Source of the DNA: Strigops habroptila
Lineage: Eukaryota > Chordata > Aves > Psittaciformes > Psittacidae
Direction: 5' to 3'
Assembly: GCF_004027225.2 (NCBI RefSeq)
Contig: NW_022651110.1
Span: 638,517 to 702,516 of the forward strand
DNA: 64,000 bases
Below the pieces are notes generated by a model. The model saw only the letters and a list, made by a program, of their open reading frames with translations, was not told the DNA's origin and made no database searches. Made by a program: the position numbers and the translations under genes. This document shows positions 1 to 64,000 of this stretch, piece after piece. Position 1 is the stretch's first letter. Each line of letters starts with the position of its first letter.

Positions 1-223
1 GCTTTCTGGCCGGGAACGGTGGGATTGGAGGCGCTGCTCCGGGGCTGGGTTCTCCGCTTGAGGATCTCCCGCAGCGTGTCGATGGGGGAGCCGTTGACGT
101 ACCACTCGGTCACCCCCATCTGCCGGAGGTGGGACCGAGCGTGACTGGACAAACCTTTGCGGTTCTCAAAGTATTCCCCACAGAATTCACAGCGGATATC
201 CCGCACCGGCTCCGATCCCGAGG
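1..223 (-). CDS. WIZ: WIZ exon 8, zinc finger 8 (partial, runs off left edge)
   Basis: The acceptor is TCCACAG before 223. The exon opens [11 protein letters not shown], then the finger [21 protein letters not shown] and the tail [20 protein letters not shown], a hallmark of WIZ. The frame is open to the window edge ([19 protein letters not shown]), so the exon is incomplete here. The remaining C-terminal fingers and the 3' UTR lie outside. Confidence 0.95.
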
Positions 224-3200
224 CTGTGGAGACAGGGAAGCAAGGAATAGCGGCGTTCCTCAACGGACAGACGACTCCCAGGGTGGCAAAGGTTATGGGA
301 TGAGGTTCAAAAAGGCCTTGAGGGGATGGAGGGCATCCAAGTTGGGTGGGAGCGTGGAGCTGCTGGAGGGGCTCCAGAAGGAGCTGGATCCATGGGATGA
401 GGTTCAACCCTAAACCTGCCGCTTGGGCCCCACCAACGCTCCGGGCTTGGGGAAGAGTGGCTGGAAACTGCTCCTGGAAAAGGAGCTGGGGGTGCGGATT
501 GATGGAGCTGAACGAGAGCTCGGAGCCAAGAATTCCAGCAGCATCCTGGCCTGGAGCAGCACCAGGGTGGCAGCAGGGCCAGGGCAGGGATTGTCCCCCT
601 GTGCTGGGCGCTGGGGACCTTATCGCTCTCTACCCGACAGGAGGATGGAGCCAGGAGGGCACTGGTCTCTGCTCCCAAGGGATGGGACAAGAGGAAACGG
701 CCTCAAGCTGCTCCAGGGGAGGTTTAGATGGATACTGGGAACAATTCCTTCCCCAGAGGGTGCTCAGGCATTGGAACAGCCTGGAAGTGTTCCCAACCCG
801 TGCAGCCGAGGCCCTCAGTGCCATGGGTTAGTGGTGGCCTTGGCAGTGCTGGGCAACGGTTGGGCTTGAGGAGCTTAAAGGTCTTTCCCAACGTGGTTGA
901 TTCCATGGTCCTAAAGCCCCAAATTGGAAGCTCAAATGCACCGGGATACACCAGGAAAACACAACACTGGGGGCTGTGGGGAGCTGGAGGGCTTCCCAGG
1001 GGGAAGAGCCACTGCCCAGAGCACTGGGATAATGCAGATGCTCACATCCCATCCCTGGCAGTGTTCAAAGCCAGGCTGGACAGGGCTTGGAGCAACTTGG
1101 TCTAGTGGAAGGTGGTTGGGACTGGATGAGCTTTAAGGTCCCTTCCAACCCAAACCATTCCGTGATTCCCACTCGTGCTCCCAGGAAGCAGCAATTCTCG
1201 CTCCTGATGCAGCAGCCAAGCCCAGCTTCCATGAGGAGGAAGGGCTCTGGATGAAGGGATGTGGAGCTGGTGGCACCAGGACAAACACCATGTGCCTAAA
1301 CCAAGCACATCCCGGCTAATCCGAGTGCTGGATGCTTGGTCCTCGAGTGGGAGCAACTCCTGCCTCTGGGAAGCACCAATTCCCAGCGTGTGGATGAAGA
1401 GGAGGAGGAAGATGAAGCGGGAAGAGGTTTTAGCACCAAAAAGAAGCCACAACCATATCCCAAAGGATAAACACGACCATCATCACTGTGTTGGGATAGG
1501 GAAGTTGAGGCAGATTCCTGCCTGGAATTACCAGCAGTTCCAATCTGCATGGAAAGGGAGGCTCCAGCAGGATAACTGCGTGTGGAGGGAGACAGGCACA
1601 GGCAGGACTTGCCCAGCTGCTCCCAGGCTCTGCACATCCATTCCCAATGGTGGGAAGAGCTCTCTGGGGCTGTAATTCCTAACCTGAGCTGGGATTTTGG
1701 GAGCTGCTGAAGCGATGCTGGGAAGGGACCTATGGAAAGGAGGGAACTATGGAGGGGAGGGGCTGATGGAGAGGAGGGACCAAAGGAGAGGAGGGACCTA
1801 TGGAGAGAAGGGATCTGTGGAAAGAAGGGATCTATGGAAAGGAGGGACCAAAGGAGAGGAGGGACCTATGGAGAGAAGGGATCTATGGAGAGGAGGGATC
1901 TATGGAAAGGAGGGACCTATGGAGAGGAGGGACCTATGGAGAGAAGGGATCTGTGGAAAGAAGGGATCTATGGAAAGGAGGGACCAAAGGAGAGGAGGGA
2001 CCTATGGAGAGAAGGGATCTATGGAGAGGAGGGACCTATGGAAAAGAGAGACCTGCAGAAAGGAGGGTTTTCCACACCAGCCAAACCACAGCCTGGAGGA
2101 GCCAAGGGAATTGAATCAGGGCAGAGATGTGAGGAGCTCACAGGGCAGAGCCAGTGGTTTTCCTGAAATCCCAATGGGAATGCCCATTTCACAGGAAAGA
2201 CTGTCCCATCCAAGAGTCACAACTGAGCCGCACACATCAGCTGGCACGGCCATTCCCAAACTCCGGCTCCTGAGGGATGCCTGGCTTGGCAGGAGCAGGA
2301 TGGGAGAAGCCACGATTTTCCCTCCCCTCATCCACACGGGAAAGACGGAATAAATAAACCCAAACTCACTCAAATTGAGGGGTCCTTCCTCATCCGCCTG
2401 CGGCCACTGTGCGTTGGGGGAGCTCTGCAGAGGGCTCAGCGAGAGCTTGGAGCTCTTCTCCTCAAGGTTCTTCGGCGACGGGGACCCTGAGAGAGCTGCT
2501 GGCACCTTCTTAAGGATGGGAGATCCTGGTTGGGAAAGGCTTTTGGAGAAGCCAGGAGGAGATTTGATGGCTTTGTTAACAGGCCCATCCGTCGGGCGGT
2601 CGCCGGCTTTGCCGAGCGCCAGGAGCGTGGGGCGAGGGGAGGCGGTGGTGGCATCTTTGGGGGGTTTCTTGCCCAGGGGAGGAGCGATGGGGCTGCCATC
2701 GGGTTTGCTCTTCTGCTTCATCAGTTCATAGAGCAGGTCGATGGGAGCCCCGCTGCTCTCGGACTCGGCCACACCGAGCTGCCGCAGGTGGGAGCGCGCG
2801 TGGCTGGAGAGGCCTTTGCGGGTCTCGAAGCAGGCGCCGCACACCTCGCACGTCGTGAGGTTCTGGGCTGGAAACAGGAGGGAAAAGAGGGAGAAATGAG
2901 TAAATCAGGGGGTAAACGTGGTGGCAAGCGCAAGGAACAGCATCCGGCCATGTTGGTTTATCCCCTTTCAAGGGGTTTTTACCACGCCAAGCCTGGTTTT
3001 GAACATTAAATTGGTTCTGAGCTGGAAAGAGCAAGTAAAAGAGAAAGAAATGAGTAAATCAGGGGGTAAACGTGGTGGCAAGCGCAAGGAACAGCATCCG
3101 GCCATGTTGGTTTATCCCCTTTCAAGGGGTTTTTACCACGCCAAGCCTGGTTTTGAACATTAAATTGGTTCTGAGCTGGAAAGAGCAAGTAAAAGAGAAA

Positions 3201-6200
3201 GAAATGAGTAAATCAGGGGGTAAATGCGGTGCGACGCACAAGGAGCAGGGTTTGGCCACGCTGTTTTATGCCCCCTCAAGGGGTTTTTACCACCCCATTC
3301 ATAGAATCAACCCAACCCTCATTCAGAGAATTAAAGGATTTGGAACATTAGTTCGGTTCTGGGCTGGAAAGAGGATGGAAAATAGAGAGAAATGAATAAA
3401 TCAGGGGGTAAATGCGATGGGAAGCACAAGGAGCAGCCTTGTGGCTGTTGTTTCTCCCCCTCTCGAGGGGGTTTTATCAGCCCAACCCTCATTCATAGAA
3501 TCATAGAATGATTTGGAACATTAATTAGGTTCTGGGCTGGAAAGGAAAACGAAGAGAAATGAGTAAATCAAGGTGCAAACGGGGTGGAAAGCACAAAGAG
3601 CAGGATCTGGCCATGCTGTTTCATCCCCCTTCAAGGGGTTTTTAGCACCCAAATGCTCATTCATAGAATCACAGAATGATTTGGAAGGTTAATTTGGTTC
3701 TGGGCTGGAGAGAGGAAGGAAAAGAGAAAGAAATGAGTAAATCAGGGTGTAAAGGCAGCGGGAGGCACAAGGAGCAGGCTCTGGCCACACCAGTTTATCC
3801 CGTCTCAAGGTGGTTTTCCCACCCCAACCCTCGTTTTGGCCATTAAACAGCTCTGTGCATCCCTGCAGGGGCAGGAATAACGCAGGGAAGAGCGAGTGGA
3901 GCTGTGGGAGGAGCAGGATCACTGCTCTGAGGTGGCAGGAGGCTGGTTTCCCTGTTTTCCAGGTGGGTTTGGAAGCCTTGCCCACTATTAGTGACCCGCA
4001 GGCAGGCTCCAAAGCTCAGCAGAGAGGGATCCCCAAGAGATTGTTTTAGGGAATGCTGTCAACTGGGATGGGAAGGATGGATTGAGGCGGTTTAAGGAGG
4101 ATTGGGAATGCAGGTTGGTCCTGGAGAGCTTTGGGAAGCTGCTGGTGCAGGGAAGGCAAAGAGATGTAAACTACTGACAGCAGAGGACAACGCAACCACC
4201 TCTTCAAGAGAGGATTAACGAAAAGGACCTGAAAATCCCCATGGATTGGGATAAACCAGCTCCTTGCTCCCTCCCCACAGCAAAAACCTGGTGTTGAGCT
4301 GTCCAAAACAAGAAATTGAGGCAAAATACTCACTTTTAGGGTTGAAATACTCACTTTTGGGGTCAAAATACTCACTTTTGGGGTCCTGAGGCTCTGCTTT
4401 GCTCCCGGGTGGTTCCGGAGACACTTTGGTCCCTATCCTGGAGGGGGGTGGATCCAGCTGCCCACTGGGAAGGCTTTTTTTGGGGAGAGGGGGGGAAGCC
4501 ACCTCCATGGCCACCAGTTCTTCCTCTTCCGGAGCCAGGACTGTGGAGAGAAGGACACTGTCACCCCCTCAGGGTGGAAATGGCCCCGAGGGACATCGAG
4601 GTGAGGAGGTGGCTTTGGTACATGAAGGTTTGAGCAGTTCCAGAGGGAGAACAGGGTCTGCCTTGAGAGGGGACACCCCCCCAGTGGCAGGGTACACCAC
4701 TGGGGTGGCAGTGACCTGCCCAAGGGATTTGGGGTGCTTGTGGACAGTGGGAAGGGGGGACAATGGTGGCAGGTCCCTGCAGAGGGGGGACACAGTGACA
4801 GGTCCCTCAGGCGACACATGAAGGTGGCATCATCAAGGGGGGACAAGGACACAAAGGTGGCATCTGTCTGCAAGGGGATGGATGGATGGTGGCAGCTCCA
4901 TGGGGAAGGGGACAGGGATGGTGGCAGGTCCCTATGGGAAGGGGACGGGGAAGGCAGCAGCTCCAGGGGGAAGGGGACGGGGATGGTGGCAGGTCCCTAT
5001 GGGGAAGGGGACAGGGATGGCGGCAGGTCCCTATGGGAAGGGGACGGGGAAGGCAGCAGCTCCAGGGGGAAGGGGACGGGGATGGTGGCAGGTCCCTATG
5101 GGGAAGGGGACAGGGATGGCGGCAGCTCCATGGGAAGGGGACAGGGATGGTGGCATCTCTCTATGGGAAGGGGACACCAATGGCTGCAGTTCCCTATAGG
5201 AAGGGGACAGGGATGGCGGCATTTCCCTGTGGGAAGGGGACAGGGATGGCGGCAGCTCCATGGGAAGGGGAGAGGGATGGTGGCAGCTCCATGGGAAGGG
5301 GACACCAATGGCGGCAGTTCCCTATGGGAAGGGGACAGGGATGGCGGCATCTGTCTACAGGAAGGGGACAGGGAAGGCAGCAGCTCCAGGGGGACAGGGA
5401 TGGGGATGGTGGCAGGTCCCTATGGGAAGGGGACAGGGATGGCGGCATCTCTCCATGGGAAGGGGACAGGGATGGCGGCCGCTCCCCGCAGCAGCTGAAG
5501 GCCGCCGGCAGCTCCGCCGTGCCCGGGGGCAGGTCGGGGGCAGCCTCGGCCCCGCCGGGTCCCGGTTCCCCCAGGGGGCGGTGCCGGGCGCGGTCAGGCT
5601 TTGCATCCCCCCCCCACCACCACCACCACCCCGGATCGTGTCCCGCCCCCCACGGGCGGGCGTGGAGGAGGCAAAAACCTTCCCCCCCCTCCCAGCGGTG
5701 ACAAGAACCGGGCGCGGCCCGTTGCGAGCGACCAGGCCGGGCCGGTGGGGGGGGACCCGCGGAGAGGATGGGACAAAGCGAGGGCCGGGGTACGGACAAA
5801 GGAGGGCGGCGGCTCGGCGACAGCGGCCTCCGCGGGGCCTGCCCCGGTCCCCTCCGCCCGCCCCGGGAGCCGCGGGCTCGGCCCGGGCCGCGGAGCCGCT
5901 GCGGCGGGAGGAAGGGGTTTGGGGGGGGGGGGGAACGGGAGGGGGGGGGCCCGCGGGTGGGCCCGGGCGCGGCGGGGCGGGGCGGGCGCAGGGAGATGGG
6001 GGCTCACCCGGCTCGGGCGACGCCTCGGGCTCGGGTTCGCCGTCCCCGCCCCGGTCCCGGTCGCGGGGTCGCGGCGGCGCCGCCGCTTTTGTCACTTTGG
6101 GCTGCGAGGAGGTGGAGGCCGCCATCTTGGCTCCGGCACATGCGGGGCGGCCGCCAGGGCGGAGGGCCGAGCGCCGAGCCGCCCGCCCGCCAGGACGAAA

Positions 6201-9200
6201 GGGCGAGCGCCGAGTGAAGGCGGCGATGAGAAGGGAGCGGGGTTGGGGGGGGGGACGGACCGGACGGGGCACCGCTGCACCGGGGCGGGAGGTCGAGCGC
6301 CGAGAGGTGGCGATAGGGAGGTGGGGGGAGCGCCGAGCGATCGAGCGGATGGCTGTCCCCCCAAAAAAGCCCCGGTTCACTTCCCCCCTTCAAGCCAACG
6401 GGGCTCTTCCCACCCCAACACGGCTCATTCCCGTGCCCAAAGGATGGGATGAGCCCGCCCGGCACCACCCGGGCACAGAGTGAGAGGGAAAAGGCCACTT
6501 CCAGCCTCCCGCCTCCCTGCCGCAGGCACCGGGAGTGGGTTTGTACCCAAAGCACGCCAAAAAGAGAAGGAATTCTGTGCAGAGGAGGGATATGGGGAGA
6601 CCAGGCATCTGCTATGGCACTGCCACCCCTCCTCATCATAGACAACACGGCCTCGGACCCAAAGAGGCAACGTCAGCAACGTCCCCCCGAAGAACCCAGC
6701 TGAGAACTCCGGGGTTTTGGCAAGAGAGACATGGGAATTACAGCAGAATTCCCAGTATTCCCGAATTGAGAAGTCAGACACGAAGGGAGCCACAGCCACG
6801 GCCAAGAGCAACAAGGACGAGTCCTGCTGGAAAAGGGAAGCGCTGCTGGAGCACGACATGAGGAGGAGAAGGGAATGTGGTGGGAACACCACCAGGAAAA
6901 CCAAACCCACCCGCGTTGGGGGACAAAACTGCAAAGCAGCTGTAACAAGCACAAAGCCTTCACCTTGGTGAAGGGAGAGGCATGATCCCGGTGGGAATCA
7001 TCCTCGGTTGCTCCCAGCACATCAGGGTGAAGGATCTGACCCTAACCAAGGGAACTGAGGGGTGAATAAAGTCACTTATGGGTGAATAAAGTCACTTACG
7101 GGTGAATAAAGTCACTTACGGGTGAATATTTATGGGTGAATAAAGTTATTTATGGGTGGATAAAGTCACTTACAGAGCCCAAACCAGAACTATCTCAAGA
7201 TGGAGTGTGTAATGGTATCAGCACCAGGGTGGCAGCAGGGCCAGGGCAGGGATTGTCCCCCTGTGCTGGGTGCTGGGGACCTTATCGCTCTCTACCCGAC
7301 AGGAGGATGGAGCCAGGAGGGGGCTGCTCCCAAGGAACAAGGGATGGGACAAGAGGAAACGGCCTCAAGCTGCTCCAGGGGAGGTTTAGATGGATACTGG
7401 GAACAATTCCTTCCCCAGAGGGTGCTCAGGCATTGGAACAGCCTGGAAGTGTTCCCAACCCGTGCAGCCGAGGCCCTCAGTGCCATGGGTTAGTGGTGGC
7501 CTTGGCAGTGCTGGGCAACGGTTGGACCTGATGATGTTGTTGAAGGTCTTTCCCAACCTGGTTCATTCCATGATTCCGTGATTCTATCGTGGACAGGTTC
7601 TGCTCAAAGCAGCGGGGGAAGAGGCGAGTGAAAGCCACAACTAAAGCAGCCGCACACTTGCTATTCCAGCACAGGGAGGTTCAAATTCCTACTTTTGCAT
7701 CCAAAGACAGCTTAAAAGGGCTGGGAGATGCTGAATCCACCCACCACCAAGTCCTGTGGGGTTAAAAAGCCACAACTGGCCCAAATCCTGACTTCTTTAG
7801 GGAGTTCCAAAGCCCACGGCAGTACTCAGGGGCTAAGTGACAACACGGAGGGTCTCATCCTTTTGGGTGCTGAGGGAACACTTCCTCAAATACAGGGTAA
7901 CACAGAGATCCAGGAGCCCCCAAACACCCTGGAACATCCTCCTCCTCATTCTCCATAAACCACACTTAGAAAAGGGGGGAGAAAAGCCTTTTGTAGTAGG
8001 AAAGGCTCCGGGTGGGAAACCTGCTGCTTATCCCGGATTCAAGGGCTGTGGAGCAGCCAATGGTGCTTCCGAGCTGCAGAGCTCAGCTTTGCCCCGTGCT
8101 CTGACCAAGTCATTCCTCAACTGGAGCCAAATCTTCCAGAGGAAGATCCAGAGGGAGCTCTGGGAATGCCGGGCCAGGCAGGAATGCTGGCTGCTGGCTC
8201 CACGTGGGATGAGGGTGGAAGCATCTGCCTCTGCTGGCCAGGCTGCAGCATCCAGAGCTCTGCAGGAGCCGGTTCCTTGCCAAGCAGGGGGTGTTTGCCA
8301 GGGCTCTGTCACGCTTTGGAGCTATGGAATCACTTTAACCACGGGGCTTCCCCTTGTTGAGGAGGACAAGAGTGAACAAACAGCCTCGAGTTCCTCTTTC
8401 CTGCCCTTAAAACCTCTCCTTGGCTTAAAGGAGCCAGAGCCAAACCCACCACCGGGAGCAGGAGGTCACAAGGAGTCGCTGTAGTAGGAGCTCACTGAGG
8501 TTAAACAGGGAGAGAAGGAACACGAGGTGCTGCTCCTTTCTCCATCGAGATCCAGCCGGGATTGGGCTGGTTTGAACCCCGGGTGGGTGCTGCACCAACA
8601 CGCACCATCCCCTTCTCCAGCAGTTACAAACCAGCTTCTCCCCAAACCATTGCGAAAGCGACAATTTCTATCCTGAACTAGGTTATTGTGCCCGTCTACC
8701 TTCACGTGCTGCCCTCAGGGATCCTCAAAGACCTGGTTGAGACGTTTCACGTTGTCTCCTGTGGCCAAATGGTGAAAAGAGAGTTGCAATTGAGGCTAAA
8801 AACCCACATAGACCCTCCCTCTACCACCAGAAGTCATCCGAGACCACAGAAATGACAATACCAAGGGCAAAAGCCCACGTTCTCCCTGTGCAATGAGGAG
8901 GAGGGAAGGGAAGGAGGAGCCCAACGTGAGCTTCTCACTAAGCTGGAGCTCAGGAGAGGAATCAAAGGCAGCGGGAAGTAGGTCAGGCTGTGAGGGAGCA
9001 CATCAGAAAGGAGAACGTGACCCAAGGACTGCACCAGGAGGAGGGTCCCCACGGCACATTGACCTGGTGCCATCCCCAACTCAACAGGACGTGGCCCTGA
9101 GGGACCTGACCTGGCTTTGAGGTTGGCTTTGCTGGCACTATGGACCTCCAGAGGTTTTGCTAAGTGACGTTCATCTGCAGTTAAAACAGGCACCGTGGGG

Positions 9201-12200
9201 TGGGAAGGAAGAGGAGGACAAAAGGCCATGTCCACAAAGCATCTTGATGTCTTCATAAGGGCAACCAGAGGAAGCGAAGGTCAGGATGGAATCGGAGCCG
9301 CGCCGAGGTCTTTGCTCTCAAGTCAAAGTGTCGAGGAAGAAACAAGGCTCAAAACCCTCTAAAATCTATAATAAACGTCCCACTCCAGCCCTGTGGAAGA
9401 ACCTTCTCTTCCCGGACACCCCTCCTGGTGTCCTCCAGGCTCAGGCTGGGCTTGGCTCCATCCCAGCACCAAAATGTCACTGGCTCCTCCAGGCCTGGCT
9501 CCCACAGCCTGCCTAAGAAGAGGTGGGAGAAGGAAGCAAAGGGGCTCTGGGGTCATAGACTCAACCAAGTTGGAAAAGACCTTTAAGATGACCAAGTCAA
9601 ACCATTAAATGCACCTGGGATGGTGTCATCTGGGATGTACATTTAGATATGGGACCAAGAGGCTGGACTGTAGCCCTGCAGAGCTGGATCTGCTTTGGGT
9701 GGATGGGAAGCTCAATGAGGGCCAACCATGTGCCCTCATGGCCAAAAGGGCCACTTTTTGGGGTGCGTCAGGCACAGTGCAGTGCACCCAATGAAAGATG
9801 TGGTTGTCCCATGGCTTGGTGTGGCCTCACCTTGAGTCCTGGGGGCACTTTGGGCATAAAAAGAGCAGAATGTGCCCAAAGGAGGCCAACAGAGAAGGTG
9901 GAAGCAGTGGAGGGCTTGCGGTCAGCTTAGAGGAGACTGAGGGGTCGTCATCGCTGTCCCCACCTTCCTTGTGCTGGGGAATGGAGAGGGAGGTGCTGGT
10001 CCCTTCTCTCAGGTGATGGGACATGAGGGAACGGCCTAAAGCTGCCTCAGGAAAGCTCAGATGTCCATTAGGAATGAATTCTTTATGGAGAGGGTGGCCA
10101 ACGAGCTCCCCAGGGATGAGGCGATGGCCCCAAACCTGTGGGTGCTCAAGAAGAGTTTGGGGAACACCCTTAGATACTGGCTTTAACTTTTAGGCTGCCC
10201 TGTGTGGAGTCAGGAGCTGGGGTTGATGATCCCTGTGGCTCTTTTCCAACCCAGATCCCAAGAATCTTTCTTCCTTCCTGAAAAGAGAGGAAGAAGACGC
10301 TCTTCAAGGCAGGACCTCGGGCATGGAGATATCTGAGTCCTCACCGACGGGCTCAGCAGGAGCATTAGGGAATGATGCTGGAGAATCATTCCCTAAGCTT
10401 GCGCTTTCAGCCAACCCTCTCCTAAAAACCTTGGATGTGCTCCAGAAGGAAAGACTCTGTGTGGGAAGGAAAGTCAACCAGAAAAGACGTTTGCTCCCAT
10501 TCCTAGGCTGCACAGGAGGAGGAATCCAGCTCTAGCAGCAGACCTGGGCCAGGAAAGGAGGTGAGAGGGAGTTAAATGCAGGAGAAGGAGGGCGGATGGT
10601 GGTGCTCAGCAGGCTGTGAACGCAAGGTGAGGCAGGCTGGGAGGAGAGCTGCAAGAGGATGCGATTGCCCAACACTTCCCAACGCCTGCCAAGAAGCACC
10701 ACGTGGTCTCTTGAGGTGGCTGCCAAGAGCTTTGGAGCTAGGAGATACACAAACAGCCTCGGGAAGGAGCCAAGCTGGGCCCGGAGGAGGCGGCTGCAGC
10801 AGCAGGGCACAGCTTCACCCGTCCCAACACGCAGGGAAAGGCACCGCTGAGGTCCCTTGGGGACACACCAGCCCCACTGGGGACTGCTCAGGAGGTGGCT
10901 GTCCCATAGGGAAGCAGCAGGGAGGAAGGTTTGAAGATGTTTAAGGTGTTCATAACCAAAGCAGAGTGAATGTCGCAACCCCAGGCACGTCCCTGGGGTG
11001 GACAAGAGCTGAGGTGACCCTTCTCTCCACAGCAGGAGGTTGCATGTGGCACCTAAGGGGGGGGAATCACACTGATCCAGGGTCTAAAATCATCACCAAG
11101 AAGGGGACATTGGAAGCTCTGGACCTACAGAAGAGCATGAACTGGTGTTTTTGCTCTTGTGGGTAAAAGGGAACGGATGTAGACACTAAGAACACCAAAG
11201 ACCCCACTGGGTGTCTAAGGGTGATGGCAGGACAGGCGCTGAGGATGATGGTGGGGTCTCTACCGGAGCCTGGAGCAGCCAAGTTCAGGTTGGTTTAGGT
11301 GCTATGGGCTTACTCGGAAGCCACAGGAGGGAACAGGTAAAGGTGTGAGACCACAAAGAGAGTGAGTATGTGCTAAACCCACAGCCCTTTCCACACGCTG
11401 CTCCTTTCTTCCGCATGTCCCACCTCTGAGCAGCTCCAGGAAGGGAGAACTTCACCCCATGGGGACATTTGGTGTGACCAGAGAGCACCATCACACTCCA
11501 AATCAACCTCCCAGCACATGGGACCCTCACTTCGTTGTTGCAGCCCTGTTAGAAGCCACAAACCACAGCGAGAGCAGAAAACAGCTCTCAAAGCGCACCC
11601 AACACAGGGGTTTCTCCCTGTCCTGCTCCAGAGGGATTTGGTTAAGGATCTACCTATATTCTTCACTCTTACCAGCTCCAGAGGCATCTTGCAACGACAG
11701 CAGCAGGGACCTGCCGGCCGTTTGCAGGGCTGGATGTGGAGAGGAAGGAAGCAGGAAGCTGTCTGTGGAGAGCTGCCTGCAGACGTTGGGCTGAGACATC
11801 AGCCCAGGGCACGAGCAGCATCGCTGCTCCCACAAAGAGCCACCAGTGGAGACGGCACCAGGCCTGGTGTGGTGCCACCACCATGAGATCCTCCTCATTA
11901 GAGCCTCCTAACGGCCTTTATCTCCTTAGTGTTGCTTAAAACCCTCTATACATTAAGGAATTGGTGCAAAACACGAGCAAGGGACTAATGGTGTCCTCAA
12001 GGCAGCTCCTTGCTCCACCTTGGGAACAGCAACCACAGCTTCAGCACGGCCACAAAGACCCATCGAGCTCTCACATCTCATGAGTGATTTGAGGCAACAC
12101 AGGGACAAGTTGGGCTTCAAATCCAGCTAAAACCCTCCCAGCTACTGACTGGGCATCCCCTATTCCCAAACCTGTTCCCTGTTTACTCAGCTGCTTTCCA

Positions 12201-15200
12201 AAGCCAAACCCAAAGCGAGAGTTGAATAAATACTCGACTGGTTGCAACAGAGACTCTCAGAGAACACATGGAAGCATCATGTGGGGCTGGGAGCAACACA
12301 AGGAGGAGTTCAAGTCATCTCCGTGAGCTTGGGAGTGGAACTAAGAGGCTCCAGGCTTGGATTTGAATACAAAAGCCATCCAGAGTCACTGTATCCACGT
12401 GGTCGCTGTGCACACGTGGGTCACGCAACAGGTTCCTGCACTGGGGAATCTGAAGCCTTCCAAATTTCCATGTTTTCTTGGTAAAGACACAGCAAAGGGA
12501 ATATGAAGCATGTCACTTTAAACCCAGGAACACAGCCTAAGGGGAAAGCTTCAGCTTAAGCTCCTGCTCTTGTGCAGAGCCCTCTGCTCATCCCTCATGT
12601 TCCTCCTCAACCGCATCCAGCTTTAAACACAACACTGAAGCAAAGCTTGAATTCAGCTCTTCAAATCAAGCTCTAACTCAACTCCTTTTACTTCCAAGGA
12701 CAATTCCCAACCCCATTTCTCCCACCACACACCCACTGCCATCTCCAGGAGATGGGCACAGCGAGGAGCAGGAGATGTTCCCATCACATGCTGAAAGCCT
12801 TGGGGTGACACTGAAGTGATGAGCAAGATCATGGTGCAGGATGCGACCCACTTTTGCCCCCTAAACCTCACTTTGGGGACATTTGCTAGTAGATCTGCCA
12901 CGTTATGAACTGCATGAACCTCTTGTAACCAAACGGTGGCCACAAGATACTTTCCACCCTTCTTAACGAGCAAATACCCAAGTCCTGGCTCTTCAAACAG
13001 CAGCGCTATCCAGAACAACTCGGTCCAGTGAATTCTGGGCACCAGGAGACCTAAATCTTCCCAGGAAACAGGCACAGTCAGCAGGAACATCAGCTGAGCC
13101 CTCCAAACACCTCCCCTTGGCATCAACCTCAGGCTGGCAGCTCTTCATCCTCTAAGGTTTGTTGTACCAAGAAAGAAGAGTCTGGGGGGGGTGGGGGTGT
13201 GTTGTGGTTTCATTTGTGTTCATTATGCTCCAGACTCATCCCAAAAAGCAGCCAAAGTCACATGGAGCAGCCCGGAGAGCCGGGATTACAGGCTCTTTGG
13301 AATTTCAATTACAGACACATAGCTTCTCCCTGCAGGGATCTCTATCATAGGATTAGGCTGAGTAGAACCTAATGATAAGCTCCTTTAAAGACTTCAAGAC
13401 GCTGCCAGAAGCACCAAGTGTCACGGGGTGGTTGGAATCCCCAACACAAGCTTTTAGGCTTTGGAAGGTTCTGGTGCACACTCAGGTTTTGGAGCCTGGA
13501 AGCTGTTTGGGACAGGCTCAGCTCTGGGATAGATAAACCTGTTTGAATGGTTTGGAGCTTCACTGCTGGAGGGGAACCAGCTCAGATCCAAATCCACTTG
13601 GGAAGGAGCCTTTATGGTCCTTTCCCCCCACAGGAACGCCTACAGAAAACAAGGAGCTGATGGGTGAACGCAGATCCCCAGACCAGAGGTTGCATCCTGC
13701 ATGGATGCAACCAGTGACCACACTCTTCTCCTTTCCTCCAGCCCGTAACTGGAGAAGCTTTAGGGGTTTCCCAACTGGAAACCTCATTCCTAAACACAAC
13801 CTTTGCGAAGAACAAAGCCTGAACATTCAAAGCACAGATCCCTTGTGGAATGTGACCCCTCCATGAGCCAGCACTGCCCGGCCCTCTCATCTGCTGGCAC
13901 CTCCATCCATCTGCCCCCAACCCAGCAGCAGGCAGGACACAGCATCAGTAACACCACGTTACACCAGCTCAACCCTTCCCTGTAGATATCCACCCTCCAA
14001 CATGGTTTGGGGTCATCACAAGGGCTTGGGGCTTGAACTCACCATCTCTGTAGGACTGCAGGGACTCATCTCCCCAGGACGTGGGGAACGGGGACAGAGG
14101 AGACCGTGGAATGCTGCACTCAGACATGGGGGTCATGCTCTTGCGAGGCACGAAGCCGTGAGCTTCCCTCTCTCTGCCTGGGGATGAAGGCTCCGCTCCC
14201 ATCGCTGCCTGCAGCATTGGATGCTCCGAGGAGTTGGCCAACAGCTCCTTGAGGATGTTAATGGGCGAGATGGTGAGTTCCCAGTTGGTGATCCCAAAGT
14301 CTCTCAGATGGGCTCTGGCGTGGCTGGAGAGACCGGCGCGCGTGTCGAAGCCGGCGCCGCAGAACTCGCAGCGCATCAGGCTGAAGGTGCTGGGGTCGAA
14401 GTTGGCAACTGTGGGAAGAAGGGGACAGAGTCAACGACACCGGGACAAGCCCATTCTGGTGGTGGTTCTCGCACCCAGGACAACGTGGAGCCGTGGCCAC
14501 CACGGTTGTGGTTGAGCACAGCCCCATACGTACCCAAGTGGTGGTGGGAGGAGAAAAGCCAAGTGGTTAGGGCAAGAAAAGAGGGGCACGGTGAATTGAA
14601 TACATACTACCTTTTTTCTTCTTCTTTTGGAAGGAAAACTTTTGCTCAATAGCTTTGACTTCTTCTGCTGAGATGAAGTGACGGACGTTGTAGCTCACCC
14701 CCACCCTGTTGAGGTGGCCCCGCACGTGGTTCGCCAGCCCGATGCCGTTGTGGAACCGGTCAGGGCAATAGGGACATTTCCTCTCCTCGTTCTTCAGCAT
14801 GGGTGAGTCGGAGTCCAAGAGGTCATCAAGCTCCAGAGGACCCTCCAGAGGAGCGTCCAACAGGAGCATATCCAAGGGAATGGGCTCTTCCATCATGAAG
14901 TCCCGGGATGGGAGTAGCGCTTTCTTCTTGAAGGGCTTTCCCCGGGGCCTCTTTGTCGCTTTGGGATGCAGGTTCACCTCCTCCACGAGGACGATGGGGA
15001 CCATCATCCGCAATTGCTGCTGCTGCTCCTCTGAAGCTATCGAAGAGTCCGTGGCCTTCAAGGTGTCTCTGAATGTCCTCTTGAGGTCCAAGGCAGCTTG
15101 AGGGATGGTGATGGGTTTGATGCCTCTGTTCTCACCCAAATCCATCTCTGTGCTTACGGAGATCTCCTCTTCCATGCTCGCAGCATCGTTGCCCAACATC

Positions 15201-18200
15201 CACTTGTGCCTGAGCTCTTCCAGCCCCATGGGGTGACTCCTGAGAGCATCGCCTTCTCCTTCAAGGGGCTGAGCTGCTCCTTTTTTTTTCAGCTGCTGCA
15301 GAGCAAACTGGGAATAAGCTTTAGCGGAGGGAAAACCGGATAATCCCAAGGTTTTGTGTGGGGCACCATAGGGAGCCGCTTTCCTGGCATGAAACCCTGA
15401 TGCCTGGTAGTCCTTCTTGCCAGCTCCGTTGCTCTTGTTGTGTCTGGGATGAGTTAGAGCAAAACTGGGAACAGCTTCGTAATGGGATGTGCTTTCCTGG
15501 GAAGGCGGTGGGAAAAGCTGCTCTGCTTTGCCAAAGTAATCGGTGTCGGCAAAGCGGGCCGGCCGGGCCGGGCTGTAGGCATCTCTGCTGGTTCCTGGTT
15601 GATTGGGATCATCTTCATACACCTCCGTGTCCCAGGAGAGGTGGGAATGGGCGTATTTCATGTGCTCCTTGAGGATGTTGTCGTTGGGAGCCGGGAAGCT
15701 GCAGAGCACGCAGGTGCTGAGCCCTTTGCTGCTGCTTTGGGCTGGAACCTGCATCTGCAGGGCCACGTGTTCATTTGGTTTGAAGTGTTTGTAGATGCCA
15801 TGCATGGGGCTATCCCGGATTTCTCCACTGGTTGTGCTTCCAAAGAGGTTCAGGTTCTTGGCCCCTTGGTCCTTCCTCTCCTTCACGTGCATCTTGGCGT
15901 GTTGGACAAAGATCTTGGAGGAGTTGGTGCCAAAGACACACTTGGGGCACTGCAGCCGCGCATCCCGGCCTTCGTCTGGGAACTCGTTCAGCTTCTGGAT
16001 CTCTTCAATGATCTTCTCCCTGGACTCTTGGTGGAGCCTCTTGTGCTGCTCCAAAGACGTGGGGTCTCCAAAGGCCCAGCCACACTCGTTGCAGCAGAAC
16101 TGACACTGTCCTCCCAAAGCATCTCTGTCTTGGTCCCTCCCTGGTCCACGATTATGCTGAAGCATGTGATCCATCAAGTGTTCCTTCTTCTTGAAGTAAA
16201 TGCTGCACTCGATGCAGGTGTACACTGTGGGGTCCTCCTCCGGGCCCAGCTCCTCCTTCCCCTGCTCCTCCACCAACACACTGCACACGTAGGGCCTCAT
16301 CTCGATGTCGTAGGAGCTGCAGGGAGCAGGATCCAGAGACATCAACGGGATCCTCTCCACCGAGTCTTCAGCGTTCACTGTCCAGGTCTGTTTGCCCACG
16401 GCCAGGTCCGCGCTGAGCTGAAGACTCGGCTTCGGGATCGTCCACTCGGCCGTGTTGAGCGGGTTGATCTCCCCCAAGTCCGAGTCAACCATCAGCCCCT
16501 TCCTATGGGATGAGGAGCTCTCCAGGGATTTGGCCTTGCTGAGGACAGGGTTCAGTGTTTTCCTGAACAGCGGAGGAGGCACTTCACGCACGGCCTGGCC
16601 CCGGAAGGGCAGGTTGGTTGCTACATCTGTCACCTTGCCCATGTCTTTATAGTGAGGACTTGGGCTTCTGGTGGGTCTTGAGATCCAGTCGACCCTCTGG
16701 ATTCCCCTCTTGCTCTTCTCTAAGTGCTCTTTGCTGAGGCCTTCAAGTTGCTTTGGTTCCGTTTTCAGGTACTTCTCCTCACCGCCGCCAACCGATGCCC
16801 CAGCACAAGGGCTGGGTGTCTCTACTGCTCCCTTGCCACCACCCAGGTCCTCAGAGTCACTCTCCAGTTGCTCAGGGTCCACCTGCACCGTATTTACAAT
16901 CTGGGGCTCCATGGCAAATGGTGACTCCTTTACGCATCGTGTGTCCTTCAAGTCCTTCAAGCCAGAGAGTCTCTTTAAAGTGCTTTCTTCTCTGCCATCG
17001 CCTGCTCTGCTCTCCAGGGTGGAGGTGTCCCAGGCCATGGTTCGCAGGTCTAAGGAGCTCCTTGCATCCGTTCTGTACAAAGCCTTCTTGAACTCCAAAT
17101 GCTCTTCGTTTGTGGAGCTGCAAATGAGTTTGGAGAGTTAATAAGGGCTGAAGGAGACAACAGAGACATTCCCATTGGTGTTACGGTGTGACACGGGATG
17201 GGATTTCATGGTGACTCCCATATTGTCCCAAATAAAGACCCGGGACAAACCCAAGCCCATCCCTTCCCACCTTCCTATGGCCACATTTCTGCATCTTAGA
17301 ATCATGGAATGCTTTGGGTTGGAAGGGACCTTCAAAGCTCATCTAGTCCAACGCGCTGCAATGAGCAGAGACATCAGGTCACCCATCCCTTCTTCTGGCC
17401 TTGCTCCAAGCCTGTTTTGGTGATGGCTCTATCTGCTCCCTACAGTTGCTCTGTCACCTTCATGCCAGGCACAATAGGACTGTCGGGTTCCCATCACCAT
17501 GTTGCCTTTCCCTTGCTCCATCCCACTCTCTGCTTCTCCTTCCCTTTCCCCTCCTAACTTCTTGGGATGCTTGGACACCTTATTGTCCCCTTTATACCCA
17601 GCTCAACAGGGGTATGAGCTCTTAGCAATGATGCTTCTCCCTTCGGGCCAATGAGCTCTTCAAAGCTGCATCAAAATAGACCTCGTGGTCAACATGGACC
17701 ATCCCAAAGATCTCTGGGACCAAAGGGGCAGTTCCAGCCTGGTGGGGTTTTAAGTCCTACATTGGGCTTGGAGGCTTTTTCAGGGAAGAGAGGACATGGT
17801 GAGGACCATGAGGGTGCAACAGAGATGGCTCAAGGGATTGGAGACATCTGGCACGGGATCAGCAGCATGAGACAGGATCTAAAGAGCCTCAAGCCCTTCT
17901 GCTGGGGTGGTGTGGAAGCAGAGAGCCTGAAATGGCACCAGATCCCCACATTTAGGCTTCAGAACTGGGATCCAAGAGATCCAGGAGCCCCAGTGTCCCT
18001 GATGGCAGCTTCATGGGGCTTAAGCAGACTCAATGGTCCTCTGCGTCCCCATCCTGACCCTAATGGTGTGACCCTTCTGTCCTCCACAGCCAGCTTCACG
18101 CCCGGCTTCTCCCTCCACACAGCACCCATGGCCAAGAGCAGGATGCAAACCACCACATCCCAGTTCCTGCCCACTGCTGACCCATCCCTAGGGAAGAAAC

Positions 18201-21200
18201 CTGCTGGATCATGGAGCCCACCACCCGGAGGAGCCCAACGCCTCGTGCTCCAGGGCCAGCAAAACACTGTCTCAAGTTGTGCTGCAGGAGAACAAAGTGC
18301 CTTTGTTGGATGGAGGCAGCAGCACTGCCAGATCTGCACGGATCAAGCTCTCCTTCTTTTCCAACCTATTTATTCCCAGCTTCTTCCTGGGAAAAGCCAA
18401 GTTTAGGGAAGAACTGACCCTCCCAACCCACTTCAGTCGCCATTCCCAGCTCCAAACCTTTCCGTGTTTTAATTCCAGAGGAATGACTGTGGATTGGAGG
18501 CCAGGATCACCATTGTCTGTGATGTGGCAGCGGGGAAATGTGATTCCCACACCACTGAAACCCCACAAACGGGATTTAAACCTGACTAAAACCTGACTAA
18601 AACGTGGTTAAAATGTAAAACATGAGTAAAACGTGAGTAAAACGTGACCAAAGCGTGACTAAAATGTAAAATGTGACTAGAATGTGACCAAAACATGACC
18701 AAAACATGACTAAAACGTGATTAAAAGGTGATTAAAAGGTGATTAAAAGGTGAGTAAAATGTGATTAAAACATAAACCCTGATGAAAACATGAAGAAAAC
18801 ATGAACGAAACATGAGGAAAACCTGAGGAAAATGTGACCAAAACGTGATTAAAACATAAAACATGAGTAAAGTGTGAGTAAAATAGGATTAAATTGTCAC
18901 TAAAACGTGATTAAAATGTAAACCATGAGTAAAACGTGAGTAAAATGTGAGTAAAATGTGACCAAAACACAAAATGTGACTAAAACATGAGTAAAACAGG
19001 ACTAAAATGTGATTAAAACGTCCTAAAACATTATTAAACCGCGACTCAAATATCCCAAAACGTGACTAAACTGTGATTAAAACGGGACTAAAATGCAAAC
19101 CGGGACTAGAACGTCCTAAACCATGACTAAAACATCCCAAAATGTGATTAAAACGTGATTAAAACAGGACTAAAATGTAAAATGTGACTAAAACATGATA
19201 AAAACATGACAAAAACGTGATAAAAACATGATTAAAACCTGCTTAAGACAACTCCTTAAGGAACCTCTGGCCCAGGAAGCAGATGGGCTGGCGCCCCAAT
19301 CCCAGCCCTTCCTGGGTGCTCCGAGCGCTTTGGGACACCCCTTTGGGGCACCCAATGCACCCAGATCAAGCACCCACCTCCCAGCATCGCTCTCCCTCGC
19401 GGCGGGGACAGGATCAGTGGTGCCAAAGGGAACTGGGATGGCTCCAAAGGGAACTGGGATGCTCCGAGGGGAACTGGGATGCTCCAAGTGGAACTGGGAT
19501 GGCTCCAAAGGGAACTGGGATGGCTCCAAAAGGAACTGGGATGGCTCTAAAGGGAACTGGGATGCTCCAAAGGGAACTGGGATGCTCCAAAGGGAACTGG
19601 GATGGCTCCAAGGGGAACTGGGATGCTCTGAGGGGAACTGGGATGCTCCGAGGGGAACTGGGATGGCTCCAAAGGGAACTGGGATGCTCCGAGGGGAACT
19701 GGGATGGCTCCAAAGGGAACCGGGATGGCTCCAAGGGGAACTGGGATGCTCTGAGGGGAACTGGGATGGCTCCAAGGGCAACTGGGATGGCTCCAAAGGG
19801 AACTAGGATGCTCCAAGGGGAACTGGGATGCTCCGAGGGGAACTGGGATGCTCTGAGGGGAATCGGGATGGCTCCAAAGGGAACTGGGATGGCTCCAAAG
19901 GGAACTGGGATGCTCCGAGGGGAACTGGGATGCTCCAAGTGGAACTGGGATGGCTCCAAAGGGAATTGAGATGCTCCGAGGGGAACTGGGATGGCTCTAA
20001 AGGGAACTGGGATGGCTCCAAGGGGAACTGGGATGGCTCCAAAGGGAACTGGGATGCTCCGAGGGGAACTGGGATGGCTCCAAAGGGAACTGGGATGCTC
20101 CGAGAGGAACTGGGATGGCTCCGAGGGGAACTGGGCTGGCTCCAGGGTATGATTTAGGGCAGGCAGAGCAGGGAGGGTTGTTGGGAAGCGGGATAACGGG
20201 ATGCACTGGAGCAGCCCCCACTGCTCTGCAGCGCGGGGACGGAGCTGCCTCGCTCGAGAGGGACCTCTGATGCCCTCCATGGTGGGACAACCCTCTTGAG
20301 GGACACAGGGAGCTATTTGAGGGCTTTGTGACACTGAAGCACAGGGGGAGCAGGATCCATGGAGATATCCCTTGGGAACTTACCCGAGTTCCGTCCTGTG
20401 AGCAGCAGCTGGGACGGCACCGGACAGGGCAGGATCAGGCTCATCTGCAAGAGAGGAAAGCCCCAAGGTCAGTGTCCACCTGAGGCTCCTTCACCACCAT
20501 CTGCAACCAAATGGGGTTTTGGGGGGTATTCCCAGCACGTAACCCCCCTCTGCTCCTGTGCCCGGCATTCCCACCTCAGCCTGGCCTGGGTTATGGGATT
20601 CCCAAGCCCCACTTGAGGGTTTAATCTCATAGGAAGCTGTTTGATGGAGAATCATTCCTGCAGCCAAGCAGGAAGATGGATACCAGCACAAGTGGCTGGA
20701 TAAGGGTTGTCTTGGTCCACCCTGTGGAGAAGACCGGTTCTCCCGGCTCTATGGATGGGGCCTCCATGGCGTTGGCATGCTTCCCTGCCTTTGGAATGGC
20801 ATTCAAGGCTTCTCCAGGTGCTTGAGCATCAGCTGGGGCTTGGAGGAGCTTTGCTTCATGCCAGTGTTGGTTGATCCCTTGGGATGGATCCTCTAAATCA
20901 GTTCCAAGCCTGCTCATGAGACACCAGACAGGAAAATGTCCTGAAGATCTGCTGAGCTCCACCAGACCTGTACATGTCCCTCCTCAAGAGGGGAAAAGCC
21001 TTTGGCTGTGTCTGGATTGGACCTATCTGGCCCAGAGGATCCATTGATCAAGCCTGAGCTCAAGGCAGGACAAGGAGAGGTCTTGCTCCTCATGCTGGAT
21101 CTCCCCATCCTGGTCCATCCTGAGCCGGGACTCACTTGTTCTTCCAGGCTGGGAGCTTGGGAAGCTGAGGTGTAGCTGGGTGAATCCATGAATCCATCTG

Positions 21201-24200
21201 CTTACCTGCTGTGGCTCAGCCCCAGGCAAAGCCAAAGACCTGCCCTGTGTCCCTGCTCCACCATCATCATCACCATCAGCATCGTGGGTCATGGGATGCC
21301 CAAGATACTGCCTGGGGCTCATTGGTGGGGTGGAAAGAAGAGGCCATGGGAATGAGGTTGCCACAGCTTGGAGGAGGGAGCAGATCCAGCACCAACCATG
21401 CCTGTGGCTTATGGAGGAAAGGGATGAGTGAGAAGCAGCTGAACCTCCATCACGTGCTGACCCAGAGAACCTTAACATTGAACGCAAGGGCAGGACCTGC
21501 CCTGAAAGGAGAGGACTTTTAAGGCTCAGCTTCTCCAAGGTCTCACCTGGAGATGATGATGGGGTTGGAGCTTTTGCATCTAGATGCAGAGCTGGGACCA
21601 CCACAGGCAGGGTTTATCCAGCACCGGCACTGTCAGAGCCTGTCCTGGAGATGTGGCAGCATCCCTGGCTCCCACATCAGGCCCTCTTGGCTCCAAAATC
21701 CCTTTGGAAGAGGCTGGTGGGATCCAGGGGAAGCTGCTGAGGTCATGGGAGAGCGTTCAGGAAAACCTGAGTCACTGGTGGGAATGCTGGGGAAAGGATG
21801 GGAAAAATCCCAACCCTTCATAGAATCATGGAATGGGTTGGGTTGGAAAGGACCTTAAAGCTCATCCAGTTCCAACCCCCTGCCACTAGAGCAGGTTGCT
21901 CCAAGCCCCTGTGTCCAACCTGGCCTTGAACCCTGCCAGGGATGGGGCAGCCACAGCTTCTCCATTCAACCCATTCCAGTGTCCCACCACCCTCCCAGGG
22001 AAGAACTTCTTCCTTATCTCCAACCTGAACTTCCCTGTTGCAGTTTGAACCCATCACCCCTTGTCCTATCACTGCTGAAGGTCCTTCTCCACATCCCTGC
22101 AGCCCCCTTCAGCCCCTGGGAGCTGCTCTGAGCTCTCCACGCAGCTTCTCTTCTCCAGCCCCAATGTTCTCAGCCTGGCTCCATTTGGGAGCTGCTCCAG
22201 CCCCTGCTCATCCCTGCGGCCTCCTCTGGCCTTGCTCCAACAGCTCCATGTCCTCCTTATGTTGAGGCCACCAGAGCTGGATGCAGCACCCAAGTGGGGT
22301 GTCACCAGAGCAGAGCAGGGGGGCAGGCTCAGGTGCTCACACTTGGTGCAGCCCAGCACATGGGAGGTTGTTGATGGGTCACATTGAGCTTCTCCTCACC
22401 CAACACCCCCAAATCCTTCTCCTCAGGCTGCCCTTCCAATGGGAAGGCTTTAAACACTTCCCTAACCCCCAGCACGCAGCTGGAGGGGGCAGAGGACACG
22501 GATGACGGCGGAAGCCGGTGGCAGGAGCCTCCCGGGGACTCTTTTGTTCTCCACAGCTCCAGCACGATCCCTATTTTTAGAAGCTGTCTCCTTTAGAGGC
22601 AAACACGAGGTGATTTATCACCTCCTGGGAGCAGGGACCTGCCCTCCCTCCATCCTGCTGCTTGGAAGCAGCGAGAGAAGGGAATTTCATGGCTTGGGCT
22701 TCAGAGGCTCCAAGTTACCCTCTATGGAAATCCAGCTCCTCAAGCCCAGGAGCTGCAGCTCCTCCCCAGAGGGGCAGAGCTGGGTCCATTGCTGAGCTCA
22801 GGCTTCTCCTCCAAGAGGTCAAACACCCTCTAAAGTGGCTGCATCCAAGCAGCAGGTCCAAGCAGGGGACCCTGCCCCTCTGCTCTGCTCTGGTGACACC
22901 CCACTTGGGTGCTGCATCCAGCTCTGGTGGCCTCAACATAAGGAGGACATGGAGCTGTTGGAGCAAGGCCAGAGGAGGCCACGAGGATGAGCAGGGGCTG
23001 GAGCAGCTCCCAAATGGAGCCAGGCTGAGAACATTGGGGCTGGAGAAGAGAAGCTGCGTGGAGAGCTCAGAGCAGCTTCCAGGGGCTGAAGGGGGCTCCA
23101 GGGATGTGGAGAAGGACCTTCAGCAGTGATAGGACAAGGGGTGATGGGTTCAAACTGCAACAGGGAAGTTCAGGTTGGAGATAAGGAAGAAGTTCTTCCC
23201 CATGAGGGTGGTGGGACACTGGAAGGGGTTGAATGGAGAAGGTTTGGGTGCCCCATCGCTGGCAGTGTTCAAGGCCAGGTTGGACACAGGGGCTTGGAGC
23301 AACCTGCTCCAGTGGAAGGTGTCCCTGCCTGTGGCAGGGGTTGGAGCTGGATGATCTCAAGGTCCTTTCTAACCCAAACCATTCCATGATTCTATGGACA
23401 TGGGGCCATGGGTCTCTCCTCAATGTTCTTCCTCTCTCCCAAGAGTTAAAGCACCAACCAGGACATGGAGACACTTCGAAGTCAAACCACTGCGTGAGCC
23501 CATGGCCAAAACACACCCAAAAAAGGCAGAGATAAGGGAGAAACCTGTGAGATTCCCAGTGCAGGAGCAGTTACATGGAGACCAGGAGACCTCCTGGACC
23601 CAGCTCTAGATAGATTTGGTGATGGTCAATTACAAAGCAGCCTAGCTTTGCTTTGAGCACAGGGATGGGATGAAGACCTCTGGAGGGTTCTTCCAACCTC
23701 AATTATTCCACCATTTTAGGATTAAAAACCCAAAGAAGAGTCTGAAGCCAAGAGGTCTTTTGGATGGTGGTTTCCATCAAGACCTTAGATGGAAACAAGG
23801 AGAGGACCTCCTGAAGAGTTAAACCAAGAGCTTGCAGCAGATGTCTCATGAGAGCCTTAAGGAGCAGAGAGGGGTGAGGATGGACAGAAAACTCTTTCAG
23901 AAGACTATTAGTTCCCAAATTTCAGAAGCTGTTGGACTGTGAGAGGCTCCATCCTGGAATACAACAGGATGGGATGAAGGACACCCCTCCGACCTCCTGC
24001 ATCTCCCACCTCAGCAATGAAGAATGAGGAAGGAGCCTCCGCTCCAACTCCAGTAGCTCCCAGATCCAGTTCCCGCTGCAGAAGGACCAGCACTTCCAAA
24101 GGACATCAGGCTATGGACGAGGTGCAGCCTCCACCCATGGAAGGACAAGAAGAGGTTCCTCACAGGGTCATGACTTGGTTTAGACCCCAACGGAGCTCCT

Positions 24201-27200
24201 CAAGCATCAAAACTGAACCAAACTGGGCAGGAATTAGCGACACCTCTTGTCTGAGCAGCCTGAGAACCTCCAAAAGCTCCCCAAACCAGATGGTCACCCC
24301 CAAAAAAGCCTCCTCTGACCCCACACACATTCTCCCAAGCTTTGGGTTTGCAGCCTATGGAAAGGAACTGAGAAACAGAGGCAAGAAGAGGCATTTTGTC
24401 TCCTCTAGAGGCTGAGGGACCATCTGAGCACTGGTATGAGGCAAGGGGTGAGATATTGCATCATCTCCTGAGGTGTCGCAAGGGCTGGTTTAGCTCTGGA
24501 GCTAAAGCCCAGCTCCAACTTAAAGCTGGAGCTTCAACCTTGAGGTGTCTCAGTTGAGAGCAGAAGCACCACACGTTGGCTCCTGATACACCATGGAGGG
24601 AACCTGGAAGGAGAGATTTGGGCTCCACACGTGGTCCAGAACCACCGGAGCAACCAGAAGTGGTGAGAAAAACAGCGGAGAGACCCACGTGGTGGGATTA
24701 GCACTGTGATGGTGCTACTGGAGCTTAGTGGTGGCCAAGTGAGTGGCTGGGTGCTCACTGGTGTGATGCCACCCAACCCAGCACCAGGGTTTGGTACCAG
24801 GGCAATGAGGAACCCACACTGGGAATGTTCCAGTGATATCTAGAAGATATCCACGAAACGGGATGTTTTCCAGCCCCCAGCCCCTATTTAGCTCCTCAAA
24901 ACACAGGGAAGCACTTCCCACATCCCAGCCCATCTCCAAATCCATCCCACAGCCCCAGACGTGGCTCTTGCAGGCCGCAGGAGAAGCCAAACGTGGACAT
25001 TCTGCAGAAGAGGGTGCAACCAGCAGCTCTTTCCTCCCCGACCCGCTCTAGGTAGAGCCACCAGCAGCAGAGCTTCACATAAGCACCATGAGATGCTCCA
25101 CAACAGAGCTTTTCCCTTGGAGAAGATGACTCCCTGCACCTCCCTGTCCACCAAAAGCACCTTGACAAGGAACCTGGGTGCTCCACATGCATCATGCTAA
25201 ACAGCTTGGAGCTGTTCAGGTGGCCACCCATGCCCAGATTGAAGCTCTCCAATGCTATTCCTGCCCTAGGAGGAGACACTGCACCTCCATCCCAAGAGCC
25301 CAGCATCACCCCAGCTGCGTTCCAGGAGAGCCCATTTCACCCCCAGCCTCAGGGAGCATCCAAAGGGAGCCAGATGAGATGTTCTCCAACCCTTTGCCAG
25401 GAGCAAGGTGGGGATTGTGCTCCTGACTCCAGGGGACAGGATCAGGGCTTGGCCAGAGACACAAACTTCATGTTTCCTCCTCAAACTGGGCACGTTTGGG
25501 GTTGTTTTTCCTCCAGGTCCTGCTCCAATGAAAGCTGATGGAAACCAGAGGCATTCCCTTCTCGTGGCATCTCAGGGCTTCAGGACATGCCTGAGTCTGC
25601 AGGGGGGTGACCCTGACAACAGGAGGTGGCACCACATCATGTCTCATGTGGCTGCTGATGGAGCTGGGGACGGTGCCGTTGTGTCCATGCAACACCAGCA
25701 GCTCCTGCTTGAGCTTCCCGGGAGCAACGTGGGTCTCTTCACCTCTCTGTGGGCTGGAAGCTCATGGATTTAAGGGCTGGAATGCCCGGGATTGTGCAAC
25801 CAGCATCCAGGTGCTGATAGATCCAGTGTGGACTTTGCACAGGCAGGGAAAGACATGGCAAAGGGCCCAAGTGAAGCAGACCACGAGGTGTGGAGCAGAT
25901 CAACCCGTACGTACCCCATGTTCTGCTCTAGATCCAGGCGAAGCTGCAGCTCCCACACAAAGGGATCTGATTCTTGTAGCAGGATGGGTTGGACACTCAC
26001 TGTTGGGAGCTGCTTGGGGTTTACTCCAGGCTCTGGCTCGGGAGGAGCTGCCTGAGTTGGGACTTTGGACTTTGGAGGACTCTGTATCAGCTGTGAGGGG
26101 CAGGAAGCAGATCCTGATCTGATGGCCAGCCCTGGAATGGGGCGAACAACCCAACATCCTGAAGGGATGCAGCTTCCCAGCCCCAGATTCCATGTCTTTA
26201 AGGGCGCCAGTGCTCCCTTCCATGAAATCATCCACCCATCACCTCACTGAGGCTCATAGGAGGAGCAAACCCATCCCTACGTGTCCCTGTGGCTCCAAGC
26301 CACGCTGGAGGCAGCATGAACACAAACCAGCTCCAAAACCACAGCAAAGAGCGAACCACATGCTGGTCCCATCCATCCTGCCAGCTCCATGCATCCCAGT
26401 GATCCCAGTCATCCCTTGCTCGGCTCTTTTGGAGCCATTTCAGTGGGTCTTATGCAGAGAAGCACTGGGAATGATGGGATCAGGTCCAAAACCAAGGAAC
26501 AGGGGTATCTCCAGGGAGGGACAGAGCCAGAGGAGCAGGTCAGAGCTCTGCTCCTCCATGACCTGATGCTTATCTCATGCAGGGTCTCCCCACCAAAAGA
26601 GGTTGGGCACAAGACATCCGGAATGCATTTGGGATGCTGGGGATCAGCACAGTTCCCAGCCTTTGGTCTCCTCCTTGGGTTCATTTTGGACATGGGGACA
26701 GAGGATGGTCCACCCCAGAGGCACGTCTGTCCTTGGAGATCTTCCATCCTGCCTGTTCCCAGCATCCACCCAACCAACTGTCCCCCAACTACTGAACCTG
26801 AAGGGGTAGAAGCCTTCATGGGGCTCAGAGACTTGGGAAGCTCCATGAGCATGGAGCATCATCTGAAACAGCAGCATGGGAAGGGGATGGGGGGCCATAG
26901 AGCATCTCCAGGGGTAGGTCTGGATGAGGGATGGGTCAGGGACTGGCTCTCCTCACCGTCCCAGGAGAAACACAAGGCTATGGGGAGACACCAGGACAAC
27001 CTGGGGGTCAGGAACAACATCCCGGTGCCACCAAGTCTCTCAGCAAGAGAAACCACATCACCAGGACCTCCAAAGCAGGAGACAAGGAGCTTCAGGCACT
27101 ACCAAATCCAGCAACACCCCAATATCAGCTTTGATGCCACCACTTTGAGCCACTGAGCAAGGACGAACATGAGACTATTCCTATAGGAGAAGACCATGGA

Positions 27201-30200
27201 TCACACGTCAGCTCCAGCTGAAGCCACCCCACATTCCCCATCCACCAGCAACACACATTGATGGCCAAGCACCCACTGAGGGCCTGTCCTTCCCAATGGA
27301 TGGGCTTTGGGACAAGCACTGGTGTCCCTTCCCGACTCCCTAAAACGGAGCATGGGCATTCCCACCCTCTTCCATACAGGAGGGAATCCCATCCCTGCAT
27401 GGAACCGAGCCCATCTACTGTGTCCCCTGGTTGGTGTCACCCAGCCTGGACACCACAGACCCCCCCGAAACCCCACATGAGACCATGGCACGTGGACCAG
27501 TGTCCTACCATGTGCTCCGGGATGAAGGGATCCCTCTCTCCTCTGTCACCATCACTGGTCCAGGGTTCTCCTGTCCCTCTCACCTCTCTCACCATCACCA
27601 CTCTGGGTTCTCCTGTCCCTCTCTCCTATGTCACCATCACTGGTCCAGGGTTCTCCTGTCCCTCTCTCCTCTGTCACCATCACTGGTCCAGGGTTCTCCT
27701 GTCCCTCTCACCTCTGTCACCATCACTGGTCCAGGGTTCTCCTGTCCCTCTCACCTCTGTCACCATCACTGGTCCAGGGTTCTCCTGTCCCTCTCACCTC
27801 TGTCACCATCACTGGTCCAGGGTTCTCCTGTCCCTCTCACCTCTGTCACCATCACTGGTCCAGGGTTCTCCTGTCCCTCTCACCTCTGTCACCATCACTG
27901 GTCCAGGGTTCTCCTGTCCCTCTCACCTCTGTCACCATCACCACTCCGGGTTCTCCTGTCCCCCCTCTCACAACCCTGCAGCAGTTGGGAAGGCAGCAGC
28001 CGCTCAGGATGTGGGCTCTGGGTCTCAGCAGCCAGAGGTGGAGACCTGCTGCAAGGGGAGGTGCTGGACGTGCTGACTCAGCACCCAGCAAGCTCCAGCT
28101 CATCCCAGCACAATCCCCCCCCCCCCCAGCTCCACTCCACTGCTCCAGGTTGGGTGGAGAAGTGGTTCAGAGCAGCCTGAGGAGAAGGATTTGGGGGTGT
28201 TGGGTGAGGAGAAGCTCAATGTGACCCATCGACAACCTCCCATGTGCTGGGCTGCGTCAAGTGTGAGCAGCTGAGCCTGCCCCCCTGCTCTGCTCTGGTG
28301 ACACCCCACTTGGGTGCTGCATCCAGCTCTGGTGGCCTCAACATAAGGAGGACATGGAGCTGTTGGAGCAAGGCCAGAGGAGGCCACGAGGATGAGCAGG
28401 GGCTGGAGCAGCTCCCACATGGAGCCAGGCTGAGAACATTGGGGCTGGAGAAGAGAAGCTGCGTGGAGAGCTCAGAGCAGCTCCCAGGGGCTGAAGGGGG
28501 GTCCAGGGATGTGGAGAAGGAGCTTCAGCAGTGATAGGACAAGGGGTGATGGGTTCAAACTGAAACAGGGAAGTTCAGGTTGGAGATAAGGAAGAAGTTC
28601 TTCCCTGGGAGGGTGGTGGGACACTGGAATGGGTTGAATGGAGAAGGTTTGGATGCCCCATCGCTGGCAGTGTTCAAGGCCAGGTTGGACACAGCTTGGA
28701 GCAACCTGCTCTAGTGGAAGGTGTCCTTGCCCGTGGCAGGGGGTTGGAACTGGATGGGCTTTAAGCTCCCTTCAACCCAACCCATTCCATGATTCCATGA
28801 CTCTAAGTGTGTTTGCAACCTGCAGCTCCCTGACTTCTGGAGGCAGCAGAGCAGAGCCAGCAACTGTCAGCAGCTCCAACAGGCATCCGCTCCCTGCTGG
28901 AAAACCTCCAGCCCATCCGAGGAGGTGGAAACCCCCTTTTTCCACCCCAAAACTCCATAAACAACAGGTGAAAGACCCCCCACATGAGGTTCCATCAGCG
29001 GTGTGTGAGTGAGATGAACCCCAAGTGCTGGAGGTGTGGGGAAGGGGGAAGGACCCGGAGTTGTGAGCAGCCGGCAGCGTGGCTTGTTTGCCTTGGCACG
29101 ATCCACAGGGAACCCGACACGTTCCCAGAGAGCAGCTTGGCTCCTATTCCCAGCCTCCCCACACTCCCTGCCCACAGCACACGGGTCACACTTGGCTCTT
29201 CTCGGCTCTTGGGGTACGTGCAGAGCTCAGGAGGGCGATGAAGAGCCCAAACCCATCCCGAAAGCTCCAGGAGCTGAGGGGAGAAGCTCTGGGTTGTGCT
29301 TCCTCCAAGAGAAAAGTGGTCCAAGGCCAACAGTCAGGCTTAAGGGCTTGGTCCCAGCCTCCGGGACAACAGGGAATTGCCAGGATACTCCAAGCCTTTG
29401 GGTGATTTCAGGCTCCAACGGGATTCCCAAGGCTCTCACAGATGAGACCATGGGGCAAGGGCAGGCAGTGCCCCAAACCTGCTCCTTCTTCTGCCAGCCT
29501 GGCCCATGCTGCAACCTCTGAGCATCACTCGCACCAACGATGCCCGGCCTGAAGCACCTTCTGGGATGGTCCCAATCCCATTTAGCCCCAGGACAACAAC
29601 CTCCAACCCAAAATCTCTCCCCAGTGTTTGCCATTCCAATCCCAAATTCCCAAAACTGGGAATTACCAAGCCTTTTAAAAGCAAAAGCAATGAGAAAGAG
29701 CCCCCCACTGAGGGTGCCAGCCCAGCACTAAGGTCTTCTCCCTGCAGCTAAGAGCCCAAATTGAGCCTTTTCAGAGGATTCCAAGCAGATCCTTGCAAAC
29801 CTTTCCTTGCTTTTTCACTTCCCTGAAAGAGTTCCAGGAGCAAATTCATCCCCTTGGATCCATCCAGCTTTAAGGAAGATTTATGGGACCGGAGGCAAAA
29901 ACTTCCCTCGTCAGCAGAGGACACATCCAGCAGCTCATGGAAGAGCAGTTTCAATCCAAGCTGCTTGACAGGATTCCAGCCTCTGGTGCAGACTCATCTT
30001 GTTTGGATCCATCCCGATTCATTCCATTCCAGGAAAGATTTGGCTTCCCCATGATTAAAACAGGGTTAAACCACCTAACAGCAATGATGGAGGAAGGATT
30101 TGGCTTCCCCATGGTTAAAACTGGGTTTAAACATGTAAAACAGCATTGATAGAGGAAGGATTTGGCCTCCCGATGGTTAAAACTGGGTTTAAACATGTAA

Positions 30201-33200
30201 AGCAGCAATGATGGAGGAAGGATTTGGCTTCCCGATGGTTAAAACTGGGTTTAAACACGTAAAACAGCATTGCTAGAGAAAGGATTTGGCTTTCCTATGG
30301 TTAAAACTGGGTTTAAACACGTAAAACAGCATTGATAGAGAAAGGATTTGGCTTTCCTATGGTTAAAACTGGGTTTAAACACGTAAAACAGCATCGAGGC
30401 AGGAAGGATTTGGCTTTCCCAAGGTTAAAACAGGGTTAAATCACCTCAAAAAGCAGTGGATGTCTTGTCCGGAAGGATGCTGTGGAACAGACACCCACTG
30501 CCTTCCCTCACCCATGAGATGGGCCACAACAGGATAGTCAGGGTGAGATGACCTTCCCCTCATGAACCCACCTTGGCTTTGACCATTTACTGCCTTCCAG
30601 TTGACTGCGACCTCTCCAGAGTCTCCAAACCCTTGATAAGTAACAGAAAGGTCCCACAAGGACATTGTCCAACTCTCCCAGTTGGATGAATCCCATCAGG
30701 TCACTCATGTGCATGGAATTGCTGCAGCAAATCCCACACAAATCAAAGCCAACTGGGAGATCATCGCTCCCCACTTGTGGGCCACCACCTCTGGTGGTCC
30801 CAGGGCCCATCACTAGTGTTAAAGACATGAACTAGCTCTGCTTTACCTTCATCCCTATATATGAGGTGACCAACATCATCAACCAAGAGTTCCTTTCATC
30901 CTCTTTTTGCTGTTAAAACACCTAAACCCATCCTTTTCGGGGTTATCCACCATGGTTCTGACCAGACATGGAGCTGCGGGAGGCCCAGTGCAAAGAGGAA
31001 TCTCATTTCAACCTCCAGACATGGATCAAGGTGGCCTCATGCCAAAGCATTGCCTCATTCCTGCTGCGCCTGGGAGAAGGTTCAAGTCTCCCCATCCCCA
31101 GCTTGACCCAGCACCAGTTTCCTCTTGCCACAACCACGCTCCTGAAGAGCTTTTATCCCACTGAAATCGAGGAGAAACCACCAGATTTCAGGTTTTCCAC
31201 ATCTCTGGATAACCTGGATAGAGCAGGACAGCACCCGGGGGTGCTGCACCCAAACAAACCACCCCAAACCCCAACACTCACCCCAACCAAGACCTTGCCT
31301 TTGCACGGCCACGAAGCAGCCACACCAGCGCAGCACCCAGTGGAGAAGCAGGATTGGGCCATGTCCTACTTTGCAGAGGCACCAGGAGAATCCCTGGCTG
31401 TGCCCAGAGTTGTCCCCAGCCTATTTTTATCCCGTGGCCCAGTTCCAGGAGCTGCAGGAGCTCCGGGAGTGGATCTGGGAGTTATTTATAGGCACCAAAA
31501 GACAGGCACAGCAGGTGCTGGGACAACCACATCCGAGCGTTGGGATGAGCCCTTCTCCCTGTACACCGAGGAGAACCACCACCACCAGGCACCAGGCAGG
31601 ACCCCCTCTCACCACACACCTTGTCCATGCGAGGCCACGGCTTTAAGTGACCAAAGCCATCCTCTCGGTGGGACGTTTGAGGACCACATCGTGACCACAT
31701 CTCAAATCTCCACTCAACCAAATCCTAGTTTCGGGGCTTACCCCATGGCATGGGTGGAAAGCTACTGACCTCCAAAGTCATGGAATGGGGTGGGGTGGAA
31801 AGGAGCTTTACATCATCTAGTTCCATCCCCCTGCCATGGGCAGGGACACCTTCCACTAGAGCAGGTTGCTCCAAGCTGTGTCCAACCTGGCCTTGAACAC
31901 TGCCAGCGATGGGGCACCCAAACCTTCTCCATTCAACCCATTCCAGTGTCCCACCACCCTCCCAGGGAAGAACTTCTTCCTTATCTCCAACCTGAACTTC
32001 CCTGTTGCAGTTTGAACCCATCACCCCTTGTCCTATCACTGCTGAAGGTCCTTCTCCACATCCCTGGAGCCCCCTTCAGCCCCTGGGAGCTGCTCTGAGC
32101 TCTCCACGCAGCTTCTCTTCTCCAGCCCCAATGTTCTCAGCCTGGCTCCATTTGGGAGCTGCTCCAGCCCCTCCTCATCCTCGTGGCCTCCTCTGGCCTT
32201 GTTCCAACAGCTCCATGTCCTCCTTATGTTGAGGCCACCAGAGCTGGATGCAGCACCCAAGTGGGGTGTCACCAGAGCAGAGGGAAGAGACGCACTGTTT
32301 CAGGGATGGAGTTTGGGGGTTTGCCATTCAACTTCCAGGTTTCCAAGTGCACTCCACATGCTCCAGCCAAGCCCTGCCTCTTGTCCTGGCCTCAAGCCTT
32401 CAGCTATTTACTTGCTAGGCAACAACATGACATCTCTCCTGGCAGCGTCCACCAAGCGTGAGCAGTCAGGAAGGTCACTGGGAACGGCAGCAGAACCTCC
32501 CAGTTCAGGGAGGCCAAGAGCTTAAACTCAGCCCAGTTTTAGCAAGGAAGGAGATAGGGGGGAAACCTGCCTTGAGTTCATGGGCAGCTCCTCACCCTGG
32601 GTAAGGAACATCACGAAGAGGCGCTGGATGGAGGCACCAGGGGCTGTCCTGAAGAGTTAAGGCAAGATTAGGAGGAGCCGCACCTCCAGTAGGTGTCTGG
32701 TCTCATGACTTGTGTATCTGCTCTGGATGGGATCCAAAGATGGGCCATAAAGTGGCCCAGCACTTGGCAAACACACCTTGGGATGGGCTACACCAGACGA
32801 AGGCTCTGAGCTCTCTGCTCAAGATCAAACCAGAGCATCATTTCCTACCCTGCAGCACCTCAACATGGGGACCCACCATGCAAGAACAACATGTTTCGCC
32901 CCAAAATCCACCTAAACTCACTCCAATGCTTCCCAACTATAACTAGGGTGGTGCCATGAGGTCTCAGCACCCACCAAAGCCCAGATCCAGAACAAATCCC
33001 AGCATCGGAAGGGCTGAGGATACGCTGACGTCCTCATCATGTTCAGTTTATAACCCAGGCTCCCATAACCCAACTGCTCCAGGGCTTTGCTCCTGCCTCT
33101 CATCTCCAAGTCCCCAAGAAGGCTCATCCAGATGTTCTTTGGAACATGCCCCAGGAAGAGGTGGGACAGGCGACAGCACCTCAGGACCCTCACACATGCT

Positions 33201-36200
33201 CCATGACAATGGATTTAAGGCTTGGTTAAGGAAGAGTTTAAGGGTTGGGTTTGTAGAACCACACGAACATCTACCAGAAGACTTGAAGGACCAACTCCTT
33301 GGGGGGGTTTTGGTGTGTCCTTGGGCAGCTCAGACCAAGACAGACACAGATTCAACCACGTTGAGCACCAGCAGAAACGACTCTTCAGGAACCACAGCTT
33401 AAGAGAGCAACAGCCCCTTCATGCAAGCCCCAACCACCACCTCCCTTCTCCACCTCTTCACTGGTAGTAGGTGACACAAACCAAGCCCAACACCCGTGTC
33501 CTGCTTGGGGACAAGAGGCCACCACCAAGAGCAACGCTCCATCCCAAACTCAACACCCCAGTTCATAGCCATCCCGCGGGTCCATCCCAAACCCAACACC
33601 CCAATTTGGAACCATCCCCCGGCTCCATCCCAAACCCAACACCCCAATTTGGAACCATCCCCCAGCTCCATCCCACACCCTACACCCCAATTTGGAACCA
33701 TCCCAAACCCTACACCCCAATTTGGGGCCATCCCAAACCCAACACCCCGATTTGGGGCCATCCCCCAGCTCCATCCCAAACCCTACACCCCAATTTGGGG
33801 TCATCCCAAACCCTACACCCCAATTTGGGGCCATCCCAAGCTCCATCCTAAACCCAACACCCCAATTTAGGGCCATCCCCCAGCTCCATCCCAAACCCAA
33901 CACCCCAATTTGGGGTCATCCCAAACCCAACACCCCAATTTGGAACCATCCCCCAGCTCCATCCCAAACCCTACACCCCAAATTGGAACCATCCCCCAGC
34001 TCCATCCCAAACCCTACACCCCAATTTGGAACCATCCCAAACCCAACACCCCAATTTGGGGTCATCCCAAACCCAACACCCCAATTTGGAACCATCCCCC
34101 GGCTCCATCCCAAACCCAACACCCCAAATTGGAACCATCCCCCAGCTCCATCCCAAACCCTACACCCCAATTTGGGGCCATCCCAAACCCAACACCCCAA
34201 TTTGGAACCATCCCCCGGCTCCATCCCAAACCCTACACCCCAATTTGGGGCCATCCCAAGCTCCATCCTAAACCCAGCACCCTCAACCCAGTCTCTCCAG
34301 CACCACAGAGGTGGGATGTGCTGGAGCACCAGTATTCCCCGCTGGCAAATTAATGCCAATGCAAGGATGGATTGGTCCCAAACCACCCCCCAAGCTGGAG
34401 ATATGGACCCAAACAACTTCCCAACACACGTGGCACTGGTGCCCATCACACCCCACACCTTGGAATTACCTCCCAGGAGAGGATATGGGAAGAAGGAGAC
34501 CTACAAGCTACAGCCCCATGGGAGCAAAGAGAGCTGAGCTGGTGGGACAAGCCAACACCTTCCCCCAGGGCCATTCCTAAACCAATTCCCAACTAAACCC
34601 CCATCAAACCTCATCAAACCCCACCAAACCCTATCGAGACCCCACCAAATCCCACCAAAGCCCCATCAAAATCCCACCAAATGCCCATCAAACCCCACCA
34701 AAGCACCATCAAACGTCATCAAACCTCGTAAAACCCCCATCAAACCCCACCAAAGCGCCATCAAACGTCATCAAACCTCATAAAACCCCCATCAAATCCC
34801 ACCAAAGCACCATCAAACGTCATCAAACCTCATAAAACCCCCATCAAACCCCACCAAAGCACCATCAAACGTCATCAAACCTCATAAAACCCCCATCAAA
34901 CCCCACCAAAGCGCCATCAAACGTCATCAAACCTCATAAAACCCCCATCAAACCCCACCAAAGCACCATCAAACGTCATCAAACCTCGTAAAACCCCCAT
35001 CAAACCCCACCAAAGCGCCATCAAACGTCATCAAACCTCATAAAACCCCCATCAAACCCCACCAAAGCACCATCAAACATCATCAAACCTCATAAAACCC
35101 CCATCAAACCCCACCAAAGCACCATCAAATGTCATCAAACCTCATAAAACCCCCCTCAAACCCCACCAAAGCGCCATCAAACGTCATCAAACCTCATAAA
35201 ACCCCCTCAAACCCCACCAAAGCCCCATCAATCATCATCAAACCTCATAAAACCCCCCTCAAACCCCACCAAAGCACCATCAAACGTCATCAAACCTCAT
35301 AAAACCCCCATCAAACCCCACCAAAGCCCCATCAATCATCATCAAACCTCATAAAACCCCCCTCAAACCCCACCAAAGCGCCATCAAACGTCATCAAACC
35401 TCATAAAACCCCCCTCAAACCCCACCAAAGCCCCATCAATCATCATCAAACCTCATAAAACCCCCCTCAAACCCCACCAAAGCACCATCAAACGTCATAA
35501 AACCTCATAAAACCCCCACCAAACCCCACCAAAGCACCATCAAACGTCATAAAACCTCATAAAACCCCCACCAAACCCCACCAAACCCCAGACTTGGGGT
35601 CCAGAACCCCACACCAGACCCACAAAAGCTCCTTCTTCTACATCTTGGATTAACCCAACACAAGTTTTGCCTTCATTCAAGTGTCCTCCTGGACACAGGG
35701 CACTGGTAGGGTCATGAGTTGGGGCATCAACTGGCCTTGGTGACACCACTCCTGATCCAGAGCAGGATGTCCTCCCATTGGGGACCCTGTGACAGCCCAC
35801 AACTGCCACAGCAACCCCAAAGCAACCTGTCCCCATGTCAGGGACCTCATGGCACCATCCATCCCACATTGCAGCCCAAACCACAACCTCAACCTTCCCA
35901 TTCCCAGTTCCATGATGACAAATCCTCCTTTAGAACCTCCCCTCACCTCCAGCGAAACCTTCTCATGCTCCATCACCGCTGGGGACATGGGGACACACTG
36001 AGGGGACCAGCTTCTCCTTGGGCAGCCCCAAGCCATGAGGTGCTGAGCTGGTGCCATGCACAACCCTGAGGTACCACGACTGGTTCGAAGAGCCCCTGTT
36101 GTGTTACAGCACCCCAAAAAACTTCCAAGGAACAGCCAAAACCAGCCCCCCAAGGAGCAAGGAAGGGGAAAGAGGCCACCAAAAGGCCATGGGAAGGGTT

Positions 36201-39200
36201 CTCCACCAGCCTCCATCACTCGTGGTGCTGGGGAGGGTTCAGGTGCCACCAGCAGGGATGGGAATTCCTTCCTCCTGCTCAGCTCAAAGCCCAATGGGGC
36301 AGAACAGAGCCATCAAAGAACATCAGAAGAGCCCCAAAGCCTTGAAGTTGGTGACACCACAAGGTTCTGTGTGGGGTCTTCCCACCCCATAAGGCCCTTA
36401 GCCTGGTGTGCCTCCATTTTGGGGCATTTTGGGCCGTTTCACCTTGGTTTCTCCAGCTGGGAGAAAGTGATGGGGGTCTGCAGCCCATGAGCAGAGCTGG
36501 GTCCACCTGAAGCACCCAACAACCCCAACTGAGCTCCACCACCCACCCAGAGCCAGGCTGGACACCCACATGGGGACATTCTCCACTTCCTAACACAGCC
36601 CTCACTGGTTTTGGGGTGCCACCTCCCTCCTTCTTTAAGCACCATCTCTAAACACTTGTGTCCATGCCCTGGAGTTAATTTTCCACCCATTGACCCCAGT
36701 GAAGGATCAAAGAGCTGAGAAGTTTCCCAGATGCAACACGCTCCTTCCACACCCACCTTGTGGTGGTGTGGAGCCACCAAGCACCAGCAGATAAGGTTGA
36801 AAGTCAATCATGTTGGTGGAGACTCCAAATGACCCACCAGCCAGGGGAAAAGTAATGAGGCCACTGGTCGGATCCATGGCCACCACCCACCTCATTCCCA
36901 GCAGAGATGCAGGGATGGGGAAGGACAGGAGAGCAAACACATGGAAGGGTTCAGGTAAGACTTGGGGTGGTGGCATCTGGCCAGCATTTGGCACTGGGTT
37001 GCTGGAGAAGTTGAGGCAGGAGACACCTGCCTCTAAACCCTCTAAAGACACTGGACAATCAGGGGTCTACGGACAACTTGGAGTAACTGCATTCAGGAGA
37101 TCAGGAACTCCATCCAAAAAGTTAAAGTCAACATCTCAACATCCAAGTGGACACCAGTAACAACTGGAGACCCTAATGTAGAGAGTGAGAAGGTCCCCCT
37201 GAGCCTTCTCTTCTCCAGACTAAACCCCCCAGGTCCCTCAGCCGTTCCTCATCACACTTGTGCTCCAGGCCCTGCACCAGCTCCGGTGCCCTTCTCTGGC
37301 CCCGCTGCAGCACCTCAATGTCTCTCTTGGATTGAGGGGCCCAGAACTGACCCAGGATTCGAGGTGCAGCCTCATGAGCACCCAGTGCAAGGGGACAATC
37401 CCTGCCCTGGCCCTGCTGCCACCCTGGTGCTGATCCAGGCCAGGATGCTGGTGGCCACCTTGACTACAAGCTCATGTTCAGCTCCATCAACCAGCACCCC
37501 CAGCTCCTTCTCCATGAGCAGTTTCCAGCCACTGGAGCATTCCATGGGATTGGTGCGGCCCATGTGCAGGACCACTGAGCCTTGTTGAACCTCATCCCAT
37601 TGGTCTCACCCTCATCCCTATCCCCAAAAGCCACCCCGATGGCACCAACCAGGGACTCACCAGCAACGTCGTGTGCCTCCAGGGCGACGTCAGGCTCTTG
37701 ACGGGCCAGTGATGAGAAGAAGTCAGGTTCCTCTTGCAACGGGCACAGCTCAACACTGGAGGGTCCCTTCCCCTCCCTGCTCATGGTCTCCAGATCATCC
37801 TCAGCATAGAAAGCATCTTCCTCAAGCTCTGCCTCCGTTTCCACCGAGCTCCCAGCTAATGCCGGCTTCTCCAGGGGTTTCTTTGCATCCTGAAGGAAAG
37901 CTGCTCTTCGCTCTTCCCCTTGGGGACACTCCAGGGGTGGAAAAGTCTCGTTGGTTGGCTCCGGTGGCATCAACAGGGCTCTGCCTCCATCTCCTTGGCG
38001 CTCTGAGAAGCTCGGGACAGCTTTCTCCATCCCTCGGCGATTGTGCTGGGTCACTCGGATAAAAGCCCCGCGCCGGCACTCGGGAACGCCGATGGCCAGG
38101 GACCCACGGCCAAACCTGGAAGGCAGCAGAGATACAAGAGGAGGACATGAAGAAGAGAAGCTGGATTTTGATGAGCTGGAGGAGAAGCAGTGGCTGCTCC
38201 GGGTCTCGAGGCCTTGCGGTGGTCACCAAAGCTCTTGGTGGCCCAGAAGCAGGCGAGACATCGGGTCCCATCACTCGCCCCTTGGTGCTGACATGGTGCT
38301 GGGTCCCTGCTGGACCCCAATATGAAGCTTCCCCCCTCTCCCCCCTGCACCCCAATTTGCTCTCCATGCTCATCCCCACCATGCGCTTCCCAAAACCCCA
38401 CCAGTCACCCTCAAACTGGTCCTTGATCCCCCCAGAATTCCATCCCATGACGGGAAAGCCACAGGTTGGCACCACGGGAGCTCTGCTCTGCCACCAGCTA
38501 CCCCCAAACCCAGGATGTGGGGGGGGATTTGGGATGCTGTGCTGCATCCTTCCCCCTGCGTGAATCCAACTGGATGGGTACCTTCCTAATGGGGGACCCC
38601 TGAAGGATTTAGGGACCCCTCAAAGGACTTGGGGACCCCTCAAAGGGGCAACCAAGTGCTGGCCACTCGAGTGTGGGTGTCCCCAAACCCAACCCATCAC
38701 CCCAAAACACCTTCCGCGGCCAGATCCTGCTGTTAAAGGGTGAAAAGTGGGATCATTGGGAGAAATAAAAGGATCAGCTCAGGCTCCTGCTCTCTCTGCA
38801 GCGCAGGTTGAATCTGGATCCAGGCAAAGAAGGGAAAACCAGGAGGAAAGAGGCACTAAAGGGCTTATCAGCTCCATGGGAGGATAAAGGCACACGGGAG
38901 GAGAGGAAGGAGCTAAATTTACCCTGGAGAAGAGCCTATAAATACCTTCAAGGTAAGGAATGCAAATGAAGAGGGAATTATTCCGAGCTGGCACAAGAGG
39001 TTTTCCCGCCCCGGGGGGGCTGAGGGAGGAGAAGGGATGGAGCAAACCCCAAGCAACACCCTGCAGCCATCCCGAAATGCCAACCTGGAATCCCGCCACT
39101 TCCCCCGGGAACGTGGCTTAAGTTTGCCCATTAGAAGGGAAAAGAGAAAATCAATTCAGTTCATTCCTACGTGGGCTCCACGTGCCAGTGGCTTTCAGCC

Positions 39201-42200
39201 GTGAGGATCGGGTGCTCCAGCCGGCTTTGGAGGTATGGATATTCCTTAGGAAGCATCCCAGCTTGGCACCCAGTGCTGGTGGGATACTCTCACCGTCACA
39301 ATTGGCTCCACATTGATGCCTCCTCCATGTCCATGGGAGGGTTTTGGGGAGTGAAGCCCGGTTTGTGGATGTTCAGGGGTTTGCTGGGATCAGGGATGCT
39401 CCACTGGGATGAAGCCACCCGCTCTCACCACTCTTATGGGTCATGGCATCATCTTTAACCACCATCCAGCTTAAATCCAGCCAGACACACAGAGCATTCC
39501 CAGTTTACCACTTCTCCCACCAGTGGTCATCCGTGGTGCCAACAAGGAGCGTTGGAGAAGCTTCCACATTGCGTTGTCCCAGCACGGCACCAACATTCCC
39601 AACAAACGGCAAGGAATCATCCCAAAATGTGTCATCCCACTGCAGGAAAAGGCACCGGGGGACAGGCAGGAGAACCTGGGATCCGGGCTGGGAAAAGCCA
39701 TCACGGAGTTTTCCCTTCTCCTTCTTAATCGCAGCCGCATCTCGATCCAACCGGAGATCCCGGCACATTCCCAAGCCGGGGTGAGAAGAGGTGAAAACGA
39801 CCCCCAAATGGGCTTATCTTTAAAAGCTGCATTTTTGAGGGCTGTGGGTTTGATCTGAGCCGACTCCAGGACAGAATCCATTGGGAGAATCCCAGTGGGA
39901 GCTGCCACCGCCTCTCCCCAGCGCTGAACCGCCGCATCCCTTCGGCACCGCGCTCCTTCGCTCACCACAACACATCCCACTGCAGCAGAGCCAAATTCCC
40001 CACGCCGGGAATGACACCGAATCCCTGGAATCGAGCTCAGCATCACCCACCACCACCCCACACAACCCAGCGCAGACTGCGGCGGGACGGGACATCAGTG
40101 CCACATTCCCACCTTGCTCCATAAACCATGGATTTCCTCAAGTTTTCCCTTTGATTCTTCCCAAAACACAGCTGCATCCGTCTGCCGTGCCACCAGCCTT
40201 CCCAAAAACCCACTTGGGGGGGGTTTAAGCTCACCAGGATGGGGAAAACCAAGGAGATTCCTTCCCTTCCCCCGGCAACTCGCTCCACACCAACACCCCG
40301 GAAAGACTCGAGCGCTCACCGTGATGTCTCTGAAGCCTCTTCCCAACCTCCCCTCGCTTCCCAAGCTCGCTTCCCAAGCTCTGCTCGCTTCCAGGGTGGG
40401 AGCCAGACTGTGGAATCCCTTCCCCCAGCCCATCACCCCAGAGCCATGCAAAGGCGGAGCAGAATCCGGACAATTTAAATGCTAAACCGGTTAAGTGGGG
40501 ACAATCGCTCCCTGCCCTGGAAGTCGGGAGGAAAAGGGGCCTTTCCCCAAGGCCAAACGGCTCCGGGAGGAGCTTCTGCACCGGGTTCCTCCGGGCTTGA
40601 GCCTGAGGAAGACTTTGCCTGTGTCTTTGATCCCCCTTTATGGGGGGTTCTTTAGAGCAAAGACCAGCGCTGGGTCCTGCCCCTCCATGGTGGGTCGTGG
40701 CCAAGCGTGTGGGTCCGTGGCTTCGGGCGCGCTCTGCTCGTGTGGGTTTAACCCAACGTGGGGTTCTCCAGCCCCAAGAGAGGCGTGTGGTCGAGCAGCA
40801 CCAAGGAGCAAGAGGACAACGCTCATCTTGTGCCTCCGTGGTGGGTCATGGCCAAGCGTGGGGGGTCCAGCAGGCTCCAAGTGCGCTTGAGTTGAGCGGG
40901 CTGTAGCCACAGGTCCTTTTGGCCCCTCCACGTGTCCTTTTGGTCCCTTCATGTGTCCTTTTGGCCCTTCCACGGGTCCTTTTGGTCCCTTCATGTGTCC
41001 TTTTGGCCCTTCCACGGGTCCTTTTGGTCCCTTCATGTGTCCTTTTGGCCTTTCCACGGGTCCTTCTGGCCCTTCCACGGGTCCTTTTGGCCCTTCCACG
41101 CGTCCTTTTGGTCCCTTCATCTGTCCTTTTGGCCCTTCCACGGGTCCTTTTGGTCCCTTCCACGGGTCCTTTTGGCCCTTCCACATGTCCTTTTGGTCCC
41201 TTCATGTGTTCTTCTGGCCCTTCCACACATCCTTTTGGTCTCTTCATGTGTCCTTTTGGCCCTTCCATGGGTCCTTTTCATCCCTCCATGTGTTCTTTTG
41301 GCCCTCCCATGTGTCCTTTTGGCCCTTCCACATATCCTGTTGGTCCCTTCATGTGTCCTTTTAGTCCCTCCATGTGTTCTTTTGGCCCTTCCACGGGTCC
41401 TTTTGGCCCTTCCACGCTTCCTTCTGGTCCCTCCACATGTCCTTTTGGCCCTTCCACACATCTTTTTGGTCTCTTCATGTGTCCTTTTGGCCCTTCCATG
41501 GGTCCTTTTCATTCCTCCATGACTCCTTTTGGCCCTTCCACACATCCTGTTGGTCCCTTCATGTGTCCTTTTGGCCCCTCCATGGGTCCTTTTGGCCCTT
41601 CCGGGTCCTTTTGGCCCCTCCACGAGTCCTCTTGGCCCCTCCATGTGCCCTTTTGGCCCTTCCACGGGTCCTCTTGGCTCCTCCATGTGCTCTTTTGCCC
41701 CTGCACGGTTCTTTTTGCCCCTGCAAGTCCTCCTTTTGCCTCTTCCACATGCTCTTTTTGCTCCTCCATGTACCCTTTTGGCCCCTCCATGTGCTCTTTT
41801 GGCCCCTCCACGTGCTCTTTTGGCCCCTCCACGTGCTCTTTTGGCCCCTCCACGTGCCCTTTTTGCACCCGCACATCCTCTTTTGGCCCTTCCACGTGCT
41901 CTTCTGGCCCCCGCACATCCTCTTTTAGCCCCTCCACGTCCTCTTTTAGCCCCTCCACTGTCCTTTCTGCCCCTGCACATCCTCTTTTCTCCCCTCCACA
42001 TGCCCTTTTGCCCCTTCCACGTGCACTTTTGCCCCTTCCACATGCTCTTTTGGCCCCTGCATGTGCTCTTTAGCCCCTCCACGTGTCCTTTTTGCCCCTG
42101 CACATCCTCTTTTGCCCCTTCCACGTGCTCTTTTGGCCCCTCCACGTGCTCACTTTGACCCTCCACATCCTCTTCTGGTCCCCGCACATCCTCTTTTTGC

Positions 42201-44608
42201 CCTGCACATCCTCTTTTGGCCCTTCCACATCCTTTTTTGGCCCCTGCACGTGCTCTTTTGACCCTGCATGTGTCCTTTTTGCCCTGCACATCCTCTTTTG
42301 GCCCCTCCACATGCCCTTTTGCCCCTTCCACATGCTCTTTTGGCCCCTCCATGCGTCCTTTTTGCCCCTGCACGTGCTCTTTTGGCTCTTCCACGTCATC
42401 TTTTGGCCCTTCCACATGCTCTTTTGGCCCTTGCCCAGCAAAGCAGAGCCACAACACAGGTTGTGCCCATTTTATCCCCTCCAAACCAGTTCACACCCAA
42501 GCTCACAGGGTCCAGCTCACTCCAACCAGGCAGATTCCAGCTCTGTGGGTTTTCCATGTGATTCCTCCTTCCTCACATGGGAGCTGGATCATGGGAGGAT
42601 GGTGCCGGTCTTTCCCGTTCCATCCCAGGCCACAACCAAGGTGGCACAAACACCATCTACATGCAAAACACATCAGAGCCACGAAGAAAACAGGTGAAGA
42701 GAACTCCGGATTCCAATGCAAACGGAATTCGGGGAGGCTCCGGGAAGCTCCCAGGGCTCAGACAGGATCCTGGATCACTTCCCTCCTCATTCCTTCTCGG
42801 CGTTACCAAGCTCACTTAGGAGAAGCGTGGCTTTTTTCCCCCCCCCATCCCAAAGCCAGAATGAGCAAAGGATGCATTCCCTGGGGAGCTCTTCCTCTTT
42901 GGCTCCAGCAAATCCTGCGGTGAGGGGTTCTGTCAGGATCCAAGGAGTTTTTGTCAGGATCCGGTGCTGGGATCCGCAGGGAATTCGGCTGTGGGGTTGT
43001 CAGCACTGCGGGAAGGGGATTTCACAGCCTCAAGCAGAGATGATCCATGCGGCACCTCCTCAAAACGATGCGCTGGGGAGGGAAATCCACGTCGAGCTGT
43101 GCCGGGATGAGCCGAAGATGTTCCAAGTGGTGTCAAACCACACTGGGATAAGCCAAAGGCGCTCCGAGTGACGGTGGCATCGCTCCTGCCATCGTGCCAT
43201 ACGGTGCCTGTGCTCCAACCTGCTCCCCACCACCACGGAGCTGCTTGGGAAGAGGAAACACTCCCGGCACCGCCGATCCCACCGGCTCCAACACCGCTCC
43301 AACCAGTGGAGAACCGGGATGAAGAGCTCCCGGTGGAGATTCCATGCTCGGATGCTGCTTTAACCCCTCGGCACAGGTTGGTCCCTTTCCCCCTGTGCCG
43401 GTGGAGCTGCACGGGCACGGGAAGGGCCGACGGGAAGCGTTAGCATGGGTCTGGATCCATCCCAGCCCTGCCGGTGGATGCCGACCCCGGCACCGTGTCC
43501 CGGTGCTGCTGCCTGTGCCTGCCCCAGGCGCAGGGTCCCCAACTCAACACAGACCCCAAATGCCCACCCGGACCCCCCCAGCACCTCACCCCCCTCTCCC
43601 TGTACCCCCCCTGGACACCCGGGTCCCCTCCTCAGCACAGACCCCCCCGTCCCTCCCTGTACCCCCCTGGACACTCGGGTCACCCCACACCAACACAGAT
43701 CCCCCCCCCATGCCACAGACCCCTCGGTCCCTTCCCGAGGAGGTCCCCGGACACCCGGGTCCCTTCGCGGTTACCTCATACCCCGGGTACCCCCCGGGCC
43801 CTTCCCGGTTACCTCAGGTACTGCGTCCCCCCCCGAACCCCTCTCACTTACCTCAGACCCTGGGTCCCCCCCCCCCCGGACCCCTCGGTCCCTTCCCCGT
43901 TACCTCATACCCCGGGCACCCCCCGGTCCGTTCCCGGTTACCTCAGACCCCGGGTCCCCCCCTCGACACCCGGGTCCCCCCCCCCCGCGTTTCAGCACCC
44001 CGGACGGGGCCGGTACAGGGGGTCCGGGGGGGGTGTCAGCGCCGCCTCCCCCCGCCCCAAGCGCGGGTCCCCCGGTAGCGGCTCCGCTTTGTCTCCCGCC
44101 GGGCCAAGGGCCACCCCCCCCCCCGCCGGTGCACTCACCCCGCCGGTCCCCCGGGGCCGGGCCCGCCGGGCTGCTTCTCCTCAGCGGCAGCGCCGCTCTT
44201 GCAACCGCCGCCGCCTCCTGCCCGGCTCCGGCCTCCACAGCAGCCGCCGCGACGGGGACATGGTCCCTTTAAATCCCCCGCCGGGGGCCCCGCCGGTCCC
44301 GCCGCCGCCGCCGCCGCCGCCACCGCCTCCTGCTCCGCTCCGGCCGCTCCCCCGCCTCCCTCCCGGCGGCGGGGCCTGACTACGTCACGCCGGGCGCGAC
44401 CAGGCCGCCGCCGACATCTTGGGGGCGGCGAACGAGGCCCCAGCGCCGCCTCCGCCGCCTCCGCCGCCGCCGCCGCCATGTTGGGCCGCGCCGCCCCCGC
44501 CGCGCGCCCCCGCCCCGCCGGAGCGGCCGCCGCGCGCCGCCGCCCTCTGCCCTCCCCGGCACGCGCGGCGCACCGCTGATGACGTAGGCGGCTCGGCGCC
44601 GCCGCCAT
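1..44608 (-). CDS. WIZ: WIZ, widely-interspaced zinc finger protein (8 exons seen, 3' end off window)
   Basis: This is the gene-level entry; the exons are listed separately. WIZ is a nuclear zinc-finger protein that stabilises the G9a/GLP (EHMT2/EHMT1) H3K9 methyltransferase heterodimer and links it to CtBP corepressors (known of the family). The joined exons read without interruption and every junction keeps phase. Eight C2H2-type fingers are visible: five in exon 4 and one each in exons 5, 7 and 8. The last three share the WIZ signature C-E-x-C-G-x-x-F-[ED]-[TN]-R-[AK]-G-L-S-S-H-A-R-[AS]-H. A PLNLT motif, a CtBP-docking type, is formed across the exon 7/8 junction. About 1,540 codons lie in the window when counted from the ATG at 44479. 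Mammalian WIZ has further fingers C-terminal to this point, so several exons should lie left of position 1. A short isoform starts from an internal promoter near 6.1 kb. Identification is secure; the N-terminal start is not. Confidence 0.95.
345..925 (+). mobile_element. CR1 LINE 3' fragment
   Basis: The stretch matches the CR1 3' region: AAACGGCCTCAAGCTGCTCC, GTTTAGATGGATA, CTCAGGCATTGGAACAG, then AAGGTCTTTCCCAACGTGG near the end. Its first half matches, in reverse complement, the CR1 at 37195-37615. It lies in WIZ intron 7. Almost the same sequence recurs at 7218-7590. Confidence 0.8.
1010..1170 (+). mobile_element. CR1 3'-end fragment
   Basis: A short CR1 tail containing GTTCAAAGCCAGGCTGGACA and AAGGTCCCTTCCAACCCAAA, followed by CATTCCGTGATTCC. 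Confidence 0.8.
1171..1728. other. WIZ intron 7, unique part
   Basis: No repeat or exon recognised; short ORFs only. 2057-2369, between the 17-bp array and the exon 7 donor, is likewise unique. Confidence 0.6.
1729..2056. repeat. 17-bp minisatellite (TATGGAGAGAAGGGATC)
   Basis: About 19 tandem units of 17 bp, consensus TATGGARAGRAGGGAYC, with purines almost entirely on the plus strand. Units alternate in a higher-order pattern (TATGG, TGTGG and AAAGG starts). It lies in WIZ intron 7, about 310 bp from the exon 7 donor. Long plus-strand ORFs here are repeat artefacts. Confidence 0.95.
2370..2867 (-). CDS. WIZ: WIZ exon 7, zinc finger 7
   Basis: The acceptor is CTCCTGTTTCCAG before 2867 and the donor is AATTTGA|GTGAGTTTG after 2370; 498 nt, phase 1 in and out. 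It opens with [13 protein letters not shown] and the finger [13 protein letters not shown], then the helix [14 protein letters not shown] long basic/serine-proline segment follows ([20 protein letters not shown]). It ends EEGPLNL, and exon 8 supplies the T of PLNLT. Confidence 0.95.
2868..3835. repeat. 154-188 bp tandem repeat containing copies of the exon 7 splice acceptor
   Basis: About six units. The first two periods are exactly 154 bp, the later ones 188, 173 and 168 bp. Each unit contains GAGTAAATCAGGGGGTAAA, a TTTCAAGGGGTTTTTACCAC-like core and TTCTGRGCTGGA. On the minus strand the last reads TCCAGCYCAGAA, the same as the real exon 7 acceptor and its first exon bases. The later units include a CR1-like TCATAGAATCATAGAATG insert. 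Confidence 0.9.
4328..4376 (-). promoter_or_regulatory. Three tandem 5' splice sites of WIZ exon 6
   Basis: GTGAGTAT occurs three times on the minus strand, starting at 4375, 4354 and 4333, inside a 21-nt unit (AAAAGTGAGTATTTTGACCC). Since 21 is a multiple of three, all three donors give the same downstream phase. Confidence 0.85.
4376..4540 (-). CDS. WIZ: WIZ exon 6 with triple tandem donor
   Basis: The acceptor is TCTCCACAG before 4540. The exon encodes [14 protein letters not shown] and a Pro/Lys-rich stretch. It ends at the first of three identical donors (CCAAAA|GTGAGTAT); the first intron bases are 4375, 4354 and 4333, exactly 21 nt apart. Use of the second or third donor would add one or two in-frame copies of SEYF[DN]PK without changing phase, so the coding end could be 4376, 4355 or 4334. 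This exon is also the joining point for the internal promoter's first exon at 6008-6125. Confidence 0.85.
4780..5480. repeat. About 33-bp GC-rich minisatellite
   Basis: About 20 units of GATGGYGGCAGSTCCMTRTGG with GAAGGGGACAGG, 30-33 bp each, lie between WIZ exon 6 and the internal CpG-island promoter. It is open in several plus-strand frames because most periods are near multiples of three; I see no gene. Confidence 0.9.
5480..6340 (-). promoter_or_regulatory. CpG-island internal promoter of WIZ
   Basis: The stretch is very G+C-rich with dense CpG, bracketed by a minisatellite on one side and ordinary intron on the other. It contains the alternative first exon and, at 6118-6129, GGCCGCCATCTTGG, the reverse complement of a YY1 initiator/ATG element. 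G-runs at 5921-5953 could form a G-quadruplex. No TATA box is visible. Confidence 0.7.
6008..6125 (-). CDS. WIZ: WIZ alternative first coding exon (short isoform)
   Basis: Within a CpG island, ATG at 6125-6123 (CCAAGATGGCGGCC, strong Kozak overlapping a YY1 motif) opens a 39-codon frame starting [18 protein letters not shown] and ending [10 protein letters not shown]. The donor is CCGG|GTGAGC after 6008. It leaves one base, which matches the phase of exon 6 (4540), giving ...[12 protein letters not shown]. The protein would lack fingers 1-6 and keep finger 7 onward. Long and short WIZ forms are known in mammals. The ATG, donor and phase are seen in the sequence; use of the promoter is inferred. 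Confidence 0.75.
6126..7047. other. Island shoulder and WIZ intron 5
   Basis: 6126-6340 is still CpG-rich and should contain the short isoform's transcription start. From 6341 onward it is ordinary intron with no exon seen. Confidence 0.5.
7048..7165. repeat. 20-bp tandem repeat
   Basis: Five or six units of GGGTGAATAAAGTCACTTAC in the WIZ intron. AATAAA occurs in each unit on the plus strand. Confidence 0.9.
7218..7590 (+). mobile_element. CR1 LINE 3' fragment, near-copy of 535-905
   Basis: Over about 330 bp it is nearly identical to 535-870, in the same orientation, differing mainly by a small rearrangement around CTCCCAAGG. It ends with CCATGATTCCGTGATTCTAT, the CR1 tail repeat. Confidence 0.85.
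9546..9606 (-). mobile_element. CR1 3'-tail fragment
   Basis: TCATAGACTCAACCAAGTTGGAAAAGACC followed by TTTAAGATGACCAAGTC is the reverse complement of a CR1 3' end. Confidence 0.7.
10020..10268 (+). mobile_element. Diverged CR1 3' fragment
   Basis: It contains GGGAACGGCCTAAAGCTG, AGGGTGGCCAACGAGCTCCC and a CTTTTCCAACCCAGATCC terminus, the diverged order of CR1 3' motifs. Confidence 0.6.
14043..14408 (-). CDS. WIZ: WIZ exon 5, zinc finger 6
   Basis: The acceptor is TTCCCACAG before 14408 and the donor is AGAGATG|GTGAGT after 14043; 366 nt, phase 1 to phase 1. It begins [11 protein letters not shown] and then carries finger [21 protein letters not shown], followed by the conserved tail [22 protein letters not shown] serine/proline-rich stretch follows. 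The intron between exons 4 and 5 (14409-14610) is only about 200 bp. Confidence 0.95.
14611..17117 (-). CDS. WIZ: WIZ exon 4, large exon with zinc fingers 1-5
   Basis: The exon is 2,507 nt with acceptor CATTTGCAG and donor AAAAAAG|GTAGTATG. The first 250 or so codons are acidic and disordered. A conserved [13 protein letters not shown] block precedes finger 1 ([21 protein letters not shown]). Finger 2 ([17 protein letters not shown]) and the [12 protein letters not shown] helix follow, then finger 3 ([17 protein letters not shown]) and finger 4 ([17 protein letters not shown]). The exon continues with PGTS and [10 protein letters not shown] stretches and a [10 protein letters not shown] motif. 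Finger 5 ([21 protein letters not shown]) comes last, followed by the lysine run FSFQKKKKK that ends the exon. Order and spacing follow mammalian WIZ. The final G joins the next exon to make Val. Confidence 0.95.
17118..18582. other. WIZ intron 3, unique part
   Basis: Contains the CR1 end at 17296-17420 and otherwise no recognised feature. 19251-19429 is a short unique spacer between two arrays. Confidence 0.6.
17296..17420 (-). mobile_element. CR1 3'-end fragment
   Basis: AGAATCATGGAATGCTTTGG is followed by GTTGGAAGGGACCTTCAAAG and CATCTAGTCCAAC, a CR1 end in reverse orientation, about 180 bp upstream of WIZ exon 4. Confidence 0.8.
18583..19250. repeat. A-rich 10-11 bp minisatellite (TAAAACGTGA)
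   Basis: Roughly 60 units of TAAAACGTGA/TAAAATGTGA with variants. In WIZ sense orientation it reads TCACGTTTTAC, T-rich. It lies in intron 3, immediately followed by the 20/21-bp array at 19430. Confidence 0.9.
19430..20150. repeat. 20/21-bp dimorphic minisatellite
   Basis: About 34 units in two forms: GGGATGGCTCCAAAGGGAACT (21 bp) and GGGATGCTCCGAGGGGAACT (20 bp). The two forms are interspersed in a non-random order. It lies about 230 bp from WIZ exon 3. Confidence 0.95.
20384..20444 (-). CDS. WIZ: WIZ exon 3 (61 nt)
   Basis: A small exon lies between CCTCTCTTGCAG and the donor ACTCGG|GTAAGT. It completes the split codon from exon 2 (GAT), encodes 19 residues ([19 protein letters not shown]), and leaves GG. 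That joins the first C of exon 4 as GGC, restoring the reading frame of the large exon. Without it, exons 2 and 4 are out of phase. This strongly supports a real exon that is too short for an ORF scan. Confidence 0.75.
20445..21821. other. WIZ intron 2, unique part near exon 3
   Basis: No exon or repeat recognised apart from short CATCATCACC runs at 21260-21285. Confidence 0.6.
21822..22345 (-). mobile_element. CR1 copy, arm of an inverted pair
   Basis: The tail box lies at 21822-21870 (AGAATCATGGAATGGGTTGG), followed by about 500 bp of CR1 3' sequence including AGAACTTCTTCCTTATCTCC and TGGGGTGTCACCAGAGCAGA. It is highly similar to 22868-23395, 28268-28805 and 31770-32284. Confidence 0.9.
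22868..23396 (+). mobile_element. CR1 copy, opposite arm of an inverted pair
   Basis: It is the reverse complement of 21822-22345 over nearly its whole length, about 520 bp away. It ends AACCCAAACCATTCCATGAT followed by TCTATGG. It differs from its partner mainly by small insertions near 23300. Confidence 0.9.
23397..27534. other. WIZ intron 2, central unique part
   Basis: No gene recognised on either strand; the CR1 scrap at 23655 is the only identified element. Confidence 0.5.
23655..23715 (+). mobile_element. Small CR1 tail remnant
   Basis: GATGAAGACCTCTGGAGGGT followed by TCTTCCAACCTCAATTATTC resembles a truncated CR1 3' terminus. Confidence 0.5.
27535..27965. repeat. 43-bp minisatellite
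   Basis: About ten units of a 43-bp sequence containing CACCATCACTGGTCCAGGGT and TCTCCTGTCCCTCTC, nearly identical in the central copies. WIZ intron 2. Confidence 0.95.
28160..28805 (+). mobile_element. CR1 copy
   Basis: Same subfamily as the pair at 21.8-23.4 kb; it ends AACCCAACCCATTCCATGAT followed by TCCATGA. The first 100 bp (28160-28265) match 22360-22460 in reverse complement (AGAAGGATTTGGGGGTGTTG), extending the copy. Confidence 0.9.
28806..31769. other. WIZ intron 2, unique parts around the 61-bp array
   Basis: 28806-30029 and 30451-31769 show no recognised gene. A 267-codon plus-strand frame at 30968-31768 has no recognisable domain. Confidence 0.5.
30030..30450. repeat. 61-bp minisatellite
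   Basis: Seven units of about 61 bp containing AGGATTTGGCTTCCCGATGG, TTAAAACTGGGTTTAAACA and GTAAAACAGCATTG. WIZ intron 2. Confidence 0.95.
31770..32284 (-). mobile_element. CR1 copy
   Basis: Reverse-orientation copy of the same subfamily, beginning at TCATGGAATGGGGTGGGGTG and ending at GGTGTCACCAGAGCAGAGGG. It forms a long inverted pair with 28268-28805. Confidence 0.9.
32285..33540. other. WIZ intron 2, unique part
   Basis: No gene or repeat recognised. The adjacent 35591-37194, after the 52-bp array, is likewise featureless. Confidence 0.5.
33541..34280. repeat. 28/44-bp composite minisatellite
   Basis: About 20 units built from AACACCCCAATTTGGAACCA or GGGGCCA variants, with or without a 16-17 bp CCCCAGCTCCATCCCAA insert, so long and short units alternate. 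WIZ intron 2. Confidence 0.9.
34600..35590. repeat. 52-bp minisatellite
   Basis: About 18 units of 52 bp containing CCACCAAAGCGCCATCAAAC, GTCATCAAACCTCATAAAAC and CCCCATCAAACC, some sharing GCACCATC or CCCCATCAATCATC variants. The left end breaks into shorter CCCCACCAAA units. The array is almost free of G on the plus strand. Confidence 0.95.
37195..37615 (-). mobile_element. CR1 LINE fragment next to WIZ exon 2
   Basis: CTTCTCTTCTCCAGACTAAA, CCGTTCCTCATCACACTTGT and GGTGCTGATCCAGGCCAGGA are CR1 3' region motifs in reverse. The fragment ends about 45 bp from the exon 2 donor (37661). Confidence 0.85.
37661..38115 (-). CDS. WIZ: WIZ exon 2
   Basis: The acceptor is CTGCCTTCCAG before 38115 and the donor is GTTGCTG|GTGAGT after 37661. 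Length is 455 nt: it completes one codon, encodes 151, and leaves one base. The peptide starts [18 protein letters not shown] and then becomes acidic ([14 protein letters not shown]). No finger is present. I do not recognise this segment from human WIZ; the assignment rests on exact phase fit to exons 1 and 3 and on strand and position. Confidence 0.7.
38116..40909. other. WIZ intron 1, unique part
   Basis: No exon recognised. Pieces near 40650-40860 (GTGGGTCGTGGCCAAGCGTG twice) are a diverged local duplication. Confidence 0.5.
40910..42435. repeat. 21-bp minisatellite, about 1.5 kb
   Basis: About 70 units of GTCCTTTTGGCCCTTCCACGG and variants (CCCTTCATGT, CCCCTCCACG). Because 21 = 7 codons, long ORFs are open on both strands (384 codons plus, 455 codons minus). 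They consist only of PFGPST/VEGPKG-type heptads and have no other coding signature. The array lies in WIZ intron 1. Confidence 0.95.
42436..43399. other. WIZ intron 1, between the 21-bp array and the promoter island
   Basis: Unique sequence with a poly-C run at 42838-42846. No exon seen. Composition rises towards the CpG island. Confidence 0.5.
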
Positions 44609-44830
44609 CTTGGGAGTGGCGGGAGGAGGTTGGCGGCGGGGGGGGGAAGGGAGCTAAAGACCTTCCAGGAGGGAGGGAGGGAGGGAGGGAGGGGGAGAGG
44701 GGAAGCGGCGCGGCGGTGTGGCGTCATCGGCGAGCGACGGCGGCGCCGCGACGCCATCTTGAGAGTGGCGGAGGGGGAAGGTCTGGGAAGGGGCGGCCCA
44801 GAGGGGCCCCAACGTGTTCCCATGGCCCCA
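43400..44830 (-). promoter_or_regulatory. CpG-island promoter of the WIZ long form
   Basis: The island is dense in CpG with (CCG)n runs. Two YY1-type CCGCCATCTTG/CGCCATCTTG motifs lie at 44601-44613 and 44752-44762, and a weaker GACATCTTGG lies at about 44413-44422. Two ATF/CREB-like sites occur: TACGTCA at 44381-44387 and TGACGTA at 44580-44586. There is no TATA box. The segments around the two strong YY1 sites resemble each other and look locally duplicated. A GGGA run occupies 44670-44700. Confidence 0.7.
44139..44608 (-). CDS. WIZ: WIZ long-form exon 1 (5' UTR/N-terminus)
   Basis: An open frame runs through the CpG island to a good donor (GCGGG|GTGAGTGC) after base 44139, leaving phase 2, which matches the phase-2 acceptor of exon 2. 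Two in-frame ATGs are possible starts. One is at 44608-44606, embedded in a YY1-like AAGATGGCGGC. The other is at 44479-44477 (AAC ATG G). Both have A at -3 and G at +4. The encoded peptide is Ala/Gly/Arg-rich low complexity, with no domain. It could partly be 5' UTR if an unseen start is used, but the phase match with exon 2 favours coding. Residue numbers elsewhere count from the 44479 ATG. Confidence 0.55.
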
Positions 44831-45790
44831 ACGTGTCCCTATGGTCCCAAAGTGTCCCCATGGCTCCAAAGTGTCCCCATGGCCCTAAACTGTCCCCATG
44901 GCCCCAATGTGTCCCCATGGCCCCAACGTGCCCCCATGGCCCTGCCCCAAAGTGTCCCCATGGCCTCAACGTGCCCGCATGGCCCCAAAGTGTCCCCATG
45001 GCCCCAGCGTGTCCCCATGGCCCCAACGTGCCCTCATGGCCCCAAAGTGTCCCCATGGCCCTGACCCAACATGTCCCCATGGCCCCAACATGCCCCCATG
45101 GCCCCAACGTGCCCTCATGGCCCCAACATTCCCCCACGGCCCCAACATGCCCTCATGGCCCCAAAGTGTCCCCATGGCCCTGCCCCAACGTGTCCCCATG
45201 GCTCCAACGTGTCCCTATGGTACCAAAGTGTCCCCATGGCCCCAACGTGCCCCCATGGCCCCAATGTGCCCCCATGGCCCTGCCCCAAAGTGTCCCCATG
45301 GCCCCAACGTGCCCCTATGGCCCCAATGTGCCCCCATGGCCCTGCCCCAAAGTGTCCCCATGGCCTCAATGTGTCCCCATGGCCCCAACGTGTCCCCATG
45401 GCCCCAACGTGTCCCCATGGCTCCAAAGTGTCCCCATGGCCCTGTCACCCCTATTACAGGCCCAAAGGGTCCCCATGGCCATGTCCCCAGGTGTCCCCAT
45501 GTCCCTGCCATCCCTAAAAGGACCCCATGTCCATGTCCCCAAGTATCCGCATGGCCCTGCCACCCCCATTATGGGTCCAAAGGGTCCCCATGGCTGTGTC
45601 CCCATGGCCCTGCTGTCCCCACCAGGGGCTAAAGGGACCCCATGGCCATGTCCCCACGTGTCCCCATGGCCCTGCCACCCCCATTATGGGTCCAAAGGGT
45701 CCCCATGGCCATGTCCCCTAGTGTCCCCATGGCCCTACCATCCCCACCAGGGGCTAAAGGGACCCCATGGCCATGTCCCCACATGTCCCC
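44815..45790. repeat. 19-bp minisatellite between WIZ promoter and RASAL3 3' end
   Basis: About 45 units of CCCCAACGTGTCCCCATGG with variants (GTGCCCTCATGG, CTGCCCCAAAG). It decays rightwards into longer units (ATTATGGGTCCAAAGGGTCC). It fills nearly the whole 1.3 kb intergenic gap, and each unit holds CCATGG. Confidence 0.95.
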
Positions 45791-45882
45791 ATGTCCCTCC
45801 CTGTCACTGCCCCAGCTCCTGGGCTGTCCCGGGCGGGTGACAGGACACAACCAACCACCCTGTGACGGTGACACCAACGCTG

Positions 45883-45888
45883 TTTATT
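45883..45888 (-). promoter_or_regulatory. RASAL3 polyadenylation signal AATAAA
   Basis: AATAAA on the minus strand lies about 70 nt after the RASAL3 stop. Cleavage would be expected near 45860-45870, followed by T/G-containing sequence (GTTGGTGTCACC) just downstream. The 3' UTR would be only about 100 nt. Confidence 0.8.
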
Positions 45889-45958
45889 ATCCCATGGGAT
45901 GGGGATGAACCGCCCTTGGGAAGCCCCAGGGACATGCTGGGGACACTGGGATGGGTGG

Positions 45959-46087
45959 TTACACGCTGGTGGCCTGAGCATCATCCCCAAACACCCGATG
46001 TCCCACCCTCCTGTGGTGGCCTAAGGCTTGGGTGATGGCGGCCTGCAGCTGCTCCTGTTCCTTCTCCAGCACCAGCACACGTCTCTC
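45959..46087 (-). CDS. RASAL3: RASAL3 last coding exon and stop
   Basis: The acceptor is GTGGCCTCGCAG. It encodes [20 protein letters not shown] then [20 protein letters not shown] and SV, ending in TAA at 45961-45959. The acceptor is preceded directly by a 10-bp tandem array. Confidence 0.85.
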   Translation of the reverse strand, partial: ERRVLVLEKEQEQLQAAITQALGHHRRVGHRVFGDDAQATSV

Positions 46088-49000
46088 CTGCGAGGCCACC
46101 CTTTGTCACTCATTGTCACCCTTGGTCACCCATTGTCACCCTTTGTCACTCATTGTCACCCTTGGTCACCCATTGTCACCCTTTGTCACTCTTTGTCACC
46201 CTTGGTCACCCATTGCCACCCATTGTCACCCTTTGTCACCCATGGGTGCCCCACATCCCGGCTCTCACCAGCTCCCGGCTCTTCTCCTCGCTGCTCTTCA
46301 GCCTCTCCAGGTCCTTCTTCCTGTTGCCTTCAGCCGCTGTCAACCTGGATTGGGATGGGATGAGCCCATGTCTTGGGATGGTGGTGGGACACCCATTGGT
46401 TTGGGGCACCCACTGGTTTGGGGCACAAACTGGTTTGGGGCACCCATTGGTTTATGGCACCCATTGCTTTGGAGCACCCACTGCTTTGGAGCACCCATTG
46501 CTTTGGGACACAGACTGGTTTGGGATACCAACTGGTTTGGAGCACCCATTGGTTTGGTGCACACACTGGTTTGGAGCACCCATTGCTTAGGGGCACCCAT
46601 TAGTTTGGAGCACCCACTCTTTGTGTCACCCACTCCCCATCCCCTCCTCTACCTGGCTCCCAAACTGGCTGCTCGGGCATTGGCCTCCTCCAGCTGGTTC
46701 TGGAGCCTCTGGAGCTGCTCCCGGTGCTGCTCCTGCTCCTGCTCCATCCCCTGGTGCTGAGCCTCCACCTCGGCCACGCGCAGCTCCAGCAGCTGCGTCT
46801 TCTCCTGCTTCTCCTCCACCTCCTTCCTCAGCGCCTCCAGCACCCGCCCATGCTGCAGGGGACAAGGACAGGGGCGATGGGGCACCCCAATGGTTTTTGG
46901 TGGCCAATACCCCATGGTTACCTTCTGCAGTGAGGTCAATGGGGCACCCCAATGGCTTTTGGTTGCCAATACCCCATGGTTACCTTCTGCAGTGAGGTCA
47001 ATGGGGCACCCCAATGGCTTTTGGTTGCCACCACCTCATGGTTACCTCTTCCAGCGGGTGGATGCCATAGAGCTCGCCCTGTGCCACCACCGCAGCCACC
47101 TCCTCCACGTAGCGCTGCCAGGGCACCGTGGACTTGCGGAGCTTCCCGCGGCCCTGTGGCACCGGGGACATCCATTAGATGATGGTTTAACCCCAGGTGT
47201 CACCCCAGGGTGGTGGCACAAGTGGTGGTGTCACCTTATGGCAGTGGCACACTCCACAGTGTCACCCTACAGTGGTGGCACAAGCGATGGTGTCACCCCA
47301 TGGTGGTGGCACTATCAGGTGAGGGGCACCCAGGGGTGCACGGGACGGGGGAGTGATGGGAGGGGGGCATTAGGACCCAGTAGTGCTGGGTGGGGCACTA
47401 GGACCCAGAGGTGCTGGGGGGGTGGGGTGGGGGGGGGTGTTTAGGATCCGGGGTGATGATTGGGGGAGCATTAAGACCCAGTGGTGCTGGGAGAGGCATT
47501 AGGACCCAGGGGTGCTGGGGGGGGGGCATTAGGACCCAGCAGTGCTTGAGGGTACCCAGGGATATGGGGGTGCACCCAGGGGTAGAGGGTGCACCCAGGG
47601 GGTGATGGGGTGCACCCAGGGGTGATGGGGGGCACCCAGGGGTAGGGGGTACACCCAGGGGTATGGGGTGCACCCAGGGGGTGATGGGGTGCACCCAGGG
47701 GTAGGGGGTGCACCCGGGGGTGATGGGGGGCAGCCAGAGGGTGATGGCGTGCACCCAGGGGTAGGGGGTGCACCCAGGGGTGATGGGGGGCACCCAGGGG
47801 TAGGGGGGCACCCAGGGGTAGGGGGGGCACCCGGGGGTGATGGGGGTCACCCAGGGGTAGGGGGTGCACCCAGGGGTGATGGGGTGCACCCAGGGTTAGG
47901 GGGTGCACCCAGGGGTATGGGGTGCACCCAGGGGGTGATGTGGGGCACTCAGGGGTAGGGGTGCACCCAGGGGTGATGGGGTGCACCCAGGGGGTGATGT
48001 GGGGCACCCAGGGGTAGGGGTGCACCCGGGGGTGATGGGGGTCACCCAGGGGTAGGGGGTGCACCCAGGGGTGATGGGGGGCACCCAGGGGTAGGGGGTG
48101 CACCCAGGGGTATGGGTGCACCCAGGGGTGATGTGGGGCACCCAGGGGTATGGGGCGCACCCGGGGGGTGGTGAGGGTCCACAGCACCCATGAATCCCGC
48201 ATCGCACCAGACCCACACGAGGGTTTGCGGCGGCCGCGGTGGCTTTACCGGCGCGTCGCAGGGGCCAATGGCCCCCGGGGGGTCCGCGGCGGGCGGCTCT
48301 GCCCGGTGCTGGGCGCTGCTCTGGTGCCGCCGCGCTCCGCTGCTCCGCGCCGGGACGCTCTGCGTGCGCTGCACGTTGCGGCGCTCCCGTCGGGGGACCG
48401 GGGCCGGGGCCGGGGCTGGCTCCGGTTCGGGTCCGTCCTCCCGGCCCCGCACCCGGCGGATGCTGAGCAGGGACTGGCTCTTGATGAGGGGGCTGTGCTT
48501 GCCCAGGTCCCGCGGCGGCACGAAGCCGGGCTTGAAGCTCTCTGCTGGCCTGGGGGGGTGAGGGGGATGGAGGATGGATGGATGGATGGATGGATGGAGG
48601 ATGGATGGATGATGGAGGGATGGGTGGATGGGTGGGTGGGTGGGTGGATGGATGATGGAGGGATGGGTGGATGGGTGGGTGGGTGGGTGGATGGATGGAT
48701 GGATGGATGGGTGGATGGATGGATGGATGGATGGATGGGTGGATGGATGGATGGATGGAAGATGGAGGGATGGATGGAAGATGGATGGATGGATGGATGG
48801 GTGGATGGATGATGGATGGATGATGGATGGATGGGTGGATGGATGGATGGATGAGTGGATGGGTGGATGGATGGATGGATGGATGGATGGATGGGTGGAT
48901 GGATGGATGGATGGATGGATGGATGGATGGATGGATGGATGATGGATGGATGGGTGGATGGATGGATGGGTGGATGGGTGGATGGATGGATGGATGGATG

Positions 49001-52000
49001 GATGGGTTGATGGATGGATGGATGGGTGGATGGATGGATGGATGGATGATGGATGGATGGATGGATGGATGGATGGATGGATGGATGAGTGGATGGTGGA
49101 TGGATGGATGGATGGATGGGTGGATGGATGGATGGATGGATGGATGGATGGATGGATGGGTGGATGGATGGGTGGATGGATGGGTGGATGGATGGATGGA
49201 TGGACGGATGGGTGGATGGGTGGATGGATGGATGATGGATGGATGGATGGATGGATACTGGGGGGTGGTGGAGCCAGGAAGCACCAGAACCAACCTGAAC
49301 CTGACTGGGACCAGGACCCAGGAGGGACCACGAACCAAAACAGGACCAGAGGCACCCCAAATACAGTTGGGGTCAAACCCATCTCCTGGCCCCAGCCTGG
49401 ACCTCAAGCACTTCAAACCCAGCCATGTCCAGAGACACCCCAAACCCAACCAGGACGTGAATCACCCCAAACCCCAAATGTCACCCCAAGCCCAACTAGG
49501 ACCAGAAACACCCCCTAAATCCATCTGGGGCCAGAAACATCTCCTGGACTCAGTCTGGCCCACAAGTACCCATCAAATCCAGTTGGGACTAGAACCATCC
49601 CTTACCTGGACCACAACCATCTGCTGGACCCATGAGGGACCAAACCCACCCTCTGAAGCCAACTGGGCCCAGTGATTCTAAGCCCATTCTGGACCAGAAC
49701 CAAGACCAGAACCATCACTTGAACACAACCAGAACCAGAACCGCCCCAAACCCACCACAGTGTCACCAAAGCTCTTCCTGTCCCCATATGTCCACCATGG
49801 TTCCATATGTCCCTGCGTCCACCCACTGGTACCTTCGCTCTGTGGTGGAGCTGAGACGGACGGAGACAGGGACAGGAGTCCCCTCCTTGATGGCGGTGAG
49901 GATGGTGGGCAGGGGCTCCAGCTCCTTCTGCGTGGACTACCAGGACAAGACATGGACGTTAAGGTGACAATGGGTGGCCATGGGGCAGTGGACCAACTCT
50001 ATATGTGGGGAGAAGGAGGTGGCCAGCAGTCTTGCCAGTCACCCTTGGGGACAAATGGGTTGGTGGCACCTGGTCCAGGCTGGAGAAGATGTCACAGAGC
50101 AGAAGGTGGAGGGTGGCGAGCTCCAGGGCCAGGTCCACGTAGCCGTCATAGGTGGCCATGTGGACGCTGCTCTCAGGGTTGGACACGCTCTGCAGGAAGC
50201 CTGTCATGGTGCTCCAGTTGTGCTCCAAGAACTCATTCATGAAGCCCATGTAGGCCTCCTTCTCGCCAAACCTAGGGAACGCAATGGCTGGTTACTTTGG
50301 TGGCCTGGTGATGGCCTGGGCCACCTCCATGGTCATGGGCCACCTCCATCAGCACGGGCCACCACCATGAGCTCGGGTCACCACTATGGTCATGGACCAC
50401 CTCCACGGTCATGGGCCACCACCGTGAGCACGGGCCACCACCATGGTCATGGGCCACCACCATAGTCACGGGCCAGGCCACCTCCAGGATCATGGACCAA
50501 GTCATTGGACCCATCAGGGACCAAACCCACCCTCTGAAGCCAAACTGGGACCAGTGATTCTAAGCCCATCCTGGACCAGAGTCACCCTAGACCCAACTAA
50601 GACCAGAACCATCCCCTGAACCCAGTCAATGTCCCTGCACCCTGTCACCACCCTGTTTACAAGCCAGAACACGGGTGAGGACACTTCCGTGTTCATGGAC
50701 CAAGCCACCCATAGGTCAGGCCACCACAGATAACATGTGAGGCTCTGCAGGACCACATCAGGTCCATGCATGGAGTGGAGATGTCCCCACTGCCCCATGG
50801 CTGGTTCATGGCATGGAGGAGACGTCCCCATTGCCCCATGGCTGATTCATGGCGTGGAGATGTCCCCATTGCCCCATGGCTTCCCTATGGCCACGTCCCC
50901 ATCATGCTGGTACCGTGCCGTACGTGGTGAAGTTGGCCAGGTTCTGGATGACTTTGGCCACCAGGGTGAGGGTGCGGGTGGTGGCCTCGCTTGGGTACTC
51001 CTGGATGAGGCCGAAGAGGCTGGGGGACATGATGGCAGGACAGAGGAACCGCAGGAACAAGGAGGCCGAGACTAGGCGGTGGCCGATGGGCTCCTTGCCC
51101 CGCGCCACGCACGCCTCCCGCCACGCCATGAAGATCTCACCCAGCTCCACAGGGAAGGTGCTGCAGGGACAGAGACACCCTCAGGAGTGCTGGAGCAGGA
51201 GGGACGTCCTGGAGCACCCCCATGCGCCACCAGGGTGGGCTGTGGGATGTGGTGCCCACCATGCCTGTGCTTGGCCCCATGCTGGCCCACTGTGCTTGTT
51301 GCTGAGGTTGACCCCGGGTCTTTGGTGGTGCTCATCTCCATGTCCATCCCCATGTCCATCCCCATGTCCATCCTGGTGCCAGTCCCCAGACACATCCGCC
51401 TGTCCATCCCCATGTCCATCCTGGTGCCAGTCCCCAGACTCATGCCCATGCCCATCCTGGTGCCAGGGCCTGTCCTTCTTCCCATTCCTGTTCCTGTTCC
51501 CAAGTGCATTCCTGTGCCCATGCCCATCCTCAGGTCCTCCTGCTGCTGGACGCCTCCTTCATGCCTGTCCCATTGCCCGTGCTAGTGTCCACCCCATGGC
51601 CCCCCCCATGACCATCCCCATATCCATCCCATGCCCATGCAGGGCTGTCCCTCACTCGCAGGAGGCAGCGATGCGCTGGAAGGTCTCCTTGCAGACCTGC
51701 CGCAGGTTCTTCTGGTTGTCAGAGAGGTCAAGGCCAGCACATCTGCTGGGATCCACCTCACAGCTCTCCTCCGAGACGCAGAGCTGGGCCACGGCCTCAC
51801 CTGGGCGCCAAGGGACAGCCCATGAGGGGACCAACTGGCCACCACCACGGGGATGGCTGTGACCAGTCTCCATCACATCATCATGGGTGTTCTGGGGTGT
51901 CCTGCAGCACAACCCAACCCATCCATCCCAACCCAACTCATCCACCCCAACCCAATCCATCCACCCCAACCCAATCCATCCATCCCAATCCATCCATCCC

Positions 52001-55000
52001 AACCCAACTCATCCATCCCAACCCAACTCATCCATCCCAACCCAACTCATCCATCCCAACCCAATCCACCCACCCCAACCCAATCCATCCATCCCAATCC
52101 ATCCATCCCAACCCAACTCATCCATCCCAACCCAACTCATCCATCCCAACCCAACTCATCCGTCCCAACCCAATCCATCCACCCCAACCCAATCCATCCA
52201 TCCCAATCCATCCATCCCAACCCAACTCATCCATCCCAACCCAACTCATCCGTCCCAACCCAACCCATCCATTCCAACCCAACCCATCCATCCCAACCCA
52301 ACTCATCCATCCCAATCTATCCATCCCAAACCAACTCAGCCATCCCAACTCAACTCATCCATCCCAATCCAACCCATCCATCCGATCTCATCCCATCCCA
52401 GGTTAACTCAATCCATAGCTCTCTGGAGCACTTTGTAACATCATGCCCAAGTTGTCCTGCACCCCAGACACCCCATAATGACCTACAAAGACCTGTTCAG
52501 CTGTACCCAGTGTGTCCTGGAGGTATTTGCCCCCCACCAGCTTCATGTACTCATCGATGGCTTTGGTGGCCAAAGTGTTCTCCCGGAAGATGAGGGCCTC
52601 GCGGTCATCGAAGCGCTCCAGCTCCGCCACACCGAGGTCAATGAGAAACGACTGTGGGTGGACGTGTTGAGAGCCCACGGACCCAACTGACTTGATCTTC
52701 CCACTCTGGGGTGTTCCAGGATCTCCTGGCACTCCCCTGGGTTGCATTTCCCACCCCAGCAATCCCATTCCATCCCATTCCATCCCATCCCATTCCATCC
52801 CATGCCAACTCAACTCAACCCAACCCATCCCAAGCCAACCCAACCCATTCCAACTAAACCCATCCAACTCATCCATCCCAACCCAACTCACGCACCTCAC
52901 CCCAACCCAACTCATCAATCCCATCCCCCCCCAACACATCCACCTTATCTCATCCCATTCCAGCTCAATCCAACCCATCCCAACCCAAGCCATCCATCCC
53001 AACCCAACCCAACCCATCCATCCCAACCCAACCCAAGTCATTCATCTCAACCCAACTCATCCACCCCCACCCAACCCAACTCATTCATCCCAACCCAACT
53101 CATCCACGCCAACCCGCCCCAACTGAACCCATCTCATCCATCCCAACCCAACTCATCCAACCCAACCCAACTCATTCATCCCAACCCAATCCAACCCATC
53201 CACCTGATCTCATCCCATCCCAACTTAACCCATCCCATCCCAACTCAACCCATCCATCCCAACCCAAGCCATCCATCCCAATCCAACCCACCATACCCAC
53301 ATCCCTGCTGTACCTTGGCCTTCCCAGTGCTCTGCAAGACACGGACCAGGGCCCCGGCCAGCTCCTCCTTGTGCCGTGCAGTGATGATGGGCTCCAAATG
53401 GGCGCAGAGCTCCCGATAGTGGAAGGTGATGAACTCAGCCAGCTCCTTGTAGCGCACGATGGGCAGCACCCGCACCTCCCGGTAGCGCCCGCGCACCCGC
53501 AGCGCTGGCACCTGCTCCCCGGGGCCACCCAGTGTGTACCAGCGCTCCAGGGGCTGCCGCGCACCCGACAGCTCAGTCAAGGGGATGGTGATGGAGGCCA
53601 CCGGTTGGGTTGGGTCCTCATCATGGCACAGGGCAAGGGTGAGGGCGCGAGCGGGTGGGAGAGCGGTCAACTGGAAGAGTTCACCCCAGAAGAGCTCGCC
53701 ATCGGGCCCGGCCACCTTGGCCGTGGTGCGGGCGAAGAGGGTGCCATCGAGGTGGAGGTGACAACGGAGGCGCCGCCGTGGTGGTAGGTCCCGGGCCTCG
53801 TACACCCAGAGGCTCAGTGAGAGCTCCAGCCGCTCACAGTTGTCCTGTTGGGGTGGGACATGGGGACATGGGAACATGGGGACATGGGGACAAGGGGGAC
53901 ATGGAGGAGTGGGTGAATGTGAGGGGGAAAGAGGGCAGGGGACACAGAGGTTTGTGCGTGGATGTGGGGATGGGGATAGGAGGGGACATGGGGGACAGGG
54001 AGGGACATGTGGGGATGAAAGGGACATGGAGGGACACAAGGGGACATAGGGAACAGGGCAGGACACAGGGGACAGGAGGGGACATGGGGGGACATGTAGG
54101 AATGAAGGGGACATGGAGGGACATAGGGAACAAGAGGTGACATAGGGGCAGGGCACGACATGGGGACAACAGGGGACACAAGGGGACAACCGAGCTCCCA
54201 TAGGACAAGAGGGGACATGGAGGGGGACAACCACATCCAGGGGACAACAGGACATAAGGGGACTCCACAGGACTCCAGAGTGGGCTGGGGGGGTCCCCAC
54301 CCTCCTGTCAGGGTGCTGGGGGCACCCTATGGGTGAGAGGGGTGTCCCATGGGTGCCCCCGTGGTCCCACCTTGTTGGGCTGCACGGTGCGGCGCAGCTC
54401 CTCGATCCAGCGGTCGCGCTCAGCCAGGGACGTGCACCCAAAAGACCGGCTGCCCTCCCCCGTGATGACCTGGGTGCAGGGAGGGCGTCTGCACGGGCAC
54501 CCAAGGGTGCCGTGGTGGGGCTGTGCTGGGGGCTCTGGGTGCCCATGGCTAAGGGCTGTGCTGGGGTATCCTTTTGAGGGGCTCTGGGTGCCCCTTCACA
54601 GTGCCTGGGTGCCCTGGGTGCCCCTTTAGGGTGCTTGGACTGCTCTGGGTGCCTATCCAGGGTGCCCTAGATGTCCTGGGTGCCAATGCAGAGTGTTCTG
54701 GCTGCTCTGCATTCCCCTTCAAGGTGCCTGGAGTGCTCTGGGTGCCCCTCCAGGGTGGCCTGGGTGCCTATCCAGGGTGTTGTGGGTGCTGTGGGTGCCC
54801 CGGGTTCCCCTTTAAGTTGCCTGGGGTGCCCCTCCGGGTGCTCTGGGTGCTTGTGCAGGGTGTTCTGCCTGCTCCGGGTTCCCCTTCAAGGTGTCTGGGG
54901 TGCACTGGGTGCTTCTACATGGTGCCCTGAATGCCTGGTCAGGGTGTCCTTGGTGCTGTGAGTGCCGCTGCAGTGTGCCATGGGTGCCACGGGCACCCTG

Positions 55001-58000
55001 GGTGCCTCTCCACCTTGTCTAAGGTGCCCTGGGTGTCTCTTCAGGTTGCCTGAGGTGCTCTGGGTGCCTATCCAGGGTGCCCTAGATGCCCTGGGAGCTT
55101 CTCCACCTTGTCTAAGGTGCCCTGGGAACCTTAGGGTGCCCTGGGTGCCTCTCCAGGTTACCTGGGGTGCTCTGGGTGCCCCTCCAGGGTGCCCTGGGTG
55201 CCTGCGCGGGGCACCCCGAGCACCCCCTTACCTGAAAGCAGAACCTCTCCCCCACGATGCTGCCGTGCACAGGCCGCACGAGGACGTTGTCCCCATTGAG
55301 GTCCAGCTCGGCCACGCGGGGTGGTGGCAGCAGCGACTCCCGCGACCTGCTGCGGCTGGGGACCCTGTGGGGACAGACCCGTCGCTGGGGCACCCTCACC
55401 AGCACCCACGTCCCACCTCGGGCACCCATCGCCTTGGTGCTGCACCTGCTGCTGCTGGGGCCACCACCACGACCTTTGCGCTCCCAAAGCCTCTTCCACA
55501 GCAGCCCCTGGATATGGGAAAGAAGGTGGGTGCTGCGTCACCCATGGGTGTGGAGCACCCTGAGGGGTTGGGGTGATGGGTGCTGGGGGTGCCCACCTTG
55601 ACGTTGCTGAACTGGGAGCTGTCGCTCTCAATGCTTCTCCCTGCGCTATGGGTGCTCCGCTCATCCACAGCTGGGTCTGGAGGGGCACCCAGCGTTGACA
55701 CCCATTCACCAGCACCCCAACACCGTGCCAGGGTTTGGGGGGGGGGGGGCAGGATACACCCATAACCCCTATTTCCACTGGGAAACATCAACCATGCACC
55801 AGGTTGTGGGTGCCAAATCCTGCTGGCACCCATATCCATCACCCTCAGATGCAGACAAATGGGTGCTCCAGACGGGTGCTCACGGGTGAAAAGGAGAAGG
55901 GGGCAGAGGGGTTTATCCTGCCCTGGCCATGTGGGTGCTGGGGGGTAACCCAGGTCCCTGCATGGTGCTGAGCAGCAGCAGGGCCTCATGGTGAGGAACC
56001 CGAAGGGGTTTATCGCCCTATCAGCAGACGCAGCAGCGGAAGGAAGTGGTGACATCCCTGCACCCAGCGCTTCCTCCCTGCACCCAGCGTGAGCTTCCTC
56101 CCATGTGGGGTGCGTGGGGGGCATGGGGTGCTGCATGGGACGTGGCATGGGGTGCTGCATGGTGTGATGCATGTGTGGGGCACGGCATGGGGTGCTGCAT
56201 GGTGTGATGCACGTGTGGGGCACGGCATGGGGTGCTGCATGGTGTGATGCACGTGTGGGGCACGGCATGGGGTGCTGCATGGTGTGGGGCATGTCATGGG
56301 GTGCTGCATGGGGCATGGCGTGCTGCATGGCATGGGGCATGGTGTGATGCATGGGGCATAGTGGGATGCATAGGGAACAGTGGGATGCATGGGGCATGGC
56401 ATGGGGTGCTGCATGGCATGGGCATGGGGGGATGCATGGGGCATGGCATGGGGTGCTGCATGGCACCCCATGTGGGGCATGGCATAGTGTGGGGCATGGT
56501 GTGGGGCATGGTGTGGGGCGTGGCGTGGTGTGGGGCATGGTATGGTGCATGGCATGGTGTGGGGCATGGTATGATGCGTGGCATAGTGTGGGGCATGGTG
56601 TGGGGCATGGTGTGGTGCATGGCATGGTGTGGGGCATTGTGTGGGGCATGGCACAGGACATGGCCATGGTGTGGGGCATGGTGTGGGGCATGGTGTGGGG
56701 CATGGTGTGGTGCGTGGCATGGCATGGTGTGGGGCATGGTATGGTGCATGGTATGGTGCATGGCTTGGTGTGGGGCATGGCGTGGTGTGGGGCACGGTGT
56801 GGGGCATGATGTGGGGCATGGCACAGGGCATGGCCATGGTGCATTGCCCATTGCATGGTATGCGATGGCTACACGGTAGATGGCACGATGCACGGCACAA
56901 CACATGCTGCGTGATGCATAGGTCATGGCCCAGCACATGTCACAACACATGGTGCATTATGCCACGGCTATATGGCACATGCATGGCACATGTGGTGCGT
57001 GATGCATGACCGTATGGAACACGCATGGGTCATGGCACAGCACATGTCACAACATGCACTGCATGATGTATGACCATAATGGCACATGCATGGTGCATGG
57101 CACAACATGTGGCCCAAGGGGCTCCATGCACTGGACCTGCACACACCAGCTCACACCAGCACCCATGGCACAGGGTGACAGCACCCATGGGTGCCATGAA
57201 CTCACCAGGGTCCCTCCTGCTGCCCGCTGGGTGCATGTTGAAGCTCTCAGCCGTGGAGCTCCCCATCCTGCTCCTGCATGAGGCCTGGTGGCACATTGGG
57301 GTCAGGCCCCAGCACCCATGGGTGCCCTCCAGCACCCAAAGGACTCCAGCACAAACCCCTAGGGTGCCCCCATGCCCTCACCTCCTCATCCCGGCCCACC
57401 AGCACCAGGTTTCCATCCACCAGTGAGAAGTGGGAGACATCCCACACAGGGCCATCAGATGCTGGAGCCAACAGGGCTGGTGATGTCCCATGGGTGCTCA
57501 CTGCAGGGGGGCATTGGGTGCTCACCCATGGGCAGCATGGTGGTGCCAGGGGGACATGTGGCTGTGGCCATGGCTCCGTAGGTGTGACAATAGCAGGGGG
57601 CCCCCATCTGGGGACCCCCATCCCGGCACCCACATCTGGGCACCCCATCCAGGGTTCCCCTGTGCAGACACCCCTATAAGGGCACCCACATATAGGCACC
57701 CATGACCGTGGACCCTGTATGGGCACCCCCCTTCAGGGTACATGGAGCCATGGGGTGGTTGGAGTGATGGTGACAGGGGACATGTGGCCACGGAGGTACC
57801 ACCACCCATCACCCACTGCATCCCAGCGCATCACCTGTTTCCATTGCCCACCACCCACCAGCACCCAACCCATCACCCATCACGCCTAAGATATCACCCA
57901 TCATCACCACCCACCTCCATCACCCCTGAGCCATCACCCATCATCATCACCCACTGCCCCTAACCCATCACTCAACATCATCACCCATCACGCCTAACCC

Positions 58001-58544
58001 ATCACCCATCATCATCACCCATCACCCTTAACCCATCACCCATCATCATCACCACCCCAACCACCACCCCAATCTCCAGCACCCACCTCCAGCACCCTGA
58101 CCCCCACCCTCCCCATCACCCCATACCTGGACCAGCATCATGAAGCACCTTCTCAGCCCTAGTTCCACTCTCCCCATGGCCCTTCCTCTTGGCCATGGAG
58201 CACAGGTACCTCTGCAGGGTGGCTTTGCCACCCTCGGGTGCTCGGCTCTCCTTGGTCCCCTTGGTGGGGGCTGAAAAAGCCCTTTGGAAGAGGGACCGGC
58301 GGGTGCTGCCTTTGGGTGTCCCCAGGTTGGAGTTGCCCCGTCCCATCCCATCACTGGGTCCATCAGCTTCGGGTTGGCTGTAGGAACGTTTCCACCCTTG
58401 CAAGCGGGTCCAGCGGCGGCTGCCCGGGGACCCTGCGCTCCGCTCGGGCTCCCAGCCACCCATGGGTGCTGCTGTTCGCCATCGGTAGCTCTTCAGTAGC
58501 GTTGGTGGCTCAGGTCCCAGCGGGGGCTTCTCCACCACCTCCAT
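45959..58544 (-). CDS. RASAL3: RASAL3, RAS protein activator-like 3 (complete, 18 coding exons)
   Basis: This is the gene-level entry. RASAL3 is a SynGAP-family Ras GTPase-activating protein of T, NKT and other haematopoietic cells that raises GTP hydrolysis by Ras (known of the family). The 18 exons join in perfect phase to about 1,040 residues; human RASAL3 is 1,011. Residues 1-240 form a basic, Ser-rich N-terminus with conserved SYRW and PVWD motifs. The PH domain spans about 255-315, C2 about 316-445 and RasGAP about 450-735. The arginine-finger loop [16 protein letters not shown] has its Arg at about 515, and [12 protein letters not shown] is at about 624-635. A Ser/Arg-rich linker with [17 protein letters not shown] follows, and then a coiled coil of about 906-1020. 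The start ATG is the first codon of exon 1 as numbered here and aligns with the human start, so a 5' UTR exon must lie upstream. Introns are short and filled with private minisatellites. Confidence 0.95.
46101..46248. repeat. 10-bp array abutting last RASAL3 acceptor
   Basis: About 15 units of CATTGTCACC/CTTGGTCACC/CTTTGTCACT. It ends within about 15 bp of the last exon's acceptor. Confidence 0.9.
46269..46344 (-). CDS. RASAL3: RASAL3 penultimate exon (coiled coil)
   Basis: The acceptor is CCCAATCCAG and the donor is GAGCTG|GTGAGA; 76 nt. It encodes [20 protein letters not shown] then KSREL, continuing the coiled coil. Confidence 0.85.
46387..46622. repeat. 17-bp array (GGCACCCATTGGTTTGG)
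   Basis: About 14 units, filling the short intron between the penultimate exon and the coiled-coil exon of RASAL3. Confidence 0.9.
46653..46852 (-). CDS. RASAL3: RASAL3 coiled-coil exon
   Basis: The acceptor is TTGTCCCCTGCAG and the donor is GGAGCCAG|GTAGAG; 200 nt, phase 0 to 2. It encodes a heptad-patterned coiled coil starting [20 protein letters not shown] and ending [14 protein letters not shown]. Confidence 0.9.
46875..47045. repeat. 62-bp repeat carrying copies of a RASAL3 donor
   Basis: Nearly three units. In sense orientation each runs from GTAACCATGRGG through CCATTGGGGTGCCCCATTGA to CACTGCAGAAGGTAACC. The authentic donor AAGAG|GTAACC is thus repeated downstream as AGAAG|GTAACC, preceded each time by an acceptor-like CACTGCAG. 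Confidence 0.85.
47046..47153 (-). CDS. RASAL3: RASAL3 exon with VPWQRY motif
   Basis: The acceptor is CCGGTGCCACAG and the donor is CTGGAAGAG|GTAACC; 108 nt, phase 0 both ends. It encodes [20 protein letters not shown] then [16 protein letters not shown]. The donor region is copied downstream in the intron (see the repeat at 46880-47045). Confidence 0.9.
47540..48175. repeat. 20-21 bp array (GTGCACCCAGGGGTGATGGGG)
   Basis: About 30 units with variants (GTAGGGGGTGCACCC, GTATGGGGTGCACCC), filling most of the RASAL3 intron upstream of the VPWQRY exon and ending about 75 bp from the linker-exon donor. Confidence 0.95.
48249..48549 (-). CDS. RASAL3: RASAL3 Ser/Arg/Pro-rich linker exon
   Basis: The acceptor is CACCCCCCCAG and the donor is GCGCCG|GTAAAG; 301 nt, phase 2 to 0. 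It encodes [20 protein letters not shown] then [15 protein letters not shown], a Glu-Pro-Ala repeat stretch and [11 protein letters not shown], all recognisable from human RASAL3. The exon is much more G+C-rich than its surroundings. Confidence 0.95.
48565..49258. repeat. (GGAT)n simple repeat, about 700 bp
   Basis: Long GGAT/TGGA runs with GGGT and GGATGAT interruptions. The sense strand of RASAL3 reads (CATC)n and ends within about 20 bp of the linker-exon acceptor, so the array supplies most of its pyrimidine-rich tract. Confidence 0.95.
49270..49830. other. RASAL3 intron, degenerate ACCAGAACC-rich sequence
   Basis: Low-order imperfect repeats of CCAGGACC/ACCAGAACCA/CACCCCAAACCC. The stretch 49626-49720 is duplicated at 50507-50600 (GGGACCAAACCCACCCTCTG and AGTGATTCTAAGCCCAT). 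No gene seen. Confidence 0.7.
49833..49936 (-). CDS. RASAL3: RASAL3 exon after GAP domain (PLPTIL segment)
   Basis: The acceptor is GTCCTGGTAG and the donor is GAGCGAAG|GTACCA; 104 nt, phase 0 to 2. It encodes [20 protein letters not shown] then [14 protein letters not shown], matching the LEPLPTIL block of human RASAL3. Confidence 0.9.
50070..50271 (-). CDS. RASAL3: RASAL3 RasGAP exon (C-terminal GAP helices)
   Basis: The acceptor is CGTTCCCTAG and the donor is GACCAG|GTGCCA; 202 nt, phase 2 to 0. It encodes [20 protein letters not shown], then [20 protein letters not shown] and the final helix [20 protein letters not shown]. Confidence 0.95.
50310..50500. repeat. GGGCCACCACCATG array
   Basis: About nine imperfect units of about 20 bp (ATGGGCCACCACCATGAGCAC) in the RASAL3 intron between two RasGAP exons. 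Confidence 0.8.
50760..50895. repeat. About 40-bp array x3
   Basis: Three units containing GAGATGTCCCCATTGCCCCA and TGGCTGATTCATGGCGTG, ending about 30 bp from the donor of the FLRFLCPAI exon. Confidence 0.8.
50924..51160 (-). CDS. RASAL3: RASAL3 RasGAP exon (FLRFLCPAI segment)
   Basis: The acceptor is CTGTCCCTGCAG. The donor is CACCAC|GTACGG after 50924, chosen because only it restores [10 protein letters not shown] with the next exon; the later GT in GGCACG|GTACC breaks the frame. Length is 237 nt. It encodes [40 protein letters not shown] and the [15 protein letters not shown] helix. Confidence 0.95.
51330..51525. repeat. CCCATGTCCATC array
   Basis: Short imperfect units (CATCCCCATGTC) with a longer CTGGTGCCAGTCCCCAGACA duplication, in the RASAL3 intron 51161-51655. 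Confidence 0.8.
51656..51800 (-). CDS. RASAL3: RASAL3 RasGAP exon (EVDPS segment)
   Basis: The acceptor is GGCGCCCAG and the donor is TCCTGCGA|GTGAGG; 145 nt, phase 1 to 2. It encodes [20 protein letters not shown], then [20 protein letters not shown] and QRIAASC. CEVDPSxC is a conserved SynGAP-family motif. Confidence 0.95.
51910..52410. repeat. CATCCCAACCCAACT array downstream of the arginine-finger exon
   Basis: About 30 units of 9-19 bp (CCATCCCAACCCAACTCAT). In RASAL3 sense orientation it is GATGAGTTGGGTTGGGATGG, with many GGG runs. It shares its unit with the array at 52760-53300. Confidence 0.95.
52507..52651 (-). CDS. RASAL3: RASAL3 arginine-finger exon (RasGAP catalytic loop)
   Basis: In the summary and findings this is called exon 8, the catalytic exon. 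The acceptor is CCACCCACAG and the donor is CACTGG|GTACAG; 145 nt, phase 0 to 1. It encodes [20 protein letters not shown], then [20 protein letters not shown]. The Arg of IFRENT corresponds to the catalytic arginine finger of RasGAPs. Both flanking introns hold arrays of the same CATCCCAACCCA unit. Confidence 0.95.
52760..53300. repeat. CATCCCAACCCAACT array upstream of the arginine-finger exon
   Basis: Same unit family as 51910-52410, on the opposite side of exon 52507-52651, with extra CATCCCATTCCATCCCA units at the end nearest the exon. Confidence 0.95.
53314..53844 (-). CDS. RASAL3: RASAL3 exon 7b/C2 exon (C2 domain and start of RasGAP)
   Basis: This is the eighth coding exon in order of distance only if exon 7 is counted first; it lies between exon 7 and the arginine-finger exon. 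The acceptor is CCCCAACAG and the donor is GCCAAG|GTACAG; 531 nt, phase 0 both ends. It encodes [20 protein letters not shown], the C2 strands ([27 protein letters not shown]), then the GAP N-terminus [20 protein letters not shown] and [13 protein letters not shown]. The acceptor's pyrimidine tract is itself made of the neighbouring TGTCCCCA array. Confidence 0.95.
53860..54265. repeat. GGGGACATGG array
   Basis: Irregular 9-18 bp units of GGGACATGGGGACATGG and GGGACACAAGG. The array starts immediately at the C2 exon's acceptor, and its complement (TGTCCCCATG) forms the pyrimidine tract. Confidence 0.9.
54371..54469 (-). CDS. RASAL3: RASAL3 coding exon 7, end of PH domain
   Basis: The acceptor is TGCACCCAG and the donor is AACAAG|GTGGGA; 99 nt, phase 0 both ends. 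It encodes [20 protein letters not shown] and the PH C-terminal helix [13 protein letters not shown]. The intron to exon 6 (54470-55231) is a tandem array over most of its length. Confidence 0.95.
54485..55222. repeat. CTGGGTGCCCCTCCAGGGTG array filling a whole intron
   Basis: Imperfect units of about 18-30 bp (GGGTGCCTATCCAGGGTGCC, GGTGCTCTGGGTGCCCCT) run from within about 20 bp of one exon to about 10 bp of the next. The array effectively is the intron between the two PH-domain exons. Confidence 0.9.
55232..55364 (-). CDS. RASAL3: RASAL3 coding exon 6, start of PH domain
   Basis: The acceptor is GTCCCCACAG and the donor is CTTTCAG|GTAAGG; 133 nt. It encodes a Ser/Arg stretch ([16 protein letters not shown]) and the first PH strands ([20 protein letters not shown], then VGERFCFQ). 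Confidence 0.9.
55446..55507 (-). CDS. RASAL3: RASAL3 coding exon 5
   Basis: The acceptor is CATATCCAG and the donor is AGCAGCAG|GTGCAG; 62 nt. It encodes [20 protein letters not shown], equivalent to the human RGLLKRLKEKKK block just before the PH domain. The phase-2 end joins G of the next exon to give Arg. Confidence 0.85.
55597..55670 (-). CDS. RASAL3: RASAL3 coding exon 4
   Basis: The acceptor is CCAGACCCAG and the donor is GTCAAG|GTGGGC; 74 nt. It encodes [20 protein letters not shown] then SNVK. It is separated from exon 3 by about 1.5 kb of intron that is mostly a GCATGGTGTGGG-type array. Confidence 0.85.
55671..56095. other. RASAL3 intron, mostly unique
   Basis: It contains a G-run (about 55736-55749) and GGGTGCT-rich but non-tandem sequence up to the start of the array at 56.1 kb. 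No exon or gene seen. Confidence 0.6.
56100..57090. repeat. GCATGGTGTGGGGCATGG array, about 1 kb
   Basis: Units of about 10, 18 and 46 bp. At 56150-56285 four near-identical 46-bp units contain GGGGTGCTGCATGGTGTGAT and GCACGTGTGGGGCACGGCAT. The array then becomes finer GTGGGGCATG units and decays into ATGGCACATG-type sequence. Long ORFs on both strands are artefacts. Confidence 0.95.
57206..57284 (-). CDS. RASAL3: RASAL3 coding exon 3
   Basis: The acceptor is TGCCACCAG and the donor is GACCCTG|GTGAGT; 79 nt. It encodes [20 protein letters not shown] then GSRRDP, corresponding to the human GSASSEGSIHVAMGNFRDP region, a possible phospho-serine segment. Confidence 0.85.
57382..57461 (-). CDS. 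RASAL3: RASAL3 coding exon 2
   Basis: The acceptor is TGGCTCCAG and the donor is GAGGAG|GTGAGG; 80 nt. It encodes [20 protein letters not shown] then VGRDEE, matching the conserved PVWD...LLDGKLVLLG block of RASAL3. Confidence 0.9.
57600..57735. repeat. CACCCACATCTGGGCACC segment duplicated from upstream
   Basis: 57644-57735 is nearly identical to 58987-59084 (TCCAGGGTTCCCCTGTGCAG, ACACCCCTATAAGGGCACCC), a dispersed copy of the array unit on the other side of RASAL3 coding exon 1. Confidence 0.85.
57800..58065. repeat. CACCCATCATCATCACCCA array
   Basis: C/A/T-only irregular units (CATCACCCATCATCAT) end about 60 bp from the donor of RASAL3 coding exon 1. Confidence 0.9.
58127..58544 (-). CDS. 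RASAL3: RASAL3 coding exon 1
   Basis: The exon follows GGGATGCCCATCCCACAG-type pyrimidine-rich sequence ending CCCACAG, and its first three bases are ATG. It encodes [20 protein letters not shown] then RW, paralleling the human SYRW motif, and further on [14 protein letters not shown], paralleling human RRVLSAPPKES. The donor is GGTCCAG|GTATGG after 58127; 418 nt, leaves one base. Confidence 0.9.
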
Positions 58545-58624
58545 CTGTGGGATGGGGAGAACCACGTTACATGGGTGTCCATGGGGTGGATGGAGGTGGG
58601 ATGGATGCCCTTAGCTGGACACCC

Positions 58625-59310
58625 CCAACCTGGTATCTGCACCCATCAGCGCCAATTTGGGTGCCCCATCCAAGTGTCCCTATTGGGGCATCTCCACCCA
58701 GGTACCGCCATCTAGGCACCCACATCTGGGTGCGCTTATCTGGGGACCCCCATCCAAGCACCTACATCTGGGCATCCCTACCCAGGCACCCACATCTGGG
58801 CATCCCTACCCAGGCACCCACATCTGGGACTCCCATCCAGGCACCCACATCTGGATGTCCTTATCTGGGGACCATCTCCAAGCACCCACATCGGGGTGCC
58901 CTTATCTGGGGACCCCCATCCAAGCACCCACATCTGGGCATCCCTACCCAGGCACCCCCATCTGGGGACCCCTATCCAGGCACCCACATCTGGGCACCCC
59001 ATCCAGGGTTCCCCTGTGCAGACACCCCTATAAGAGCACCCACATATAGGCACCCACGACCATGGACCCTGCATGGGCACCCCCATTCAGGAACCCCTAC
59101 CTGGGTGCCCTCATATGGGCACCTCTATCCAGGCACCCATATCTGGGTACCCCCATTTAGGGGACCCTCATCCAGGGCACCCATAGCTGGGTGTCCCTAT
59201 CCAGACACCCATGTATAGGCACCCTATATGGCCCCCTATCCAGACACCCCTGTTTGGGTGCCCTCATCCAGTGCACCCCCACCTGGGCACCCCAATCTGG
59301 GTGATCTTCT
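58625..59310. repeat. About 24-bp array (GGCACCCACATCTGGGCATCC)
   Basis: About 28 units with variants (CTTATCTGGGGACCCCCATC, CCCATCCAGGCACC), upstream of the RASAL3 start codon, within its presumed 5' intron. Confidence 0.9.
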
Positions 59311-59439
59311 CCCATCTAGTGGGTGCCACATCCCTGGGGCACCCTTGCCCATGGAGGGATCCCCATTTGTGGGTGCCCATGTCCCTGGGGTGCCCCTGGC
59401 CCCTGCAGCATCCGTCCATAGCATGGCCCAGAGGTACCA

Positions 59440-59565
59440 CGACATGGTGACACCCACAACACGGTGACACCCAGAAAATAATGACACCCAGAACCATTGT
59501 GACACCCAGGACACGGTGACACCCATGACACGGTGACACCCATGCAGGTGGCCTGTCACCACCCT
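59440..59565. repeat. ACACGGTGACACCCA array
   Basis: About seven units of 15-20 bp. Presumed RASAL3 5' intron. Confidence 0.85.
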
Positions 59566-59569
59566 GGCC

Positions 59570-60060
59570 CAAAGCGCAGGCGGGTGCTTCCGTCACCACA
59601 AGCAGCCGAATTTCCTCCCATCACCAGCACCCAGCACCCAGCCTCTGGCCACCCCCCAGCACCCCGGGGTGCACCCATGGGCGGCAGCACCCCAGCACCT
59701 CCTCACTGGGTGAGGGTTGCTTTGGGACCCACTACTTTAGGGGTACCAGCACCCTTGATTCCAGGAGGGTGCCCAAACCCTGGTGTGTGGGGGTCAGAGC
59801 ACAATTTTTGGGGTGCCCACCCCACATTGCATCACCCTCCAGCACCCACCACCCTCATCTGCAGCACCCATCACTCCTCAGGGTGCTGCTCCATCCCTCT
59901 CTCCCTCCCTCCCTCCCTCCCCAGCATCCTAAATGCACCCCGAGGCTGGAGCATCACTCTCGGGTGCCACCCCCTGTATCCCCCCAATGTCCCTCCCGTG
60001 TCTCCCCATGTGCCCCCCCCATGTCACCCTATTGTCCCCTTCCTTGTCCCCCCCCTGTCC
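59570..60060. other. C-rich unique sequence upstream of RASAL3
   Basis: Contains CAGCACCCAGCACCC-type short repeats and a (TCCC)n tract at 59895-59920. No gene seen. Confidence 0.6.
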
Positions 60061-60069
60061 CCGCGGTAC

Positions 60070-60240
60070 CTCGGCTCTTCTCTGCCTCCTCCAGCACCCA
60101 GTTCCTGTCGTGGCTTCCCCATGTGACCAAGCAGGAGTTTCAGTCACACCCTCACCTCCGCCTCTGCCCCATCATGATGCTGATGATGGTGAGATCTTCG
60201 CTCCCAGCTCACTCCTGGCCATGGCTTGGGCCACCTCGAG
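60070..60240 (-). other. Candidate RASAL3 5' UTR exon region
   Basis: This is the only non-repetitive stretch within 2 kb upstream of the RASAL3 start codon. On the minus strand it offers two good donors: GGCGGAG|GTGAGG (exon end 60156) and GCCGAG|GTACCG (exon end 60070). Either could join the acceptor at 58545. No CpG island or TATA box is evident, and the exon start cannot be fixed from sequence. Confidence 0.25.
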
Positions 60241-60745
60241 AAGGTTGAGTCCCACCAAGTCACCCCAAACAGGGTCTGGGGACCCTGGGGACCAGCTCCA
60301 TGCATGTGGCTTCAATGCCATCATTAGGCTTCAGAGTGAACGGGTGCTCCTGGGTGCTGCTCTGGTGGGGGGTGCAGCTGGGAACATGGGTGCTCATCTT
60401 AAAGGGGAGGTTATGGAGGTGGGGGGCCCCATTGGGGTCATATGGGGTGGCCAAGGTAATAGTGATGCTTGGGGCACACCAGCACCCAGCAGGTCCTGGT
60501 CACCTCTGTCCTTCTCTTAAGTCCTCTCCCATTACCCCATGGGCACCCCTCAGCCCGTGCCTCAGTTTCCCTCTCCAGGGACCACCCAAAGCTGATGTTC
60601 TGGCACTGACTTTATTGGGGAGGGGGGGATTCATGGTGGTTGGTGGCCATGGGAAGGGTCTGCTGGGCTGGTGGGACCAGCCCAGGAACCATCTGGGATG
60701 GTGGACTTCAAGGCCGGGGTTCCTCTGGGCCAGGGTCCATCTGTG
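60241..60745. other. Unique sequence upstream of RASAL3
   Basis: No convincing exon on either strand. Minor GGTGCTCCTGGGTGCTGC repetition. Confidence 0.5.
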
Positions 60746-60749
60746 CTGG

Positions 60750-61205
60750 CATCCATCAGGCTGGTGTCCACCTAGACCCGGGCTGATCTCTGATGGCATC
60801 TATTGGATCAGGGTCTGTCTGGACCAAAGTCCAACCATGGCACTGGTGTCCATCTGGACCAGAGTCCAACCATGGCACTGGTGTCCATCTGGACCAGAGT
60901 CCATCCAGGCTGACATCCATGACACTGGTGTCCATCTGGACCAGGGTCCAACCGTGGCACTGGTGTCCATTTGGAGCAGGGTCCATCTGGACCAGGGTCC
61001 ATCCAGACTGGCATCCATGGCACTGGTGTCCAACTGGACCAGGGTCCATCCAGACTGGCATCCATGGCACTGGTGTCCATCTGGACCAGGGTCCATCCAG
61101 ACTGGCATCCATGGCACTAGTGTCCATGTAGACCAAAGTCCAACCAATCTCACACCCATCAAGCCAGTATCTGTTGGACCAGGGTCCATCCAGGCCATCA
61201 CTCAT
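60750..61205. repeat. 35-53 bp array (CATCTGGACCAGAGTCCAAC)
   Basis: About 10 units combining TGGCACTGGTGTCCATCTGG, ACCAGGGTCCATCCAGACTG and GCATCCATGG; short and long units alternate. Confidence 0.9.
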
Positions 61206-61247
61206 TGGACCAACAGAGGAGGGTGCAAGCACCCAGGAAAAGGGTGA

Positions 61248-61590
61248 ATGCATCTAAACCAGGGTGAAACCACCCCAAAACAGGCTGAAACCACCCAAAA
61301 CCAGAGTGAACACCTCCCCCCAACCAGACAAAAGGACCTAAAACAGGGTGAATGCACTCAAAACAGGGTAAGGGCACCCAAAAAGGGACAAATGCCCCCG
61401 AAACAGGGTGAAACCATCGCAAAACAGGGTGTAAACAGACAAAACAGGGTGAAAAGCACCAGAGGAGGGCGCAAGCACCCAGAAAGGGGGAATGCACCTA
61501 AACCAGGGTGAAACCACCCCAAAACAGGGTGAAACCATCCCAAACCAAGGCAACCCCCCCAAATCAGGGCAGAAGCACCCAAACCCCGGC
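61248..61590. repeat. About 20-bp array (AAAACAGGGTGAAACCACCC)
   Basis: About 15 units with a larger duplication: 61225-61300 recurs at 61460-61535 (GGAGGGYGCAAGCACCCAG). Confidence 0.9.
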
Positions 61591-61734
61591 TCCTGCACCC
61601 ATCATGAGCACCCATCACCCAGTAGCCCCGTCCCCCTCACCCCCCCCCCCATGGGCACAGATTTGGGCTGGAATCACCCGGATTAGGGCAAATCAAAGCA
61701 ACTGGAGCCTGACAAGGGGCCACGCATGTGTGGA

Positions 61735-61930
61735 GGCGTGTTGGGGCATGTTAGAGGATGTGGTTGCACGCTGGGGTGTGTTGTGATGCACTGTGATATG
61801 CTGGGGCGTGTTGTGGCATGTTGCGGGGTGTTGTGGGGTGCTTTAGAGTGTTGTGGTGTGTTTTGGCATGTTTTGGTGTGTCGTCGCATGTTGTGGCATG
61901 TCGTGGAGGGTTGTGGCGTGTCGAGGCTTG
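61735..61930. repeat. 10-bp array (GTTGTGGCAT)
   Basis: About 18 units of GTGTTGTGGCATGTTGGGGT type, ending about 8 bp from the donor of the putative signal-peptide exon. Confidence 0.9.
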
Positions 61931-61937
61931 TCTCTAC

Positions 61938-61979
61938 CTGTGCCGGCGCGCTCAGCACCAGGAGGAGCCGCAGGAACAT
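61938..61979 (-). CDS. Possible signal-peptide first exon, gene unknown
   Basis: The minus-strand ATG at 61979-61977 opens MFLRLLLVLSAPAQ, a short signal-peptide-like leader, and ends at GCACAG|GTAGAG, a good donor in phase 0. In mammals the secreted amidase PGLYRP2 lies here on this strand, but no PGLYRP2 amidase exon is visible between 58.6 and 61.9 kb. By phase it could also splice onto RASAL3 coding exon 1. With so short an exon, chance is a real alternative. Confidence 0.25.
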
Positions 61980-62079
61980 GCTGCCGGATCTGGGCCCGTG
62001 TCACCAGGCTTTGTCCCCACCGATGGTGCTGGGGAGGGGACACGGGGCGAGGACATGGGCTGACACACGTGTGTGTTGT

Positions 62080-62810
62080 GTGGGCAGCGCTACAGCACAC
62101 GTGTGTGTGTGTGAGCATGCTGGAGGAGGGGCCTAGGAAGGGGCTACATGCATGTGCATGCATGTATGTGCGCATACATGCATGTGCATGCACGCAAAGT
62201 GGGGAGCGTGTATGTGCGCATGCCTGCATGTGTCTGCATATATGCACATGTGTGTGCATGTGCATGGGGTGCTTCTACATATGTTTTCAAGAGTGTGCAC
62301 ACATGTGGGGGGTATGCGCATGCACATATGTGCACATAGGGAGGATGTTCATGTGCATGTGCTTGTGCATGGAGTCCTTCTACATGTGTGTGCACGTGTG
62401 TGTGCATACAAATGTGTGTGTGCTCAAGGGGTGTGTGCATATATGCGCATGCGTGTATGTGTGCGTGTACATACATGTGTGTGCACTGTGTGTATATGGA
62501 GTGTATGGACATACATACATGTATGTGCATGTGTGTGTGCATGGGGGTGTGTGTAGACATACATAGTGCATAAGGTGTGTGCATATATGCACGTGTGTAT
62601 GTGTGTGTGCACAGAGTGTGCATACATACATGTATGTGCATTGCGTGTAATGGGGAGTGCGTGGGGTGTATGTGCATACATACGTGTGTGAGTGTGCACA
62701 CGTGTACATACGTGTGCATGGGGATGAGCGCGGGGGGGCTGTATGTTCTTCTATGTGCACATGTGCGTGCACCCCTTTGTGTGTGCACGTGTGTGCATGT
62801 GCCACCAGGA
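62080..62810. repeat. Alternating purine-pyrimidine (TG/CATG) tract, about 700 bp
   Basis: Continuous TGTG, TGCATG, CATACATG and GTGCGC steps with few breaks. Strict purine/pyrimidine alternation gives strong Z-DNA potential. It lies between the minus-strand putative exon and the plus-strand P450 exon. Confidence 0.9.
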
Positions 62811-62994
62811 CACACGTCAGAGCATGAAGCCATCAGGACACATATGAAGAGACAACGCCACCGACATACACATCAGGGCATGAAGCCACCAGGACCTGTG
62901 TTAGGGCGTGATGCCACCATGCATGGGGGAACGGTGCCACCAGGACACAAAGGGCATGAAGCTCCCAGGACACACATGTCGGGGCAGGAAGCTG

Positions 62995-63235
62995 GGGTCC
63001 AGCATGTCCCCAAGGCTGGCCATGACCATGGGACCAGCATGTCCCTAAGGCTGGCCATGACCACGGGGTCCAGCATGTCCCCAAGGCTGGCCATGGCCAT
63101 GGGGTCCAGCATGTCCCCAAGGCTGGCCATGACCGTGGGTCCAGCATGTCCCCAAGGCTGGCCATGCCCCTCGGGACAAGGGTGTCCCCAAGGCTGGCCA
63201 TGCCCCTCGGGACAAGGGTGTCCCCAAGGCTGTCC
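62995..63235. repeat. 35-bp array abutting the P450 exon
   Basis: About seven units of about 35 bp containing AGCATGTCCCCAAGGCTGGC and CATGACCATGGGGTC. The last unit lies within about 20 bp of the acceptor at 63251. Confidence 0.9.
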
Positions 63236-63251
63236 CTTGTCCCCTGGGCAG

Positions 63252-63396
63252 GCCAAGGTCACGGAGGAGGGGTTGGAGCAGGCGGAGGCGCTGGCGACCC
63301 GGCCCCGCCGCGGGTGCCTCTGGTGGTTCCTGTCCTGGATGCTGGCCCTGAGGCTCTTCCACCCCGACACGCTGCGCCCCGTGCTCATGGCCACAG
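63252..63396 (+). CDS. CYP4F-like cytochrome P450, single internal exon
   Basis: The plus-strand acceptor is CCCCTGGGCAG and the donor is CCACAG|GTAGGG; 145 nt, 48 codons plus one base. It encodes AKVTEEGLEQAEALATRPRR, then GCLWWFLSWMLALRLFHPDT and LRPVLMAT. This parallels the CYP4F N-terminal region (EEGL...CCWW...IRIFHP..IKPVL), the part just before the first substrate-recognition segment of microsomal fatty-acid omega-hydroxylases. CYP4F genes follow RASAL3/PGLYRP2 in mammals. No N-terminal membrane-anchor exon was found between here and 58.5 kb, and the next exons would lie right of the window. It could be a working gene with distant 5' exons or an orphan exon. Confidence 0.65.
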
Positions 63397-64000
63397 GTAG
63401 GGCACCAGCGCCACCCCCCGGCCATGGGTCCGCATGGCACCCAACACCGACCTGCACCCATCCCCATGGCACCCAACACCGACCTGCAACCCGCTGCCTG
63501 CACCCCATGGTCACCCAAGGTGTCCCCATGGCTGGCCGTGTCCATGCACCCACAGTGTGGTAGCCACCAAGACAACCTCAAGGGGCTTCAGAGGCACCCA
63601 GGGGTCACCCTTGTTGGCCCAGTGAGTGCCATGCCGTGGTGGCCACCAGCATGTCCCCGTGAAGGTCCCATGCGCCACCTAAAGGTATCACATGGCTAGC
63701 TCTTATAGCACCCAATAGTGGCCACCAACCTGCCCCTGAGGGTCCCCAAGCCACTCAACGATGTGACCCATGGCTAGTGCTTTATAGCACCCAATACGTG
63801 GCCACCAACCTGTACTTGAGGGTCCCCATGGCCACACAAAGGTTTCACCATGGCCAGCTCTTATAGCACCCAATAGTGGCCACCAGCCTGTACTTGAGGG
63901 TCCCCATGGCCACACAAAGGTGTCACCATGGCCAACCCATTGAGTACCCACATGCCCATGCCATCGTGGCCACCAACCTGTCCCTGAGCATCCCCAAGGC
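63397..64000. repeat. Repeats in the P450 intron
   Basis: ATGGCACCCAACACCGACCT is repeated at 63434-63490. About 70-bp units with CTTATAGCACCCAATAGTGG and CTTGAGGGTCCCCATGGCCA recur four times from 63690 to the edge. Confidence 0.85.

What the first reader, a model, noticed from the sequence alone, without database searches (positions are those of the whole stretch)
2868..3835. Array of five decoy copies of the WIZ exon 7 acceptor
The tandem unit includes the pyrimidine tract, CAG and first exon bases of the real exon 7 boundary. AG-equivalent positions are 3022-3023, 3176-3177, 3364-3365, 3537-3538 and 3705-3706, against the true site at 2868-2869. The duplication therefore began inside the splice junction. 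Using a decoy adds 154 nt or more and shifts frame into exon 7, so the cell must discriminate between near-identical sites. Coupled to the triple donor at the other end of the same intron, this is a multiplied-splice-site intron.
Basis: partly seen in the sequence, partly recalled or inferred. Interest (0 to 1): 0.8.

Follow-up and report, generated by a model that had tools for sequence, protein, structure and literature searches.

The report
Copied splice sites in bird WIZ
One intron of a bird WIZ gene carries five extra tandem copies of the splice signal that starts the next exon, each looking about as strong as the real one: it fits the recently described "exon stuttering" of bird genomes, and makes a natural test of how cells pick one splice site among near-identical ones.

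Summary
On the minus strand, upstream of the exon at 2370-2867 (WIZ; PDB "Protein Wiz"), five diverged tandem units repeat the acceptor: branch-point region, pyrimidine tract, CAG and the first 9 exon bases (9/9 in three copies, 8/9 in two).

Correction: extensions are +154, +308, +496, +669 and +837; the last two keep frame. All 15 decoy-donor combinations still meet a premature stop at least 356 nt before the exon's donor; all 3 donors joined to the true site stay open. By a recalled weight matrix the true acceptor scores lowest of six.

Best reading: "exon stuttering", published for chicken dot chromosomes in 2026 (PMC12954441), a local tandem duplication that swept in an exon edge. Only the terminal copy keeps a full exon, so exon definition probably selects it. 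Both ends of this intron are affected; 7 other junctions tested are not.

Unexplained: decoy branch-point and AG/exon blocks vary less than the unit body (2/29 against 51/102 columns; post hoc). No RNA or second bird was available.

The parts
2370..2867 (-).
   Evidence: open frame and junctions; PDB 8tzx_C 'Protein Wiz' E 2.2e-12; only full-length match in the assembly
2868..2869 (-). AG of the true acceptor (recalled-matrix score 11.81, lowest of the six)
2859..3849 (-). tandem array: six acceptor modules, start-to-start spacing 154-188 nt, first unit beginning 9 nt inside the exon
3022..3023 (-). decoy acceptor AG d1 (score 12.79; +154 nt)
3176..3177 (-). decoy acceptor AG d2 (score 12.79; +308 nt); its 50-nt module is identical to that of d1
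3364..3365 (-). decoy acceptor AG d3 (score 11.89; +496 nt)
3537..3538 (-). decoy acceptor AG d4 (score 13.22; +669 nt, frame kept, early stop)
3705..3706 (-). decoy acceptor AG d5 (score 13.99; +837 nt, frame kept, early stop)
3013..3062 (-). d1 acceptor module: branch-point region, pyrimidine tract, CAG, 9 exon-derived bases (equivalents at 2859-2908, 3167-3216, 3355-3404, 3528-3571, 3696-3745)
   Evidence: alignment A1; branch-point-like motifs
4322..4385 (-). 21-nt triple repeat of the exon 6 donor; donor G at 4375, 4354, 4333, all AAA|GTGAGT, in-frame 7-aa steps
4376..4540 (-). WIZ exon 6 (165 nt to the first donor, phase 1 at both ends)
2983..3021 (-). possible 39-nt in-frame mini-exon between d1 and a weak donor GTG|GTAAAA (same at 3137-3175 for d2)
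   Evidence: hypothetical

Best explanation
This is exon stuttering: local tandem duplication on a repeat-ridden small bird contig in which the duplicated block ran from inside the intron across the splice junction into the first 9-10 bases of the WIZ exon. Duplication therefore copied a complete acceptor (branch-point region, pyrimidine tract, CAG, exon edge) upstream of the original. Sequence at the sites does not single out the true one: from -151 to +9 it differs from d1 at only 7 of 160 positions, and by a recalled matrix it scores lowest of the six. What differs is what follows: only the terminal copy is followed by a GC-rich 498-nt exon with a donor, while decoys are followed by 46%-GC array. 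The true site is therefore most likely chosen by exon sequence and exon definition, and any decoy leak would give transcripts with premature stops, expected to be degraded. Shown: anatomy, breakpoint, scores, frames. Inferred: mechanism of duplication, site choice, decay of leak products.
For: Array begins inside the exon and shares 8-10 exon bases. True site versus d1: 7 differences in 160 nt; recalled-matrix scores 11.81 true against 11.89-13.99 decoys. GC of the 100 nt downstream: 0.71 after the true site, 0.43-0.48 after the five decoys. 15 of 15 decoy-donor combinations have a stop at least 356 nt before the exon's donor; 3 of 3 donors with the true site are open. The contig is full of tandem repeats: 28.5% of 245.8 kb, against 0-1.4% in three 5-kb samples of contigs of 156, 83 and 27 Mb. 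Of 9 WIZ junctions tested only the two of this intron have copies (2 and 5), shuffled controls 0. PMC12954441 (sections 7, 9 and 16 and part 1 of section 8 read) describes this kind of event in chicken. With duplicated beta-globin 3' sites whose upstream copy carried 14, 55 or 205 nt of exon, PMC5389562 reports very inefficient splicing, exclusively to the distal site (passages).
Against: The branch-point region and the CCAG+9 exon bases of the units vary less than the body (2 of 29 against 51 of 102 columns), which freed decoys should not show. Purine-rich GAR-like trinucleotides do not favour the true site (5 against 5-10). The copied exon part (9-10 nt) is under the 20-nt limit of the published screen. 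No RNA evidence that the true site is used rather than a decoy. Identity of the contig as a dot chromosome was not tested by synteny.
Confidence: 0.72

Rival explanations
1. The decoys are kept working by selection: the array is a regulated unproductive-splicing switch. Decoy use yields premature-stop transcripts and so tunes WIZ dose.
For: Branch-point block K80 0.053 and CCAG+exon block 0.032 against 0.343 for the body and 0.297 for the pyrimidine tract between them. Core against body variable columns: Fisher 1.2e-5 with rows true, d3, d4, d5 and 8.6e-5 with decoys d1, d3, d4, d5. The 50-column module is more conserved than all but 2 of 20000 random column sets. All 5 decoy AGs intact; all 15 products carry early stops.
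Against: The partition into blocks was made after seeing the alignment. A scan-corrected test gives 102/20000 (four rows), 202 and 296/20000 (decoys only), but 1574/20000 with all six rows. 2 of 34 control arrays on the same contig are at p <= 0.001 in that kind of test. Gene conversion or repeated re-copying of the terminal unit could do the same. No RNA.
Confidence: 0.12
2. Fossil acceptors: every decoy was once the terminal, functional site, so it was constrained before each duplication and only later set free.
For: Array growth by copying units is visible: bodies of units 0 and 1 identical (104/104) and modules of d1 and d2 identical (50/50). Other body pairs are 62-79% alike.
Against: d5, the most distant copy, has no difference from the true site in the 29 core positions although its body differs at 27 of 103; a long-free copy should have decayed. 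The last duplication seems to have copied a decoy, not the true site.
Confidence: 0.08
3. Assembly or sequencing artefact: unit number or order is wrong.
For: Units 0/1 and d1/d2 share long identical stretches, where collapse or expansion is easy; PMC12954441 notes that some local variation in such introns can be artefact.
Against: The other unit pairs differ at 21-38% of body sites, so they cannot be one unit repeated by error; the copied exon edge is in all.
Confidence: 0.04
4. d1 and d2 act as acceptors of 39-nt mini-exons ending at GTG|GTAAAA, adding [13 protein letters not shown] in frame.
For: Both segments are 39 nt, phase 1 to 1, without stops.
Against: Donor score 4.53 against 9.02 for the exon 6 donors; of the three decoys tried, d3 gives 73 nt and a frameshift.
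Confidence: 0.03

Closest known systems
Exon stuttering / sequence stuttering on avian dot chromosomes (Hron et al. 2026, PMC12954441)
   Same: Imperfect tandem blocks of tens to hundreds of bases in an intron, starting in the adjacent exon and copying its acceptor or donor; reported in 236 introns of 115 chicken genes.
   Different: Here only 9-10 exon bases are copied, below the 20-nt limit of their screen; both ends of one intron are hit; the sections I read do not score the copied sites. WIZ is not named in the main text (find); the gene list is in a supplement, and supplement look-ups are capped at 0 here, so it was not tried.
Duplicated 3' splice-site test RNAs (Reed and Maniatis 1986, recalled and seen only as a reference; later version in PMC5389562, passages read)
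   Same: Near-identical acceptors compete, differing mainly in how much exon follows.
   Different: Built constructs with two sites; here six sites in a natural gene.
Internal tandem repeats at exon-intron boundaries in human segmental duplications (PMC2812944, passages read)
   Same: Minisatellites at a boundary that can change splicing.
   Different: Half of those repeats lie in coding sequence, and those at boundaries are reported to form new introns; here the array is intronic and multiplies an existing acceptor.
NAGNAG and other tandem splice sites (recalled)
   Same: Several possible sites at one boundary.
   Different: Those are a few nt apart; decoys here are 154-188 nt apart and all lead to stops. 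The 21-nt donor triple of exon 6 is nearer to this class.

Membership tests
[quoted passage not shown]
   five copies of 9 exon bases plus intron flank in register
Exon stuttering (PMC12954441) | copied block spans the exon-intron border and includes the splice site | tested here: met
   AG and exon bases in all five copies
Exon stuttering (PMC12954441) | exon part of at least 20 nt and bit score 42.1 or more (detection limit of their screen, not part of their stated criterion) | tested here: not met
   9 nt, 10 in d4; the screen as described would miss this case. The length was compared; the BLASTn bit score was not run
Exon stuttering (PMC12954441) | intron rich in tandem repeats on a dot chromosome | tested here: inconclusive
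   contig 784 kb, 28.5% tandem repeat in 245.8 kb, GC 0.557 with the 10.5 kb of N counted, about 0.58 without; synteny not tested; chicken dots are reported as extremely GC-rich (PMC9974502, passages)
Exon stuttering (PMC12954441) | intron length varies between individuals | not testable with these tools
   one assembly only
Functional alternative acceptor cluster | spliced reads at more than one acceptor | not testable with these tools
   no RNA data
Functional alternative acceptor cluster | complete signals (branch-point-like motif, pyrimidine tract, AG, no other AG between) | tested here: met
   yTnAy motifs 24-46 nt upstream (d1 and d2 have one more at 15 nt) and no other AG within 59 nt in all six; a consensus match is not proof of use

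The most novel reading that the evidence does not exclude
The decoy acceptors are not passive: their branch-point and AG/exon blocks are preserved by selection, so a stuttered exon edge has become a dose-setting array in which each unit offers an unproductive, decay-coupled splice, and copy number (variable between individuals if it behaves as chicken stuttering introns do) sets WIZ output.
Probability: 0.1. Interest if true: 0.75.

Novelty: new member of a known kind. Interest (0 to 1): 0.45.

Why it matters
It gives a natural version of the duplicated-acceptor experiment: six acceptors whose local signals, by a recalled matrix, do not favour the right one, at a gene that must still be spliced correctly. 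Between the true site and d1 only 7 of 160 positions differ, so the choice can be pinned on downstream exon sequence or position. It also shows exon stuttering below the 20-nt limit of the published screen, so the count there may be too low (inference), and it raises the testable question of whether stuttering burdens or tunes splicing in birds.

Tried and rejected
Generic pyrimidine-AG similarity: rejected, since exon bases are shared and none of 4127 other minus-strand AGs in the window matches. Claim that every decoy shifts frame: rejected for d4 and d5. Recursive splicing: rejected on sequence, since no GT follows the decoy AG. RNA families: 0 matches in the window at gathering threshold. 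RNA hairpin CCCCTTGAAAGGGG in unit bodies: five folds, z from -0.4 to -2.0, not pursued. A second donor-rich array (27531-27962) has seven strong donor-like sites, but no exon was recognised beside it by eye, so donor-like arrays alone are not special. The MicroFinder paper does not name WIZ in its main text (find). Paper searches that gave little: tandem arrays and splicing (only its PMC2812944 was opened), WIZ and splicing (listing only, none opened), decay with microchromosomes (listing only); passages of PMC12480690 were seen and not used. For the decoy conservation all results are given, also the weaker ones (six rows: 1574/20000; 2 of 34 controls at p <= 0.001, where 37 arrays were chosen and 3 dropped for having fewer than three distinct units; controls had 2000 permutations each). 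The acceptor and donor matrices, the branch-point consensus, the comparison with human WIZ that supports the exon start, the identity of the further WIZ exons, the CR1 name and the NAGNAG class are recalled or inferred from frames and come from no call.
Full report
WHAT WAS CHECKED. The window is bases 638517-702516 of contig C82 (784,362 bases) of a 1.15-Gb assembly in 89 contigs. The gene on the minus strand is WIZ: the exon at 2370-2867 matches the PDB chain 8tzx_C, 'Protein Wiz', at E 2.2e-12. The exon's protein has one full-length match in the assembly, two weaker matches on the same contig and one on C8.

ANATOMY. In transcript direction the intron starts at a donor repeated three times in 21-nt steps (G at 4375, 4354, 4333; AAA|GTGAGT each) and ends in an array of six acceptor modules, d5, d4, d3, d2, d1 and the true site (AG at 3705, 3537, 3364, 3176, 3022, 2868). 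The array spans about 2859-3849. Each unit carries a branch-point-like stretch with yTnAy motifs 24-46 nt upstream of the AG, a pyrimidine tract, CAG and the first 9 bases of the exon; no other AG lies within 59 nt upstream in any of the six. Exon bases: 9/9 in d3, d4 and d5, 8/9 in d1 and d2; 0 of 4127 other AGs on the minus strand of the window reach 8/9. So the block that was duplicated ended 9-10 bases inside the exon. The distal flank of the array (GCACAGAGCTGTTTAATGG) resembles the unit joint, which suggests a short homology at the breakpoint; this is inference.

IS IT MORE THAN CHANCE. In 245,846 bases of the contig (10,500 of them N), both strands, only this place has five or more acceptors at the 11.5 threshold within 1 kb (101 such sites in all). 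Of nine WIZ junctions tested for copies in their neighbouring introns, two have them: the donor (2 copies) and the acceptor (5 copies) of this one intron; the other seven have none and shuffled introns give 0 (ungapped, at least 22 of 30 and 7 of 9 exon bases; for the first acceptor tested only 3300 nt of the upstream intron was used). Tandem repeats are common here: 28.5% of the 245.8 kb and 26.6% of the window, against 0.0-1.4% in 5-kb samples of three large contigs. A fourth 5-kb sample, GC 0.68, from a 2.8-Mb contig, has 52%. An array reaching an exon edge is thus not surprising on this contig; one that carries a whole acceptor six times is the only one in the stretch examined at this threshold.

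CONSEQUENCES OF USING A DECOY. The exon would gain 154, 308, 496, 669 or 837 nt. All 15 combinations of three donors and five decoys meet a stop, the nearest to the exon's donor 356 nt before it; the three donors with the true site stay open and differ by 7 and 14 residues. Decoy transcripts would therefore be expected to be degraded, by the usual rule of nonsense-mediated decay (established knowledge, not tested).

WHY THE TRUE SITE COULD WIN. With a weight matrix written from memory the true site scores 11.81 and the decoys 11.89-13.99; the ranking is only as good as that matrix. The true site differs from d1 at 7 of 160 positions from -151 to +9. The difference that remains is what follows: 100 nt with GC 0.71 against 0.43-0.48 for the five decoys, and a real exon with a donor. 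Counts of purine-rich GAR-like trinucleotides in these 100 nt do not favour the true site (5 against 5-10), so no simple enhancer count explains it. [quoted passage not shown] Here the decoys carry 9-10 nt of exon. Choice by exon sequence and exon definition is therefore the best reading, not a shown fact.

HISTORY OF THE ARRAY. The latest event looks like a 154-nt duplication: unit bodies 0 and 1 are identical (104/104) and modules d1 and d2 are identical (50/50), while other body pairs are 62-79% alike. It seems to have copied a decoy, not the true site. Among units, leaving out one of each identical pair, the 16-nt branch-point block and the 13-nt CCAG+exon block have K80 distances 0.053 and 0.032, the pyrimidine tract 0.297 and the body 0.343. 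Variable columns: 2 of 29 in the core against 51 of 102 in the body with rows true, d3, d4, d5, Fisher 1.2e-5; decoys d1, d3, d4, d5 alone 3 of 29 against 51 of 102, 8.6e-5; all six rows 3 of 29 against 53 of 102, 3.8e-5. Random column sets reach the conservation of the 50-column module in 2 of 20000 draws. These blocks were drawn after looking at the alignment. With a scan over all windows the statistic is reached by 102 of 20000 permutations (four rows), 202 and 296 of 20000 (decoys only) and 1574 of 20000 (all six rows). Of 34 control arrays from the same contig, 2 have p <= 0.001 (37 chosen, 3 dropped for too few distinct units). So the pattern is suggestive of constraint on the decoys, and it is the one observation that the passive reading does not explain, but it is not proof; gene conversion could contribute.

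COMPARISON WITH THE KNOWN. PMC12954441 (Hron et al. 2026; [quoted passage not shown] A search for 'exon stuttering', 'sequence stuttering' or 'dot chromosome' found 44 papers; of the 15 listed only this one holds the first two terms. Its screen needs at least 20 exon bases; this case has 9-10 and would be missed. WIZ is not in its main text; its supplementary gene list was not available to me. By their stated criterion this is a member; the dot-chromosome location is likely but not tested by synteny, and variation between individuals is untestable here.

VERDICT. What this case adds is a complete acceptor module copied five times with sites that score no lower than the true one, both ends of one intron affected, a copied exon edge shorter than the published screen can see, and a hint, not more, that the decoys are being kept.

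Noticed in passing
window 4322-4385 (minus): Triple 21-nt donor of exon 6: three identical donors that extend the exon by 7 or 14 residues ([14 protein letters not shown]) without stop or frameshift.
   Followed up: partly
window 27531-27962 (minus): 43-bp array of about 10 copies holding seven strong GAG|GTGAGA donor-like sites, with no exon recognised beside it.
   Followed up: partly
window 3295-3340, 3476-3510, 3644-3678: Three unit bodies (those between d2 and d3, d3 and d4, d4 and d5) hold a CATAGAATC-type stretch like the tail of bird CR1 elements (recalled); the outermost and the two innermost bodies lack it.
   Followed up: no
window 2905-3830, unit bodies: Unit bodies have a CCCCTT..AAGGGG-type hairpin, imperfect in the outermost; folding z-scores of five bodies -0.4 to -2.0.
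   Followed up: no
C82, about 620450-620750 (window -18065 to -17765), plus strand: A second cluster of four acceptor-like sites at the 11.5 threshold within 300 nt.
   Followed up: no
window 14042 and 2867 (minus): The preceding exon (donor at 14042) and this exon seem to meet in phase 1, and exon 6 is symmetric, so exon 6 may be a cassette exon; direct joining would match human WIZ as recalled.
   Followed up: no
C82 about 726592-726887 and 779297-779650 (window-relative 88076-88371 and 140781-141134): Two other tandem arrays have one block far more conserved than the rest (p <= 0.001 of 2000 permutations); cause unknown.
   Followed up: no
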